From Devosia sp. 67-54 (GTDB taxonomy: Bacteria > Pseudomonadota > Alphaproteobacteria > Rhizobiales > Devosiaceae), in the NCBI RefSeq assembly GCF_001899075.1, contig NZ_MKVA01000005.1, forward strand, positions 744,001 to 808,000: DNA of 64,000 nucleotides, read 5' to 3'. The notes below the pieces were generated by a model. It saw nothing but the letters and a program-made list of their open reading frames with translations. It was not told the DNA's origin and ran no database searches. This document shows positions 1 to 64,000 of this stretch, piece after piece. The first letter of the stretch is position 1. Each line of letters opens with the position of its first letter. The position numbers were made by a program, and so were the translations under genes.

Positions 1-287
1 GCGGCATCCTCGGGGCGCGGGCCGAAGCCGTTCTCGAGGTCGGCGGCCACCGGCAGATCGACCGAGTCGACGATCAGTCTGGCGTTCCACAGCGATTGCT
101 CGCGGGTCACGCCGCCATCGGGCTTGCCGAGGACGAAAGCAAGGCCGGCGCTGCTGGTGGTCAGCGCCTTGAAGCCCTGCGCCGCAAGGATCTTGGCGCT
201 GGCGCCGTCCCATGGATTGGGGATGGCGAACAGGCCGGGGCCGTGATGCAGCGCCTTGAAGATGCGGGCCTTTTCCGCCTGGCTCAC
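1..287 (-). CDS. Isocitrate lyase/PEP mutase family protein (3' end outside window)
   Basis: The visible 95 codons give the N-terminus of a TIM-barrel enzyme of the isocitrate lyase/phosphoenolpyruvate mutase superfamily. The typical start pattern is present: FAIPNPWDGASAKIL, then KALTTSSAGLAFVLGKPDG, then the strand carrying AADLENGFGPRPEDA, whose Asp-Glu pair lies in the metal-binding region. Members cleave or rearrange C-C or C-P bonds of small 2-oxo acids, and the actual substrate cannot be told from this fragment. The GTG start overlaps the stop of the upstream gene (GTGA), so the two are probably translationally coupled. The C-terminal two thirds lie outside the window. Confidence 0.8.
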   Translation of the reverse strand, partial: MSQAEKARIFKALHHGPGLFAIPNPWDGASAKILAAQGFKALTTSSAGLAFVLGKPDGGVTREQSLWNARLIVDSVDLPVAADLENGFGPRPEDA

Positions 288-607
288 GGCAGGTTCATGC
301 CGAGCGTCTTGGCGGTCTCGGCAGCGGTCTTGCAGTAGGCGTCGGTCTGGTCCTTGGTCCAGTCCTTCTGCTTGGCATAGAGCGCGTGCGTCGCCTGGAA
401 CACGTCGACGTTGAACATGGCGTCGCCCGACGGCGCGTTGGCGTCGCGATAGGCGTCGACCTTGGCGCGGGAGATGGAGAGGTTGCACACGTCCGCCGAA
501 TTGTAGAGGCCGGCGAGTGTCGAGACGGCGGTGGCCCGATCGACCGCGGCGACGGCCGGCGCGGTGGCGGCGATAAGCAGAAGGGAGGCGAGAGCGGCTT
601 TCAGCAT
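284..607 (-). CDS. Small exported protein of unknown function
   Basis: A 107-residue protein that I do not recognise. Residues 1-21 form a clear Sec signal peptide (Lys at position 3, hydrophobic core, AVAA cleavage region), leaving a mature periplasmic domain of about 86 residues. The mature part has two cysteines (in DVCNLS and AYCKTA) that could form a disulfide, and it looks mostly helical. Its stop overlaps the GTG start of the PEP mutase-like gene, which supports an operon. No Shine-Dalgarno sequence is obvious before the ATG. The coding frame is well supported by codon use and the signal peptide, but the function is unknown. Confidence 0.65.
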   Translation of the reverse strand: MLKAALASLLLIAATAPAVAAVDRATAVSTLAGLYNSADVCNLSISRAKVDAYRDANAPSGDAMFNVDVFQATHALYAKQKDWTKDQTDAYCKTAAETAKTLGMNLP

Positions 608-631
608 GACGCAGTCATAGCACGGACGATG

Positions 632-1773
632 TCAGGGGGAAGTGCCGAGCCGCCACAGCGACACCACTTCGCGCGCCCGGGCGAAATGCAGCGGATCGGC
701 GCGGTCGCGGGCGCCTCTGGGGGAGGGGGCGGCGTCGAGCCGGCCGAGGGCGCGCAGGCCGGCGGCGGCGATCATGGCGGCGAGCTCGCCGGGGGCGCGC
801 AGACCCAGATGCTCGGCCAGGTCGGACAGGATCAGCCAGCCCTCGCCGCCGGGCAGCAAATGCGCCCCGAGACCGGCGAGGACGGCCCGCAGCATGGCGC
901 CGTCCGGGTCGTACACCGCGGCCTCCAGCGACGTGCCGGCCCGGGCCGGCAGCCAGGGCGGGTTGCAGACGATCAGCGCGGCGCGGCCGTCGGGGTAGAG
1001 CCGGCCGGGCACCAGCGTCACCCGATCGGCGACGCCCAGCCGGGCGAAGGCGTCGGCGGCCGAGGCGAGGGCGCGCGGGGCAATGTCGGTCGCCACCACC
1101 CGCGGCACGCCGCGCTGCAGCAGCACCGCCGCCAGCACGCCGCTGCCGGTGCCGAGGTCGAAGGCAACGTCCACCCCGGCGGGCAGCGGCGCCGTGCCGA
1201 CGAGATCGACATAGTCCTGCCGGGTCGGCGGGAACACGCCGTAATGCGGGTGGATCCTCGTTCCACCCAGCGCCCGGATCGGAACACCGTTCTTGCGCCA
1301 TTCGTGCGCGCTGATCATCGCCAGCAGGTCGCGCAGCGGCAGCACCGCCTCGCCGGCGAGCGGCCCGACCGCTTCGGCGACGGCGAGGGTCACGTCGGGG
1401 GCCCGCCGCAGCGGCACCTGGCCGTCGCGCAGCGGCACCAGCAGCAGCCCGAGCAGGTTGGCGCGCTGCGCCTGTGCCTGCCGGTAGGCGTGGAAGGCGG
1501 CCGCCGGATCGTCGGGGGCAGGGGCCTGCGCCGGCGGTCGATGCGGCGGCCCAGCGCCTGCAGCATCTGCCGGGCGTTGTGATAGTCGCCGCTCCACACC
1601 AGCGCGGTGCCCTGCGACACCAGCCGGAAGGCCGCATCGGCGGTGGTCTCGTCGCCGGCTGCGACGGCGCGGTTCGGCGCCGGGCCGCCGCGCGCCGACA
1701 CGAAGCGGGCGCGCTGCACCGCGCCGTCCGCCTCCCACGCGATGTCGCCGGCCGCGTCGCTCATGGCGGTCAT
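632..1773 (-). pseudogene. SAM-dependent methyltransferase, interrupted by a one-base frameshift
   Basis: The product would be about 380 residues. The N-terminal ~80 residues are read in one frame (from MTAMSDAAG to ALGRRIDRR), and the rest in another (from about DDPAAAFHAYRQAQ to the end). The second part has a class I methyltransferase fold with a SAM-binding motif (FDLGTGSGVLAAVLL) and the NPPW catalytic motif of HemK/PrmC-type and RsmC-type enzymes. The phase change needs one extra base between about 1514 and 1540; the run of five G at 1514-1518 is a natural place for a lost base. Either the gene is truly broken or the assembly has an indel. The substrate is unknown. The start may instead be the ATG four codons further in (1764). 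Confidence 0.65.
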
Positions 1774-1804
1774 TTACCGTTGATTCACGGTTACAGCGAT
1801 GTTG

Positions 1805-1834
1805 CTAGACCAGAACAGATTGAGAACATATAAG
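1805..1834 (+). promoter_or_regulatory. Predicted SOS promoter of the microprotein gene
   Basis: CTAGAC at 1805-1810 resembles the alphaproteobacterial -35 element CTTGAC. TATAAG at 1829-1834 fits a -10 element, and the spacing is 18 bp. The LexA-type operator fills the spacer, the expected arrangement for repression. Transcription would start around 1841, about 20 bp before the ATG at 1862. Confidence 0.5.
1813..1827 (+). promoter_or_regulatory. LexA operator (GAAC-N7-GAAC)
   Basis: GAAC at 1813-1816 and GAAC at 1824-1827 are separated by seven bases, an exact match to the alphaproteobacterial SOS box GTTC-N7-GTTC read on the other strand. A third GAAC follows at 1834-1837, but with six-base spacing. 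The lexA gene itself lies in this window and has operators of the same form. Confidence 0.7.
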
Positions 1835-1861
1835 AACAAAACAGCAACAACGGAGGTCGAG

Positions 1862-1960
1862 ATGCTGATGTTCCTGAAGGACGCCATGGCGATGGTTGCG
1901 CTTTGCGGCTTCACCGGTGCGACGCTGGCCTGGATGGATATGGCCAGCCGACTCGTGTGA
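1862..1960 (+). CDS. SOS-associated single-span membrane microprotein (SidA-like candidate)
   Basis: A 32-codon reading frame begins at ATG 1862, eight bases after a strong Shine-Dalgarno (CGGAGG), and ends in TGA at 1960. The product starts MLMFLKDAMAMVALCGFTG and ends LAWMDMASRLV, so it can form one hydrophobic membrane span with few charges. The promoter upstream carries a perfect LexA box, and dnaE starts 60 bp downstream. From established work, Caulobacter SidA is a tiny SOS-induced inner-membrane protein that blocks division. Similar size, topology and regulation make an analogous role likely here, but this is inference. It is too short for routine gene callers. Confidence 0.6.
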   Translation: MLMFLKDAMAMVALCGFTGATLAWMDMASRLV

Positions 1961-2019
1961 CCTGTGGATTGAAGACACTCCGGGCTGGCCCGATCCGCAC
2001 GGAGGTTTAGGACCCTCTG

Positions 2020-5000
2020 ATGCCCGGCCCCGGTTTCATCCATCTGCATATCCACTCGCAATACTCCCTGCTCGAGGGCGCGCTGAAGCTCGGCGCGCTG
2101 CTCGACCTGGCCAAGGCCGACAAGCAGCCGGCGCTCGGCATTGCCGATACCAGCAATCTGTTCGGCGCGCTCGAATTCTCCGAGAAGGCGGCGGGCAAGG
2201 GCATCCAGCCGCTGCTCGGAGCCGAGCTGACGCTGGATTTCGAGCCGGCCGCCACCCGCATGCTGGAGCGCAGCCACGACCGCGGCCAGTTCGGCAAGGG
2301 CTCCGTCGTGCTCGTCGCCGGCACGCAGGACGGCTACGCCAATCTCTCGCGCCTCGTCAGCCGCGCCTATCTCGAGGGCGAGGCGGGCCGGGCGGCCGCC
2401 CAGCTCGACTGGCTCGATCCGGACGATCTGCGCGGCATCATGTGCCTCAGCGGCGGCCCGGAGGGCGCGATCGATCCGTATTTCGCGCAGGGGCTCGACG
2501 GACAGGCCGAGCAGCGGCTCGAAGCGCTGCGCGCGCTGTTCGGCGACCGCCTCTATGTCGAGCTGCAGCGCCACGGCCGGATGCAGGAACAGTCGAACGA
2601 GGCCAAGCTCATCGACTACGCCTATCGCCGCGGCGTGCCGCTGGTGGCCACCAACGAGCCGTATTTCGCCACCCGCGCCGACTACGAGGCGCACGACGCG
2701 CTGCTCGCCATCGCCGCCGGGTCGGTGGTGGCGCAGACCGAGCGCCGCAAGCTCACGCCCGAGCACTATTTCAAGTCGCGCGACGAGATGCAGGCGCTGT
2801 TCTCGGACCTGCCCGAGGCGCTCGACAATTCGGTGGAGATCGCCCGTCGCGTCTCCTACCGCCCGCGCACCCGCGGCCCGATCCTGCCGCGCTTCGCCGC
2901 CTCGCCCGACCAGACGGAGGAGGAGGGCCTCGCGGCCGAGGCGGAGCGGCTGCGGGTCGAGGCGCATGAGGGCCTCAAGCGCCGCTTCGACAAATACGGG
3001 CGCGATGAGCGCTTCAGCGTGGCGCAGTACGAGGAGCGGCTGGAGTTCGAGCTCGGCATCATCGTGAGGATGAAATATCCGGGCTACTTCCTGATCGTCG
3101 CCGACTTCATCCAATGGGCCAAGGCGCACGACATCCCGGTGGGGCCCGGCCGCGGTTCGGGCGCCGGCTCGCTGGTCGCCTATGCGCTGACCATCACCGA
3201 CCTCGATCCCCTGCGCTACGACCTGCTGTTCGAGCGCTTCCTCAACCCCGACCGCGTGTCGATGCCGGATTTCGACGTCGATTTCTGCCAGGACCGGCGC
3301 GGCGAGGTGATCGACTACGTGCAGCAGAAATACGGGGAGAACCAGGTCGCCCAGATCATCACCTTCGGCTCGCTCCAGGCCAAGGCGGTGGTGCGCGACG
3401 TCGGCCGCGTGCTGCAGATGCCGTACGGGCAGGTCGACCGCATCTCCAAGCTGATCCCGGCCAATCCGGCCAATCCGGTGAGCCTGGCGCAGGCGCTGGA
3501 CATGGAGCCGCAGCTCAAGGCGATGCGCGACGGCGACGAGCAGGTGAAGGAGCTGATCGCCATCGCGCAGAAGCTCGAGGGCCTCTACCGCCACGCCTCG
3601 ACGCACGCCGCCGGCATCGTCATCGGCGAGCGGCCGCTGACCGAGCTGGTGCCGATGTACCGCGATCCGCGCTCCGACATGCCGGTGACGCAGTATTCGC
3701 TGAAATGGGTGGAGCCGGCGGGGCTGGTGAAGTTCGACTTTCTCGGTCTCACCACGCTGACGGTGCTGCAGAAGGCGGTCGAGATGATCAACCGCAACGG
3801 CACCAAATTCGCCCTCACGGACATCCCCATCGACGACAAGCAGACTTTCGACAACCTCACCAAGGGCGACGTGGTCGGCGTGTTCCAGGTGGAAAGTCCG
3901 GGCATGCGGCGGGCGCTGGTCGACATGCGGCCCGACCGCTTCGAGGATCTGATCGCGCTGGTGGCGCTGTACCGGCCGGGGCCGATGGCCAACATCCCCA
4001 CCTATTGCGCCCGCAAGCGCGGCGAGGAGGAGGTGGAATACCTGCACCCGCTGCTCCAGCCCATCCTCGAGCCGACCTACGGCGTCATCACCTACCAGGA
4101 GCAGGTGCAGCAGATCGCCAAATCGCTCGCCGGCTACACCCTGGCTGAGGCCGATTTGCTGCGCCGCGCCATGGGCAAGAAGATCAAGGCCGAGATGGAC
4201 GCGCAGCGCGAGCGCTTCCTCAAGGGCGCCGAGGAGCAGAACGGCATTCCCCGGGCGCTCGCCAACACCATCTTCGATGCCTGCGCCAAATTCGCCGAAT
4301 ACGGCTTCAACAAGTCGCACTCGGCGCCGTACGGCTACATCACCTACCAGACGGCGTACCTGAAGACGCACTTCTTCCAGGAGTTCATGGCGGCGTCGAT
4401 GACGTACGTCATGAGCAACACCGACAAGCTCAACGAATTCCGCGAGGACGCCAAGAAGCACGGGATCGAGATCATCGCCCCGTCGGTCAACACCTCGGAC
4501 GCGGTGTTCACGGCGCGCGACGGCAAGATCTTCTACGCCATCGGCGCCATCAAGGGCGTGGGGCAGGCGGTGGCCGAGCACATCGTCGAGGCGCGCGGCA
4601 CGACGCCGTTCCGTGACCTCGCCGATTTCGCCACCCGGGTCGATCCGCGCATCATCAACAAGCGCACGCTCGAAACGCTGATCAATGCCGGGGCCTTCGA
4701 TTGCCTGCATCCGCGGCGCGAGCAGGTGTTCGCCTCGATCGACGCCATCGTCGCCACGGCGCAGCGCACCGCCGCCAACGCGTCGGACGGCATCATGGAC
4801 ATGTTCGCGTCCGATGAGCCCGAGCCGATCCGGCTCACCGCCAACGTCGCGCCCTGGGGCCTCGCCGAGCGGCTCGAACGGGAGCGGGCCGCCATCGGCT
4901 TCCACATCTCGGCGCATCCGCTCGACGACTATGCCGGTCTGTTCGAGAGCATGAAGATTATGCCCTTCGTGCGCTTCGAGCACGGGGTGAAGGAGGGCGA

Positions 5001-5484
5001 CCTGTCCGCCGGCCGGCTCGCCGGCACCATCGCCAGCCGCGCCGACCGGCGTACCAAGAAGGGGACGCCGATGATGATGCTGTCGCTGTCCGACCCCTCC
5101 GGCAGCTTCGAGGTCATCGGCTTTTCCGAGGCGGTCGAGCAGTACGGCCGGGTGCTGCAGCCCGGCGCCTCGGTGATCCTCAACGTCGAGGCCGACGAAC
5201 GGCCCGACGGCATCAGCCTGCGCCTGATGTCGGCCGTTCCCATCGACGAGGCGGCGCAGAAGGCCGGCAAGACCCTCAAGATCGAGACCAGCGACGCAAA
5301 ATGCCTCGTGGCGATCAAGTCGCAGCTCAAGCCCGGCGGCAACGGCCGCATCACCTTCGTGGTCATGCGCGACCAGGGCCGCAAGCTCTATGAGGTCGAT
5401 ATCGGCGCCAACTGGCAGATCAACCCGGCGCTGGCGGGGGCAATCAAGAGCTTCGACGGTGTGGTGGACGTACGGCTGAACTGA
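2020..5484 (+). CDS. dnaE: DNA polymerase III alpha subunit
   Basis: The catalytic subunit of the replicative polymerase, 1154 residues, the usual length for DnaE1. The N-terminal PHP domain opens with FIHLHIHSQYSLLEGA. The polymerase palm carries the catalytic aspartates in MPDFDVDFC (Asp417/419/421). Near residue 925 is a short MDMF motif that fits the beta-clamp binding site, and an OB-fold follows at roughly residues 1005-1080 (GRLAGTIASRADRRTKKGTP). The ATG at 2020 follows GGAGG at 2001-2005 at a rather long distance. The SOS promoter at 1805-1834 could read through into dnaE, since only 60 bp separate it from the microprotein gene and no terminator is seen. Confidence 0.97.
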   Translation: MPGPGFIHLHIHSQYSLLEGALKLGALLDLAKADKQPALGIADTSNLFGALEFSEKAAGKGIQPLLGAELTLDFEPAATRMLERSHDRGQFGKGSVVLVAGTQDGYANLSRLVSRAYLEGEAGRAAAQLDWLDPDDLRGIMCLSGGPEGAIDPYFAQGLDGQAEQRLEALRALFGDRLYVELQRHGRMQEQSNEAKLIDYAYRRGVPLVATNEPYFATRADYEAHDALLAIAAGSVVAQTERRKLTPEHYFKSRDEMQALFSDLPEALDNSVEIARRVSYRPRTRGPILPRFAASPDQTEEEGLAAEAERLRVEAHEGLKRRFDKYGRDERFSVAQYEERLEFELGIIVRMKYPGYFLIVADFIQWAKAHDIPVGPGRGSGAGSLVAYALTITDLDPLRYDLLFERFLNPDRVSMPDFDVDFCQDRRGEVIDYVQQKYGENQVAQIITFGSLQAKAVVRDVGRVLQMPYGQVDRISKLIPANPANPVSLAQALDMEPQLKAMRDGDEQVKELIAIAQKLEGLYRHASTHAAGIVIGERPLTELVPMYRDPRSDMPVTQYSLKWVEPAGLVKFDFLGLTTLTVLQKAVEMINRNGTKFALTDIPIDDKQTFDNLTKGDVVGVFQVESPGMRRALVDMRPDRFEDLIALVALYRPGPMANIPTYCARKRGEEEVEYLHPLLQPILEPTYGVITYQEQVQQIAKSLAGYTLAEADLLRRAMGKKIKAEMDAQRERFLKGAEEQNGIPRALANTIFDACAKFAEYGFNKSHSAPYGYITYQTAYLKTHFFQEFMAASMTYVMSNTDKLNEFREDAKKHGIEIIAPSVNTSDAVFTARDGKIFYAIGAIKGVGQAVAEHIVEARGTTPFRDLADFATRVDPRIINKRTLETLINAGAFDCLHPRREQVFASIDAIVATAQRTAANASDGIMDMFASDEPEPIRLTANVAPWGLAERLERERAAIGFHISAHPLDDYAGLFESMKIMPFVRFEHGVKEGDLSAGRLAGTIASRADRRTKKGTPMMMLSLSDPSGSFEVIGFSEAVEQYGRVLQPGASVILNVEADERPDGISLRLMSAVPIDEAAQKAGKTLKIETSDAKCLVAIKSQLKPGGNGRITFVVMRDQGRKLYEVDIGANWQINPALAGAIKSFDGVVDVRLN

Positions 5485-5570
5485 AGGGGACGCCGGCAAA
5501 GGTCCGATCGAATACGTCACGTCGGCATCGGTACGTGGCGCAGGCACGCGCCGTGGCTTAGTATTGCGGC

Positions 5571-5894
5571 ATGGACAGGCTTGGTATTTCCTCGGAAGCG
5601 ACTGCCGAGATCGACCGATTGGCGTCCCGCTACCTCTGGTGGGAGCCGGTGGCGGGGCATGTGCATTCGACGCCCCGCAAGATCGCCCAGATCATGCATC
5701 TCGGTACCTACGAGGATGTGCGGCGCGTCGAAGCCCTGGCCGGCGCCGCCATGCTCGCCGCCATCATGCGCCAGTCGCAGCCGAGCTGGTTCGACGACAA
5801 ATCCTGGGATTTCTGGCGTGGGCGGCTCATGGCGTCCGGCGAAACGGACATTCCCGAACACCGCCCGGCGCGCAGTGCTGCTGGCCGCGCGTGA
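5571..5894 (+). CDS. Hypothetical protein, possibly an orphan antitoxin-like protein
   Basis: A soluble 107-residue protein. Blocks that look conserved are YLWWEPV, KIAQIMHLGTYEDVRRVE and SWDFWRGRL. From memory, small proteins with this pattern (IAQVM-LG-EDV followed by SW-YW-RL) occur just upstream of AbiEii-type nucleotidyltransferase toxins. Here no such toxin follows; the next gene is rpsB. The last residues (IPEHRPARSAAGRA) look irregular, which may reflect decay. The family link is a low-confidence inference, while the frame itself is plausible from composition and a clean ATG. Confidence 0.55.
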   Translation: MDRLGISSEATAEIDRLASRYLWWEPVAGHVHSTPRKIAQIMHLGTYEDVRRVEALAGAAMLAAIMRQSQPSWFDDKSWDFWRGRLMASGETDIPEHRPARSAAGRA

Positions 5895-5982
5895 CGCCGT
5901 CCGCGATCTCCCGGGGGTCGCGGTGACGCCTAGTTCCCTGGCCGGCGCGGACAGCGGTGGCCCGTAGCCCGCACGGCGGAGC

Positions 5983-6011
5983 CTTGCGCTTAGTCCCCGA
6001 TTCCCCTATAT
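5983..6011 (+). promoter_or_regulatory. Predicted promoter of rpsB-tsf
   Basis: CTTGCG at 5983-5988 and CTATAT at 6006-6011 are separated by 17 bp. This is close to the alphaproteobacterial housekeeping consensus (CTTGAC-N17-CTATAT). It leaves a leader of about 135 bases before the rpsB ATG, in which I see no obvious gene or named riboswitch. Confidence 0.6.
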
Positions 6012-6153
6012 CCGCGCCGCGCCCAGCCTGATCCGGGCGTAATTCACACGCGAAGCCGGCGCGCTGACGCGACCTAGATGGTCAAAGCGCTCCACCCGGT
6101 GCCGAACGGCTCCATCGCTTCGCGGAGGCTCAACCGGGAAAGGACCGCCTCAC

Positions 6154-6912
6154 ATGGCATTGCCAGATTTTTCCATGCGCCAGTTGCTCGAAGCCGGCGT
6201 TCATTTCGGCCACCAGTCGCACCGCTGGAACCCGAAGATGGAACGCTACATCTTCGGCGTGCGCAACGACATCCACATCCTCGACCTCGGCCAGACCGTG
6301 CCGATGCTGCAGCGGGCGCTGCAGCTCGTCTCCGACACCGTGGCCGATGGTGGCCGTGTGCTGTTCGTGGGCACCAAGCGCCAGGCGGCGCCGCTCGTCG
6401 CCGAGGCGGCGCGGCAGTCGGCGCAATATTACGTCAATTCGCGCTGGCTCGGCGGCACGCTGACCAACTGGCAGACCATTTCGCAGTCGATCGCGCGGCT
6501 GCGCGAGCTCGAGGCGCAGGTCGCCGAGGGGGTCGAGGGCCTGACCAAGAAGGAGCGCCTGCTGCTCGACCGCGAGCGCGAGCGGCTGGAGCGCGATCTC
6601 GGCGGCATCAAGGACATGGGCAATCTGCCCAACCTGCTGTTCGTGATCGACACCAACAAGGAAGCCAACGCCATCAAGGAAGCCCGGCGCCTCGGCATCC
6701 CGGTGATCGCCATCATCGACAGCAATTCCGATCCGGACACCGTCGATTTCCCGATCCCGGGCAATGACGACGCTGCCCGCGCGCTCGAGCTCTACACCTC
6801 GCTGGTGTCGAAGGCCGCCATCGACGGCATCTCGCGCTCGTCGGCCGGCCGCGGCGTCGACCTCGGGGCCGCCGACGTGGCGCCCGAAGAGCCCACCGTC
6901 GCCGCCGAATAA
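6154..6912 (+). CDS. rpsB: 30S ribosomal protein S2
   Basis: A 252-residue small-subunit protein. Family signatures include [20 protein letters not shown] at the start, [20 protein letters not shown], and the C-terminal [25 protein letters not shown] block. The ATG follows a GGGAAAGGA Shine-Dalgarno. It is the first gene of the rpsB-tsf pair, a near-universal order, 79 bp before tsf. The C-terminal tail is short and acidic. Confidence 0.98.
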
Positions 6913-6991
6913 GCCGCACGCACGGCAGCGTTCAGTTTCAACCGACAGGCGCGGCCCCATCTCCTATGGGGTCGCAGGAAAGGTGATCGAA

Positions 6992-7951
6992 ATGGCTATC
7001 ACTGCAAATCAGGTCAAAGAGCTCCGCGAGATGACCGGCGTGGGCATGATGGATTGCAAGAAAGCGCTCGAGGAGACGGCGGGCGACATGGAGGCGGCGG
7101 TCGACTGGCTGCGCACCCGCGGCCTCGCCAAGGCTGCCAAGAAGGCCGGCCGCGTGGCCGCCGAGGGTCTCGTCGGCGTGGCCAATGAGGGCACTCGCGC
7201 GGCCATCGTCGAGGTCAATTCCGAGACCGATTTCGTGGCCCGCAACGACCAGTTCCAGGGCATCGTCGGCAATGTCGCCAAGCTCGCGGTCGAGGCCGCC
7301 GGCAGCGTCGAGAAGCTGGCCGAGATGCCGTTCCCCGGCACCGGGCGCTCGGTCGCGGCCGAGCTGACCGACGCCATCGCCAAGATCGGCGAGAACATGA
7401 ATCTGCGCCGCTCGGCGGTGGTCGAGGTCAAGGACGGCGTCATCGGCAGCTACGTGCACAACACGGTGAAGCCGGGCATGGGCAAGCTGGGCGTCATCGT
7501 CGGGCTCGAATCGAGCGGCGACAAGAGCGTGCTGGCCGGGCTCGGCAAGCAGCTCGCGATGCACATCGCCAACACCAATCCGGCCTCGGTGTCGTCCGAC
7601 GACATCGATCCGGCGATCGTCGCCAAGGAGCGCGAGATCTACACCGAGCAGGCCAAGGAGTCCGGCAAGCCGGCCGAGGTCGTCGCCAAGATGGTGGAAG
7701 GCCGCGTGCGGAAATTCTTCGAGGAAGCGACGCTCCTGGCCCAGACCTTCGTCATCGATGGCGAGAGCAAGGTGAAGGACATCGTCGCCAAGGCCGAGAA
7801 AGAGGCCGGAGCGCCGATCAAGGTCACCAAATTCGTGCGCTATGCGCTGGGCGAGGGCATCGAGAAGCAGGAAAGCGATTTCGCTGCCGAGGTGGCGGCG
7901 ACCTCGGGCGTACCACAGCAGCCCAAAGACACGCCGCCGACCAAGCATTGA
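6992..7951 (+). CDS. tsf: Translation elongation factor Ts
   Basis: The nucleotide exchange factor for EF-Tu, 319 residues. It begins [20 protein letters not shown] with the UBA-like N-terminal domain (to about residue 55), followed by the EF-Tu contact motif TDFVARN. The ATG at 6992 is chosen because the family always starts here and because AGGAAAGG precedes it; the open frame upstream is only the overlapping antecedent of rpsB sequence. The tail after [17 protein letters not shown] carries about 18 extra residues ending PPTKH. A strong terminator follows immediately. Confidence 0.98.
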
Positions 7952-7958
7952 GCCAGTC

Positions 7959-7988
7959 GAGGCCGGGCCCGTTGCCCGGCCTCTTGCT
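7959..7988 (+). terminator. Rho-independent terminator after tsf
   Basis: A perfect 10-bp stem (GAGGCCGGGC at 7959-7968 with GCCCGGCCTC at 7974-7983) has a five-base loop and is followed by TTGCT. It sits eight bases past the tsf stop, so the rpsB-tsf transcript probably ends here and pyrH has its own promoter. Confidence 0.75.
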
Positions 7989-8127
7989 ATCGGGCGCACG
8001 ATCCTCGAAAAGGCCCCGATAAATAAGCACTTGCCGCATCGCGCGTTCTGGGATCGGAAGGCGTTATGCTCTAAATCTCTCGCCGCTGCCGGAATCGCCC
8101 GCGCGGCCAATCCCGAGGCGCGCCCGC

Positions 8128-8853
8128 ATGGCCAAACCCACCTACAAGCGCATCCTCCTCAAGGTCTCCGGCGAGGTGCTGGCCGGCGACCAGTCGTTCG
8201 GCATCGAGATGGCCAATCTCGATGCGACGGCACGGCAGGTCGTCAATGCCGCCAAGGCCGGGGTGCAGATCGCCATCGTGCCGGGCGGCGGCAACATCAT
8301 CCGCGGCGTGTCGGCCGCGGCGGGGGGCGCCGACCGCGTCACCGCCGACATGATGGGCACGCTCGGCACCGTCATCAACGCGCTGGCGCTCTCCAGCGAG
8401 ATCGCCCGGCAGGGCGTCAAGTCCAAGGTGTTTTCGGCCACCACCATGCCGTCGGTGGCCGACACCTATACGGCGCGGGCCGCCAAGGCGGCGCTCGACG
8501 ACGGTTTCGTGATCGTTCTGGGCGGCGGCACCGGCAACCCGTTCTTCACCACCGACACGGCGGCGGCGCTGCGCGCCATCGAGCTCGACTGCGACGTGCT
8601 GCTCAAGGGGACCAAGGTCGACGGCGTCTATACCGAGGATCCCAAGAAGAATCCGAAGGCGACGCGGTATGAAACCGTGAGCTATGACGAAGTCATCGCT
8701 CGCAACCTCAAAGTCATGGACACGGCGGCCTTCGCGCTTGCGCGCGATAATGGCCTGCCCATACTGGTCTATGCACTGGACGACAAGGAAGGACTGATGG
8801 GGGTTCTCAGCGGCAAGGTCCGTTCGACCCTGGTCGGGACCCCCAGGAAATAG
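8128..8853 (+). CDS. pyrH: Uridylate kinase (UMP kinase)
   Basis: Phosphorylates UMP to UDP in pyrimidine nucleotide synthesis. The 241-residue length is standard for the bacterial hexameric enzyme of the amino acid kinase fold. Visible motifs are [16 protein letters not shown] at the N-terminus, the glycine-rich [27 protein letters not shown], and [16 protein letters not shown] near residue 170. It is followed 10 bp later by frr, the usual pair. Confidence 0.97.
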
Positions 8854-8863
8854 GAGTAGCTCG

Positions 8864-9430
8864 ATGGCACCGGTTCCCACATTCTCGCTCGACGAGATGA
8901 AAACGCGCATGCAGAAGTCGATCGCTTCGCTGCGCGACGAGCTGGCGGGGCTCAGGACCGGCCGCGCCAGCGCCAGCCTGCTCGAGCCGGTGATGGTCGA
9001 GGCCTATGGCAGCAGGATGCCGCTCAACCAGGTGGCGACCGTCACCGTGCCGGAAGCCCGGCTGCTGTCGGTGCAGGTGTGGGACCGCTCGATGGCGCAG
9101 GCCGTCGACAAGGCGATCCGCAATTCCGGCCTCGGCCTCAATCCGGCCACGGAAGGCGCCACCATCCGCGTGCCGCTGCCCGAGCTCAACGAGGAGCGCC
9201 GGCGCGAGCTGACCAAGGTGGCGCACAATTATGCCGAGCAGGCCAAGGTGGCGATCCGCCATATCCGCCGCGACGGCATGGACCTGCTCAAGAAGCTGGA
9301 AAAGGACGGCGTCATGGCCCAGGACGACAGCCGTGCCAAATCCGACCAGGTGCAGAAGGCCACCGACGCCGCCATCGCCGAGGTGGATCAGGTGCTCAGC
9401 GCTAAGGAACAGGAAATCATGCAGGTTTAG
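8864..9430 (+). CDS. frr: Ribosome recycling factor
   Basis: With EF-G it splits the post-termination ribosome. The 188 residues match the usual 185-187. The three-helix bundle signatures are present: [20 protein letters not shown], then [19 protein letters not shown] in the beta domain, then [20 protein letters not shown] and NIRRDG-type (HIRRDGMD) in the last helix. The ATG follows TAGGAG, a good Shine-Dalgarno. It lies between pyrH and uppS in a tight run. Confidence 0.97.
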
Positions 9431-9466
9431 CCTGCACCTATGCCGCCGGCCCTGGAGGGCCAAACC

Positions 9467-10225
9467 ATGTCCACCGAGCCCGCCGCGCAGCCGCGCATTC
9501 ATCCCAGGTCGGAACTGCGGATTCCCGCCCATGTCGGCGTCATCATGGACGGCAATGGACGCTGGGCCCAGGCGCGCGGCAAGCCGCGGACCGAGGGCCA
9601 CGTCGCCGGCGTCAAGGCGCTGCGCGGGCTGGTCGAGAGCTGCATCAATTACGGCATCCAGTACCTCACCGTGTTCAGCTTCTCGTCGGAGAACTGGACC
9701 CGGCCGCGCGACGAGATCAGCTTCATTTTCGGCCTCCTGCGCCGCTTCGTCGCCTCCGACCTCGAAAAGCTGCACCGCAACAATGTGCGGGTGCGCATCA
9801 TCGGCGCGCGCGAGGGGCTCGACGACGGCCTGCGCCGGCTGATCGCCGAAGTCGAAGCCACCACCGCGCAGAACACCGGCCTCAAGCTGCAGGTCGCCTT
9901 CAACTATGGCGGCAAGGCCGAGATCGCCGAGGCGGTGCGCCGCATCGCGGCGCTGGTCGCCGCCGGTCGGCTCAAGGCCGAGGACATCACCGAGGACACC
10001 ATCGGGCGCGCCCTTTACACCGCCGGCATGCCCGACCCCGACATCATCATCCGCACCAGCGGCGAGCAGCGGTTCTCCAACTTCCTGCTGTGGCAGGGCG
10101 CCTATGCCGAGCTGGCGTTCGTCGAGGAGAACTGGCCGGATTTCGACGACGCCGCGTTCGTCAAGGTGCTCGAGGACTATTCCGGCCGCGACCGCCGCTA
10201 CGGAGGCGTCGAGGCGCGGCGGTGA
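9467..10225 (+). CDS. uppS: Undecaprenyl diphosphate synthase (isoprenyl transferase)
   Basis: A cis-prenyltransferase making the C55 lipid carrier for peptidoglycan and O-antigen synthesis. The protein is 252 residues. It has the catalytic HVGVIMDGNGRWAQARG (Asp and His-Gly region), TVFSFSSENWTRP, and the C-terminal DIIIRTSGEQRFSNFLLWQ and PDFD motifs. The start at 9467 is preferred over ATG 9440 because GGAGGG lies at the right distance and the extra residues are not family-like. Its stop overlaps the GTG start of cdsA. Confidence 0.96.
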   Translation: MSTEPAAQPRIHPRSELRIPAHVGVIMDGNGRWAQARGKPRTEGHVAGVKALRGLVESCINYGIQYLTVFSFSSENWTRPRDEISFIFGLLRRFVASDLEKLHRNNVRVRIIGAREGLDDGLRRLIAEVEATTAQNTGLKLQVAFNYGGKAEIAEAVRRIAALVAAGRLKAEDITEDTIGRALYTAGMPDPDIIIRTSGEQRFSNFLLWQGAYAELAFVEENWPDFDDAAFVKVLEDYSGRDRRYGGVEARR

Positions 10226-11082
10226 CGTCACCCGGTCCATCAGATCCGGTGCCGCCGGCACGCTCCGGCCCATCCTGGACCGATCTGGGGCCCCGCCTGC
10301 TGTCCGCCGCCATCATCGTCGCCGTCATCGCCACGGGCCTCTATTTCGGCGGCTACGTCTTCGCCGCGCTGGCCGCCGTGGTGGTCGGGGTCACCTATCG
10401 CGAGTGGGAGCAGATGGTGACGCTGCAGCCGCTGGCGCCCTTCGGCATGGTGCTGATCGGTCTGCTGGCGCTCGCCGCCGTCACCTATCCGCTGCTCGGG
10501 CCGCTCGGCGTCATCGCCTTCACGGCGCTGGGGGGGCTCGTCGCCACTTTCGGCGACAAGGCGGTGCTGCCGTGGCGGGCAGGGGGGCTCGCCTTCTTCG
10601 GCCTGCTGCTGATCGCCGTGCTGGGGATGCGCGGCACCACCTCCGCCGGCATCGTCGCCGGCTGGTACCTCGGCATCGTCATCGCCCTCAACGACACCGG
10701 CGCCTATTTCGTCGGCCGCGTCATCGGCGGCCCGAAGCTGGCGCCGATGATCTCGCCGGCCAAGACCTGGTCGGGCGCCATCGGCGGCTGGGTCGCCGGC
10801 ACCCTCGCCGGCACCCTCTACTGGCTGGTGTTCACCGACTCGCCATGGCTCGTCGGGCTGGTGTTCTCCGCCGTGCTGGGGCTGGTGGGGCAGGCGGGCG
10901 ACCTCACCGAAAGCGCCATCAAGCGCGTCTTCCGCATCAAGGATTCGAGCGACATCATCCCCGGCCATGGCGGCTTCATGGACCGCCTCGACAGCGTCAG
11001 CTTCGGCGCCGTGGCCCTGTTCCTGATCGGCCTTGCCCACGGCGGCATCTGGGCCGTCGCCGCGGGATTCCTGTATTGGTGA
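10222..11082 (+). CDS. cdsA: Phosphatidate cytidylyltransferase (CDP-diacylglycerol synthase)
   Basis: An integral membrane enzyme that turns phosphatidic acid and CTP into CDP-diacylglycerol for phospholipid synthesis. It has 286 residues with about seven to eight hydrophobic spans beginning near residue 25. The CDS signature at the C-terminus is clear (SAIKRVFRIKDSSDIIPGHG followed by GFMDRLDS), and SPAKTWSGAIGG precedes it. The GTG start overlaps the uppS stop (GTGA), which implies coupling. The usual next gene, dxr, is absent. Confidence 0.95.
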   Translation: MTSPGPSDPVPPARSGPSWTDLGPRLLSAAIIVAVIATGLYFGGYVFAALAAVVVGVTYREWEQMVTLQPLAPFGMVLIGLLALAAVTYPLLGPLGVIAFTALGGLVATFGDKAVLPWRAGGLAFFGLLLIAVLGMRGTTSAGIVAGWYLGIVIALNDTGAYFVGRVIGGPKLAPMISPAKTWSGAIGGWVAGTLAGTLYWLVFTDSPWLVGLVFSAVLGLVGQAGDLTESAIKRVFRIKDSSDIIPGHGGFMDRLDSVSFGAVALFLIGLAHGGIWAVAAGFLYW

Positions 11083-11091
11083 GGCGAGGGC

Positions 11092-11406
11092 TCACGGACG
11101 GGCGCGCTTCGGTTCGGAGTCGGGCTCGAAGCTGATGCGGAGTTTCGTGCGGGTCGCCTTTGCATACCGCTGCAGCGTACGGGTCGAGGGCGGGCTGCGG
11201 CCGCTTTCCAGCCGGGCGATCGTGGCCTGGGTCGTGTTCATGGCCTCTGCCACCTGTGCCTGGGTCAGGCCGGCGTCGCTGCGGGCCTTGATGAGCGCGC
11301 CGGCGAGGGCGAACTCGTCTTCAAGCGCATCATAGGCCGCGACGTAGGCGGGGTCCTTCCGCCAGCGTGCGAACACAGTTTCAGCCGGTATGATCGGTTG
11401 GCTCAC
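11092..11406 (-). CDS. XRE-family HTH protein, HigA-type antitoxin-like
   Basis: A 104-residue cytoplasmic protein from a GTG start; an ATG at 11463 would add 19 poorly conserved residues. A Cro/C1-type helix-turn-helix lies in the C-terminal half (AGLTQAQVAEAMNTTQATIA, then RLESGRSPPSTRTLQRYAKA). The N-terminal half (FARWRKDPAYVAAYDALEDEF) resembles antitoxins of RelE/HigB toxin pairs. No toxin gene lies upstream or downstream, so it is an orphan. It stands on the opposite strand between cdsA and rseP, an accessory gene inside an otherwise conserved cluster. The regulatory target is unknown, and autoregulation is only a guess. Confidence 0.75.
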   Translation of the reverse strand: MSQPIIPAETVFARWRKDPAYVAAYDALEDEFALAGALIKARSDAGLTQAQVAEAMNTTQATIARLESGRSPPSTRTLQRYAKATRTKLRISFEPDSEPKRARP

Positions 11407-11570
11407 GGCAATAATTTCAACTCTGGATCGGCAAGGTAATGGCGCTACAATGCGCGCCGCCAATGCGGGAAGGAAGCGGCAATCGAGCGGCGAGTCGTCG
11501 TTCCCATGTCCAACTGTGACCGCAATCGGCGCCTAGCGTTGGGCGCGATCCAGGAGCGTTAGTACTGCCT

Positions 11571-12701
11571 TTGCTCAGCCTTCCCGTCCTTTACGCCATC
11601 CCCGCCTTCATCGTGGTCCTGACCATCATCGTGTTCGTGCACGAGATGGGGCACTATCTCGTGGCGCGCTGGAACGGCATCGCCATCCAGACCTTCTCGC
11701 TCGGCTTCGGCCCGGAGCTCGTCGGCTTCAACGACCGGCACGGCACGCGCTGGCGCGTCTCGGCGATTCCGCTGGGCGGCTACGTCCGCTTCGTCGGCGA
11801 CATGAACGCGGCGAGCATGCCGGATCCCGAGGCGACCAGGGACCTGCCGCCCGAGGAGCAGGCGCGGCTGTTCGTCAACAAGAACGTGTGGCAGCGCATC
11901 GCGGTGGTCGTCGCCGGCCCGCTGGCGAACGTGCTGTTCACCTTCCTCGTGCTCTACGCGCTGCTGCTCGGCTATGGCCGCTACACCATCCCGCCGGTGA
12001 TCGGCGACGTGGTGGCAGGCGGCGTCGCCCAGCAGGCGGGCCTCGAGCCCGGCGACCGCATCCTGTCGGTCGACGGCTTCGACGTCCGCGGCTTCGAGGA
12101 TTTCCAGCGCCTGATCTCGACCGCGCCGGAGCGCCCGGTGCGCATCGTGCTGGAGCGCGCCGGCGTCGACAAGACGATCGTGCTGACCCCCGACGTGGCG
12201 GTCGAGACCGACCGCTTCGGCAACGCCCAGCGCATCGGCCGCATCGGCGTCAGCCGCACCATCGAGCAGGGCGACATCACCCTCTACCGGCCCAGTCCGG
12301 TCGAGGCGGTGGCGATGACGGGCGAGGAGATTCGCTTCATCGTCGACCGCACCGCGGCGTTCCTGGGCGATTTCTTCGTCGGCCGGGGCGACGTGCAGCA
12401 GCTGGGCGGGCCGGTCAAGGTGGCCAAGGTCTCGGGCGAGGTGGCGACGCTGGGGATCGTGGCGCTGATCAACCTCGCGGCGCTGCTGTCGCTCAACATC
12501 GGCATCTTCAACCTGCTGCCGGTGCCGGTGCTCGATGGCGGGCATCTGCTCTACTACATCATCGAGGCGGTCCGCGGCCGGCCGCTCAGCCAGAAAGCCC
12601 AGGAAATCGGCTTTCGCGTCGGCTTCGCCATCGTCGGCAGCCTGATGATCTTCACGCTGCTCAACGACACCCTGCTGGAGGCCTTCCGGCACGTCTCCTG
12701 A
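11571..12701 (+). CDS. rseP: RIP metalloprotease RseP (site-2 protease)
   Basis: An intramembrane zinc protease that cleaves membrane-anchored anti-sigma factors and remnant signal peptides. The protein is 376 residues. The zinc motif HEMGH lies at residues 24-28 in the first membrane span, a PDZ domain spans roughly residues 125-200 (AGLEPGDRILSVDG), and the third ligand motif VPVLDGGHLLYY lies in a C-terminal span. The start is unclear: TTG 11571 is 14 bases from AGGAG, while the in-frame CTG at 11565 has better spacing; no ATG is available. It precedes bamA, as usual. Confidence 0.95.
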   Translation: MLSLPVLYAIPAFIVVLTIIVFVHEMGHYLVARWNGIAIQTFSLGFGPELVGFNDRHGTRWRVSAIPLGGYVRFVGDMNAASMPDPEATRDLPPEEQARLFVNKNVWQRIAVVVAGPLANVLFTFLVLYALLLGYGRYTIPPVIGDVVAGGVAQQAGLEPGDRILSVDGFDVRGFEDFQRLISTAPERPVRIVLERAGVDKTIVLTPDVAVETDRFGNAQRIGRIGVSRTIEQGDITLYRPSPVEAVAMTGEEIRFIVDRTAAFLGDFFVGRGDVQQLGGPVKVAKVSGEVATLGIVALINLAALLSLNIGIFNLLPVPVLDGGHLLYYIIEAVRGRPLSQKAQEIGFRVGFAIVGSLMIFTLLNDTLLEAFRHVS

Positions 12702-12777
12702 GCAGGTCGCCGGGCGAGGCGCGCGCCCGTCGCTCCATATGGGCGGGGCAATCCCCCCGCCGCCCGGCCCCGACTCG

Positions 12778-12793
12778 CTAAGTATCTGTTAAC
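12778..12793 (+). promoter_or_regulatory. CtrA-like motif upstream of bamA
   Basis: CTAA at 12778-12781, seven bases, then TTAAC at 12789-12793. This is one mismatch from the CtrA consensus TTAA-N7-TTAAC. It stands in the 264-bp rseP-bamA intergenic region, which otherwise shows no gene and no clear -35/-10 pair. Confidence 0.3.
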
Positions 12794-12965
12794 CTTGGTT
12801 TTCGGGGTGTTGCTGAAATGCACGGGGACCAAGCTTTTGCTAACGCAACAAGCCCTTGCGGCTTGCCCTTGGTTAAAAAACCAGTAAATGCTTCGAACCG
12901 GAGTAGCTGGGGGAGGCTGTGCATGGCGATTCCCCCGGCCTTTCGTCTGAGAGGCAGTTAGAATC

Positions 12966-15266
12966 ATGATCGATCCCACCCGGCTGCTGCGCAGTGCATT
13001 CTTGGCGCTGGCGCTCCTGTTCTTGGCGCCGGTCGGCGCCGGGGGCACGCTGTTGGGGGTCGAAGCCGCGCAGGCGGCCACCGTCGCCAGGATCTCCGTC
13101 ATCGGCAACAAGGAAGTCGACGACGCCGCGGTCATCAAATATTTGGCGGTGCGGGTCGGCGAGCAGGCGACGAGCGCCAAGCTCAGCGCCTCGGTCGATG
13201 CGCTGCAGGCGACGGGGCTGTTCAAGTCCGTCAGCGTCACCATGCAGGGCTCCACCGTGGTGGTGAAGGTGGTCGAGAACTCGATCGTCTCGTCGGTGCA
13301 GTTCGAGGGCAACCAGCGCTTCTCCGACGCCAACCTCGTGGCGATGATCGACCTGATGAACCGCGGCACCGTCGACCAGGCGGGCCTCGACCGCGACATC
13401 GCCACCATCAAGAAGGCCTATACCGATGTCGGCTACACCAATGTCGACGTCTCCACCCGGCTGGAGCCGGCCGGCAACGGCCGCACCCGCGTCGTCTTCG
13501 TCATCAACGAAGGCGGCCGCAGCGGCATCGCCGCCATCAACTTCACCGGCAACAATTCGATCAGCTCGTGGAACCTCAAATCGATCATCAAGACGCACGA
13601 GACGGGCTGGCTGAGCTGGCTGCTGCGCGATGACAACTACACGCAGGAGCAGCTCGACGTCGATCGCGTGCTGATCCAGCAATACTACGCCAACCACGGC
13701 TTCCCGGATGCGCAGGTGACCTCGGCGGTCGCCGAATACGACGCCAAGCGCAACGGTTATTTCATCACCTACACCATCGTCGAAGGCGACCGTTATTCCT
13801 TCGGCAAGATCGGGGTGGAGACCTCCATCGCCGGCCTCGACGCCAACAATCTGACCAACACCATCCGCACCCGCCAGGGCGACCGGTTCTCGTCGGCCGA
13901 GCTGCAGCAGTCGGCGCAGGACATGGCGGTGGAAGCGACCAATCTGGGCTATCCCTTCGCCGACGTGCGGCCGCGCGTCGAGCGCGACCCGGCCACGGGC
14001 ACGTTCGGGGTGACCTACCTCGTCGACGAGGGCGCGCATCTCTACGTCGAGCGCATCAACATCACCGGCAACGCCAAGACCCGCGACTTCGTCATCCGCC
14101 GCGAGCTCGGCTTCGCCGAAGGCGACCCCTTCAACCGCGCCATGGTGACGGCCGGCAAGCAGCACATCGAGGCTCTGGGCTTCTTCTCCAAGGTCGACGT
14201 GTCGGCGCAGCCCGGCAGCGCCGCCGACAAGGTGATCCTCAATATCAACGTCACCGAGCAGTCGACCGGCGATTACGGCATCACCGCGGGATACGACAGT
14301 TCGTCGGGCATCTTGGGCGAGCTCTCGGTCACCGAGCGCAACTTCCTCGGCCGCGGCCAGTACATCAAGGCCTCGCTGGGCGCGAGCCAGACCGGCAAGT
14401 CGTTCAACTTCTCGTTCACCGAGCCCTACTTCATGGGCCTCAAGATGTCGGCGGGCGTGGACGCCTACCACATCATCAACGACGAGACCTCGTCCAACAT
14501 CTACGGCACGACCTCGACCGGCGCGCAGTTCCGCTTCGGCCTGCCGGTCACCCGCGACCTGTCGGCCCAGCTCTTCACCGGCCTCGACCAGACGGTGATC
14601 GCGGATTCGGACCACAATTCGTCGTTCTTCACCGACGGGCAGAAGCTCAACAAGGCGTGGGTCGGGTACTCGCTGACCTACAACACGCTCGACGACCAGA
14701 AGCACCCGACGGAGGGCCTCTACGCCACGCTGACGCAGCAATATGTGGGCTGGAACTACAACTTCGTGAAAACCGAAGCCAAGGCCCGCTACTTCATGCC
14801 GATCTTCCCCGATGCGGGGCTGGTGGGCAGCGTTAAGGGCCAGGCGGGCATCATCAATACGTTCGGGTCTTCGGGCCTCAACCCGGTGGAAGCCTTCAAC
14901 TACGGCAATACCCTGGTGCGCGGCTTCCAGCCGTCCAACATGGGCCCGCGGATCGGCGCGCAGCCGGTCGGCTACACCGCCTATGCCGGCGGCTCGCTGG
15001 AAGCGACGTTCCCGATCCCGATGCTGCCCGAGACCTACGGGCTCAGCGGCTCGGTGTGGGCGGATGCGGCGGTGGTCGGCGGGCAGGGTGCCTCCGGGGC
15101 CGTGGATCCGACGTCGATCAACCAGCCGCTCAAGAGCTCGGTCGGCGCCTCGATCATCTGGGACTCGCCGTTCGGCCCGCTGCGTGGCGACTTCGCCTAC
15201 GTGCTGACCAAGGCCACCGACGACAAGACGCAGATGTTCGCGCTGACCCTGCAGACCTTGCTCTGA
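12966..15266 (+). CDS. bamA: Outer membrane protein assembly factor BamA
   Basis: The essential Omp85 insertase of the outer membrane, 766 residues. A signal peptide (about 38 residues, ending near VEAAQA) is followed by five POTRA repeats to roughly residue 430 (first one VARISVIGNKEVDD, last one LYVERINITGNAKT). A C-terminal 16-strand beta barrel follows, with the family hallmarks VRGF (LVRGFQPSNMGP) and a terminal strand ending in FALTLQTLL. Downstream lpxD-fabZ-lpxA supply lipid A, so the cluster is devoted to outer-membrane biogenesis. Confidence 0.97.
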   Translation: MIDPTRLLRSAFLALALLFLAPVGAGGTLLGVEAAQAATVARISVIGNKEVDDAAVIKYLAVRVGEQATSAKLSASVDALQATGLFKSVSVTMQGSTVVVKVVENSIVSSVQFEGNQRFSDANLVAMIDLMNRGTVDQAGLDRDIATIKKAYTDVGYTNVDVSTRLEPAGNGRTRVVFVINEGGRSGIAAINFTGNNSISSWNLKSIIKTHETGWLSWLLRDDNYTQEQLDVDRVLIQQYYANHGFPDAQVTSAVAEYDAKRNGYFITYTIVEGDRYSFGKIGVETSIAGLDANNLTNTIRTRQGDRFSSAELQQSAQDMAVEATNLGYPFADVRPRVERDPATGTFGVTYLVDEGAHLYVERINITGNAKTRDFVIRRELGFAEGDPFNRAMVTAGKQHIEALGFFSKVDVSAQPGSAADKVILNINVTEQSTGDYGITAGYDSSSGILGELSVTERNFLGRGQYIKASLGASQTGKSFNFSFTEPYFMGLKMSAGVDAYHIINDETSSNIYGTTSTGAQFRFGLPVTRDLSAQLFTGLDQTVIADSDHNSSFFTDGQKLNKAWVGYSLTYNTLDDQKHPTEGLYATLTQQYVGWNYNFVKTEAKARYFMPIFPDAGLVGSVKGQAGIINTFGSSGLNPVEAFNYGNTLVRGFQPSNMGPRIGAQPVGYTAYAGGSLEATFPIPMLPETYGLSGSVWADAAVVGGQGASGAVDPTSINQPLKSSVGASIIWDSPFGPLRGDFAYVLTKATDDKTQMFALTLQTLL

Positions 15267-15290
15267 TCCAGGTGGCGTGAAACAGTTCGA

Positions 15291-15323
15291 GGGCCGCGGG
15301 GCCTCAGCGCCGCGGCCCTTTTC
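15291..15323 (+). terminator. Rho-independent terminator after bamA
   Basis: A nine-base stem (GGGCCGCGG at 15291-15299 with CCGCGGCCC at 15310-15318) has a ten-base loop and is followed by TTTTC. lpxD starts only 16 bp further on, so either termination is partial or lpxD has its promoter within this stretch. Confidence 0.7.
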
Positions 15324-15338
15324 ATTGGCGCAATTGCA

Positions 15339-16355
15339 ATGGTCGATACCCGTTTCCACAGCTTTGCCGGCCCGGCGCCGCTCGGCACCCTGCTGGCCGC
15401 GCTCGGCCTCGGCGCCGACCTTGCGGACGGGGACGGGCCGACCATTTCCGGCGTCGAGGAGCTGGTGCTCGCCGGCCCCGAACATATCGCGCTGGCTGCG
15501 CATGCCGACTATCGCGAGGCGCTGCGCGCCACCGCCGCCGGCGCGGTGATCGTCTCCGCCGAGCTGTCGTCGGACGTGCCGCCCGGCACCATCGGCATCG
15601 TCGCCGGCAATCCGCATCTGAGCTTTGCCGATCTGCTCGACCGGCTCTACCCGCACGACACCCGCGGCACCGTGCTCGGCCTGCTCGGCCCGCACGACAG
15701 CCTGCCTTATACGGAAAACGACGTGCGGCTCGGCCCCGGCGTGGTGCTCGGCCCGGGCGTCGAGATCGGCCGCGGCACCGTCATCGGCCCCAACACCGTC
15801 ATCGGGGCGGGGGTCAGCATCGGCCGCAACTGCACCATCGGCTCCAATGTCAGCGTCGAATGCGCCTATCTGGGCAACAATGTCGTGCTGCATGCCGGGG
15901 CCCGCATCGGCTCGGAGGGCTTCGGCTGGCTCGACCACGGCATCTCCAACCGCAAGATCCCGCAGCTTGGCCGCGTCATCATCCAGGATCGCGTCGAGAT
16001 CGGCGCCAACTCCACCGTCGACCGCGGCGCCCTGGGCGACACGATCATCGGCGAGGGCACCAAGATCGATAACCTCGTGCAGATCGGCCACAATTGCCGC
16101 ATCGGCCGCAACTGCCTCCTCGCCGGCATGTCCGGCCTCGCCGGCACCACCACGCTCGAGGACAGCGTCATGGTGGGGGCGGCCGCCATCACCACCGGCC
16201 ACTTGACCATCGGCCGCGGCAGCGTCTTAGCTGCGCGGGCGACGGCGACCAAGAGCTTCCCGCCCGGCTCGCGCCTCGCCGGCTTCCCCGCCGTCGACGC
16301 GCGGGAGTGGCGGCGTGAAGTTGCGACCCTGCGGCGACTGAGCAAGAAGGATTGA
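15339..16355 (+). CDS. lpxD: UDP-3-O-(3-hydroxymyristoyl)glucosamine N-acyltransferase
   Basis: Adds the second hydroxyacyl chain in lipid A synthesis. The 338 residues comprise an N-terminal uridine-binding domain (to about residue 100) and a left-handed beta helix built of hexapeptide repeats (such as [20 protein letters not shown]). The catalytic His lies in the region around [20 protein letters not shown]. The C-terminal helix ends [10 protein letters not shown]. It is the first gene of the lpxD-fabZ-lpxA-lpxI-lpxB operon. Confidence 0.96.
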
Positions 16356-16357
16356 CC

Positions 16358-16843
16358 GTGGACCTCCAAGACCCGGCGGCTGACGCCCCCACCACGCTCG
16401 AATCGATGGATATCGACGCGATCCTGCAGTGCCTGCCGCACCGCTACCCGTTCCTGATGATCGACCGCATCCTCGAGATCGACGGCGACAATTCCGCCAT
16501 CGGCATCAAGAATGTCAGCGTCAACGAGCCGATCTTCCAGGGGCATTTCCCCGGCAATCCGGTGTTTCCGGGGGTGCTGATCATCGAGGGCATGGCGCAG
16601 ACCGCCGGCGCCATCGCCATCGCCGCCGACAAGACCAACGGCCCGCACGTGGTCTACATGGTCACCGTCGACAAATGTAAGTTCAGAAAGCCGGCGCGGC
16701 CCGGCGACGTGATCGAGTACCACATCAAGAAGATCCGGCGCCGCTCCGCCATGGGCTGGTACGAGGCCCGGGCGATGGTCGGCACCACCCTCATCGCCGA
16801 GGCGGAAGTCGGCGCCATGGTGATGTCCGGGACCTCCGTCTGA
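16358..16843 (+). CDS. fabZ: 3-hydroxyacyl-ACP dehydratase FabZ
   Basis: Dehydrates 3-hydroxyacyl-ACP in fatty acid elongation and competes with LpxA for the same substrate, which explains its place in the lpx operon. It has 161 residues in a single hot-dog fold. [13 protein letters not shown] contains the catalytic His and [20 protein letters not shown] contains the active-site Glu. GTG 16358 is chosen because AAGGA lies seven bases before it; TTG 16352 is in frame but too close. It overlaps the next gene by one base (TGATG). Confidence 0.96.
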
Positions 16844-17649
16844 TGGCCCACAACATCCATCCGACCGCCATCGTCGAAGATGGCGCGGTGCTGGGCGCCG
16901 ACGTGAAGGTCGGGCCGTTCTGCATCGTCGGCCGCGACACCCGGCTCGGCGACGGCGTCGAGCTCATCTCGCATGCGGTCGTTACCGGCCGCACCAGCGT
17001 GGGCGCCCGCTCCACCATCTACCCCTTCGCCTCGATCGGCCACCGCCCGCAGGACCTCAAATATGCCGGCGAGCCCTCGACCCTCGAGATCGGCGAGAAC
17101 ACCACCATCCGCGAGCACGTGACCATCAATCCGGGCACCGCCGGCGGCGGCATGGTCACCCGGATCGGCTCCAATTGCTGGATCATGATCGGCGTCCATA
17201 TCGGGCACGACTGCATCATCGGCAACAATGTGGTGTTCTCCAACAACGTCACCTTCGCCGGCCATTGCCGGGTCGACGATTTCGTGGTGATGAGCGGCTA
17301 TTCGGGGGCGACGCAGTTCGTCCATATCGGCGCCCATGCCTTCGTGGGCGGCCTCAGCAAGGTCGAAAAGCACCTGATCCCCTACGGCACGGCGGTGGGC
17401 AATCCGGCCGAGCTGAGCGGGCTCAACCTCGTCGGGCTCAAGCGCCGCGGCTTCGACCGCGAGGCGATCCACAATCTGCGCACCGCCTACCGCATGATCT
17501 TTGCCGTCGAGGGCACGCTGCGCGAGCGCGTCGACGACGCCGCGGCGATCTTCCCCAACGACGTGCTGGTGCAGGACGTGGTGAAGTTCATCATCGACGC
17601 CAAGGACAATCCGCTGACGCTGCCCCGCAACGGGCACAACGAGGACTGA
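16843..17649 (+). CDS. lpxA: UDP-N-acetylglucosamine O-acyltransferase
   Basis: The first enzyme of lipid A synthesis, 268 residues. The N-terminal beta helix begins NIHPTAIVEDGAVLGADV. The catalytic His is in NNVTFAGHCRVDDFVVMSGY, and the C-terminal helical domain contains LVGLKRRGFDREAIHNLRTAY. It overlaps fabZ and lpxI by single bases (TGATG at both ends), typical of translational coupling. Confidence 0.97.
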   Translation: MAHNIHPTAIVEDGAVLGADVKVGPFCIVGRDTRLGDGVELISHAVVTGRTSVGARSTIYPFASIGHRPQDLKYAGEPSTLEIGENTTIREHVTINPGTAGGGMVTRIGSNCWIMIGVHIGHDCIIGNNVVFSNNVTFAGHCRVDDFVVMSGYSGATQFVHIGAHAFVGGLSKVEKHLIPYGTAVGNPAELSGLNLVGLKRRGFDREAIHNLRTAYRMIFAVEGTLRERVDDAAAIFPNDVLVQDVVKFIIDAKDNPLTLPRNGHNED

Positions 17650-18470
17650 TGCCCCGACGGCTGACCCTCATCGCAGGGTCGGGAGCGCTTGCGCCGCTGA
17701 TGGCCGAGGCCGCGCGGCGCCATGGCGATACGTTGCAGGTCATCGATCTGGTCGGCCGCACCGACCTCGAGGGCGATCGCGTCGAGCACATTCCGCTGGC
17801 CGAGGCGCCGCGCCTGATCGCGGCGGTCCGCAGCTTTCCGACCACCCATCTGGTGCTCGCCGGCGCCGTCCACATTTCCGACGCCGAGCGCGAGGGCATC
17901 GCCGGCGCCTTCGGCCTGGCCGGGCAGGTGGCGCGCATCGCCGGCGATGTCGGGCTCGCCGGCATGATCCAGCTCTACTGCAGGATGAACCGCATCAGGC
18001 TGATCGGCGCGCACGAGATCGCGCCCGACCTGCTGGCGCCGGAGGGCCACATCGCCGGCCCGCCGCTCGAGCCGGGGCTCGCCGCGCCGGCGGCGGCCGC
18101 GCTGGCCGCGGCGCGCGCCATCGGCACCATCGATCTCGGCCAGACCGTGGTCGTCTCCGGCACCCGGCCGGTCGCCGCCGAGGACGCCGGCGGCACTGAT
18201 GCGCTGCTCGTTCGCGCGGCCGAACTGCGCCGGCAGGGGCTGGTCGGCAATGCCGGCGCGCCGCTGATCCTCGCCAAGGCGCGCAAGCCGAAGCAGCCGA
18301 GCTTCGTCGACCTGCCGACCATCGGCGCCGAGACCGTCGCCAACGCCGCCGCCGCCGGCATTTCGGTGATCGTCGTCGAAGCCCGCGGCACGCTGCTGAT
18401 GGACCGGCCGGGCCTCGCCCGTGCCGCCGCGGCACATGGCATCGCTATCGTCGGCCTGCGCCATGGTTGA
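17649..18470 (+). CDS. lpxI: UDP-2,3-diacylglucosamine diphosphatase LpxI
   Basis: Hydrolyses UDP-2,3-diacylglucosamine to lipid X. Alphaproteobacteria use LpxI in place of LpxH. The protein is 273 residues. It begins LTLIAGSGALAPLMAEAARR, and the C-terminal domain holds FVDLPTIGAETVANAAAAGI followed by SVIVVEARGTLLMD, both typical of the former DUF1009 family. The start overlaps lpxA by one base, and the end overlaps lpxB by eight bases. Confidence 0.95.
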   Translation: MPRRLTLIAGSGALAPLMAEAARRHGDTLQVIDLVGRTDLEGDRVEHIPLAEAPRLIAAVRSFPTTHLVLAGAVHISDAEREGIAGAFGLAGQVARIAGDVGLAGMIQLYCRMNRIRLIGAHEIAPDLLAPEGHIAGPPLEPGLAAPAAAALAAARAIGTIDLGQTVVVSGTRPVAAEDAGGTDALLVRAAELRRQGLVGNAGAPLILAKARKPKQPSFVDLPTIGAETVANAAAAGISVIVVEARGTLLMDRPGLARAAAAHGIAIVGLRHG

Positions 18471-19674
18471 TCCGGTCCGCCTGTTCATCCTCGCCGGCGA
18501 GCCGTCGGGCGACCGCATCGGCGCCGATCTGGTGCGCCGGCTGCGCATCAGCCGGCCGGTGACGCTGCTCGGCGTCGGCGGCGAGGGCCTGGTCGGGGAG
18601 GGGCTCAAATCGCTGTTCCCCATGTCCGACCTTTCGGTCATGGGCCTGCAGGACGTGCTGAAGCGCGCGCCGCTGCTGCTCTGGCGCATCCGCCAGACGG
18701 TCCGCGCCATCCTCGCCGCCGAGCCCGACCTCGTGGTGCTCATCGACTCGCAGGTGTTCTGCCAGACCGTCGCCGAGCAGTTGCGCAAGCGCGGCTATGC
18801 CGGCCGCATCCTGCTCTATGTCGCGCCCAGCGTCTGGGCCTGGAAGCCGGAGCGCGCGCCGCTGCTGAAGCCGCTCTACGACGAGGTGCTGGCGGTGCTG
18901 CCGTTCGAGCCGGCGGTGATGAAGCGGCTCGACGGGCCGCCCGCCACCTATGTCGGCCATCCCGCGCTCGAGCATACGCTGCTGCGCGCCACCCAGCCCG
19001 GGCGCGGCCCGCTGCTGCTGCTGCCCGGCAGCCGGCGCGGCGAGCTGCGGCGGCATCTGCCGCTGATGGAAGAGATGACGCTGGCGCTGAAGCGGCACCC
19101 GCGGATCACCGATTTCGTGCTGCCGACGCCGCGCCACGAGGAGGAATTCGTGCTCGACGCGGTGCGTGCCTGGGACGTGCCGGTGTTCGTCACCAGCGCC
19201 TCGGCGCGCAAATGGCAGGCGTTCCGCGAGGCCGTCGCGGCGGTCGCCGTCACCGGCACGGTGACGCTGGAGCTGGCGCTGTCGGGCGTGCCGATGGTCA
19301 CCACCTACGTCGCCGACCGGGCGCAATGGAGCCGCGCCAGCAAGGCGAGGCTCCGCTTCGCCTCGCTGCCCAACATCCTGGTCGGGGACGAATTGGTGCC
19401 CGAGCTGCTCGGGCCGCAGCGCCGCTCCGGCGAGGTGCTGGCGGCGCTCGAGGCGCTGCTCGCCGACGAGGCGGCGCTCGCCCGCCAGCGCGAGGGCTTC
19501 GCCCGCATCCGCGCCGGCATGGAAAAAGGGGCGCCCGAGGCGCCCCGCACCGATCCCGCCGAGCGGGTGCTGGCGCACCTGCCGGCCGTGCCGGGCGGCA
19601 AGGCGGTCCCCAGTCAGCCCGCAGCGGCGGCGAGCGCCGGCTCCTCCCCGCAAGGGGCAGGGGAGCCCGACTGA
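18463..19674 (+). CDS. lpxB: Lipid-A-disaccharide synthase
   Basis: A GT19 glycosyltransferase that joins lipid X and UDP-diacylglucosamine. It starts MVDPVRLFILAGEPSGDRIG with the usual AGEPSGD motif, and carries YVAPSVWAWKPERA and a C-terminal nucleotide-binding half (VTGTVTLELALSGVPMVT). The full length is 403 residues. The last ~20 residues (after PAVPGGKA, ending in a Ser/Gly/Ala-rich stretch) are encoded by a palindromic repeat arm and look like an acquired extension. The ATG at 18463 lies inside the lpxI end. Confidence 0.96.
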   Translation: MVDPVRLFILAGEPSGDRIGADLVRRLRISRPVTLLGVGGEGLVGEGLKSLFPMSDLSVMGLQDVLKRAPLLLWRIRQTVRAILAAEPDLVVLIDSQVFCQTVAEQLRKRGYAGRILLYVAPSVWAWKPERAPLLKPLYDEVLAVLPFEPAVMKRLDGPPATYVGHPALEHTLLRATQPGRGPLLLLPGSRRGELRRHLPLMEEMTLALKRHPRITDFVLPTPRHEEEFVLDAVRAWDVPVFVTSASARKWQAFREAVAAVAVTGTVTLELALSGVPMVTTYVADRAQWSRASKARLRFASLPNILVGDELVPELLGPQRRSGEVLAALEALLADEAALARQREGFARIRAGMEKGAPEAPRTDPAERVLAHLPAVPGGKAVPSQPAAAASAGSSPQGAGEPD

Positions 19675-19725
19675 AACGCCGATGCCTGCGGCTCCATCGC
19701 CCCCCCTCCCCCTTGCGGGGAGGGG
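19643..19725. repeat. Inverted-repeat element at the 3' end of lpxB
   Basis: Left arm about 19643-19664 (CTCCCCGCAAGGGG core) and right arm about 19702-19725 (CCCCCTTGCGGGGAGG core) are inverted copies of each other with a few mismatches, separated by about 38 bp. This type of palindrome is common as a dispersed element in related genomes. It reaches into the lpxB coding end and could act as a terminator for lpxB or for the converging gltA. Confidence 0.6.
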
Positions 19726-19772
19726 CTGGGGGTGGAGGCAAAACCACCCGGCTCCGTCGTCTCGTAAGACTC

Positions 19773-21062
<1,290 letters not shown>

Positions 21063-21207
21063 GGGGTGCTCTCCTTGTGGGCCATCGGCCTCGCGGACAG
21101 CAAGATCATGGCCAGATGCGGTCGGATGCTTATGGGCTCAGCCCTAGACCATTTGCCCTGTTTCTGCAACCGATGGGTGAATAGCACTGACCTATTAGGA
21201 TGCGGAT

Positions 21208-22638
21208 TCAGGCGTTCGCCTGATCACCAATTCGTGCAAGACTCTCGGCCTTGCCGATCAGCACCATGACCTCGAAAATCCCCGGCGACACGGTGCGTCC
21301 GGTGAGGGCCACGCGCAGCGGCTGCGCCACCTTGCCGAGCTTCAGCCCGCGGCCTTCGGCGAAGGCACGGATGGCGCCATCGATCGCCGGCACGCTCCAG
21401 TCGGAAAGCTCCTCTAGAACGGCCTTCGCGCCGGCCAGCATGCCGCGCGTCTCGGCGGTGAGCTGCTCGGCGGCGGTAGCATCGACCGCGATCGGCCGCA
21501 CCGCATAGATGAACTGCGCCAGATCGATCAGCTCCAGCACGGTCTTGGCGCGCGGCTGCAGCTCGGGCAGGGCGGCCAGCACCGTCGCCTTGTTGGCCGT
21601 GAGGCCGGCGTGGTCGGTGGTGCGGCCGATCTCGTTGGCCGTGTCCACCATCACCCCATAGAGATAGTCGGGGCTGGCGGCGCGGATGTAGTGGCCGTTG
21701 ACGTTCTCGAGCTTGACGAAGTCGAAGCGCGCCGCGCCCTTGTTCAGCCCCTCGAGCGAGAACCATTCGATCATCTGCTCGATCGAGAACAGCTCGTCGT
21801 CGCCATGGCTCCAGCCGAGCCGCGCCAGATAGTTGAGCATGGCCTCGGGCAGATAGCCCATCTGCCGGTAGGCGCCGACGCCCAGCGCGCCGTGGCGCTT
21901 CGAAAGCTTGGCGCCGTCGGGCCCGTGGATCAGCGGGATGTGCGCCATCTCCGGCACGTCCCAGCCCATGCCGTTGTAGATGATGATCTGCCGCGCCGCG
22001 TTGGTCAGGTGGTCGTCGCCGCGGATGATGTGGGTCACGCCCATGTCGTGGTCGTCCACCACCACGGCCAGCATGTAGGTCGGCGTGCCGTCCGAGCGCA
22101 GGATGATGAAATCGTCGAGGTTCTCGGTCTTGAACACCACCTCGCCCTGCACGTGGTCGTTGACCACGATCTCGCCGGTCAGCGGCGCCTTGATGCGGAT
22201 CACCGGCGCCACGCCCTCCGGCGCCTCCGACGGGTCGCGGTCGCGCCACATGCCGTTGTAGCGCGGCGGCAGGCCCTTGGCCCGCGCCGTCTCGCGCATC
22301 TCGGCCAGCTCCTCGGGCGAGCAGTAGCAATAATACGCCTGGCCGCGGGCCAGCAGCTCGCGGGCGATCTCGGCATGGCGGGCGGCGCGCGAGAACTGCA
22401 GCGTCGGCGGGCCGTCCCATTCGAGGCCGAGCCAGGTCAGCCCGTCATAGATCGCCTGCACCGCCGCCTCGGTCGAGCGCTCGCGGTCGGTGTCCTCGAT
22501 GCGCAGCAGGAACTGGCCGCCGGTATGTCGCGCATAGGCCCACGAGAACAGCGCCGTGCGGGCGCTGCCGATGTGCAGGTAGCCGGTCGGCGAGGGGGCG
22601 AAGCGGGTAACGACGGTCTTGCTGGCAGGCTGGGGCAT
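21208..22638 (-). CDS. gltX: Glutamate-tRNA ligase
   Basis: A class I aminoacyl-tRNA synthetase of 476 residues. The HIGH-type motif appears as [20 protein letters not shown] near the N-terminus and the KMSKS-type motif as [15 protein letters not shown] zinc-like Cys region ([10 protein letters not shown]) lies near residue 110. The ATG at 22638 is chosen because the family begins right before [11 protein letters not shown] and AAGGAC precedes it; the longer open frame upstream runs antisense through comEC. It is divergent from comEC with a 69-bp shared region. Confidence 0.96.
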
Positions 22639-22707
22639 GGAGGTCCTTGGCGGGAATGCGGCGCCGTGTGTAGCATGGCCCCCGGGGATCGCAAGGGCGG
22701 GGGGCTC

Positions 22708-24831
22708 ATGGCGGAAACCCTGGAAATCGGCGGTCCCGAGCTTCAGGCGCGACCGTTGCGGCCGGCGCCGCCGGCCCCCGTGCCGCCTGTTGTTGCGCCG
22801 CCGCGCCGCCGCTTCAAGGGCCTCGCCGCGAGCACGATTGTCGCACTCGACGAGCGCCGGCTGTTCGTGCTGCTGCCCTTCGCCATGATCGGCGGGCTCA
22901 TCGCCGGCCTGGTGCTGCCGCCGATGCATCCCTATGCGCTGGCCGCCGGCGCCGGCGGGCTGGCGCTGCTGCTCGCGGCGGCGTTCGCGTCGCTGGCGCG
23001 GATGCGCGTCGCGGTGCTGCTGGCGGCGGCGTGGGCCGGCCTCTGCCTGCTGCCGCTGCACGGCGCGCTGTTCGGCACCGCCATGCTGGCGCGTCCGGCC
23101 TATGGCGACTACCGGGCGCAGGTCGACGAGATCGTCAGCGAGACGGCCAGCGAGCATCGCGTCATCGTCTCATCGATCGCGCCCACCGGCAGCGACCGCG
23201 CGCTGCCCATCCGCCGCGCCCGGGTGCTGGTGAAGGGCGGGCCGGATCTGGCGCCGGGCGACGTCATCGCCGGCAAATTCCGCTTCGCCCCGGTGCCGGG
23301 GCCGGTCTATCCGGGCGGCTTCGACACGCAGTTCCACGCCTATTTCGATGGGGTCGGCGCCTATGGCAGCACCATCCATCCGCCGACCCTGCTGTCGTCG
23401 GGCAGCGCCACCTCGCCGGCGCACGCGCTCGACGCCATCCGCCGCGGCATCTCGGCGCGCATCGATGCGGTGCTGCCCGAGCCCGCCGCCGGCGTCGCCC
23501 GCGCCATCATCAATGGCGACCAGAGTGCGGTGACCGACGCCGCCCGCACCACCATGGCGACCGCCGGCATCGCGCACGTGCTGTCGGTCTCGGGCCTGCA
23601 TCTCAGCATCGTCGCGGGCGGCGTGTTCTGGGTGCTGCGGCTGCTGCTCGGCAGCTTCGAGGGCCTCGCCCGGCGCATTTCGGTGAAGCGCTTCGCGGCC
23701 TGCGGCGGCATGGCTGCGGCGGTGTTCTACTACGGCATTTCGGGCGGCAACGTCGCCGCCCTGCGCTCGACGCTGATGATCCTCCTGGTCTTCGGCGCCG
23801 TGCTGTTCGGCCGCCGGGCGCTGACCATGCGCAACGTCGCCATCGCCGGCATCATCGTCGTCGCCACCGATCCGGCCAGCGTGTTCCGGCCGAGCTTCCA
23901 GCTCAGCTTCGCCGCCGTGGTGGCGCTGATCGGCGCCTATGAGAGCATTCGCTCGTCGCGCCACCGCGATGCCGGCGTGCTGGCGCATGCCGCCGGCTAC
24001 GTCAAAGGCATCGTCATCACCAGCCTCGTCGCCGGCGCCGCGACGCTGCTGTTTTCGATCTACCATTTCCAGCAGACCTCGCCGCTGGGCGTCGTCGGCA
24101 ATCTCCTGACGTTGCCGCTCGTCGGCTTCGTGATGATGCCGGCGGCGGTGCTCGCCGTGCTGGCGATGCCGTTCGGGCTCGACGCGCCGCTGCTCGACGC
24201 CATGGGCTGGTCGATCGAGCGCATGCTCGACATGGCCGGGCTGGTGGCCGGCTGGAGCGCGCATCTGCGGGCGACGCCGCTGCTCACCCCGTGGGCGCTG
24301 GCGATCGGGCTCGCGGCGCTCGCCTGGTTCGCCTTCTTCAAGGACCGCTGGCGCCTCGCCGGACCGGCGCTCGCCGTGCCGCTGGTGGTGCTGTTCGCCG
24401 TCGACCGGCCGCCGGACGTGCTGGTCTCCGACACCACGCAGGCGCTCGCCGTCCGCGGCGGCAACGGCCTCGAGCTCGGCGACGGCAAGGCGAAAAGCTT
24501 CGCCCTCGACGTCTGGCGCGCGACCTATGACGACCCGATCGCGACGCCGGCGGCGCTCAGCTGCGATTCCATCGCCTGCATCGGCGACAGCGCCGTCGGC
24601 TTCAGCTACGCCATCATCGACGATCCGGCCGGCTTCGCCGACGAATGCGGCCGCGCCGATCTGATCGTCGCCCGTATCGCCGCCCCGACCTGGTGCACCG
24701 CCGGCACCGTCATCGATCCGCCGGAACTGCTGGCGCACGGCGTCCACTGGCTGCGCTGGGATGCCGGGCGGAAAGCGTTCGAGGTGCGGCCGGCGATCGC
24801 GGCGCTCGACCGCCCCTGGCGGGTGCCGTGA
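22708..24831 (+). CDS. comEC: ComEC/Rec2 family DNA-uptake channel protein
   Basis: A polytopic inner-membrane protein related to the competence DNA channel, 707 residues. Hydrophobic spans lie at about residues 50-130, an OB-like periplasmic domain at about 130-230, and the competence core at about 270-560 ([20 protein letters not shown] and [20 protein letters not shown]). The C-terminal part lacks the metal-ligand pattern of the beta-lactamase domain, as in many alphaproteobacterial versions. An upstream in-frame ATG at 22675 is an alternative start. Whether the cell is naturally competent cannot be told. Confidence 0.9.
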
Positions 24832-24834
24832 GGC

Positions 24835-25713
24835 TCAGATCCTGACGAGGTTCTCGGGCAGGCCGGGCACGTCCACATCGATGGCGAAGACGCCGCCGGC
24901 CAGCGGTTCGGCCGCCAGCTCCTCGGCCGTCAGCCCGTCGCGCGCCGAGGTGATGTAGAGCGTCTTCAGCTCCTTGCCGCCGAAGGCGGGGCAGGTGGGG
25001 CGGCTCACCGGCACCCTGACCACGCGGTCGACGCTGCCGTCCGGGGCGAAGCGGATGACGCTGCCGGCGCCCCATTGCGCGTTCCACACATAGCCGGCGG
25101 CATCCACCACGGCGCCGTCGGGTTCGGCCGGCGGCTCGACGCGGGCGAAATCCTGCCACGCCCCGCTCGGCAGGCCGGTGTCCCGGTCGATCGCCACCTT
25201 GCGGAGGGTGCGGGTGGCGCTGTCGGTGAAATAGGCGGTGCCGCCATCGGGCGAAAAACAGGTGGCGTTGGGGATGTGCAGGTCGCCGAGCAGCCTGGTC
25301 ACCGCGCCGTCGCGCACCGAATAGAGCGCGCCGGCCGCCACCTTGCCCGGGTCCTTGAGCCCCATGGTGCCGATCCAGAAGGCGCCGGAGGGCCCGACGC
25401 GCCCGTCATTGGAGCGCACGCCGGTGCTGCCAGGATCGAGCGGCACCAGCAATTCGCGCGCATCCGTCGACAGGTTCAGCTTGAAGATGCCGGCCGCCGA
25501 GGCGATGGCGAGGTTGTCGGCGTCGATCACCCCCGCCGCCGTCACCGTCGCCTCGAAGGTGAAGCGGTCGACCATGATGCCGCCGGCGGTCGCCGAGAAC
25601 AGCGTCTTGTTGAGGATGTCGAACCAGAACAGGCGTTCGACCAGCGGATGCCAGAAAATGCCTTCGCCCAGTTCGCACCGGCTGTCGATGAACAGCTCCG
25701 CCGTGTCCGTCAT
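24835..25713 (-). CDS. SMP-30/gluconolactonase family protein, probable galactonolactonase
   Basis: A six-bladed beta-propeller lactonase of 292 residues with the metal-site features of the family: CELGEGIFWHPLVERLFWFD at the start, VRSNDGRVGPSGAFWIGTM, HIPNATCFSPDGGTAYFTDS, and PDGAVVDAAGYVWNAQWGA. Family members open sugar-acid lactones. Its four-base overlap with the 2-dehydro-3-deoxy-6-phosphogalactonate aldolase gene suggests it acts on galactono- or arabinono-lactone in the same route. Specificity is inferred from context only. Confidence 0.85.
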   Translation of the reverse strand: MTDTAELFIDSRCELGEGIFWHPLVERLFWFDILNKTLFSATAGGIMVDRFTFEATVTAAGVIDADNLAIASAAGIFKLNLSTDARELLVPLDPGSTGVRSNDGRVGPSGAFWIGTMGLKDPGKVAAGALYSVRDGAVTRLLGDLHIPNATCFSPDGGTAYFTDSATRTLRKVAIDRDTGLPSGAWQDFARVEPPAEPDGAVVDAAGYVWNAQWGAGSVIRFAPDGSVDRVVRVPVSRPTCPAFGGKELKTLYITSARDGLTAEELAAEPLAGGVFAIDVDVPGLPENLVRI

Positions 25714-26318
25714 GTGGTCTTGCCCCCGTCATAGGCCGCCACTGCCGCGCGCGCCCGCTTGCCGATCTCGTCCAGGCTCATGCCCGGCTTGAAGATATAG
25801 CTGCCCAGCCCGAAGCCGGCACAGCCCGCCTCGAAATACTCCCGGAAATTGTCGGGGTTGGCGCCGCCCACCGCATAGAGCGGCATATCCTTGGGCAGCA
25901 CCGCCCGCATCGCCTTGATGCCCCTGGTGCCCAGCACCTCGGCCGGGAAGAATTTGAGTCCGGTGGCGCCGGCGCGGATGGCGCGGAAGGCGTCGGTCGG
26001 GGTGAACACGCCGGGATAGGACTTCATGCCGAGCGCCCGGGTGCGCTGGATCACCGCCTCGTTGGTGTCGGGCGAAACGATCAACTGGCCGCCCGCCGCC
26101 TTCACCGCCTCGGCGTCCTCCACCGTCAGCACCGTGCCGGCGCCGATCTCGGCGCGGCCGGCGAAGCTGCGCGCGGCATTGGCGATCGACACCAGCGGGT
26201 CGGGCGAATTGAGCGGAATCTCGATGATGCCGATGCCGGCGGCGAGCAGCACCTCGCACACGGCGTTGGCTTCGGCCGGCGTCACGCCCCTCAGGATGGC
26301 GATGATCTGGCGGGTCAT
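25710..26318 (-). CDS. dgoA: 2-dehydro-3-deoxy-6-phosphogalactonate aldolase
   Basis: A KDPGal aldolase of 202 residues that splits KDPGal into pyruvate and glyceraldehyde-3-phosphate (DeLey-Doudoroff pathway). It opens IIAILRGVTPAEANAVCEVL. The Schiff-base Lys is in ATGLKFFPAEVLG, and the phosphate loop is YAVGGANPDNFREYFEAG. Overlaps of four bases with dgoK upstream and the lactonase downstream indicate one operon. KDPG aldolase (Eda) is the closest alternative, but the partner kinase favours KDPGal. Confidence 0.9.
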   Translation of the reverse strand: MTRQIIAILRGVTPAEANAVCEVLLAAGIGIIEIPLNSPDPLVSIANAARSFAGRAEIGAGTVLTVEDAEAVKAAGGQLIVSPDTNEAVIQRTRALGMKSYPGVFTPTDAFRAIRAGATGLKFFPAEVLGTRGIKAMRAVLPKDMPLYAVGGANPDNFREYFEAGCAGFGLGSYIFKPGMSLDEIGKRARAAVAAYDGGKTT

Positions 26319-27220
26319 TGGGCGCGAGCCTCCTTCAGTCCGGCGATGGTGGCGTCGGCGGCGTCGAGCGCAAAGCTCTGGACGCCGATGCGGGCGAGCG
26401 CGGTGCCGTAGAGCGTGGCAAAGCGCGCCGAGCCGATGAGCGGCACCGGCTCGGGCCCCAGCCAGTCGCGGTGCCCGCCGATCTCGGCGCCGACCAGCAG
26501 CCCCGAGAGGTAGCCCGAGCACCAGTCGGCGCCCTTGCCCGACAGCAGCCCCGCGGCGCGGGTGCGGAAGATCAGCGCGCTCAGCAATTCCGGCTGCGCC
26601 AGCCCCGCCGCCATGCCGTCGGCGATGCCCGCCTCGATCTCGGCGCCGTCGACGTCGCCCGCGAACGAATGCCTCAGCACCGAATGCTGCGACAGCACCT
26701 CGTAGAGCTCGCCGGTCATCGCCGAGGAAAAGCGCACGATCCGGCCGCCGCGAATCTCGACCCATTTCGAATGCGTGCCCGGCAGGATGGCGACGCCCTC
26801 GAAGCCCGGCCGCAGCCCCAATAGGCCGAGCAGCTGCGTTTCCTCGCCGCGCATCACGTCCTCGTAACCGGCCTGCCGCTGGCAGACGCCGGGCAGGATG
26901 CGGACGCGGAAGCGCGCGTCGGCGCCCTCGGGCGACACCGCACGCGACAGCAATTGGTGCAGGTCCGCGGGCGTCTCGAAATACGGGGCCTCGAGCCAGC
27001 CCTGCCGCGCCCCCGCCATGCCGCAGACCACGACGTCGACCGTGCCGGCGACCTTGTCGCCGATCAGCTCATCGAGCACCGCGGGGTAGTCGGCGCGGCC
27101 GATCTTGCCCATGCCCTTGTCGGCGCCGACCGCGAAGGCCTGTCCGCCATCGGCGGCGATGCCCCAGGCCCGCACGTTCGAGGTGCCCCAGTCGACCGCC
27201 ACCCACTCTGCTTCTGCCAC
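26315..27220 (-). CDS. dgoK: 2-dehydro-3-deoxygalactonokinase
   Basis: Phosphorylates 2-keto-3-deoxygalactonate. The protein has 301 residues with the family start WVAVDWGTSNVRAWGIAADG, the conserved VVVCGMAGARQGWLEAPYF, and ILPGTHSKWVEIRGGRIVRF in the middle. It is the first gene of the dgoK-dgoA-lactonase operon. No galactonate dehydratase, transporter or regulator gene is next to it, so the cassette is incomplete here. Confidence 0.93.
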   Translation of the reverse strand: MAEAEWVAVDWGTSNVRAWGIAADGGQAFAVGADKGMGKIGRADYPAVLDELIGDKVAGTVDVVVCGMAGARQGWLEAPYFETPADLHQLLSRAVSPEGADARFRVRILPGVCQRQAGYEDVMRGEETQLLGLLGLRPGFEGVAILPGTHSKWVEIRGGRIVRFSSAMTGELYEVLSQHSVLRHSFAGDVDGAEIEAGIADGMAAGLAQPELLSALIFRTRAAGLLSGKGADWCSGYLSGLLVGAEIGGHRDWLGPEPVPLIGSARFATLYGTALARIGVQSFALDAADATIAGLKEARAQ

Positions 27221-27250
27221 CGTCCGACTCCGCCAAAACGCGGCGCGACC

Positions 27251-27320
27251 CTAGAGCGTTTCCAGGAAAAGTGGCAATGGTTTTCCGGTCCGGAAACACG
27301 CCAGAACAAAGGCTTAGAGC
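27251..27320. repeat. Dispersed Rhizobiales-type palindromic element
   Basis: The stretch runs from CTAGAGCGTTTCCAGGAAAA through GGTTTTCCGGTCCGGAAAC to a closing TTAGAGC. It has the look of the AGAGCGTTTCC...GGTTTTCC...GGAAAC intergenic repeat frequent in Hyphomicrobiales genomes; this match is from memory. The 217-bp gap between dgoK and lexA contains nothing else that I can name. Confidence 0.55.
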
Positions 27321-27437
27321 AGATCGCCGAGGCAATGGACCGGCGATCCGCTGCACCTTCAGCAGGCAGGCAAGCAGGACCGGCGGGCGAAAAACCTGCC
27401 GAAAATCAAACGCCCGCGGCGCGCGTAGTCGCCAGGC

Positions 27438-28163
27438 TCAGTATTTGCGCAGCAGGCCGACCAGCCGGCCCTGCACCTTCACCCGGTCGGGCGGGAAGAT
27501 GCGCGTCTCGTAGGCCGGGTTGGCGGCCTCCAGCGCCACCGAATTGCCGCGCCGGCGCAGGCGCTTCAGCGTCGCCTCCTCCTCGTCGACCAGCGCCACG
27601 ATGATCTCGCCGGTCGCCGCGGTATCCTGCTTCTTGATGATCACGGTGTCGCCGTCGAAGATGCCGGCGTCGACCATCGAATCCCCGCGCACTTCGAGCG
27701 CATAATGCTCGCCGCCGGTCAGCATTTCCGGCGGCACCGCGATGGTGTGGCTGTGGCTCTGGATCGCCTCGATCGGGGTGCCGGCGGCGATGCGGCCCAT
27801 CACCGGAATGGAGACCGGACGGCCCGCTTCCGACATGCCCGGCATCGGCGGGGCGCTGCGCGCCGGCGGCGCCGCCACCCGGCCGAGCGTGCCTTCGATG
27901 ACGTTGGGCTCGAAGCGCGCCTTGCGGCCGCCCAGCGACGGGTTCATCGAATCGGGCAGCTTGATCACCTCCAGCGCCCGGGCCCGGTTGGGCAGGCGGC
28001 GGATGAAGCCGCGCTCCTCCAGCGCCGTGATCAGCCGGTGGATACCCGATTTGGAGCGCAGATCCAGCGCGTCCTTCATTTCGTCGAAGGAGGGGGGAAT
28101 GCCGCTCTCCTTCATGCGTTCATGGATGAACATGAGGAGTTCATGCTGCTTGCGCGTGAGCAT
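27438..28163 (-). CDS. lexA: LexA repressor
   Basis: The SOS regulator and self-cleaving serine peptidase, 241 residues. An N-terminal winged helix ([20 protein letters not shown]; recognition region around residues 28-45) is joined by a long Pro/Ala-rich linker to the S24 domain. The Ala127-Gly128 cleavage site lies in RIAAGTP, Ser162 in RGDSMVDAG, and Lys200 in ATLKRLR. Two operators and a consensus-like promoter lie directly upstream, so autoregulation is expected. Confidence 0.97.
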
Positions 28164-28185
28164 CGGCGGCCCCCTTGGGGAATCA

Positions 28186-28231
28186 GAACAAAGGCTGAAC
28201 GATGTATAGATGTTCCGGCTCTGTTCTGCAA
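28186..28231 (-). promoter_or_regulatory. lexA promoter with two LexA operators
   Basis: Read on the minus strand: TTGCAG (28231-28226), a 17-bp spacer, then TATACA (28208-28203). One operator (GTTC-N7-GTTC, 28212-28226 on the plus strand) overlaps the spacer. A second (GAAC-N7-GAAC, 28186-28200) lies just past the -10 element. Two exact boxes at a consensus-like promoter explain autorepression. Confidence 0.8.
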
Positions 28232-28334
28232 CATCGGGGTAAACAATGGCTTAAGGCGCGGCGCGCGTCGGCCACTGCCGCATCCTGACAGCATGCCGTT
28301 CCAGAACGGCGCTGTTCAGCAAAGGGAGCTTTCC

Positions 28335-28703
28335 ATGCACTTCGCCTCCGTCCGCCTCGTCACCGCCGACATCGACGCCCTCGTCGCCTTCTATTCCCGC
28401 CTCACTGAAACCACGCCCTCCCGCCCGGCGCCGGAATTCGCCGAATTCCGCTTCGGCGCCGCCGCCCTCGCGCTCTCCAGCGAGACGCTGGTGGCGCGCT
28501 TCAACGCCGGCGCGGCGGTGGCGGCCGCCAACCGCTCGGCCATCGTCGAGTTCGAGGTGGCCGACGTCGATGCGGTGCGCACGCGCCTCGGCGACAGCGC
28601 CGACGTCGCCATGCCGCCAACCGACATGCCATGGGGTAACCGCTCGATGCTGCTGCGCGATCCCGACGGCAACGTCGTCAACGTGTTTTCGCGCCCGCGC
28701 TAG
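28335..28703 (+). CDS. VOC (glyoxalase/bleomycin-resistance) family protein
   Basis: A 122-residue single-module vicinal oxygen chelate protein. It begins MHFASVRLVTADIDALVAFY, and the C-terminal strand RSMLLRDPDGNVVNVFSRPR is the usual end of such folds. AAGGGAG precedes the ATG. Members include glyoxalases, dioxygenases and antibiotic-binding proteins, and the substrate cannot be told. It is divergent from lexA, and the LexA boxes lie more than 100 bp upstream, so SOS control is possible but unproven. Confidence 0.85.
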   Translation: MHFASVRLVTADIDALVAFYSRLTETTPSRPAPEFAEFRFGAAALALSSETLVARFNAGAAVAAANRSAIVEFEVADVDAVRTRLGDSADVAMPPTDMPWGNRSMLLRDPDGNVVNVFSRPR

Positions 28704-28804
28704 CGCGCCGAAACCGGCAAGTCGCGACGTGTCTTTGTTTGTTTCGTTAGTGTTACCGCCAGACCATGATTGCGCGGGGTCTTTGACCGACGCTAACTGA
28801 CCCT

Positions 28805-28846
28805 GGCCAGCCTTGCGGGCGCCCGCCTCGGGCTGGCCTCATTTTT
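28805..28846 (+). terminator. Rho-independent terminator
   Basis: GGCCAGCC (28805-28812) pairs with GGCTGGCC (28831-28838), with an inner GCGGGC/GCCCGC pair and a trailing TCATTTTT. It is about 100 bp after the VOC gene and 21 bp before the next start. It may end the VOC transcript or a short untranslated RNA. Confidence 0.65.
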
Positions 28847-28866
28847 CCGCGCGTGAGTGTGTCGCC

Positions 28867-29187
28867 GTGACCAAGGACGAGGCCCGCAAGCAGGTGTTGA
28901 AGCTGTGGCGCGCCTTGCCGCCGCTGGAGCGCCAGAGCTTCGCCCAGGCCGAGGCGTTCGCGCTCGGCCTCGCCCCGTCGATCGAGTTCGAGACGATGGG
29001 CAACAAATCGCGGGTCATCGTCGCCTGGCTGCAGCGCGACCTGCTCGACATCGCCGCCGCCGTCGAGGCGGTGCGCCAGCAAGCCGCCGCCAGGCAGCGG
29101 CCGGCGCCCAAGGCCCCAGCCTCCAAGGCGCCCACGGCCAAAGTGCCGGTGCCCAAAATTCCGGTGCCCAAGACGCCGGCCGAGTGA
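28867..29187 (+). CDS. Hypothetical protein with Pro/Lys-rich tail
   Basis: A 106-residue soluble protein from a GTG start. The N-terminal ~78 residues look helical (TKDEARKQVLKLWRALPPLE, then IEFETMGNKSRVIVAWLQRD). The C-terminal ~28 residues are a degenerate repeat of P-x-P-K/A-P-x-K units (KVPVPKIPVPKTPAE). I do not recognise the family. The core composition is that of a real protein. It converges with moeA, whose stop lies 40 bp further on. Confidence 0.6.
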   Translation: MTKDEARKQVLKLWRALPPLERQSFAQAEAFALGLAPSIEFETMGNKSRVIVAWLQRDLLDIAAAVEAVRQQAAARQRPAPKAPASKAPTAKVPVPKIPVPKTPAE

Positions 29188-29227
29188 CGCGCCGCCAGTC
29201 GACTCTTCGCGGCTGCCGGCGCCGGCG

Positions 29228-30436
29228 TCAGCTCAGCATGTTGAGCGGGATGATCTCGATGATTTCGCCCGCCGGGGTGCCGGGGTCGTTCTCCGGCTGC
29301 ACGATCAGCGCGTCGGCCTCGGCCAGCGAGGAGGAGTGGTTGCTGTCGGTCTCGGCGATCGGTGTCACCTCGAGAAAGCCCACCTCGTTGCGGCTGAGCT
29401 TGCCGCGCACGAAATGCCGGCGCTCGCCATTGGGCGGCAGGTCCGCCGCCAGCGGCACGCCCATGAACGGCCAGAACGGATCGGTATGGCCGGTCATCAG
29501 CCGCAGCGCCGGCCGCACCAGCACCGCCGCCGTCACGAATGCCGAGATCGGGTTGCCCGGCAGGCCGAACACCAGCGTCTTGCCGCGGGTGCCGAACATC
29601 AGCGGCTTTCCCGGCCGCATCAGGATTTTCCAGAAATCGAGCTGCACGCCGAGGTCGCGCAGCACGTCCTGCACGAAGTCGCGCTCGCCCACGCTGGCGC
29701 CGCCCGAGGTGATCAGCACTTCGACGCCATAGTCGAAGGCGCCCAGGATCGCCGTCTCCAGCGCCCGCTTGTCGTCGGCGACGATGCCGAGGTCGACGAC
29801 CTTTTCGGCATAGGAGGAGAGCAGGGGGATGAGGCCGTAGGAATTGGAGGCGACGATCTGGTCGGGGCCGATCTCGCTGCCCGGCGGCACCAGCTCGTCG
29901 CCGGTGGCGAGCACGGCGAGCCGCGGCCGCCGCGTCACCTCGAGCTGGGCGTAGTTCGCCGACGCCGCGAGGTTCAGCATCGCCGGATTGAGCGGCACGC
30001 CGGCGGGCAGCAACTCCTTGCCGGCGGTGAAATCGTAGCCCTTGCGGCGCACCGATTTTCCCGGCCGCACCGTGCTGTGGAACACCACCTGGTTGCCGTC
30101 GGCGGTGGCGTCCTCCTGCATGATCACCGCGTCGGCACCGATCGGCAGCGGCGCGCCGGTGAAGATGCGCACGCACTCGCCCGACTGCATCATGCCGGTG
30201 AAGCGCTGCCCGGCCTGCGAGGTGCCGGCGAGGAACACCGGCCGGCCGGGCACGATCTCGGCGGCGCGCACGGCGTAGCCGTCCATGGCGCTGGCGTCGA
30301 ACGGCGGCTGCGTATGCTGGGCGATCAGCGGCCGCGTCAGCACCCGCTTGTGGGCGCGGGCGAGGGGGACGGTTTCGGGCAGCGGCGTCGGGATGCGCGT
30401 GAAGATCCGGTCCAGCGCATCGTCGACACTGATCAC
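29228..30436 (-). CDS. moeA: Molybdopterin molybdenumtransferase
   Basis: Inserts molybdate into adenylylated molybdopterin, the last step of molybdenum cofactor synthesis. The protein has 402 residues, the full length for MoeA. Motifs include PPFDASAMDGYAVRAAEIVP near residue 50, RIFTGAPLPIGADAVIMQED, ITSGGASVGERDFVQDVL, and FGLPGNPISAFVTAAVLVRP. It overlaps moaC by four bases and is the last gene of the trp-moa group. Confidence 0.96.
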   Translation of the reverse strand: MISVDDALDRIFTRIPTPLPETVPLARAHKRVLTRPLIAQHTQPPFDASAMDGYAVRAAEIVPGRPVFLAGTSQAGQRFTGMMQSGECVRIFTGAPLPIGADAVIMQEDATADGNQVVFHSTVRPGKSVRRKGYDFTAGKELLPAGVPLNPAMLNLAASANYAQLEVTRRPRLAVLATGDELVPPGSEIGPDQIVASNSYGLIPLLSSYAEKVVDLGIVADDKRALETAILGAFDYGVEVLITSGGASVGERDFVQDVLRDLGVQLDFWKILMRPGKPLMFGTRGKTLVFGLPGNPISAFVTAAVLVRPALRLMTGHTDPFWPFMGVPLAADLPPNGERRHFVRGKLSRNEVGFLEVTPIAETDSNHSSSLAEADALIVQPENDPGTPAGEIIEIIPLNMLS

Positions 30437-30903
30437 CGCTTGAAATCCCCGGATTTGCCGCCCGACTTTTCCATGAGCTCGACGGCGCTCACCCGCATCG
30501 CCCGGTCGATGCCCTTGGCCATGTCGTAGAGGGTCAGCGCCGCCACGGACGCCGCGGTCATCGCCTCCATCTCGACGCCGGTGCGGTCGTGCGTCTCGGC
30601 CGTCGCAAGGATGGTGATGGTGCCGGCTTCGGCCGAAATCGCCACCTCCACCCGGTCGAGCGCGATCGGATGGCAGAGCGGGATCAATTCGCTGGTCTTT
30701 TTGGCGGCCATGATGCCGGCGATGCGGGCCACCGCCAGGGCGTCGCCCTTCTTGAGGCCGCCGCCGGCGATCGCCGCCACCGTGGTGGGCCTGGCCTCGA
30801 GCGTGGCGCGCGCCACCGCCCGGCGCGCCGTCGCCGGCTTGTCGCCCACATCGACGATATGGGCCTCACCCTTGTGGTTGAGATGGGTGAGCGCCTCGGT
30901 CAT
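30433..30903 (-). CDS. moaC: Cyclic pyranopterin monophosphate synthase
   Basis: Forms cyclic pyranopterin monophosphate in molybdenum cofactor synthesis. It is 156 residues. It starts [20 protein letters not shown] and has the active-site stretch [20 protein letters not shown], then [20 protein letters not shown] and the Lys region MAKGIDRAM. It overlaps trpC and moeA by four bases on either side, so it is co-translated with the tryptophan gene trpC. Confidence 0.97.
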
Positions 30904-31709
30904 GGCCGGCCCTTGTCGCCCCACAGCAGCAATTGCGTGGCGCGCGTCACGTCGTCCTGCCGCATCAGGCTTTCGCCGACGAGGAAGGTGCCGATCCCCG
31001 CTTCGTCGTGCAGCCGCCGCACGTCGGCATAGCTGCCGATGCCGCTTTCGGCGACCAGATGCACGCTCCCGGGCACGCTGCCGGCCAGCGTCACCGAGGT
31101 CTGCAGCGTCGTCTCGAAGGTCCGCAGATTGCGGTTATTGATGCCGATGAACTCGGCGTCGAGCGCCAGCGCCCGGTCCATCTCGATCTGGTCGTGCACC
31201 TCGACCAGCGCGTCCATGCGCCATTCGGCGGCGGCGTCGAGTAGGTAGCGCGCCACGTCGTCGGTCACCGCCGCGAGGATGATCAGGATGCAGTCGGCGC
31301 CCCAGGCGCGCGCCTCGGCCACCTGGTAGGTCTCGAACATGAAGTCCTTGCGCAGCACCGGCAATTGCGTCGCCGCCCGCGCCTCGATCAGGTAGTTCGG
31401 CGCGCCCTGGAAGCTCGGCCGGTCGGTCAGCACCGACAGGCACGCCGCGCCGCCCAGCTCGTAGGCCCGCGCGATCGCCGCCGGCTCGAAATCGGGGCGG
31501 ATCAGGCCCTTGGACGGGCTCGCCTTCTTCACCTCGGCGATCAGCGCGAATTCGCCCTGCTGGCGCTTGGCGCGCAGCGCCGAGAGGAAGCGCCGCACCG
31601 GCGGCGCGTCGTGCGCCTCGGCCACCACCTCGTTCCAGGGGCGCAGCGCCTTGGCCGCCGCGATCTCGTCGCGCTTGTAGGATTCGATGCGGGTGAGGAT
31701 ATCGGACAT
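30900..31709 (-). CDS. trpC: Indole-3-glycerol phosphate synthase
   Basis: Ring closure step of tryptophan synthesis, 269 residues in a TIM barrel. Conserved parts are [56 protein letters not shown], and [17 protein letters not shown]. The start [16 protein letters not shown] is family-typical; a longer frame upstream is not. The start is two bases past the stop of the small membrane protein gene. Confidence 0.96.
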
Positions 31710-31711
31710 GG

Positions 31712-32197
31712 CTAGCGCAGGATTTCGACGAGAAGCACCCACCCGCCCTGGAGCGTGGTGATGAAGGGGATGATGATACCGCTGGCGATCCAGTAGAGGC
31801 CAGTCTCGTCGCCGTTGACGAGCAGCAGGCCGCCCACCAGCGCGGGCAGGGCGGTGATGATCACCAGCAGCAGCGGATAGAGCGACCAGAACAGCGGGTC
31901 GGCCTTTTCGCGGCGGGCGAACAGGTTGCGCACCTCGAGCGCGCCGGTCAGCGCCACGACGATGCCGGTGACGACCGCCTCCCAGCCGAAGGCGGCGAGC
32001 GATTGCCGCGGGAACAGCCCGAGGCTCGCCAGCACCAGGGCGGCGGCGATGATGATCAGGGTCTGCGCGGCGCGCGGCGGCAGCGTCGGCAGGGCCATGA
32101 TCTCCTTGATGTTGATGGACATGGCGACGACCAGCAGGCCGGCGAGCGCCGCAGCGGCGCCCACCTCGGCCACGAAGAAGTCGGTCCAGCCCTCCAT
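31712..32197 (-). CDS. Four-span membrane protein of unknown function inside the trp operon
   Basis: A 161-residue protein with about four hydrophobic segments (residues ~12-30, 45-62, 68-88, 102-150). It starts [20 protein letters not shown] and has a basic loop [12 protein letters not shown] do not recognise a named family. It shares one base with trpD and stands two bases from trpC, so it is fully built into the operon. No known tryptophan step requires such a protein; a transport or accessory role is only a guess. Confidence 0.8.
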
Positions 32198-33207
32198 CAG
32201 CCGTTGCTCACGGAGATCAGCTTTGCGAGCGTCGCCTTGGCGCGGCCGCTGTCGATCTCGCGCGCCGCGAGGTCGGCGCCCAGCTTCAGCGTATCGGCGC
32301 GTCCGGCGACGATGAGGGCGGCCGCCGCGTTGAGCAGCACGACGTCGCGATAGGGGTCGCGCGCGCCGTCGAGCACGGTGCGCAGCCGGCCGGCATTGTA
32401 GGCCGGGTCGGCGCCCTTGAGGTCGGCCATGGTGCTGCGCTTGAGCCCCGCATCCTCCGGCGTCACCTCGAAGCTCGTCAGGTTCCCGCCCTTGATCGAG
32501 GCGACGAAGCTCGGCCCGGTGGTCGACAATTCGTCGAGCCCGCCATCGCCATGCACCACCCAGGCCGCGACGGCGCGGTTGGCGAGCAGGGCGGCGGCCA
32601 CCGGCTCCACCCAGTTCTTGCCGTAGACGCCCAGCATGTAGCGCCGCGCCCCGGCCGGGTTCGACTGCGGGCCGAGCAGGTTGAACATCGTGCGGGTGCC
32701 GAGCTCGGCGCGCGACGGCCCCACATGCTTCATCGCCGGATGATGTGCCGGCGCGAACATGAAGCCGATGCCGGCTTCGGCGATGCAGCGCGAAATCTGC
32801 TCCGGCGTGAGGTCGATCTTGACCCCCAGCGCCTGCAGCACGTCGGACGCGCCCGATTTGCTCGACAGCGCCCGGTTGCCGTGCTTGGCGACCGGCACGC
32901 CGGCCGCCGCCACCACCAGCGCCGTGGCGGTCGAGATGTTCAGCGTCTCCGCGCCGTCGCCGCCGGTGCCGACGATGTCGACCACGTCGTCGGGCGCCGC
33001 CACCGGCACCATCTTTTCGCGCAGGATCGACACCGCGGCGGCGATCTCGCCCACCGTCTCGCCCTTGACCCGCAGGCCCATGAGGAAGGCGCCGATCTGG
33101 CTGGGCGTCGCCTCGCCCGCCATGATGACGGTCATCACCGAGCGCATTTCCTCGCCCGTCAGGTCCTGGCGCGCTGCGATCTTTCCGAGAGCTGCCTTGA
33201 TGTCCAT
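32197..33207 (-). CDS. trpD: Anthranilate phosphoribosyltransferase
   Basis: Transfers phosphoribose from PRPP to anthranilate. It is 336 residues. Signatures: [20 protein letters not shown] (PRPP site), [20 protein letters not shown], and [20 protein letters not shown]. The start [20 protein letters not shown] is family-typical. It overlaps the trpG stop by one base (TGATG) and is not fused to TrpG. Confidence 0.96.
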
Positions 33208-33803
33208 CACGCGGCCTTCCGCACGCCGAAATCGCGGCTGAGGGTCAGGAAATTCTGCAGGAGCGCGTGGCCGTTCTCCGAGGCGATGCTCTCGGGGTGG
33301 AACTGCACCCCGTGCAGCGGATAGCGCCGGTGCTGCAGGCCCATGATCAGCCCGTCCTCGCTGCTGGCGGTGATCTCCAGCTCGGCCGGCAGGCTGTCGC
33401 GCCTGACGATCAGCGAGTGGTAGCGGGTCGCCTCGAAGCCGGAATTGAGGCCGCGGAACAGGCCCTTGCCGGTGTGGCTGATGCGGCTGGTCTTGCCGTG
33501 CATCAGCTCGGGGGCGCGGATAACCTCGCCGCCCATCGCCTGGCCGATGGCCTGGTGGCCGAGGCAGACGCCGAGGATCGGCGTCGTGTCCTTGAAGCGG
33601 TCGATCAGCGCGAGGCAGATGCCTGCCTCGTTGGGCGTGCACGGGCCCGGCGACAGCACGATGCCCTCCGGCGCCATTTCGGCGATGTCGTCGAGGCCGA
33701 TCTTGTCGTTGCGGTAGACGACCGGCTCCGCCCCGAGCTCGCCGAGGAAGTGCACGAGGTTGTAGGTGAAGCTGTCGTAATTATCGATGATGAGGAGTTT
33801 CAT
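33207..33803 (-). CDS. trpG: Anthranilate synthase component II (glutamine amidotransferase)
   Basis: Supplies ammonia to TrpE, 198 residues. The start is [20 protein letters not shown]. The catalytic Cys80 lies in [13 protein letters not shown], and the His/Glu pair in [19 protein letters not shown] precedes the ATG. It is separated from trpE by about 180 bp that hold a long inverted repeat. Confidence 0.97.
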
Positions 33804-33813
33804 GCGTCGCTCA

Positions 33814-33962
33814 CGGCCCCTCACCCCGGCGCTGCGCGCCGACCCTCTCCCCAGAGGGGCGAGGGGACCCGACTGGGAATTTCGGTTCTGTCGTCCCCTC
33901 GCCCCTTCGGGGAGAGGGTGCCGACCCCGGGCTCGTCCCGGGGGAGGCGGGTGAGGGGCCGT
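33814..33962. repeat. Long inverted-repeat element between trpE and trpG
   Basis: The left arm (33814-33868: CGGCCCCTCACCC, then GACCCTCTCCCC, then GGGGCGAGGGGAC) is mirrored by the right arm (33892-33961) with arms of about 55-70 bases. The RNA would fold into a very long hairpin between two genes of one pathway. Sequences of this type are common dispersed elements in alphaproteobacterial genomes (from memory). Confidence 0.75.
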
Positions 33963-33980
33963 CAGATAGCCGGCTCCCCG

Positions 33981-35489
33981 TCACTGTCCCACCCTCGCTT
34001 CTCCGGCGTAGCGTAATGCCTCTTCAGCGGCGCTGAAAAGGGCGCGGGCCTTGTTTTCGCATTCGAGCTGTTCGAGCTCGGCCTTGGAATCCGCCACGAT
34101 CCCCGCCCCGGCCTGCACGTAGAGCGTGTTGTCCTTGATGATGGCGGTGCGCAGCACGATGCAGGTATCCATCGTGCCGTCGGCGCCGAAATAGCCGACG
34201 CAGCCGCCATAGATGCCGCGCCGCGCCGTCTCCAGCTCGTCGATGATCTGCATCGCCCGCACCTTGGGCGCCCCCGAGACGGTGCCGGCCGGAAAGCCCG
34301 CCGCCAGCGCGTCGACGAAATCCTTCGATGGATCGAGCGTGCCGACCACGTTGGAGACGATGTGCATCACGTGCGAATAATATTCGAGGAAGAACTTGTC
34401 GGTGACCTGCACCGAGCCGATGCTGGCGACGCGGCCCACGTCGTTGCGGCCGAGGTCGAGCAGCATCAGATGCTCGGCCAGCTCCTTGGGATCGCTCAGC
34501 AATTCGTCGGCCAGCTCCTTGTCGCGGGTCGGCGTCGCGCCGCGCTTGCGGGTGCCGGCGATGGGGCGGATGGTGACCTGGCCCTTTTCCACCTTGACCA
34601 GGATTTCGGGGCTCGAGCCGGCCACGGCGAAATCGCCGAAATCCAGCATGTACATGTAGGGCGACGGGTTGGTGCGGCGCAGCGCCCGGTAGAGCGCCGT
34701 CGGCGGCAGGTCGAATCTGGCCTCGAAGCGCTGGCTCAGCACCACCTGGAAGATGTCGCCGGCCCGGATGTACTCCTTGGCCGCCGCCACCATCGCGGCG
34801 TACTGCTCCTTGCTGGTGTTGGAGGTGATGGCGATGCCGCCGAGGTCGGGCAGGCCGGTGGCGTAGGGCAGGGTGCGGCTCAGCCGCGCCGTGGCGTCGT
34901 CGATGCGCGAATGCGCGCTTTCCCAGGCCTGCCTGGCGGTGATGCCGGCCCGCCGGTACACCGGCGCCGTCAGGTACAGCTCGTCCTTGAGCGTATCGAA
35001 GATCGCCAGCACCGAAGGGCGCATCAGGATGGCGTCGGGCAGGCCGAGGGTTTCGGTGTTGCTGTCGGGCAGCACCTCCATCAGCCGCACCATGTCGTAG
35101 CCGAGATAGCCGTAGATGCCGGCGGCGGTGGAGGGCAGGCCCTCGGGCACGTCGGTCTGGCTCTCGGCCACCAGCGCCCGCAGCGCCTCGAGCGGCGGCG
35201 TCGCCAGCGGCGCGAACGCCTCCGGCGTCACATTGGCGTTGCGGTTGATGCTGGCCTTGCCGGCCTCGACCCTGAGGATGATGTCGGGGTCGAACCCGAT
35301 CATCGAATAGCGGCCCTTGGTGGCGCCGTCCTGCACGCTTTCGAGCAGGAACGTGTTGCGCCGCCCCTCGCTCAGCTTGAGGTAAGCACCGATCGGCGTC
35401 TCGAGATCCGCCACCACGCGGCGGAAGACGATCTGCGAGCGCCCGGCATCATAGGCCGTCGCGAAGGTCTCGAAGCTGTCCCCCGCCAT
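33981..35489 (-). CDS. trpE: Anthranilate synthase component I
   Basis: Makes anthranilate from chorismate, 502 residues. The N-terminal domain has the Trp-binding elements (FLLESVQDGATKGRYSMIGF). The chorismate-binding half contains GDIFQVVLSQRFEARF, IRPIAGTRKRGATPTRDKEL, LDLGRNDVGRVASIGSVQVT and FPAGTVSGAPKVRAMQIIDE. ATG 35489 is preferred over an in-frame upstream ATG (35510) that would overlap the ppiD end. It is four bases after the ppiD stop. Confidence 0.96.
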   Translation of the reverse strand: MAGDSFETFATAYDAGRSQIVFRRVVADLETPIGAYLKLSEGRRNTFLLESVQDGATKGRYSMIGFDPDIILRVEAGKASINRNANVTPEAFAPLATPPLEALRALVAESQTDVPEGLPSTAAGIYGYLGYDMVRLMEVLPDSNTETLGLPDAILMRPSVLAIFDTLKDELYLTAPVYRRAGITARQAWESAHSRIDDATARLSRTLPYATGLPDLGGIAITSNTSKEQYAAMVAAAKEYIRAGDIFQVVLSQRFEARFDLPPTALYRALRRTNPSPYMYMLDFGDFAVAGSSPEILVKVEKGQVTIRPIAGTRKRGATPTRDKELADELLSDPKELAEHLMLLDLGRNDVGRVASIGSVQVTDKFFLEYYSHVMHIVSNVVGTLDPSKDFVDALAAGFPAGTVSGAPKVRAMQIIDELETARRGIYGGCVGYFGADGTMDTCIVLRTAIIKDNTLYVQAGAGIVADSKAELEQLECENKARALFSAAEEALRYAGEARVGQ

Positions 35490-35493
35490 CGCA

Positions 35494-37365
35494 TCACTGC
35501 GGCTGGTCAAGGTTGAGCAGCTGGCTCAACGCTTGCTGGTTGATCTTGATGCCGGCCTCGTCGCGGATGCCGCCGACGAATTCGGCATAGAGCGCGTCGC
35601 GCTCGGAATTTTCGAGGAAGTCCTTGATGTTCTTGTCGCCCTCGCCCGGCGCCGGGGTCACGTCGGTGACGTGGTAGACGACATATTCGCCGTCGCCGTC
35701 GATGGCCCAGCCATGGCTGTCGGGGCCCTTGGAGAAGATCGCCGCCGCTACCTGCTGGGTCAGCACATTGGTCTTGTCGCCGTCGCGGGTGATCGGCTGG
35801 CTGATGGTCGCGAACTGCGTGCGCTCAGCCGCCACGTCCTGGAACGACTTGCCGCCGTCGAGCTCCTTCATGATGGCGTCGACCTCGGCCTTGAGCGCCG
35901 CGTCGGTCTTGGCGGCGGTCCAGGCGGCCGTCACCTTGTCCTTCACCTCGTCGAGCGTCTGGTCGCGCGCCGCCTCGACCTTGCTCAGGTCGAAATAGAT
36001 GTTCTCGTTGGAATTGACCGCCACGGTCGGCGCCAGCTTGCCCTCGGTCGCGGCAAAGATCGCCGTCGCCACCCGGGCGCGGTCGGCCGCGGGCAGGGCG
36101 GCGACCGACGACAGCTCGGGCCCGCCGGCGGTGATGCTCACGGTCGCGACCGGCAGCTTGTAGCGGTCGGCGATCTCCTTGAGCGGCTTCAGCCCGGCCC
36201 TGAGGGATTCGATCTGGTCCTCGATGTCCGCATAGGCCGCCTTGGCCTTGGCCATGGCCAGCTTCTTGGCCACCGCCGGCTTGGCCTCCTCGTAGCTGGT
36301 CGTGCCGCCGGCCTCGATCTTGGTGACGCCGATCACGCGCTTGCCGCCGATGCCGGGGATGATGGTGAAATCGCCTGCCTTGGCGAGCCCGAAGGCGGCG
36401 TCGGCCACGGCCGGGTCGATCACGTCGGCCTTGGCCTGCAGCCCGAAATCGGTCGCCGTCAGCCCCGCCGCCTTGACGTCGTCGAGGAAATTGCTGCCCG
36501 GCGTGAAGAACGCCTCCTTGCTCGGATCGGTCAGCACCACCTGCTGGATCTGGCGTTTTTCGACCGTGGTCAGGCTGTCCTTGGTCTTGTCGTATTCGGC
36601 TTTGATCTCGTCTTCGGTCGGCTGGTAGTCGGGCAGCGCCGCCAGCGCGTCGGGGGTCAGCACCAGCACGTCGGCGGTGCGCGTCTCCTTGGTGCGGAAA
36701 TCGGCCTGGTGGTCCTTGAGATAGGTCTTGAGGTCGTCGTCGGTCGGCGCGGCGATGTCGGGCAGGCTGGTGGAGTTGAGGGTGAAATATTCCACCGTGC
36801 GCGTGTCGTTGCGGTAGCGGTTGAGCAGCTCGGCGGCGGTCTTGGGCACCGGCGAGCCGGCGAACAGGCCCATCGCGATCTGCTGGCGGCGGGCGGCCCG
36901 CGTCTGCAGGTCGAAATATTCCGCTTCCGTATAGCCGCTCTGCGCCAGCACCTGCTGGAAGGTGGCGCGGTCGAAATTGCCCAGCGTGTTGGCGAAGCTC
37001 GGGTCCTCGCGCACCATCTTGGCCAGTTGCGCGTCGGAGACGCCGATGCCGTAGCTGGTCGCCAGCTGGTTCACCGCCGCGTCCGAGGCCAGCCGCGCGA
37101 TCACCGCGGTCGGAATGCCCATCTGCAGCGCCTGCTGCGAGGTCGGCATCTGCCCGGTCTGCTGCGCGAACTGGTTGAGCTGCTGCTGGTAGGCGCGCTG
37201 GAACTGGGTGGTGGTGATGTCCTCGTTGCCGACCTTGGCGAGCGTGGTCGAGCCGAGGTCGAGCAGCACGTTGGAGATGCCGAATCCGGCCATGCCGATG
37301 AGCAGCAGGCCACCCAGGATCTTGCCGACCAGGGTCGTGGCGAAACGGCGCATCAGGTTCAGCAT
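35494..37365 (-). CDS. ppiD: SurA/PpiD-type peptidylprolyl isomerase, membrane-anchored chaperone
   Basis: A 623-residue periplasmic folding factor. An N-terminal membrane anchor (about residues 12-33, VGKILGGLLLIGMAGFGISN) is followed by a SurA_N-type helical domain (AYQQQLNQFAQQTGQMPTS) and a parvulin-like segment in the middle (EIKAEYDKTKDSLTTVEKRQ, then QQVVLTDPSKEAF). The family is poorly conserved, so catalytic activity is uncertain. It heads the trpE-trpG group and is divergent from tpiA, with 85 bp between starts. Confidence 0.85.
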   Translation of the reverse strand: MLNLMRRFATTLVGKILGGLLLIGMAGFGISNVLLDLGSTTLAKVGNEDITTTQFQRAYQQQLNQFAQQTGQMPTSQQALQMGIPTAVIARLASDAAVNQLATSYGIGVSDAQLAKMVREDPSFANTLGNFDRATFQQVLAQSGYTEAEYFDLQTRAARRQQIAMGLFAGSPVPKTAAELLNRYRNDTRTVEYFTLNSTSLPDIAAPTDDDLKTYLKDHQADFRTKETRTADVLVLTPDALAALPDYQPTEDEIKAEYDKTKDSLTTVEKRQIQQVVLTDPSKEAFFTPGSNFLDDVKAAGLTATDFGLQAKADVIDPAVADAAFGLAKAGDFTIIPGIGGKRVIGVTKIEAGGTTSYEEAKPAVAKKLAMAKAKAAYADIEDQIESLRAGLKPLKEIADRYKLPVATVSITAGGPELSSVAALPAADRARVATAIFAATEGKLAPTVAVNSNENIYFDLSKVEAARDQTLDEVKDKVTAAWTAAKTDAALKAEVDAIMKELDGGKSFQDVAAERTQFATISQPITRDGDKTNVLTQQVAAAIFSKGPDSHGWAIDGDGEYVVYHVTDVTPAPGEGDKNIKDFLENSERDALYAEFVGGIRDEAGIKINQQALSQLLNLDQPQ

Positions 37366-37450
37366 TGGCAGGCAATCCAGGCGGTGACGTTGCGGCCCGA
37401 AGGGGTTATGGCAAACTCTGTTGCCGCGCAAGAGCAAGGATTTCCGCCAA

Positions 37451-38206
37451 GTGCCTCAGAATATTACCCCCCTGATCGCCGGGAACTGGAAGATGAACGG
37501 GCTGCGCGCGGCGCTGTCCGAGGTGGAGACGCTGGCGAGCCGCCTGACCGCCGGCCCGGCGCCGCGCTGCACCGTCGCCATCTGCCCGCCGGCGACGCTG
37601 CTCGGGCCGATGAACCGCATCACCGCGCCGGCCGGCATCGTGCTCGGCGGCCAGGACTGCCACCCGGCGCCCTCCGGCGCCCACACCGGCGACATCAGCG
37701 CCGCCATGCTGGCCGATGCCGGGGCGCAGATGGTGATCGTCGGGCACTCCGAGCGCCGCGCCGACCATGGCGAAACCGACGAATTGGTGCGGGCCAAGGC
37801 CATCGCCGGCCTCGCCGCCGGCCTCACCCCGATCATCTGCATCGGCGAGACGCGGGCCGAGCGCGAGGCCGGCGCCGCCGACGCCGTCTGCGCGCGCCAG
37901 CTTCTCGGCTCGGTGCCCGACCAGGCGGCGGACGAGGACGTGGTCGTCGCCTACGAGCCGGTCTGGGCCATCGGCACCGGCCTCACGCCCACCGCCGCCG
38001 ATATCGCCGCCATGCACAACTCCTTGCGCCAGCAGCTGATTTCGCGCTTCGGCGGACGCGGCGCGGCGATCCGCATCCTCTATGGCGGCTCGCTGAAGCC
38101 GGCCAATGCGCGCGAAATCCTCGCCATCGCGCACGTCAATGGCGGCCTCGTCGGCGGCGCCAGCCTCTTGGCGGACGACTTCGCCGCCATTATCTCCGCG
38201 GCGTAA
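37451..38206 (+). CDS. tpiA: Triosephosphate isomerase
   Basis: Interconverts dihydroxyacetone phosphate and glyceraldehyde-3-phosphate. It is 251 residues from a GTG start with AAGGA upstream. The motifs are complete: [10 protein letters not shown] (Lys), [15 protein letters not shown] (His), [17 protein letters not shown] (Glu), and [15 protein letters not shown] (phosphate loop). It is followed by secG and pyrG, the usual order in this group. Confidence 0.97.
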
Positions 38207-38331
38207 TTCCCACGTCCCGCCCGAATATCGGCGCAAGCCGCTGGCATTTGGGGAGCGCGGCGTGTATGACCCGCGCCGATTTGGTCAGCACGCCTCACCG
38301 CTGCGGGCTCTGAACTGAAAGCCGTCCCCTT

Positions 38332-38874
38332 ATGCAAAACGTATTGCTCGTCGCCTACCTCATCATCGTCCTGGCGCTGATCGGCGTGATCCTGCTGCAG
38401 CGTTCGGAAGGCGGCGGCCTGGGCATGGGCGGCAATGCCGGCGGGCTGATGACGGTGCGCGGCTCGGCCAATTTGCTGACCCGCAGCACGGCGATCCTGG
38501 CGGCGCTGTTCTTTGCCGCCGCCATCGGCCTCACCATCATGAGCGAGCTCGACCGCGGCACCGACTCCATTCTCGACCAGGCCGTGAGCACCGGCCCGCA
38601 GCCCTCGACCGTGCTCGACGCGCTGAGCCAGATGCAGGGCGACACCTCGTCCGCCGCGCCGGCCACGGCGTCGTCCGATGCCGCCGATGCCGGCCTCGCG
38701 CTCCCCGTCACCGCCGCGCCGTCGGCGTCCGCCGCCGTCGAGCCCTCCGCCAGCGCTTCGGCCGCGAGCAGCGCCGCGCCGGCCAGCAGCGAGGCCGCGC
38801 CGCCGAGCAGCAGCGCTCCGGCGCCCGCCAGCAGCGAGGCGGCGCCGGCCGCCAGCAGCGCGCCTGCCCAATAA
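38332..38874 (+). CDS. secG: Preprotein translocase subunit SecG
   Basis: A small SecYEG component with two membrane spans (residues ~3-22 and ~52-72) flanking the conserved RSEGGGLGMGGNAGGLMTVR. At 180 residues it is longer than usual, because the C-terminal ~85 residues are a low-complexity Ala/Ser/Pro stretch ending in repeated ASSEAAP-type units. This tail is variable in the order and probably unstructured. A clear terminator follows. Confidence 0.93.
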   Translation: MQNVLLVAYLIIVLALIGVILLQRSEGGGLGMGGNAGGLMTVRGSANLLTRSTAILAALFFAAAIGLTIMSELDRGTDSILDQAVSTGPQPSTVLDALSQMQGDTSSAAPATASSDAADAGLALPVTAAPSASAAVEPSASASAASSAAPASSEAAPPSSSAPAPASSEAAPAASSAPAQ

Positions 38875-38898
38875 GGCGGCGCCACCGCAGGACACCGG

Positions 38899-38929
38899 AA
38901 GGGGATGGCGACATCCCCTTCTTCTTTTT
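38899..38929 (+). terminator. Rho-independent terminator after secG
   Basis: AAGGGGATG (38899-38907) and CATCCCCTT (38912-38920) form a nine-base stem closed by a GCGA tetraloop, followed by CTTCTTTTT. This is the best intrinsic terminator in the window. Confidence 0.85.
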
Positions 38930-39036
38930 GGATTTGGCCGCGCCGTCCGGGCCGGCCCGAAATGGTCTGATGGAGTCGAGGCTGTGGGCGCAGCCTCGCG
39001 GCTCTTCCGAATCAGAAGCGCGCGCCCGTAAGGTGA

Positions 39037-40671
<1,635 letters not shown>

Positions 40672-40719
40672 CTCGACCGGCGCGCTTGACCGCCGGCGGC
40701 GTGCGGCTAAGCTTGCGGC

Positions 40720-40899
40720 ATGGCCGACATCGTCAACCTCAACCGCGCCCGCAAGCAGAAATCCCGTGCCGAGCGCGAGCAGCAGGCCGCCGAGAACCGC
40801 GTGCGGTTCGGCCGCAGCAAGGCCGAAAAGGCCCGGGACGCCGCCGAAAAATCGCTGGCCGAAAAGCTGGTCGAGGCGCATCGGCGCGACAGCGACTGA
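40720..40899 (+). CDS. DUF4169 family small protein
   Basis: A 59-residue, highly charged helical protein starting MADIVNLNRARKQKSRAERE and ending AHRRDSD. The start NLNRARKQ and the KAEKARDAAEKSLAEKLVEA region are typical of DUF4169, a small family seen in Hyphomicrobiales. Its function is unknown. It lies 48 bp after pyrG and 17 bp before the peroxidase gene, probably in one transcript. Confidence 0.75.
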   Translation: MADIVNLNRARKQKSRAEREQQAAENRVRFGRSKAEKARDAAEKSLAEKLVEAHRRDSD

Positions 40900-40916
40900 C
40901 CGCAGGATTCCGCCCC

Positions 40917-41393
40917 ATGACGACTCTTTCCGATTTCACCGCCTCCCGCCTCGGCGGGGCTCCCGAGCCGCTCTCGGCCTATGCCGGCAAGGTGGCGCTC
41001 ATCGTCAACGTCGCCAGCCAGTGCGGCAACACCCCGCAATATGAGGGGCTCGAGGCACTGTACCGCAACTACGGCCCGCGCGGCTTCGTGGTTCTGGGCT
41101 TTCCCTGCAACCAGTTCGGCGGGCAGGAGGCCGGCAGCGCCGAGGAGATCGCCGCCTTCTGCACCCTCAACTACGCCGTCGATTTCCCGATGTTCGCCAA
41201 GCTCGAGGTCAACGGCCCGGCCGCCGATCCGCTCTACGCCTGGCTGAAGCACGAAACGCCGGGCTCGGCCGACCGCGACATCGAGTGGAATTTCGCGAAA
41301 TTCCTGGTCGGCCGCGACGGCCGCCCGGTCCGCCGCTTCGCCGACAAGGTGCAGCCGGCCGACCTCGCGCCGGACATCGAAACGCTGCTGTAA
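40917..41393 (+). CDS. Glutathione peroxidase family protein
   Basis: A thioredoxin-fold peroxidase of 158 residues. The catalytic Cys36 lies in VNVASQCGNTPQYEGLEALY and is encoded by TGC, so no selenocysteine is involved. The Gln is in GFPCNQFGGQEAG and the Trp in DIEWNFAKFLVG. Such cysteine forms usually use thioredoxin. The gene forms a small oxidative-stress group with the neighbouring msrA on the other strand. Confidence 0.92.
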   Translation: MTTLSDFTASRLGGAPEPLSAYAGKVALIVNVASQCGNTPQYEGLEALYRNYGPRGFVVLGFPCNQFGGQEAGSAEEIAAFCTLNYAVDFPMFAKLEVNGPAADPLYAWLKHETPGSADRDIEWNFAKFLVGRDGRPVRRFADKVQPADLAPDIETLL

Positions 41394-41468
41394 GGGGCCT
41401 CGCCGGGACCAGCCCCCGCACGCAGGACCAACCCCGCCACATCGTCAGTCCCGAGAAACCATCCACAT

Positions 41469-41554
41469 CGTCATTCCCGCGCAAGCGGGAATCCAGACCG
41501 GGCTCACGGACGTCCGAGACCTTCGCCTGGAGTCCCGCTTTCGCGGCAATGACG
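41469..41554. repeat. Palindromic dispersed repeat (CGTCATTCCCGC type)
   Basis: CGTCATTCCCGCGCAAGCGG on the left is mirrored by AGTCCCGCTTTCGCGG with AATGACG on the right. Between the arms lie about 33 bp. This is a very common intergenic repeat in proteobacteria. It sits in the 279-bp gap between two converging genes, and the rest of that gap shows nothing else. Confidence 0.7.
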
Positions 41555-41672
41555 ATGGGGAGGAATGTGGGAAGGACGACGGCGACAGACACGCGACCGC
41601 CGCCCCGCCACGCCGCCCCGCCAAACAAAAAGGCCGGGCGCGCGGCCCGGCCTCAATCCCGTCCCCGCCGCC

Positions 41673-42407
41673 TCAGGCGTTCGAGGCGAACACCAGCACC
41701 GGCTTGTCCATCCACAATTCGGGGAAGTTCGCCTTCATGTCGGCGATCTTGGGCTCGTCGAAGAACGCCAGATAGCCCGGGTTCACCTTCATCGTGTAGG
41801 CGTTGTCCTGGTGGTAGTCCTCGGCCTGGAAGAAGTTCTTGTAGGGCGTCACTTCCGTCACGATCCTGCTCGGATACACCTTGGCGGCGTCGAGCTGGGC
41901 GATATAGGCCTTGGCCACCTTGGCCTGCTCGTCGTTGAGGACGAACAGCGCCGAGCGGTAGCTCGTCCCCTGGTCGTTGCCCTGGTAGTTGAGCGTCGTC
42001 GGGTCGGTGATCACCGAAAAGAAGATCTGCAGCAGCTTGCCGTAGCTCACCACCTTGGGGTCGAACTCGACCTTCACCGCCTCGGCGTGGCCGGTGGTTT
42101 CGCTGCCCACCATCTCGTAGGTGGGGTTGTCGACGGTGCCGCCCGAATAGCCGGAGATGGCGCTTTTCACGCCCTTGACGTGCTGGAACACGCCCTGCAC
42201 GCCCCAGAAGCAGCCGCCGGCGAACACCGCCGTCTCGGTAGTCGCGGTCGCCGCCGGCTCGTCGATCGCCGGGGCAGGGGCCTCGACCGGCAACAGGCCC
42301 TCGGCCATGGCGCTGCTGCTCCACGCCCCCATGCCGATGCCGAGCGCCGCCACCGGCACGATCAGCGTCGCCATGGCGGCCTTGGCGATCCTGCGCAACT
42401 CCATCAT
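41673..42407 (-). CDS. msrA: Peptide methionine sulfoxide reductase MsrA, exported form
   Basis: Repairs methionine-S-sulfoxide. The protein is 244 residues. The first ~35 form a signal peptide or anchor (RRIAKAAMATLIVPVAALGI, then SSAMAEG), followed by a Pro/Ala linker and the MsrA domain with catalytic Cys66 in AVFAGGCFWGVQGVF and YFQAEDYHQ-type FFQAEDYHQDNAY. The signal implies action in the periplasm. GGGAG lies eight bases before the first of two adjacent ATG codons. Confidence 0.93.
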   Translation of the reverse strand: MMELRRIAKAAMATLIVPVAALGIGMGAWSSSAMAEGLLPVEAPAPAIDEPAATATTETAVFAGGCFWGVQGVFQHVKGVKSAISGYSGGTVDNPTYEMVGSETTGHAEAVKVEFDPKVVSYGKLLQIFFSVITDPTTLNYQGNDQGTSYRSALFVLNDEQAKVAKAYIAQLDAAKVYPSRIVTEVTPYKNFFQAEDYHQDNAYTMKVNPGYLAFFDEPKIADMKANFPELWMDKPVLVFASNA

Positions 42408-42630
42408 CGCTTCTCTCCCTCGCGAGGCGGAGCCGTCCGCCCGCATGTGTCGCCGTAATGTGGCGCGTCGCGGCGCAAAATCCAGTCGCGCTGGCGCCGT
42501 TGTGATCGTGCCGCCACCGCGCGTGAGCCGGCGTGAGCGTCCGGCTCGACTCCGTGGGCGAGGCGGCAGGGGAACTCCCCCGGACTCCACCCGTTACCCC
42601 GGCATCATCCATCCTCAAGGAGACGGAAAA

Positions 42631-42996
42631 ATGCCGACAGCATCGGGACATACCACCGCCATTCGCGCCTCGCGCGTCATCGGCACCGAGGTCAAGGACA
42701 ATAGCGGCAACGTCATCGGCAAGATCGAGGACCTCATCCTCGACAAGACCGAGAACGCCATCATGTTCGCCGTTGTCGGCTTCGGCGGCATGCTCGGCAT
42801 GGGCGAGAAATTCCATCCGGTACCGTGGTCGACCCTCGATTTCGACCCGGAGCTCGACGCCTATGTGATCCCGCTCAGCAAGGACGAGCTCGAGGCGGCG
42901 CCGGCGGATTCGATCAAGGATCTGACCAAGAACGACGGCGCCGGCATCCGCGAGCGCGCCTACGACTATTACAAGGCCCAGCCCTACTGGCACTGA
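42631..42996 (+). CDS. PRC-barrel domain protein
   Basis: A 121-residue soluble protein with one PRC-barrel domain (RASRVIGTEVKDNSGNVIGK, then IEDLILDKTENAIMFAVVGF). The end ERAYDYYKAQPYWH is common in alphaproteobacterial members linked to general stress. AAGGAGA precedes the ATG at seven bases. The role is not established. A terminator follows at 43019. Confidence 0.88.
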   Translation: MPTASGHTTAIRASRVIGTEVKDNSGNVIGKIEDLILDKTENAIMFAVVGFGGMLGMGEKFHPVPWSTLDFDPELDAYVIPLSKDELEAAPADSIKDLTKNDGAGIRERAYDYYKAQPYWH

Positions 42997-43018
42997 GCCG
43001 GCAGGACGCCTTGCGTCG

Positions 43019-43040
43019 AGGGCGGCCGCGGGCCGCCCTT
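43019..43040 (+). terminator. Hairpin after the PRC-barrel gene
   Basis: AGGGCGGCC (43019-43027) and GGCCGCCCT (43031-43039) form a nine-base perfect stem with a GCG loop and a weak T tract. It probably ends the PRC-barrel transcript. Confidence 0.6.
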
Positions 43041-43041
43041 G

Positions 43042-44856
<1,815 letters not shown>

Positions 44857-44908
44857 GCACCTCGATTGCGCTGGCGCCGCAGCCGCTTAGGGGGCGCGGC
44901 GCGGCACA

Positions 44909-44931
44909 TTAATCCCCCTTCAACCGGGGGG
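44909..44931. promoter_or_regulatory. CtrA-like motif overlapping a small hairpin upstream of ftsB
   Basis: TTAA (44909-44912), seven bases, then TCAAC (44920-44924) is one mismatch from TTAA-N7-TTAAC. The same bases include CCCCC (44914-44918) and GGGGG (44926-44930), a five-base stem that may serve as a weak eno terminator. The two readings cannot be separated from sequence alone. Confidence 0.3.
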
Positions 44932-44972
44932 TGTTAAGATGGCCGCAACCGTCAGCGAGGCCATCGTCGTCC

Positions 44973-45368
44973 ATGTCCACCCGTCTCCGCCGTCCCTCGC
45001 TCTGGCGCCAGTTGCTGGTCACCGCCGCTCTCGTCGCCTTCCAGGGCTATCTGGGCTGGAGCGCGCTGGTGGGCAATTACGGCATCGAGGGCCGCAAGAC
45101 GATGCTGGCCGACATCGACACGCTGAAGGTGCAGTCGGGCGGGCTCGCGGCCGCCATCGACTCCTACCGCCACAAGGTGTCGCTCTTTGCCCCCAAGAGC
45201 CTCGACCCCGACATTCTCACCGAGAAGGCGCGGGCGATGCTGTCGATGGCGCAGGTGGGCGACATGGTGGTGATGATCGATCCGAACACCGGTAAACCTG
45301 TCTCCGGTTCACAGGCGACGTCAACCGAATCTGGGGCAATGCCAAAAATCGAAAGCGGCATAGACTGA
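44973..45368 (+). CDS. ftsB: Septum formation initiator (FtsB/DivIC family)
   Basis: A small bitopic divisome protein, 131 residues. A short cytoplasmic N-terminus (MSTRLRRPSLWRQ) leads to one membrane span (about 14-34), then a coiled-coil segment (IEGRKTMLADIDTLKVQSGG) and LDPDILTEKARAMLSMAQVG. It lies between eno and pdhA, the conserved place in Hyphomicrobiales. The tail after residue 110 is Ser/Thr-rich. Confidence 0.88.
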   Translation: MSTRLRRPSLWRQLLVTAALVAFQGYLGWSALVGNYGIEGRKTMLADIDTLKVQSGGLAAAIDSYRHKVSLFAPKSLDPDILTEKARAMLSMAQVGDMVVMIDPNTGKPVSGSQATSTESGAMPKIESGID

Positions 45369-45397
45369 TAGCGCCGTTTCCTGCTGCAATTACTGCA

Positions 45398-45426
45398 TTG
45401 CGCTCGACGAAAGCCTTGCGCTACCC
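45398..45426 (+). promoter_or_regulatory. Possible promoter of the pdh operon
   Basis: TTGCGC (45398-45403), a 17-bp spacer, then CTACCC (45421-45426), a partial match to the alphaproteobacterial consensus. It lies 53 bp before the pdhA start. Confidence 0.35.
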
Positions 45427-45478
45427 TCGCAGCCGATGGCGTAATGCCATGCTCACAAGCGGCATCCGGAGACGATGA

Positions 45479-46504
45479 ATGGCGCGCAAGCCCGCCCCGA
45501 AAGCGGAAAAATCCGCTTCCCTCTCCAACATCCCTGAATTCAGCAAGGAGCAGGAGCTCGCCGCCTATCGCGACATGCTGCTCATCCGCCGCTTCGAGGA
45601 GAAGGCCGGCCAGATGTACGGCATGGGCCTGATCGGCGGCTTCTGCCATTTGTATATCGGCCAGGAAGCGGTGGTCACCGGCGTCACCATGGCCAGCCGC
45701 AAGGGCGAGGACGCGCAGATCACCGGCTATCGCGACCACGGCCACATGCTGGCCATGGGGCTCGAGGCCAGGGGCGTGATGGCCGAGCTGACCGGGCGGC
45801 GCGGCGGCCTCAGCAAGGGCAAGGGCGGCTCGATGCACATGTTCTCCAACGAGCACCGCTTCTACGGCGGCAACGGCATCGTCGGCGCCCAGGTGTCGCT
45901 CGGCACGGGCCTCGCCTTCGCCAGCAAGTTCAGGGGCGACGACACCGTCAGCCTCACCTATTTCGGCGACGGCGCCGCCAACCAGGGGCAGGTTTACGAA
46001 AGCTTCAACATGGCCAAGCTGTGGAAGCTGCCGGTGGTCTACATCATCGAGAACAACCGCTACGGCATGGGCACCTCGCTCGAGCGCGCCTCGGGCCAGA
46101 CCAACCTCGCGCGCCGCGGCGAGGGCTTCGACATTCCCGGCGAGCAGGTGGACGGCATGGACGTGCGCATGACGCACGACGCCGCCAAGCGCGCCATCGC
46201 CCACGCGCGCGAGGGCAAGGGCCCCTACATCCTCGAAATGCTGACCTATCGCTATCGCGGCCATTCGATGTCCGATCCGGCGAAATACCGCAGCAAGGAC
46301 GAGGTCACCACCATGCGCGCCGAGCACGATCCGATCGAGCAGGTCAAGAACCGCATTCTGGAAAAGCGCTACGGCACCGAGGACAGCCTGAAGCAGGTCG
46401 AGGCCGAGGTGCGCGCCATCATCACCGAGGCCGCCGACTTCGCCACCAACGATCCCGAGCCGGATACCGCCGAGCTCTGGACCGACATCTACGCCGAAGC
46501 CTGA
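45479..46504 (+). CDS. pdhA: Pyruvate dehydrogenase E1 component subunit alpha
   Basis: The thiamine-diphosphate subunit of the pyruvate dehydrogenase complex, 341 residues. It has the MLLIRRFEEKAGQMYGMGLI start of the domain, YRDHGHMLAMGLEARGVMAE, and the ThDP motif YFGDGAANQGQVYESFNMAK through VVYIIENNRYGMGTSLERAS. The regulatory-loop region LTYRYRGHSMSDPAKYRSKD is present. It is the first gene of the operon pdhA-pdhB-deaminase-pdhC-SGNH-lpdA. Confidence 0.97.
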   Translation: MARKPAPKAEKSASLSNIPEFSKEQELAAYRDMLLIRRFEEKAGQMYGMGLIGGFCHLYIGQEAVVTGVTMASRKGEDAQITGYRDHGHMLAMGLEARGVMAELTGRRGGLSKGKGGSMHMFSNEHRFYGGNGIVGAQVSLGTGLAFASKFRGDDTVSLTYFGDGAANQGQVYESFNMAKLWKLPVVYIIENNRYGMGTSLERASGQTNLARRGEGFDIPGEQVDGMDVRMTHDAAKRAIAHAREGKGPYILEMLTYRYRGHSMSDPAKYRSKDEVTTMRAEHDPIEQVKNRILEKRYGTEDSLKQVEAEVRAIITEAADFATNDPEPDTAELWTDIYAEA

Positions 46505-46516
46505 GGACAGCCGATC

Positions 46517-47908
46517 ATGCCGAACATCCTGATGCCCGCGCTGTCGCCCACCATGGAGGAGGGCAAGCTCTCCAAATGGCTGGTCAAGGAAGGCGACACC
46601 GTCAATCCCGGCGACGTGTTGGCCGAGATCGAGACCGACAAGGCGACCATGGAGGTCGAAAGCGTCGACAGCGGCAAGGTGTCGAAGCTGCTGATCCCCG
46701 AGGGGACCGAGGGCGTGAAGGTCAACACCCCGATCGCCATCGTGCTCGGAGAGGGCGAGTCTCCCGGTGAGGAGATGCCCAAGCCGCCCGCCGCCTCCGC
46801 CACCCCGTCGATGGTGACGGCGGAAGCGCCGGCGCCTGCCCCCGCCGAGGCCAAGGCGCCCGCCGCCGCGGCCGCGCCGGCCTTCACGCCGGCCGCCGAC
46901 CCCGACCTGCCGGCCGGCGTCGAGATGGTCGAGATGACGGTGCGCCAGGCGCTGAACGAGGCCATGGCCGAGGAGATGCGCCGCGACGAGACCATCTTCC
47001 TGATGGGCGAGGAGGTGGCCGAGTACAACGGCGCCTACAAGGTCAGCCAGGGCCTGCTCGACGAGTTCGGCGCCAAGCGCGTGGTCGACACCCCGATCAC
47101 CGAGCATGCCTTCGCCGGCATCGGCATCGGCGCCGCCTTCGCGGGCCTGAGGCCCATCGTCGAATTCATGACCTGGAACTTCGCCATGCAGGCGATCGAC
47201 CAGGTGATCAACTCCGCCGCCAAGCAGCTCTATATGTCCGGCGGGCAGGTGCATGCCCCGATCGTGTTCCGCGGCCCCAATGGCGCCGCCTCGCGCGTCG
47301 GCGCGCAGCACAGCCAGGACTATTCGGCCTGGTACAGCCACGTGCCCGGCCTCTATGTCGTCGCCCCGTTCTCGGCCGCCGACGCCAAGGGCCTGCTCAA
47401 GGCCGCCATCCGCTCCAACAACCCGGTCGTCTTCCTCGAGAACGAGATTCTCTACGGCTCGACCGGCCAGGTGCCGAAGGTCGACGACTACGTGCTGCCG
47501 ATCGGCAAGGCGCGCATCGCCCGCGCCGGCAAGGATGTGACGCTCGTCAGCTTCTCGATGGGCATGCGCTACGCCACGCAGGCGACCGAAAAACTGGTCG
47601 CCGCCGGCGTCGACGTCGAGCTCATCGATTTGCGCACGCTGCGGCCGATGGACTCGGCGACCGTCATCGAGAGCGTCAAGAAGACCGGCCGCCTGGTCTC
47701 GGTGGAGGAGGGCTGGCCGCAGGGCGGCATCGGCGCCGAGCTTGCCGCGCGGGTCATCGCCGAGGCGTTCGACTATCTCGACGCGCCGCCCACCCGCATC
47801 ACCGGCAAGGACGTGCCGATGCCCTACGCCGCCAATCTCGAAAAGCTGGCGCTGCCCAGCGTCGACGACGTCGTCGCCGCGGTGAACGCCGTGACGTATC
47901 GGGGATGA
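46517..47908 (+). CDS. pdhB: Pyruvate dehydrogenase E1 component subunit beta, with lipoyl domain
   Basis: 463 residues. Residues 1-~80 form a lipoyl domain with Lys42 in [11 protein letters not shown], then an Ala/Pro linker to about residue 130, then the E1-beta domain ([40 protein letters not shown], and the C-terminal half with [20 protein letters not shown]). The N-terminal lipoyl fusion is the known form in rhizobia and relatives. It overlaps the deaminase start by four bases. Confidence 0.97.
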
Positions 47909-48366
47909 GGATCATGCCCACGCAGGACGAAATCGACCGCAAATTCCTCGATGCCGCCTATGAGGAGGCGCAGCAGGGGCTGCGCGAGGGCGGCATTCCG
48001 ATCGGCTCGGTGCTGGTGCGCAATGGCGAGATCATCGGGCGCGGCCACAACCGCCGGGTGCAGAAGGGCGACCCGATCCTGCATGGCGAGATGGACGCGA
48101 TCCAGAACGCCGGCCGGCAGAAGACCTATCGCGACGTCACCTGCTACACCACGCTCAGCCCCTGCATGATGTGCACTGGAACGATCATTCAGTTCGGCAT
48201 CTCGCGCGTGGTCGTGGCCGAGAGCAAGAACTTCAAGGGTTTTCAGGACGTCATGACCCTCGCGGGGGTGGCCGTGAAGGACTACCACGACCCCAAATGC
48301 GAGCACATGATGGCGGAGTTCATCAGGAACAATCCGTCCGTGTGGAACGAAGACATCGGCGAGTGA
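47905..48366 (+). CDS. Cytosine deaminase-like nucleoside/base deaminase (Fcy1-type)
   Basis: A zinc-dependent CDA-fold enzyme of 153 residues. Zinc ligands and the catalytic Glu are visible: His60 and Glu62 in [13 protein letters not shown], Cys87 and Cys90 in [18 protein letters not shown]. The end ([20 protein letters not shown], then GE) is like yeast cytosine deaminase Fcy1 more than like TadA. It starts by a four-base overlap with pdhB (ATGA); ATG 47914 is an alternative. Its presence inside the pdh operon is unusual, and a substrate of cytosine or a related ring compound is inferred. Confidence 0.85.
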
Positions 48367-48373
48367 GGCGAGG

Positions 48374-49738
48374 ATGAGCATCAACATCACCATGCCGGCG
48401 CTGTCCCCCACCATGGAGGAGGGCAAGCTCGCCAAATGGCACGTCAAGGAGGGCGACAGCGTCTCCTCCGGCGACGTGATCGCCGAGATCGAAACCGACA
48501 AGGCGACGATGGAAGTCGAAGCGGTCGATGAGGGCAAGATCGGCAAGATCGTCGTCCCGGAAGGCACCGACAATGTGAAGGTCAATGCCGTCATCGCGGT
48601 GCTGCTGACCGAGGGCGAGAGCGCGGCTGATGTGAAGGCGCCTGCGGCGCCGAAGGCGGCTGAGGCACCGAAGCCACCGGCGCCCGTTGCAGCACCCGCT
48701 CCGGTGACGACCGGTACAGCGGCCATCCCAGCAAAGGAAGTCGACGCCCGAGCGCAAGTTGCCCAAACCATTGAGATCGCGCGCAGCAGCGCAGCCAATG
48801 CCAACGGCGCCCGCATCTTCGCCTCGCCGCTCGCCCGCCGGTTCGCCAAAGAGGCCAACATCGATATCTCCGCGATCGCCGGCTCCGGCCCGCATGGCCG
48901 CGTGGTGAAATCCGACGTCGAGGCCGCGAAATCCGGCAAGACGCCGCTCAAGGCCGCCCCCGCGGCTGCGCCAACTTCCGGAGGCGCGCTCGCCGCCGGC
49001 ATGAGCAAGGCGCAGGTGATGGCGCTGTTCCCCGAGGGCAGCTATGACGTCGTTCCAAACGACGGCATGCGCAAGACCGTCGCGGCGCGGCTCACCGAAG
49101 CCAAGCAGACCATCCCGCATTTCTACCTGACGCTCGATTGCCGGATCGACGCGCTGATGGAGGCGCGCGAGAAGATCAATGCCGCCGCGCCGCTCAAGGA
49201 CGGCAAGCCCGTCTACAAGCTGTCGGTCAACGACTTCGTGATCAAGGCGTGGGCCATGGCGCTGCAGCGCGTGCCCACCGCGAACGCCACCTGGGCCGTG
49301 GATTCGATCCTCTACCACAAGCGCTCCGACGTGGCGGTCGCCGTGGCGGTGCCGGGCGGCCTGTTCACTCCGGTGGTGAAGTCGGCCGACCAGAAGACGC
49401 TGCGCCAGATCTCGGACGAGGTGAAAGATCTCGCCGGCCGCGCCCGCAACAAGAAGCTGGCGCCGCATGAATACCAGGGCGGCTCGACCTCGGTGAGCAA
49501 TCTGGGCATGTACGGCATCACGCAGTTCTCCGCCGTCATCAACCCGCCGCACGGCACCATCCTTGCCGTCGGCGTCGGTGAGGAGCGCGTCTATGCCGAC
49601 AAGGGCCAGGTCAAGGTCGGCCAGTTCATGACCGTCACCTGCGCCTGCGACCACCGCGCCGTCGACGGCGCCCTCGGCGCCGAGCTGCTCGCGGCGTTCA
49701 AGGCGCTCATCGAAACCCCGGTGATGATGCTGGCATGA
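48374..49738 (+). CDS. pdhC: Dihydrolipoamide acetyltransferase (E2 of pyruvate dehydrogenase)
   Basis: The core of the complex, 454 residues. A lipoyl domain (Lys43 in [12 protein letters not shown]) is followed by an Ala/Pro linker, the peripheral-subunit-binding domain (about residues 150-187, [20 protein letters not shown]), a second linker, and the catalytic domain to the end. The active-site His-Asp pair is in [20 protein letters not shown]. It overlaps the next gene by four bases. Confidence 0.97.
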
Positions 49739-50370
49739 AAACCATCCTCTGCTACGGCGACAGCCTGACCTATGGCGCCAATCCGATCCCCGGCGGGGCC
49801 CGGCATGCCTATGAGGATCGCTGGCCGACGCGGCTCGAGGCGGGGCTCGGCGGCAAGGCGCGGGTGGTCGCCGAGGGATTGGGCGGCCGCACCACGGTGC
49901 ACGACGACTGGTTCACCAGCGCCGACCGCAACGGCGCGCGCGTGCTGCCGACGCTGCTGCACTCGCACGGGCCGCTCGACATGGTTGTCCTCATGCTGGG
50001 GACCAACGATCTGAAGCCGTTTCTCGGCCGCACCGCCATGGAGGCGTCCAAGGGTGCCGTGCGGCTGATCGAGATCGTCCGGGCGCATTGCGGCGCGGCG
50101 ATGCCCATCGTGCTGGTGGCGCCGCCGCACATCGGCGACACGCAGCATCCCGAGATGCTGCTGCATTTCGGCGGCCAGCCGGCGATCGATGAATCGCGGC
50201 AGTTCGCCAGATGGTACCGGCAGCGCGCCGAGGAGGCGGGGGTCGCGTTCTTCGATGCGTCCACCGTGGCACGCCCCGACCCGAACGACGGCGTGCATCT
50301 CGACGCCGCCAACACGCGCGCCATCGGCGAGGCCCTGGCCCCGCTCGTCGGCAAGCTCCTCGGACTCTAG
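49735..50370 (+). CDS. SGNH/GDSL hydrolase family esterase
   Basis: A 211-residue cytoplasmic SGNH fold without a signal peptide. Block [15 protein letters not shown] holds Ser10, block III is [13 protein letters not shown], and block V ([12 protein letters not shown]) holds the Asp/His pair. It resembles arylesterases of the TesA-related group. It shares four bases with pdhC and is nine bases before lpdA, so it is made together with the pyruvate dehydrogenase. Its substrate is unknown. Confidence 0.88.
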
Positions 50371-50379
50371 GAGGCCCCA

Positions 50380-51819
<1,440 letters not shown>

Positions 51820-51827
51820 GGCGAACC

Positions 51828-52082
51828 ATGTCGGCTGAAGTCACCTCGCTCGTCATCTTCCTGCTCACCGGCCTTGCCGCCGGCTGGATCGCGAGCCTGA
51901 TCCTGGGCGGCAGCGGGCTGGTGCGCTATCTCGTCATCGGCGTCATCGGCGCCCTGGTAGGCGGCTATGTGCTGAAGCTCACCCACACCAGCCTGCCGCT
52001 CGAAGGCTGGCTCAACGACCTCGTCACCGCGGTGATCGGCTCGATCATCGTCATCATCATCGCCCGGATCGTCGCCAAATGA
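51828..52082 (+). CDS. GlsB/YeaQ/YmgE-type membrane protein, copy 1
   Basis: An 84-residue protein with three hydrophobic helices. The Gly-rich pattern FLLTGLAAGWIASLILGGSG followed by YLVIGVIGALVGGYVLKL is that of the transglycosylase-associated (YeaQ/YmgE) family, small inner-membrane proteins linked to stress. It is nine bases after lpdA. A related copy follows at 52144. Confidence 0.85.
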   Translation: MSAEVTSLVIFLLTGLAAGWIASLILGGSGLVRYLVIGVIGALVGGYVLKLTHTSLPLEGWLNDLVTAVIGSIIVIIIARIVAK

Positions 52083-52143
52083 GCGGGGTTGATCCGAAGC
52101 GGCGGGATGTCGATATCAGCGCCGGGTGCAGGAGAGGTTGAAC

Positions 52144-52449
52144 ATGGGCATTCCGGAGCGGCAGGGCGGCGAGGGCGGATCGATATTGCGCGACGACACC
52201 ATGCGCCACGTCATCGTATTCCTGGTCATCGGCGCCATCGCCGGCTGGCTCGCGAGCTGGATCGTCGGCGGCGACGGGCTGCTGACCTATCTGCTGTCGG
52301 GCGTCATCGGCTCGTTCGTCGGCGGCTATCTGTTCTCGCTGCTGAAGATCAGGCTGCCTGTCAGCAACATCTGGCTCAGCCAGATCATCACCTCGACGGT
52401 CGGCGCGATCATCGTGGTGCTCATCGCCCGGCTGATCGCCGGGCACTAA
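52144..52449 (+). CDS. GlsB/YeaQ/YmgE-type membrane protein, copy 2
   Basis: A 101-residue relative of the preceding gene with the same layout ([20 protein letters not shown] followed by [19 protein letters not shown]) and an extra hydrophilic N-terminus of about 19 residues. GGAGAGG precedes the ATG at 52144; ATG 52201 would give the minimal family domain. The two copies probably arose by tandem duplication. lipA follows nine bases later. Confidence 0.83.
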
Positions 52450-52457
52450 GGAGTTTC

Positions 52458-53399
52458 GTGGTCACCCTGCTGGACGCCCGCCCGCGCCATCCCGAGAAGG
52501 TCCACCGGCCCGACACCGAAGTGCTGCGCAAGCCGGACTGGATCCGCGTGCGCGCGCCGGGCTCGCCGGTCTATCGCGAGACGCAGCAGATCGTGCGCGA
52601 GCACAACCTCGTCACCGTCTGCGAGGAGGCCGGCTGCCCCAATATCGGCGAGTGCTGGTCCAAGAAGCACGCCACCATGATGATCATGGGCGAGATCTGC
52701 ACGCGCGCCTGCGCCTTCTGCAACGTCGCCACCGGCCTGCCGACCCAGCTCGATCCCAACGAGCCCGGGAACGTCGCCAACGCCGTGCAGAAGCTTGGCC
52801 TCAACCACGTCGTCATCACCTCGGTCGACCGCGACGACCTGATCGACGGCGGCGCCGAGCATTTCGCCAGGGTGATCCGGGCGATCCGCGCCTGCACGCC
52901 GCAGACCACCATCGAGGTGCTGACCCCCGATTTCCTGCGCAAGGAGGGGGCGCTCGAGGTGGTCGTCGCGGCCAGGCCCGACGTCTTCAACCACAACCTC
53001 GAGACGGTGCCGAGCAAGTACCTCAAGGTCCGGCCCGGCGCCCGCTACTTCCACTCCATCCGGCTGCTGCAGCGGGTCAAGGAGCTCGATCCGACGATGT
53101 TCACCAAGTCCGGCATCATGGTCGGGCTGGGCGAGGAGCGGAACGAGGTGCTGCAGCTCATGGACGATCTGCGCTCGGCCGATGTCGATTTCCTCACCAT
53201 CGGCCAGTACCTGCAGCCGACGCGCAAGCACCATCCGGTGATCCGCTACGTCGCGCCCGACGAATTCAAGTCCTACGCCACCATCGCGAGGACCAAGGGC
53301 TTCCTCCTGGTCTCGGCCAGCCCGCTCACCCGCTCGTCCCACCATGCCGGCGAGGATTTCGCCGCCCTCAAGGCCGCCCGGCTCGCCAAGCATGCCTGA
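52458..53399 (+). CDS. lipA: Lipoyl synthase
   Basis: A radical SAM enzyme that inserts sulfur into octanoyl groups on lipoyl domains, including those of PdhB and PdhC encoded just upstream. The protein has 313 residues. The auxiliary [4Fe-4S] cluster ligands are Cys54, Cys59 and Cys65 ([15 protein letters not shown]). The radical SAM cluster ligands are Cys80, Cys84 and Cys87 ([15 protein letters not shown]). The GTG start has AAGGAG five to six bases upstream. It overlaps the next gene by eight bases. Confidence 0.97.
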
Positions 53400-53835
53400 T
53401 CTGTTCCTCGAACGGCACGTGCCGCATCTGGTCAACCGCATGTTCGACCTGGTGAACGACCTCGACAGCTATCCGGAGTTCGTCCCCAACTGCAAGGATA
53501 TGCAGGTCAAGCGCGACGACGGCGCCGAAGGCGACGTCCGCTTCGCCAGAATGACGATCCAGTTCGGGCCGATGACGCAGTCCTACACCAGCCGGGTGAC
53601 GGCCGACCGCAGCGCCCACACCATCACCGCCAGGGCGGTCGACGGGCCGTTCAGCTATCTCGACAGCAAATGGACCTTCACGCCGGAAGGGGCGGGGACG
53701 CGCATCCGCTTCGACATCGATTTCAAATTCTCGAACCCGCTGATCGCCACCGTGGCCGAGGCCGCCTTCGCCGCCAAGCAGGACGAGATCCTCGACGCCT
53801 TCGTCGAGGAGGCCGACCGCCGCTTCGGCGACTAG
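53392..53835 (+). CDS. Coq10/RatA-type START (SRPBCC) protein
   Basis: A 147-residue lipid-binding START-like fold of the polyketide cyclase/Coq10 family. The family start [20 protein letters not shown] followed by [16 protein letters not shown] is clear, as is the C-terminal [20 protein letters not shown]. Coq10 proteins bind ubiquinone; the E. coli relative RatA has been described as a ribosome-associated toxin. The alphaproteobacterial gene regularly follows lipA, and a role in quinone handling is the likelier reading. Confidence 0.88.
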
Positions 53836-53944
53836 GATTGCCGCGGGTCAGACCAAGCTGAAGCTGCCGTTCAGTGCCGGTTCAAGCCATCGGCTCCATC
53901 GTCCGCGCATGCCGCAATCAAGCGGCACATCGATGGAGAGCCCC

Positions 53945-54292
53945 ATGCAGTCCATGATCCGCACCCTCGTGATCGCCTCGTCGCTCACGGTCCTGGCCTT
54001 CGGCGCGACGCCCGCTTTTGCGCTCTGCAAATACGGCACGCCGCATTGCGTCAATCCCAACCCGGGCCCGAAACTGCCCAAGGTCAACACCACCCGCCTG
54101 CCGGATTCGCCTCCGGGCGACGACGACTGCAAATATTACGGCAGCTGCGACGATGGTTCGCCCGAAGGCACCGGGCCCGACGGCGGCCCCAATGGCGGCC
54201 TCGGCAACGGCGGCAGCCCGGCCCTGACCGGGGGCGACAACGGCCAGCTCCAGCAGTTCCACGTCTCTGCCGCAGCGCTGCTGCGCCACTGA
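53945..54292 (+). CDS. Small secreted protein with paired CKY-C motifs
   Basis: A 115-residue exported protein that I do not recognise. Residues 1-26 are a good signal peptide (MIRTLVIASSLTVLAFGATP, cleavage after AFA). The mature part starts LCKYGTPHCVNPNPGPKLPK and has a second, similar unit DDDCKYYGSCDDG. It then has a Gly/Asn-rich low-complexity stretch and a short C-terminus. Four cysteines suggest two small disulfide loops. ATG 53945 is chosen for GGAGAG six bases before it; ATG 53933 is in frame. Confidence 0.65.
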   Translation: MQSMIRTLVIASSLTVLAFGATPAFALCKYGTPHCVNPNPGPKLPKVNTTRLPDSPPGDDDCKYYGSCDDGSPEGTGPDGGPNGGLGNGGSPALTGGDNGQLQQFHVSAAALLRH

Positions 54293-54305
54293 TCCGGCGA
54301 TGGCG

Positions 54306-54343
54306 GTTCCAAATCGCAGCGGCGTGTTCGCGCGATTTGGAAC
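54306..54343. terminator. Perfect inverted repeat between converging genes
   Basis: GTTCCAAATCGC (54306-54317) and GCGATTTGGAAC (54332-54343) are a perfect 12-base inverted repeat with a 14-base loop. It stands between the stops of the secreted-protein gene and cinA, and so may act as a two-way terminator, although a T tract is weak. It could also be a short dispersed palindrome. Confidence 0.5.
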
Positions 54344-54347
54344 GCGG

Positions 54348-54842
54348 TTATGCGATCGCCTTTTTCATCAGCTTCAGCGCCTCGATCACGCTGGCCTGCC
54401 GGATTTCGTCGCGGCTCCAGCTCGGATCGAAGGTTTTCTTGAGATGCCGGGTCGCATCCGCCGTCGCCACGGCGAAATGCACGAGGCCGATGGGCTTTTC
54501 GCGGCTGCCGCCATCGGGGCCGGCAATGCCGGTGACGGCAACCGCCAGATGCGTGCCGGCGGTGTGCATGGCGCCTTCCGCCATCGCCTCGGCGGTTTCC
54601 TTGGAGACCGCGCCGAATTCGCGCAGTACGCCGTAGGGAACGCCGATCATCGCCAGCTTGGCCTCGTTGGCATAGGTAACGTAGCCGCCATAGAACGTGT
54701 CCGACGCCCCCGGAATGGCGGTGAGGGCGCCCGCCAGCAACCCGCCGGTGCAGCTTTCGGCGGTGGTCACGGTAACCCCCTTGGCCGTCGCGGCGGCGCC
54801 GACCTCCTTGGCCAGTTGCGCAATGTCGTCCGGTAGCCGCAT
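54348..54842 (-). CDS. pncC: CinA C-terminal type nicotinamide-nucleotide amidase
   Basis: A stand-alone CinA_C domain of 164 residues. Signatures are TVTTAESCTGGLLAGALTAI with the active Ser/Thr-rich loop and AVAVTGIAGPDGGSREKPIG. Family members deamidate nicotinamide mononucleotide to recycle pyridine nucleotides. It follows ispDF with no gap (TGA directly joined to ATG), the usual pairing in this order. Confidence 0.92.
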   Translation of the reverse strand: MRLPDDIAQLAKEVGAAATAKGVTVTTAESCTGGLLAGALTAIPGASDTFYGGYVTYANEAKLAMIGVPYGVLREFGAVSKETAEAMAEGAMHTAGTHLAVAVTGIAGPDGGSREKPIGLVHFAVATADATRHLKKTFDPSWSRDEIRQASVIEALKLMKKAIA

Positions 54843-56018
54843 TCAGTCCTCCCGTGGCAGTTCGATCGTCGCGGTCGCCATGGCCACCACGCCTTCGGAG
54901 CGGCCGGTGAAGCCGAGCTGCTCGCTGGTGGTGGCCTTCACCGCGATCCGGCTCGGCGCAATTCCGGCCGCGGCGCCGATCGCGGCCTTCATCGCCTGCA
55001 CATGCGGCCCGATGCGGGGCGCTTCGCAGACGATCGTGAGGTCGAGATTGACGAGCCGCCCGCCGCGCTCGGCCACCAGCCCGGCGGCATGTTTCAGGAA
55101 CACGCTTGAGGCGGCGCCCTTCCATTGCGGGTCCGACGGCGGAAAGAACGAGCCGATGTCGCCTTCGCCCAGCGCGCCGTAGATCGCATCGGTCAGGGCA
55201 TGCAGCGCCGCGTCGGCGTCCGAATGGCCCTTGAGCCGCGCGCCGTGCGGAATGCGCACGCCGCCCAGCCACACCGCGTCGCCCGGCTCGAACGGATGCA
55301 CGTCGAAGCCGCTGCCGGTCCGGGTTTCCATGCTGCCGCCTCCCAAGAGCCGCTCCGCCCGTTCGAAATCCTCGGGATGGGTGAGCTTGATGTTGCGCGC
55401 CGACCCGGCGGTCAGCGTCACCGGAATGCCGGCCCATTCAGCGATCGATGCATCGTCGGTGAAGTCGTCCGCGGCAGCCGCCGCCCGGCGATGCGCGTCG
55501 AGAATGTCGGCGAAGGCAAAGCCCTGCGGCGTCTGCGCCGCGAACAGCTGCCGGCGATCCTCGGTGCCGTCCACCATCCGCCCGTCGGACGATCGCTTGA
55601 TCGTGTCGGTCACCGGCACCACGGGGAGGGCGGCAGCGCCCAGCGCCGCCAGCACGCCGTCGATCACCGCGTCGTTCACCAGCGGCCGCGCCGCGTCCTG
55701 GATCAGCACCAGGTCCGGCGCGCGTTCGCCCAGCGCCTCGAGTCCGGCCAGCACCGAGCCCTGGCGGGTCGCCGCTCCGGGTACGGCGTCGAGCAGCCGC
55801 GGATGGCTGAGCCCGAGCGCCGCGTAGCGCTCCGCGTGCTGGGGGTGGATCACCGGCAGCACCCAGGTCACGTCGCGCCGCCGGGTGAAGGCCTCGATGG
55901 TGCGGGCCAGCACGGCGCGGCCGGCCAGCGGCCGGTACTGCTTGGGCGCGCCGCCCATGCGTTCGCCGAGGCCGGCGGCGACCACGATGACGGCGATGGT
56001 TTTCGGGTCGGCCCCCAC
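54843..56018 (-). CDS. ispDF: Bifunctional IspD/IspF of the MEP isoprenoid pathway
   Basis: A 391-residue fusion. Residues 1-~230 are the 4-diphosphocytidyl-methylerythritol synthase (VIVVAAGLGERMGGAPKQYR, then VLIQDAARPLV). Residues ~235-391 are the 2,4-cyclodiphosphate synthase (RTGSGFDVHPFEPGDAVWLG, metal His/Asp in KGHSDADAALHALTDAI). The GTG start has a perfect GGAGG seven bases upstream; a longer frame lacks this. The usual partner gene dxr is missing from its expected place elsewhere in this window. Confidence 0.96.
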   Translation of the reverse strand: MGADPKTIAVIVVAAGLGERMGGAPKQYRPLAGRAVLARTIEAFTRRRDVTWVLPVIHPQHAERYAALGLSHPRLLDAVPGAATRQGSVLAGLEALGERAPDLVLIQDAARPLVNDAVIDGVLAALGAAALPVVPVTDTIKRSSDGRMVDGTEDRRQLFAAQTPQGFAFADILDAHRRAAAAADDFTDDASIAEWAGIPVTLTAGSARNIKLTHPEDFERAERLLGGGSMETRTGSGFDVHPFEPGDAVWLGGVRIPHGARLKGHSDADAALHALTDAIYGALGEGDIGSFFPPSDPQWKGAASSVFLKHAAGLVAERGGRLVNLDLTIVCEAPRIGPHVQAMKAAIGAAAGIAPSRIAVKATTSEQLGFTGRSEGVVAMATATIELPRED

Positions 56019-56166
56019 GGCATGCCTCCGGCGTGATGCGGCTGGTCTAACGAGGCACGTCGCCCTGGGCAAGCCGACCCGGCCGCGCGTATTGACCTGT
56101 TGCGCAATGCGGCGTTTTGGTTATTCTTCGCGCAATCCTTCCAACTGCGCAAAAGTGGGGCATTCA

Positions 56167-57168
56167 TTGCGTGATCCTGCCTGCGGCTTGAGCATCGGCG
56201 ATCAGGCGATCCGCAATCGGGCGTTTCTCGCCCCCATGGCCGGCATCACCGACCGACCGATGCGACAGCTCGCCGCCCGCTATGGCGCCGGCCTCGTCGT
56301 CTCGGAAATGATCGCCAGCGGCGCGCTCAGCGTCGGCAACGACGACATGCGCCGCAAGCTGATGCCGTCGCCCGGGCTGCCGCACATGGTGCAGCTCGCC
56401 GGCTGCGACGCCGGCTGGATGGCCGCCGCGGCCCGGATCGCCGAGGACGCGGGCGCCGATATCATCGACATCAATTTCGGCTGCCCGGCCAAGCGGGTGA
56501 TCAACGGCTATGCCGGCTCGGCGCTGATGCGCGTGCCCGACCTTGCCGAGCGCCTGGTGGAGGCGGTGGTCGGCGCGACCCCCCGACCCGTCACCGTGAA
56601 GATGCGGCTCGGCTGGGACGACGACAGCCTCAACGCTCCCGACATCGCCCGCCGCGCCGTCAACGCCGGCGCGCGGATGATCACCGTCCACGGCCGGACG
56701 CGCCAGCAATTCTACAAGGGCCAGGCGCGCTGGCGGCCGGTGCGCGAGGTGGTCGAGGCCGTCGATGTGCCGGTGGTCGTCAACGGCGACATCGTCTCTC
56801 TCGACGCTGCCCGCGAAGCGCTCGCCCAGTCCGGCGCCGCCGCGGTGATGCTCGGACGCGGGGCGCAGGGACAGCCCTGGCTGGTCGGCCAGATCGCCGC
56901 CGGGCTCGCCGGGACGCCGGCGCCGGCCGCCCCGGAAGGCGACGAGCTCACGGCGATCGTGGTCGAGCACTATGAGGGCGTGCTCAGCGAATACGGGACC
57001 GAAATCGGCGTCCGCGCCGCCCGCAAGCATCTCGACTGGTATCTCGAAGCGGCCGCCGTGGCGTTGCCGAAGGACACGCGCAAGCGCCTGCTGGAATGCA
57101 CCGCGCCGGCCGAGGTCATCGGCCTCGTTCGCGCGATCTTTTCCAACGAGCTGCGGCAAGCGGCATGA
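56167..57168 (+). CDS. dusB: tRNA dihydrouridine synthase DusB (NifR3)
   Basis: An FMN enzyme reducing uridines in tRNA D-loops, about 333 residues. Conserved parts: [40 protein letters not shown] with the catalytic Cys, MRLGWDDDS, and [18 protein letters not shown]. No ATG is available: TTG 56167 or TTG 56188 are the candidates, the latter nearer the family start. It heads the ntr cluster as nifR3 does in other alphaproteobacteria, overlapping ntrB by four bases. Confidence 0.94.
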
Positions 57169-58294
57169 GCGGGTTTATGCCGCCGACCCTGCCGCTTTCG
57201 GTGCTGCAGGCGCTGACGCAGCCGGTGATCGTGGTCGACGAAGCCCGCAAGGTTGTGTTCGTCAACTATGCGGCGGAATCGTTCTTCGGCGCCTCGCTGA
57301 GCGTGCTCGGCCGGCAGCGGCTCGACGACCTCATCGCCTTCGGCTCGCCCATCGTTACCCTGGCGCAGGCGGTGGCGGAGCGGCGCGCGCCGATGACGGA
57401 ATATCGCGTCAGCGTCGGCTCGGCCCGCTTCGGCGATGCCGCCGACGACCGTATCGTCGACGTGTTCGCGAGCCCCATCTCCGAGATCGACGCCCGCGTC
57501 GCGCTGCTGTTCCAGGAGCGCACCATGGCCGACAAGATCGACCGGCAATTGGTGAGCCGCGGCGCCGCGCGCTCGGTCACCGGCCTTGCCTCGATGCTGG
57601 CGCACGAGATCAAGAACCCGCTGTCGGGGATCCGCGGGGCGGCGCAACTGCTCGAGCAGTCGGTGACGCCCGACGAACTGCCGCTCGCCCGGCTGGTCCG
57701 CGACGAGGTCGATCGCATCGTCGATCTCATCGACCGCGTCGAGGTGTTCGGCGACGATCGTCCGATCGAGCGCGAGGCCATCAACATTCACGTCGTGCTC
57801 GACCGGGTGAAGCTGCTCGCCAAATCGGGCGTCGCCCGCAACATCACGTTCTCCGAGGATTACGACCCGTCGCTGCCGCCGGTGTTCGGCAACCGCGACC
57901 AGCTCATCCAGGTGTTCCTGAACCTGGTGAAAAATGCAGCAGAGGCGCTGGAGCGTACGCCCAAGGCCGAAATCCGCATTTCCACCGCGTTCCGCCCGGG
58001 CATCCGCATCGCGGTGCAGGGGGTGACGCAGCGCATCTCGCTGCCGCTCGAAATCGTCATCGAGGACAACGGGCCGGGCATCCAGCCCGACCTGCTGCCG
58101 ATCCTGTTCGATCCGTTCGTCACCACCAAGGCCAACGGATCTGGCCTGGGACTTGCATTGGTCGCCAAGATCGTCGGCGATCATGGCGGCGTCATCGACA
58201 GCGACAGCCGCCCGGGTCGGACGCGCTTCCGCGTGCTGCTGCCGGTCGCAAGAGGTTTGAAGATGCCCGAAGAGACCGCCGAGGTGGCCGCCCA

Positions 58295-58298
<4 letters not shown>
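57165..58298 (+). CDS. ntrB: Nitrogen regulation sensor histidine kinase NtrB
   Basis: A cytoplasmic two-component sensor of 377 residues. A PAS domain (about 8-125, [20 protein letters not shown]) is followed by the dimerisation helix with the phospho-accepting His147 in [20 protein letters not shown]. The ATPase domain follows, with an N box ([15 protein letters not shown]), G1 ([13 protein letters not shown]) and G2 ([18 protein letters not shown]). PII protein controls this kinase in related species. Four-base overlaps with dusB and ntrC show an operon. Confidence 0.96.
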
Positions 58299-59743
<1,445 letters not shown>

Positions 59744-59756
59744 GAGAGCCTGCGGC

Positions 59757-59954
59757 CTATTCCTCGACCCAGGAGTCGAAGCTGCCGTCCCGGCGCAGCC
59801 GCGCGATCATGAAGCCGCCACGGCCCTCGCGCACCTCGAAGGCAAAGTCCGGCTCGATGCTGCGATACACTTCGGCGGTGCTCTCGGCGCCGTCGCGGGA
59901 AGAGCGCACGATGGGCGCCCCGCCGCCGTCTTCCCGCACAAAGGCTCGCGACAT
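59757..59954 (-). CDS. Small hypothetical protein after the quinoprotein gene
   Basis: A 65-residue charged protein, MSRAFVREDGGGAPIVRSSR to the end RRDGSFDSWVEE, without signal or membrane span. Its ATG is three bases past the quinoprotein stop, which suggests coupling. Composition is protein-like (FEVREGRGGFMIARL). The function is unknown; it may be a helper of the neighbouring dehydrogenase or an independent gene. Confidence 0.5.
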   Translation of the reverse strand: MSRAFVREDGGGAPIVRSSRDGAESTAEVYRSIEPDFAFEVREGRGGFMIARLRRDGSFDSWVEE

Positions 59955-59957
59955 GGC

Positions 59958-61898
59958 TTACTCCGGCAGCGCGTAGGCGATGAGCTGGTCGGCCACCTTG
60001 GGCTCGAGGATCGAGTTGCCGCCCACGGCGAACACAACATATTCCTTGCCCTTGTAGGTGTACACGGCCGGCTCGGCCACCGCCGGCGCCTCGACCGTCG
60101 AGCTCCACAGCACCTTGCCGCTTTTGAGGTCGATGGCCCTGACGCGGCTGTCCATCGAGGCGCCGATGAAGATCACCCCGCTCTTGGTGATCACCGGGCT
60201 GCCGATGGTCACCGAGCCCCAGCTTTCGGGCATATAGAAGCCCCATTTCTGCACCTCGCCGAACGGCTCGCGCCAGTTCAGCTTGCCGGTATTGAGGTCG
60301 TAGGACGACAGCGTGCCGTAGGGGCCGTTCCAGCACGGCATGCCCATGGGATTGAGGAAGGTCTGCAGCTCGAAGCCGTAGGGCGCGCCGAGCTGGGCGA
60401 AATAGCCGTTGGCGTTCTTCTGCCCGATGCTGAGGCCGGCGTTGACCTTGTCGTAGTCCTCGCGCTTCAGCAGCCGGTAGATCTGCGCCACGCTCGAGGA
60501 ATTGACCACATAGGTATTGGTGGTCGGATCGAGCGCGCCGCCTCCCCATTCCACGCCGCCTGCCGTCGCCGGGTAGGCGAGGGTGCCCTGCAGGCTCGGC
60601 GGGGTGTAGCGCCCTTCATAGCGCAAACCGGCCATGGTGCGGCTGCAATAGCCGGCGCTGAGCACGTCGGCGAGCGTGGAGATACCGGGGAACTGGTCCG
60701 GTGTGGTGGCTTCCGGAGTCGTCGGCCAGGGCTGTGTCGCCGCCGCCTGCTCGCCCGGCACGTCCGACGCCGGTACCGGCTTTTCGTCGATCGGAAAGAT
60801 CGGCTGGCCGGTGAGGCGGTTGAGCACATAGAGGAAGCCCTGCTTGCTCGACTGGATCAGGGCCGGAACGGTCTTGCCGTCCTTTTGCAGGTCGAACAGC
60901 ACGGGCGCCGAATTGGTGTCGTAGTCCCAGATGTCGTGATGCACGATCTGGTAGCTCCACACCACCGCGCCGGTATCGGCGTTGAGCGCCGTCACCGAGG
61001 TCGACAGCGGCATCGGCGCGGTGCGGTCGCCGCCGTAATAGTCGGGACTGGGCGAGCTCACCGGCATGAACACCAGATTGTTGGCCTCGTCCACCGACAT
61101 GGACGACCAGACGTTGGAGGTGCCGGTCTTGGGATCGAGGTCGGGCGGAATGGCGTCGAACTTCCAGTTGAGCTTGCCGGTCTGCGCGTCGACTGCGAAC
61201 ACCGAGCCGGGCGGCTGCACCGCCTGCGTCCAGTCCTGTCCGGACCAGCCGATGAACAGCTGGTTCTTGTAGACGGTCGGGGGCTGCAGGATGGACAGCG
61301 GCCATTTGGCGTTGACCGTGTTCCACTGGTTGATGTCGAGAACCCCGTTCTGGCCGAAGCCGGTGCAGGCCTGGCCGCTGTCGGCATCGACGGCGAACAC
61401 CTTGCCGTTCATGGTGCCGAGGTAGATGATCTTCTGGCACGGCTGGCCGGCCACCGGCGTTTCGGCCTGCCAGTAGCTGAGGCCGCGATTCTTGAGTTCG
61501 CCCTGGGTCGGATCGACCAGCGGCACGTGGGTGTCGAACATCCACTTGGTCTTGCCGGTGTCCGGCTCGAGCGCGAAGATGCGGTCGAACACGGTCGACA
61601 CGTACAGCGTGTCGTTGACGAACAGCGGCGTCGCGCCCCAGTCCGAGGCCTTGGGACCGTTGGGGTCCTTGCCGTCCGATACGTCGCCGGTATGCATCTG
61701 CCAGGCCGTCTGCAGCTTGCCGACATTGTCCGGCGTGATCTGGTCGGCGGTGGCGTATTTCTGCGCGTTCAGCTGCCCGGTGAAGGTGTACCAGGCCTGG
61801 CTGCCGTCGGCGGCGACCGACCCCGGTTGCGCCGCGACGGCGGATGAGCAGAAGAGGGCCGTCGCGAGGACGGCGGGAAGCATTTTGTGGGTGAGCAT
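59958..61898 (-). CDS. PQQ-dependent dehydrogenase, soluble periplasmic propeller
   Basis: A 646-residue quinoprotein. A signal peptide (1-~22, ending SSAVAA) is followed by an eight-bladed propeller with repeated W-motifs (TNTYVVNSS, SGKVLWSSTVEAP). The stretch VWSYQIVHHDIWDYDTNSAP and QGFLYVLNRLTGQPIFPIDE and the end VVFAVGGNSILEPKVADQLI are like membrane glucose/quinate dehydrogenase (Gcd family), here lacking their fused membrane domain. The substrate is probably a sugar or polyol. No PQQ synthesis genes lie in the window. Confidence 0.85.
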   Translation of the reverse strand: MLTHKMLPAVLATALFCSSAVAAQPGSVAADGSQAWYTFTGQLNAQKYATADQITPDNVGKLQTAWQMHTGDVSDGKDPNGPKASDWGATPLFVNDTLYVSTVFDRIFALEPDTGKTKWMFDTHVPLVDPTQGELKNRGLSYWQAETPVAGQPCQKIIYLGTMNGKVFAVDADSGQACTGFGQNGVLDINQWNTVNAKWPLSILQPPTVYKNQLFIGWSGQDWTQAVQPPGSVFAVDAQTGKLNWKFDAIPPDLDPKTGTSNVWSSMSVDEANNLVFMPVSSPSPDYYGGDRTAPMPLSTSVTALNADTGAVVWSYQIVHHDIWDYDTNSAPVLFDLQKDGKTVPALIQSSKQGFLYVLNRLTGQPIFPIDEKPVPASDVPGEQAAATQPWPTTPEATTPDQFPGISTLADVLSAGYCSRTMAGLRYEGRYTPPSLQGTLAYPATAGGVEWGGGALDPTTNTYVVNSSSVAQIYRLLKREDYDKVNAGLSIGQKNANGYFAQLGAPYGFELQTFLNPMGMPCWNGPYGTLSSYDLNTGKLNWREPFGEVQKWGFYMPESWGSVTIGSPVITKSGVIFIGASMDSRVRAIDLKSGKVLWSSTVEAPAVAEPAVYTYKGKEYVVFAVGGNSILEPKVADQLIAYALPE

Positions 61899-61902
61899 GG
61901 GG

Positions 61903-62280
61903 CTAGCCGAGGTTGGGCGTCAGGCGACGGGAAGGACGGACGAGGTGGGCGATCCACGCAACGAAGGCCAGCACCACCAGCGCAAGGAGGATCCAGGCTT
62001 CGAGCAGGTAGGCGGCTGCCGCGGTGCCGACGAAATCGAGGAACAGCAGGATTTCGAACAGCGTTCGCACCCAGCCGCGGACCCGGCGCGTGCCGATCAG
62101 CACCGCCGCGGCGCCCATCAGGAAGGTGGACACCACCACCAGCAGCGCGCCTTCGCTGCCGTGGATGCCGTTGCCGGTCCAGAAATAGTTGAAGATGGAA
62201 TCGAGGAAGGCAAGCAACGCCAGCAGGGCGACGAGCCAGATGGCAGTGTCACCCGAGTTCCGAATATTCATTAGGTGCAT
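61903..62280 (-). CDS. Four-span membrane protein, probable anchor for the quinoprotein
   Basis: A 125-residue protein with about four hydrophobic spans (TAIWLVALLALLAFLDSIFN; GALLVVVSTFLMGAAAVLIG; LFEILLFLDFVGTAAAAYLL; AWILLALVVLAFVAWIAHLV). Size and topology resemble the membrane domain that is fused to the N-terminus of Gcd-type dehydrogenases. Its stop is four bases before the quinoprotein start, so the pair looks like a split form of that enzyme. ATG 62271 is an alternative start. The function is inferred from context. Confidence 0.65.
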   Translation of the reverse strand: MHLMNIRNSGDTAIWLVALLALLAFLDSIFNYFWTGNGIHGSEGALLVVVSTFLMGAAAVLIGTRRVRGWVRTLFEILLFLDFVGTAAAAYLLEAWILLALVVLAFVAWIAHLVRPSRRLTPNLG

Positions 62281-62489
62281 TTGAGAAGACCTGATAAGCC
62301 GCGCGACGCCCGCGTGCTTGTCGAACCCGAGGCACTCATTTTCGTTCCAGCCGGCCGCTCACTTTCGCTTGTGCGAAGCGGCGGGCGGCAACTTCGAGTG
62401 TCACATTTCAGCAACATTTGTCTTGAAGGGTCGGCGCGATTGGGTCAGTTTACGCCGACTTGGCGGCTTTCCGGGAAACGGTCTGTGAC

Positions 62490-64000
62490 ATGAGCGACAC
62501 AGCACTGGCCACGAGCGGCATCCCGGGCGCGGCCGAGGAGCCCTCGTCGAAATCGCGATCCCTGTTCACCGAGCGCGGCCGGCAGGCCCTGCGCGCCGTC
62601 GGCCTGATCGTCGTCGTGCTGTCGGTGCTCACCGCCTCCGGCTCGTTCCTGATCATGACCGGGGCGACCAGCATCGAGCCGACCCCCGAGGTCTGGACCC
62701 TCATCTGGGTGGCGAACGGCCTGTTGGTGCTGCTGGTCATCGCGCTGGTCGTCACCGAGGCGATGCTGCTGGTGCAGTCGCGCGTCCTCGGGCAGGCGGG
62801 CTCCGGCCTGCAATTGCGCATGGTGACGATGTTCGCCGTCGCCGCCGCGGTGCCCGCCATCATCGTCGCCGTGGTGGCCACCATCTCGCTCAACCAGGGC
62901 CTCGACCAGTGGTTCTCCGAGCGCACCAAGACCATGGTGGAAAGCTCGCGCCAGGTTGCGCGCTCCTACATGCTCGAGCACGCGCAGGTGCTGCGCGACG
63001 ACGTGATCTGGGTGGCGGGCGAGCTCGAGCAGGCGCGCAACACCTTCGAGACCGACCGCGTACAGTATCAGCGCATCCTCACCGCGCTGGCCGTGACCCG
63101 CTCGCTGCCGTTCGCCGAGCTCATTTCCGGCGACGGCGATACGCTGATGAGCGCCCAGATCAACGCGCAGGGCGTCGCGCCGAAGCTTCCGGACGGGCTG
63201 ATCCCGCATGTGGTCGAAGGCGTGCCGACGCTGATCTCGCCGGGCGACACCCAGCTCATCGGCGCCGTGATCAAGCTGCGCAGCTACACCAACACCTATC
63301 TGTTCGTCGCCCGGCCGGTGAACCCGGAAGTGCTGGAGTTCATGCGGCTCACCGACGACAACGTCACCGAGTATCGCCAGTACGCCTCCAACCGCCTGGT
63401 GTTCCAGATCACCTTCACCATCATGTATCTGGGCCTCGCCCTGGTGCTGATGCTGGCGGCGCTGTGGATCGGCATCGCGCTCGCCAACCGTTTCGTCGAC
63501 CCGATCCGCAATCTGATGATCGCCTCGAGCCGCGTCTCGGAGGGCGACCTCGACGTGCAGGTGCCGGTGCAGCCGGGCAGGGGCGATCTGCGCGACCTGT
63601 CCGACCGTTTCAACACCATGACGCAGCAGCTCAAGACGCAGCGCGTGGCGCTCGTCCATGCCAACGAGACCAACGAGAAGCGACGGCAGTTTACCGAGGC
63701 GGTGGTGGAGGGCGTGTCGGCCGGCATCGTCGGGCTCGACGCCTTCGGCGCCATCACGCTGTTCAATGCGCGCGCCGTCGAAATGCTCGGCCGCGACGAA
63801 ATCTCGGTGATCGGCCAGCAGGTTGGCGAGGTCGTGCCGGCGCTCGGCCCGGTGGTCGAACGCGCCAAGTCGTCGCGCCGTGGCCAGATCCGCGACCAGA
63901 TCGAAATCGGCTCCGGCCCCGACTACCGGACCTACCAGGTGCAGCTCACGCGCGAAGGCTCGATGGCCGAGAGCAAGGGCTTCGTCGTCACCCTCGACGA
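62490..64000 (+). CDS. ntrY: Nitrogen regulation sensor histidine kinase NtrY (3' end outside window)
   Basis: The first 503 residues of a membrane sensor kinase. Three N-terminal spans (about 35-55, 70-95, 110-135) are followed by a long periplasmic part (about 140-310), a further span (ITFTIMYLGLALVLMLAALW) and a HAMP segment (FVDPIRNLMIASSRVSEGDL). A PAS domain then begins (VVEGVSAGIVGLDAFGAITL). The kinase domain lies beyond the window edge. It belongs to the ntrYX pair that normally follows ntrBC, but its promoter here must lie in the 209 bp upstream. Confidence 0.93.
   Translation, partial: MSDTALATSGIPGAAEEPSSKSRSLFTERGRQALRAVGLIVVVLSVLTASGSFLIMTGATSIEPTPEVWTLIWVANGLLVLLVIALVVTEAMLLVQSRVLGQAGSGLQLRMVTMFAVAAAVPAIIVAVVATISLNQGLDQWFSERTKTMVESSRQVARSYMLEHAQVLRDDVIWVAGELEQARNTFETDRVQYQRILTALAVTRSLPFAELISGDGDTLMSAQINAQGVAPKLPDGLIPHVVEGVPTLISPGDTQLIGAVIKLRSYTNTYLFVARPVNPEVLEFMRLTDDNVTEYRQYASNRLVFQITFTIMYLGLALVLMLAALWIGIALANRFVDPIRNLMIASSRVSEGDLDVQVPVQPGRGDLRDLSDRFNTMTQQLKTQRVALVHANETNEKRRQFTEAVVEGVSAGIVGLDAFGAITLFNARAVEMLGRDEISVIGQQVGEVVPALGPVVERAKSSRRGQIRDQIEIGSGPDYRTYQVQLTREGSMAESKGFVVTLD

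What the first reader, a model, noticed from the sequence alone, without database searches (positions are those of the whole stretch)
1805..1960. LexA-controlled 32-residue membrane microprotein directly upstream of dnaE
Seen: a perfect GAAC-N7-GAAC box inside a CTAGAC-N18-TATAAG promoter, a strong CGGAGG Shine-Dalgarno and a 32-codon frame with one hydrophobic span, 60 bp before dnaE. Known: Caulobacter SidA is a tiny SOS-induced inner-membrane division inhibitor, and alphaproteobacterial LexA binds GTTC-N7-GTTC. Inference: this is a SidA-like or new SOS microprotein, and the promoter may also raise dnaE expression after damage.
Basis: partly seen in the sequence, partly recalled or inferred. 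Interest (0 to 1): 0.8.

Follow-up and report, generated by a model that had tools for sequence, protein, structure and literature searches.

The report
SidA-like SOS microprotein before dnaE
A 32-residue, single-helix protein gene under the DNA-damage repressor LexA sits just before the replicative DNA polymerase gene, and in Caulobacter the gene at the same place is SidA, a known brake on cell division, so this brake is probably older and more widespread than its database family suggests.

Summary
It is not chance. Of 261 dnaE upstreams, 97 hold a perfect box (10 shuffles: mean 5.1; ctrA upstreams 1 of 80) and 76 hold box plus a hydrophobic 25-38-aa ORF (reverse strand 3; shuffles 0; ctrA 0 of 80). 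The frame is under purifying selection. Key link: in named Caulobacter genomes the ORF at this place is SidA (NCBIfam NF033228, 72 bits, cut-off 35). A profile built from Hyphomicrobiales alone scores held-out Caulobacter SidA above all 4000 shuffles, yet the SidA model itself does not hit the window protein. A translated sORF of unknown role in the Sinorhizobium meliloti dnaE1 5'-UTR is published (PMC10117765); its membership is untested. Best reading: a diverged SidA-type, LexA-repressed inhibitor of late division. The conserved gene is near certain; induction, membrane insertion and the FtsW target are inferred. Common in Hyphomicrobiales (47 of 107), rare by the same filter in other sampled Alphaproteobacteria (8 of 117, an undercount). 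SOS control of dnaE is possible but untested.

The parts
1805..1834 (+). Promoter: -35 CTAGAC 1805-1810, 18-nt spacer, -10 TATAAG 1829-1834
   Evidence: Direct reading; TAGAC/TGGAC and ATATAAG positions conserved in a 17-sequence alignment. The generic scan did not call it.
1813..1827 (+). LexA (SOS) box GAACAGATTGAGAAC, inside the promoter spacer
   Evidence: exact box kept in 27 of 30 loci, GAAC-N7-GAAT in the other 3.
1834..1837 (+). Third GAAC half-site overlapping the end of the -10
   Evidence: Pattern present in 22 of 30 loci.
1851..1856 (+). Shine-Dalgarno CGGAGG
   Evidence: Direct reading; GGAG strongly conserved.
1862..1960 (+). ORF for the 32-aa SidA-like microprotein (stop included)
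   Evidence: Homologues in family, selection on the frame, single helix predicted.
1963..1972 (+). Conserved block TGTGGATTGA between the ORF and dnaE, role unknown
   Evidence: TGTGGA or TGTGAA within 25 nt after the stop in 21 of 30 loci.
1773..1794 (+). Conserved block upstream of the promoter (TTTACC..GATTCACGGTTAC; TTAAC in most relatives), possible second promoter or regulator site
   Evidence: Alignment of 17 sequences; strict pattern in 9 of 30 loci.
2020..5484 (+). dnaE, replicative DNA polymerase III alpha subunit (1154 aa)
   Evidence: Pfam PHP, DNA_pol3_alpha, DNA_pol3_finger, HHH_6.
27438..28163 (-). lexA, the presumed repressor
   Evidence: TIGR00498 179.4 bits, cut-off 110.95; PF01726 found once in the genome.
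28186..28226 (-). Two LexA boxes (28186-28200 and 28212-28226) before the start of lexA

Best explanation
The ORF is a real gene for a single-helix inner-membrane microprotein, transcribed from a promoter that LexA closes by sitting between -35 and -10. DNA damage makes RecA trigger LexA self-cleavage, the promoter opens, and the peptide accumulates in the inner membrane, where, as Caulobacter SidA does, it blocks the late divisome (FtsW, septal peptidoglycan synthesis) until repair is done. It belongs to a fast-diverging family fixed upstream of dnaE; SidA is the one member whose function is known. Shown here: anatomy, conservation, selection on the frame, shared position with SidA, profile relatedness to SidA. 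Inferred: SOS induction, membrane insertion, division inhibition, FtsW as target.
For: Exact box, promoter and frame conserved; box plus hydrophobic ORF before dnaE in 76 of 261 against 3 on the reverse strand, 0 in 10 shuffles and 0 of 80 ctrA upstreams; pN 0.20 against pS 0.43 over 188 pairs; NF033228 SidA at the same place in C. hibisci (72.4 bits), BK020 (71.6) and two Phenylobacterium (69.3, 56.1), cut-off 35; held-out profile scores C. hibisci SidA at 19.9 bits, 0 of 4000 shuffles reach it, best of 167 clean decoys 4.6; SidA is a 29-aa inner-membrane SOS division inhibitor acting on FtsW (PMC4211646 passages).
Against: The curated SidA model does not hit the window protein. No expression or phenotype data for this family outside Caulobacter. 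Hydropathy is moderate. Some held-out sequences fit the profile weakly (Asticcacaulis: 37 of 4000 shuffles reach its score; Oceanicaulis 1 of 4000, but 95 of 4000 when the first seven residues are kept). The feature was not found in about half of the sampled order and most of the other sampled class genomes.
Confidence: 0.72

Rival explanations
1. The ORF is a leader (uORF): its translation tunes expression of dnaE, and the peptide itself has no target.
For: It stays before dnaE across many families; a uORF role was suggested for S. meliloti sORFs in 5'-UTRs, sORF25 before dnaE1 among them (PMC10117765 section 24).
Against: The peptide sequence is selected and keeps a helix with K/R-D/E, A, F and W positions; the distance to dnaE varies widely; in Caulobacter the ORF at this place is a peptide that works in trans (SidA).
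Confidence: 0.12
2. A membrane-acting SOS peptide of TisB or DinQ type, which lowers membrane potential and slows growth rather than blocking FtsW.
For: Same size class, one helix, SOS control; DinQ is a toxic single-transmembrane SOS peptide (PMC3567139, abstract in search listing).
Against: No charged residue in residues 8-25 of the window protein; profile relatedness and shared position point to SidA. Antisense control, typical of TisB (recalled), was not looked for.
Confidence: 0.08
3. The selected function of the box is SOS control of dnaE; the ORF is secondary.
For: The upstream gene is divergent and no terminator-like site lies between ORF and dnaE, so dnaE must be transcribed from this roughly 250-bp region.
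Against: The frame itself is under purifying selection; in many relatives dnaE lies 200-450 nt beyond the ORF start, room for its own promoter.
Confidence: 0.06
4. Chance: a random short ORF beside a random 8-base pattern.
For: Short ORFs and such patterns are individually common.
Against: Conservation, selection and controls.
Confidence: 0.01

Closest known systems
SidA of Caulobacter (NCBIfam NF033228, div_inhib_SidA)
   Same: Position directly before dnaE, LexA-type box in the promoter, 29 against 32 aa, one helix; gap-free match R6E7/K6D7, A10, V12, G16, F17; held-out profile score above shuffles.
   Different: Below the curated model: no hit for the window protein. The C-terminal W-M-D...R-L-V end of the window family is missing in SidA. 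Function shown only for Caulobacter SidA.
Sinorhizobium meliloti sORF25 (PMC10117765)
   Same: A Ribo-seq-detected sORF in the 5'-UTR of dnaE1 (section 24).
   Different: Sequence not readable here, so membership is a prediction; the term SOS does not occur in the main text; a uORF role was suggested.
YneA, SosA, ChiZ (SOS membrane division inhibitors of Gram-positive bacteria)
   Same: Damage-induced small membrane proteins acting on late division; a 2026 paper models SidA, SosA and ChiZ on FtsW, at low confidence (PMC13396833 passages).
   Different: Larger, other sequence and control; not homologous by any test here (not compared).
TisB / DinQ of E. coli
   Same: Short SOS-controlled single-helix peptides.
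   Different: Membrane toxins under antisense RNA control (partly recalled); no dnaE linkage known to me.

Membership tests
SidA (NF033228 equivalog) | Score over the curated cut-off of 35 bits | tested here: not met
   Window protein: 0 families at E up to 1; own genome no match at E up to 0.1.
SidA (NF033228 equivalog) | Gene directly upstream of dnaE (not part of the published definition; seen here in Caulobacter) | tested here: met
   Window; Caulobacter and Phenylobacterium.
SidA (NF033228 equivalog) | LexA box in its promoter | tested here: met
   in Caulobacter itself the box is GAAC-N7-GAAT.
SidA (NF033228 equivalog) | About 29 aa, one membrane helix | tested here: met
   32 aa; one helix 2-31. 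Moderate hydropathy, no membrane predictor run.
SidA (NF033228 equivalog) | Sequence homology to SidA | tested here: met
   Held-out profile: 19.9 bits, 0 of 4000 shuffles; a statistical relation between short helices, not proof of descent.
SidA (NF033228 equivalog) | RecA/LexA-dependent induction by DNA damage | not testable with these tools
   Needs RNA data.
SidA (NF033228 equivalog) | Inhibits division through FtsW | not testable with these tools
   Needs experiment; no complex was modelled.
uORF / leader peptide of dnaE | Position and translation matter, peptide sequence does not | tested here: not met
   Peptide sequence is selected and spacing to dnaE varies. A double role is not excluded.
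TisB/DinQ-type SOS peptide | Antisense RNA control and membrane depolarisation | not tested
   No antisense search was made.

The most novel reading that the evidence does not exclude
SidA is not a Caulobacter speciality but the one studied twig of an old, dnaE-linked SOS checkpoint family of Hyphomicrobiales and the Caulobacter side of the Alphaproteobacteria, and the linkage is kept because one LexA-controlled transcript couples division arrest to supply of the replicative polymerase after damage; S. meliloti sORF25 would be a member.
Probability: 0.35. Interest if true: 0.85.

Novelty: new variant of a known kind. Interest (0 to 1): 0.66.

Why it matters
In the paper listings and passages I saw, no SOS division inhibitor is named for Alphaproteobacteria other than Caulobacter. 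If this reading holds, many rhizobia, methylotrophs and relatives carry an unannotated brake in a predictable place, found by looking before dnaE. How these bacteria stop dividing after damage then becomes testable with one gene of about 100 bp, and dozens of natural variants of a minimal division-blocking helix are at hand. It also raises whether the replicative polymerase is under SOS control there.

Tried and rejected
Curated families: Pfam and NCBIfam find nothing for the window protein at E up to 1; weak MrpF-type matches of one homologue (E 0.03-0.04, below cut-off) were treated as chance. The class search with the own-family profile A1 found little (8 of 289 at E up to 0.05, own included), which looked like a narrow family until the dnaE-anchored survey replaced it. 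The first held-out ranking used decoys that contained true family members, so SidA ranked 104th there; its ranks are not used, and one search replaced the decoys with 167 clean ones and shuffles. Shuffles were run for 8 of the 11 held-out sequences; Robiginitomaculum L212 (4.8 bits), Caulobacter AP07 and Phenylobacterium L211 got none. Six of 267 loci were dropped because orientation could not be fixed (L090, L096, L217, L239, L258, L348). The 53-aa start was rejected because it reads through promoter and box. That dnaE may already be listed as a LexA target in this class is recalled from Erill 2004, not held; unresolved.

Literature limits: ten paper searches listed no paper that, by title, abstract start or the passages I opened, reports SidA outside Caulobacter relatives or a LexA-controlled microprotein before dnaE. 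Modell 2011 is not held and da Rocha 2008 was not looked up, so prior mention there cannot be excluded.

Full report
Observation. The downstream gene is the replicative dnaE (1154 aa; PHP, DNA_pol3_alpha, finger and HHH_6 domains). The upstream gene is divergent and carries a methyltransferase domain. The presumed repressor is in the same window: lexA at 27438-28163 -, with two boxes of the same kind just before its start. Elsewhere in the genome such boxes precede uvrA (L445, partial protein, E 9e-166) and an rmuC-like gene (L453, E 4e-8, far below that model's cut-off). The Caulobacter box is GTTC-N7-GTTC (PMC9578287 table passage; PMC12700426 passage), the reverse complement of the one here.

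Close relatives. Of 61 genomes (own plus 60), 40 had a match to the 32-aa protein at E up to 1. Counting from that table, 34 of the 37 genomes of the own family match at E up to 0.1; G025 and G027 have no match and G005 has E 0.78. Thirty loci were fetched (own plus 29, best-scoring first): all 30 encode 32-33 aa; 27 have the exact box 47-51 nt before the start; 3 (L026, L033, L038) have GAAT as second half. A DnaE start motif follows within 160 nt in 26 of 30 (L010), at 497 nt in L037, and was not found in L025, L026 and L029. The loci were chosen by protein similarity, so the box count is the informative part. G022 of the own family has the same contig coordinates and protein (L034) as Cucumibacter marinus DSM 18995 (L183), which NCBI places in Devosiaceae; the window is probably from Devosiaceae (inference).

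Selection. In 27 CDSs of 32 codons, mean pairwise difference at codon positions 1, 2, 3 is 0.36, 0.20, 0.51; over 188 of 351 pairs (those with pS between 0.05 and 0.6) pN is 0.20 and pS 0.43; read one or two bases out of frame, pN is 0.25 and 0.30 with pS 0.28 and 0.16. Sites are partly saturated, so the ratio of 0.47 is rough. Invariant in 24 homologues: K6, D7, A10, F17, D26; W24 nearly so.

dnaE-anchored survey. DnaE N-terminus searches hit 274 of 289 class genomes, 120 of 121 order genomes and 36 of 38 named genomes reached through CtrA loci. Upstreams were taken for 120 class genomes outside the order (all from the printed, most DnaE-similar part of the list), for 111 order genomes (own included) and for the 36 named. 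261 of 267 loci could be oriented; none are duplicates over the last 300 nt. A perfect box lies within 650 bp in 97 of 261 (10 dinucleotide shuffles: mean 5.1, largest 11; ctrA upstreams, about 500 bp, 1 of 80). Box plus a hydrophobic 25-38-aa ORF starting 25-130 nt after it: 76 of 261 (reverse strand 3, shuffles 0, ctrA 0 of 80); with one mismatch allowed 90 (reverse strand 7, shuffles mean 1.2, largest 4). Strict, by group: own 1 of 1, order 47 of 107, named 20 of 36, class outside the order 8 of 117; in the order 27 of 51 examined families, and 46 of 104 genomes outside the own family. The filter both misses and errs: a few called ORFs look doubtful by sequence, as the reverse-strand count would predict, while the hydropathy cut misses visible members, namely Devosia oryzisoli (L184), Brevundimonas poindexterae (L210) and class genomes G555 (L337) and G342 (L398), all with perfect boxes. 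Of the 36 named, 27 are called with at most one mismatch; of the other nine, two are the Devosia and Brevundimonas above, Pleomorphomonas (L198) has a member-like stretch without a box close by, and six show nothing (Hyphomicrobium twice, Methylocystaceae, Oryzicola, Brevundimonas bacteroides, Hyphomonadaceae). So the feature is common but not universal in Hyphomicrobiales and on the Caulobacter side, and rarer elsewhere.

The SidA link. In Caulobacter hibisci, Caulobacter D5, BK020 and AP07 and in two Phenylobacterium genomes the ORF at this place is 29 aa. C. hibisci (same sequence as D5), BK020 and both Phenylobacterium proteins score 72.4, 71.6, 69.3 and 56.1 bits with NF033228, curated as cell division inhibitor SidA, cut-off 35; AP07 was not scored. 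Brevundimonas poindexterae (20.5) and Asticcacaulis (26.5) at the same place fall below the cut-off; Robiginitomaculum, Parvularculaceae and Oceanicaulis get no hit. In the class draw the SidA model rang at E up to 0.1 in 20 of 289 genomes and over the cut-off in none; its two full-length matches, G555 (E 0.001) and G342 (E 0.01), lie before dnaE behind double LexA boxes. The draw is unnamed and evidently held no genome with a canonical SidA, so 0 of 289 shows that the curated family is narrow, not how narrow. Among 14 control genomes one passed the cut-off; Caulobacter vibrioides is among the four that rang, and the output does not say which passed. Published names agree: dnaE is CC1926 (PMC1839093 table passage), sidA is CCNA_02004 (PMC10769358 passage); that sidA is CC1927 is recalled. 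A profile from 85 Hyphomicrobiales sequences, Caulobacter side held out, scores C. hibisci SidA at 19.9 bits. Shuffles reaching the real score, out of 4000 (whole shuffle; first seven residues kept): C. hibisci 0 and 0, BK020 0 and 1, Phenylobacterium Root1290 0 and 0, Brevundimonas 0 and 1, Oceanicaulis 1 and 95, Parvularculaceae 2 and 8, Robiginitomaculum L405 8 and 15, Asticcacaulis 37 and 67. The best of 167 unrelated hydrophobic ORFs scores 4.6 bits.

Mechanism. SidA is the main SOS division inhibitor of Caulobacter, a 29-aa inner-membrane protein that interacts with FtsW (PMC4211646 passages); loss of lexA gives filaments through sidA (PMC12700426 passages). By position, control, size, predicted helix and profile, the window protein most likely works the same way. 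Translation of a small ORF at this place in a rhizobium is published: sORF25 in the 5'-UTR of dnaE1 of S. meliloti, from ribosome profiling, with a uORF role suggested for sORFs of that kind (PMC10117765, section 24 read whole; passages). I could not read its sequence, so its membership is a prediction.

dnaE. The upstream gene is divergent and no terminator-like site lies between ORF and dnaE, so dnaE is presumably transcribed from the same roughly 250 bp, and the LexA promoter may feed it. Two further conserved blocks, TGTGGATTGA after the ORF and TTAAC..GATTCA before the promoter, could belong to a separate dnaE promoter. Sequence does not decide.

Verdict. A real, conserved gene with a LexA box in its promoter: about 0.95 (judgement). 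SidA-type division inhibition: 0.72. It cannot be filed as NF033228 SidA because the curated cut-off was tested and not met; it is a diverged relative at the same locus.

Noticed in passing
window 28163-28226: lexA lies in the same window, with two LexA boxes in opposite orientation just before its start: an internal positive control and likely autoregulation.
   Followed up: partly
window 1963-1972: TGTGGATTGA right after the ORF stop is conserved (TGTGGA or TGTGAA in 21 of 30 loci); it resembles part of a DnaA box (recalled).
   Followed up: partly
window 1773-1794: A conserved TTAAC..GATTCA block about 40 bp upstream of the LexA box; could be a second promoter or a CtrA-like site (recalled motif).
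   Followed up: no
window about 1390-1773 and 632-1738, minus strand: The divergent methyltransferase gene seems to change reading frame around 1500-1550: its likely start reads in one frame and its main domain in another. Sequencing error or a damaged gene.
   Followed up: no
L189, L191, L192, L194, L195 (Bradyrhizobium, Rhodopseudomonas, Afipia, Tardiphaga): Paired LexA boxes in opposite orientation, 18 nt apart, before the microORF.
   Followed up: no
L198 (Pleomorphomonas), about 150-250 nt before dnaE: A member-like stretch (VRDVAALGALVLFGTMLILVL) with no LexA box close by; control may have been lost.
   Followed up: no
L052 (G119:C1:1400224-1400301), dnaE at 1398405-1398614: Here the microORF match lies about 1.6 kb upstream of dnaE, so the linkage can loosen.
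   Followed up: no
L442, L443, L446 (own genome): LexA-type boxes also precede genes that look by eye like a radical SAM protein, an MT-A70 methyltransferase and a membrane monooxygenase or desaturase; not scanned against any library.
   Followed up: no
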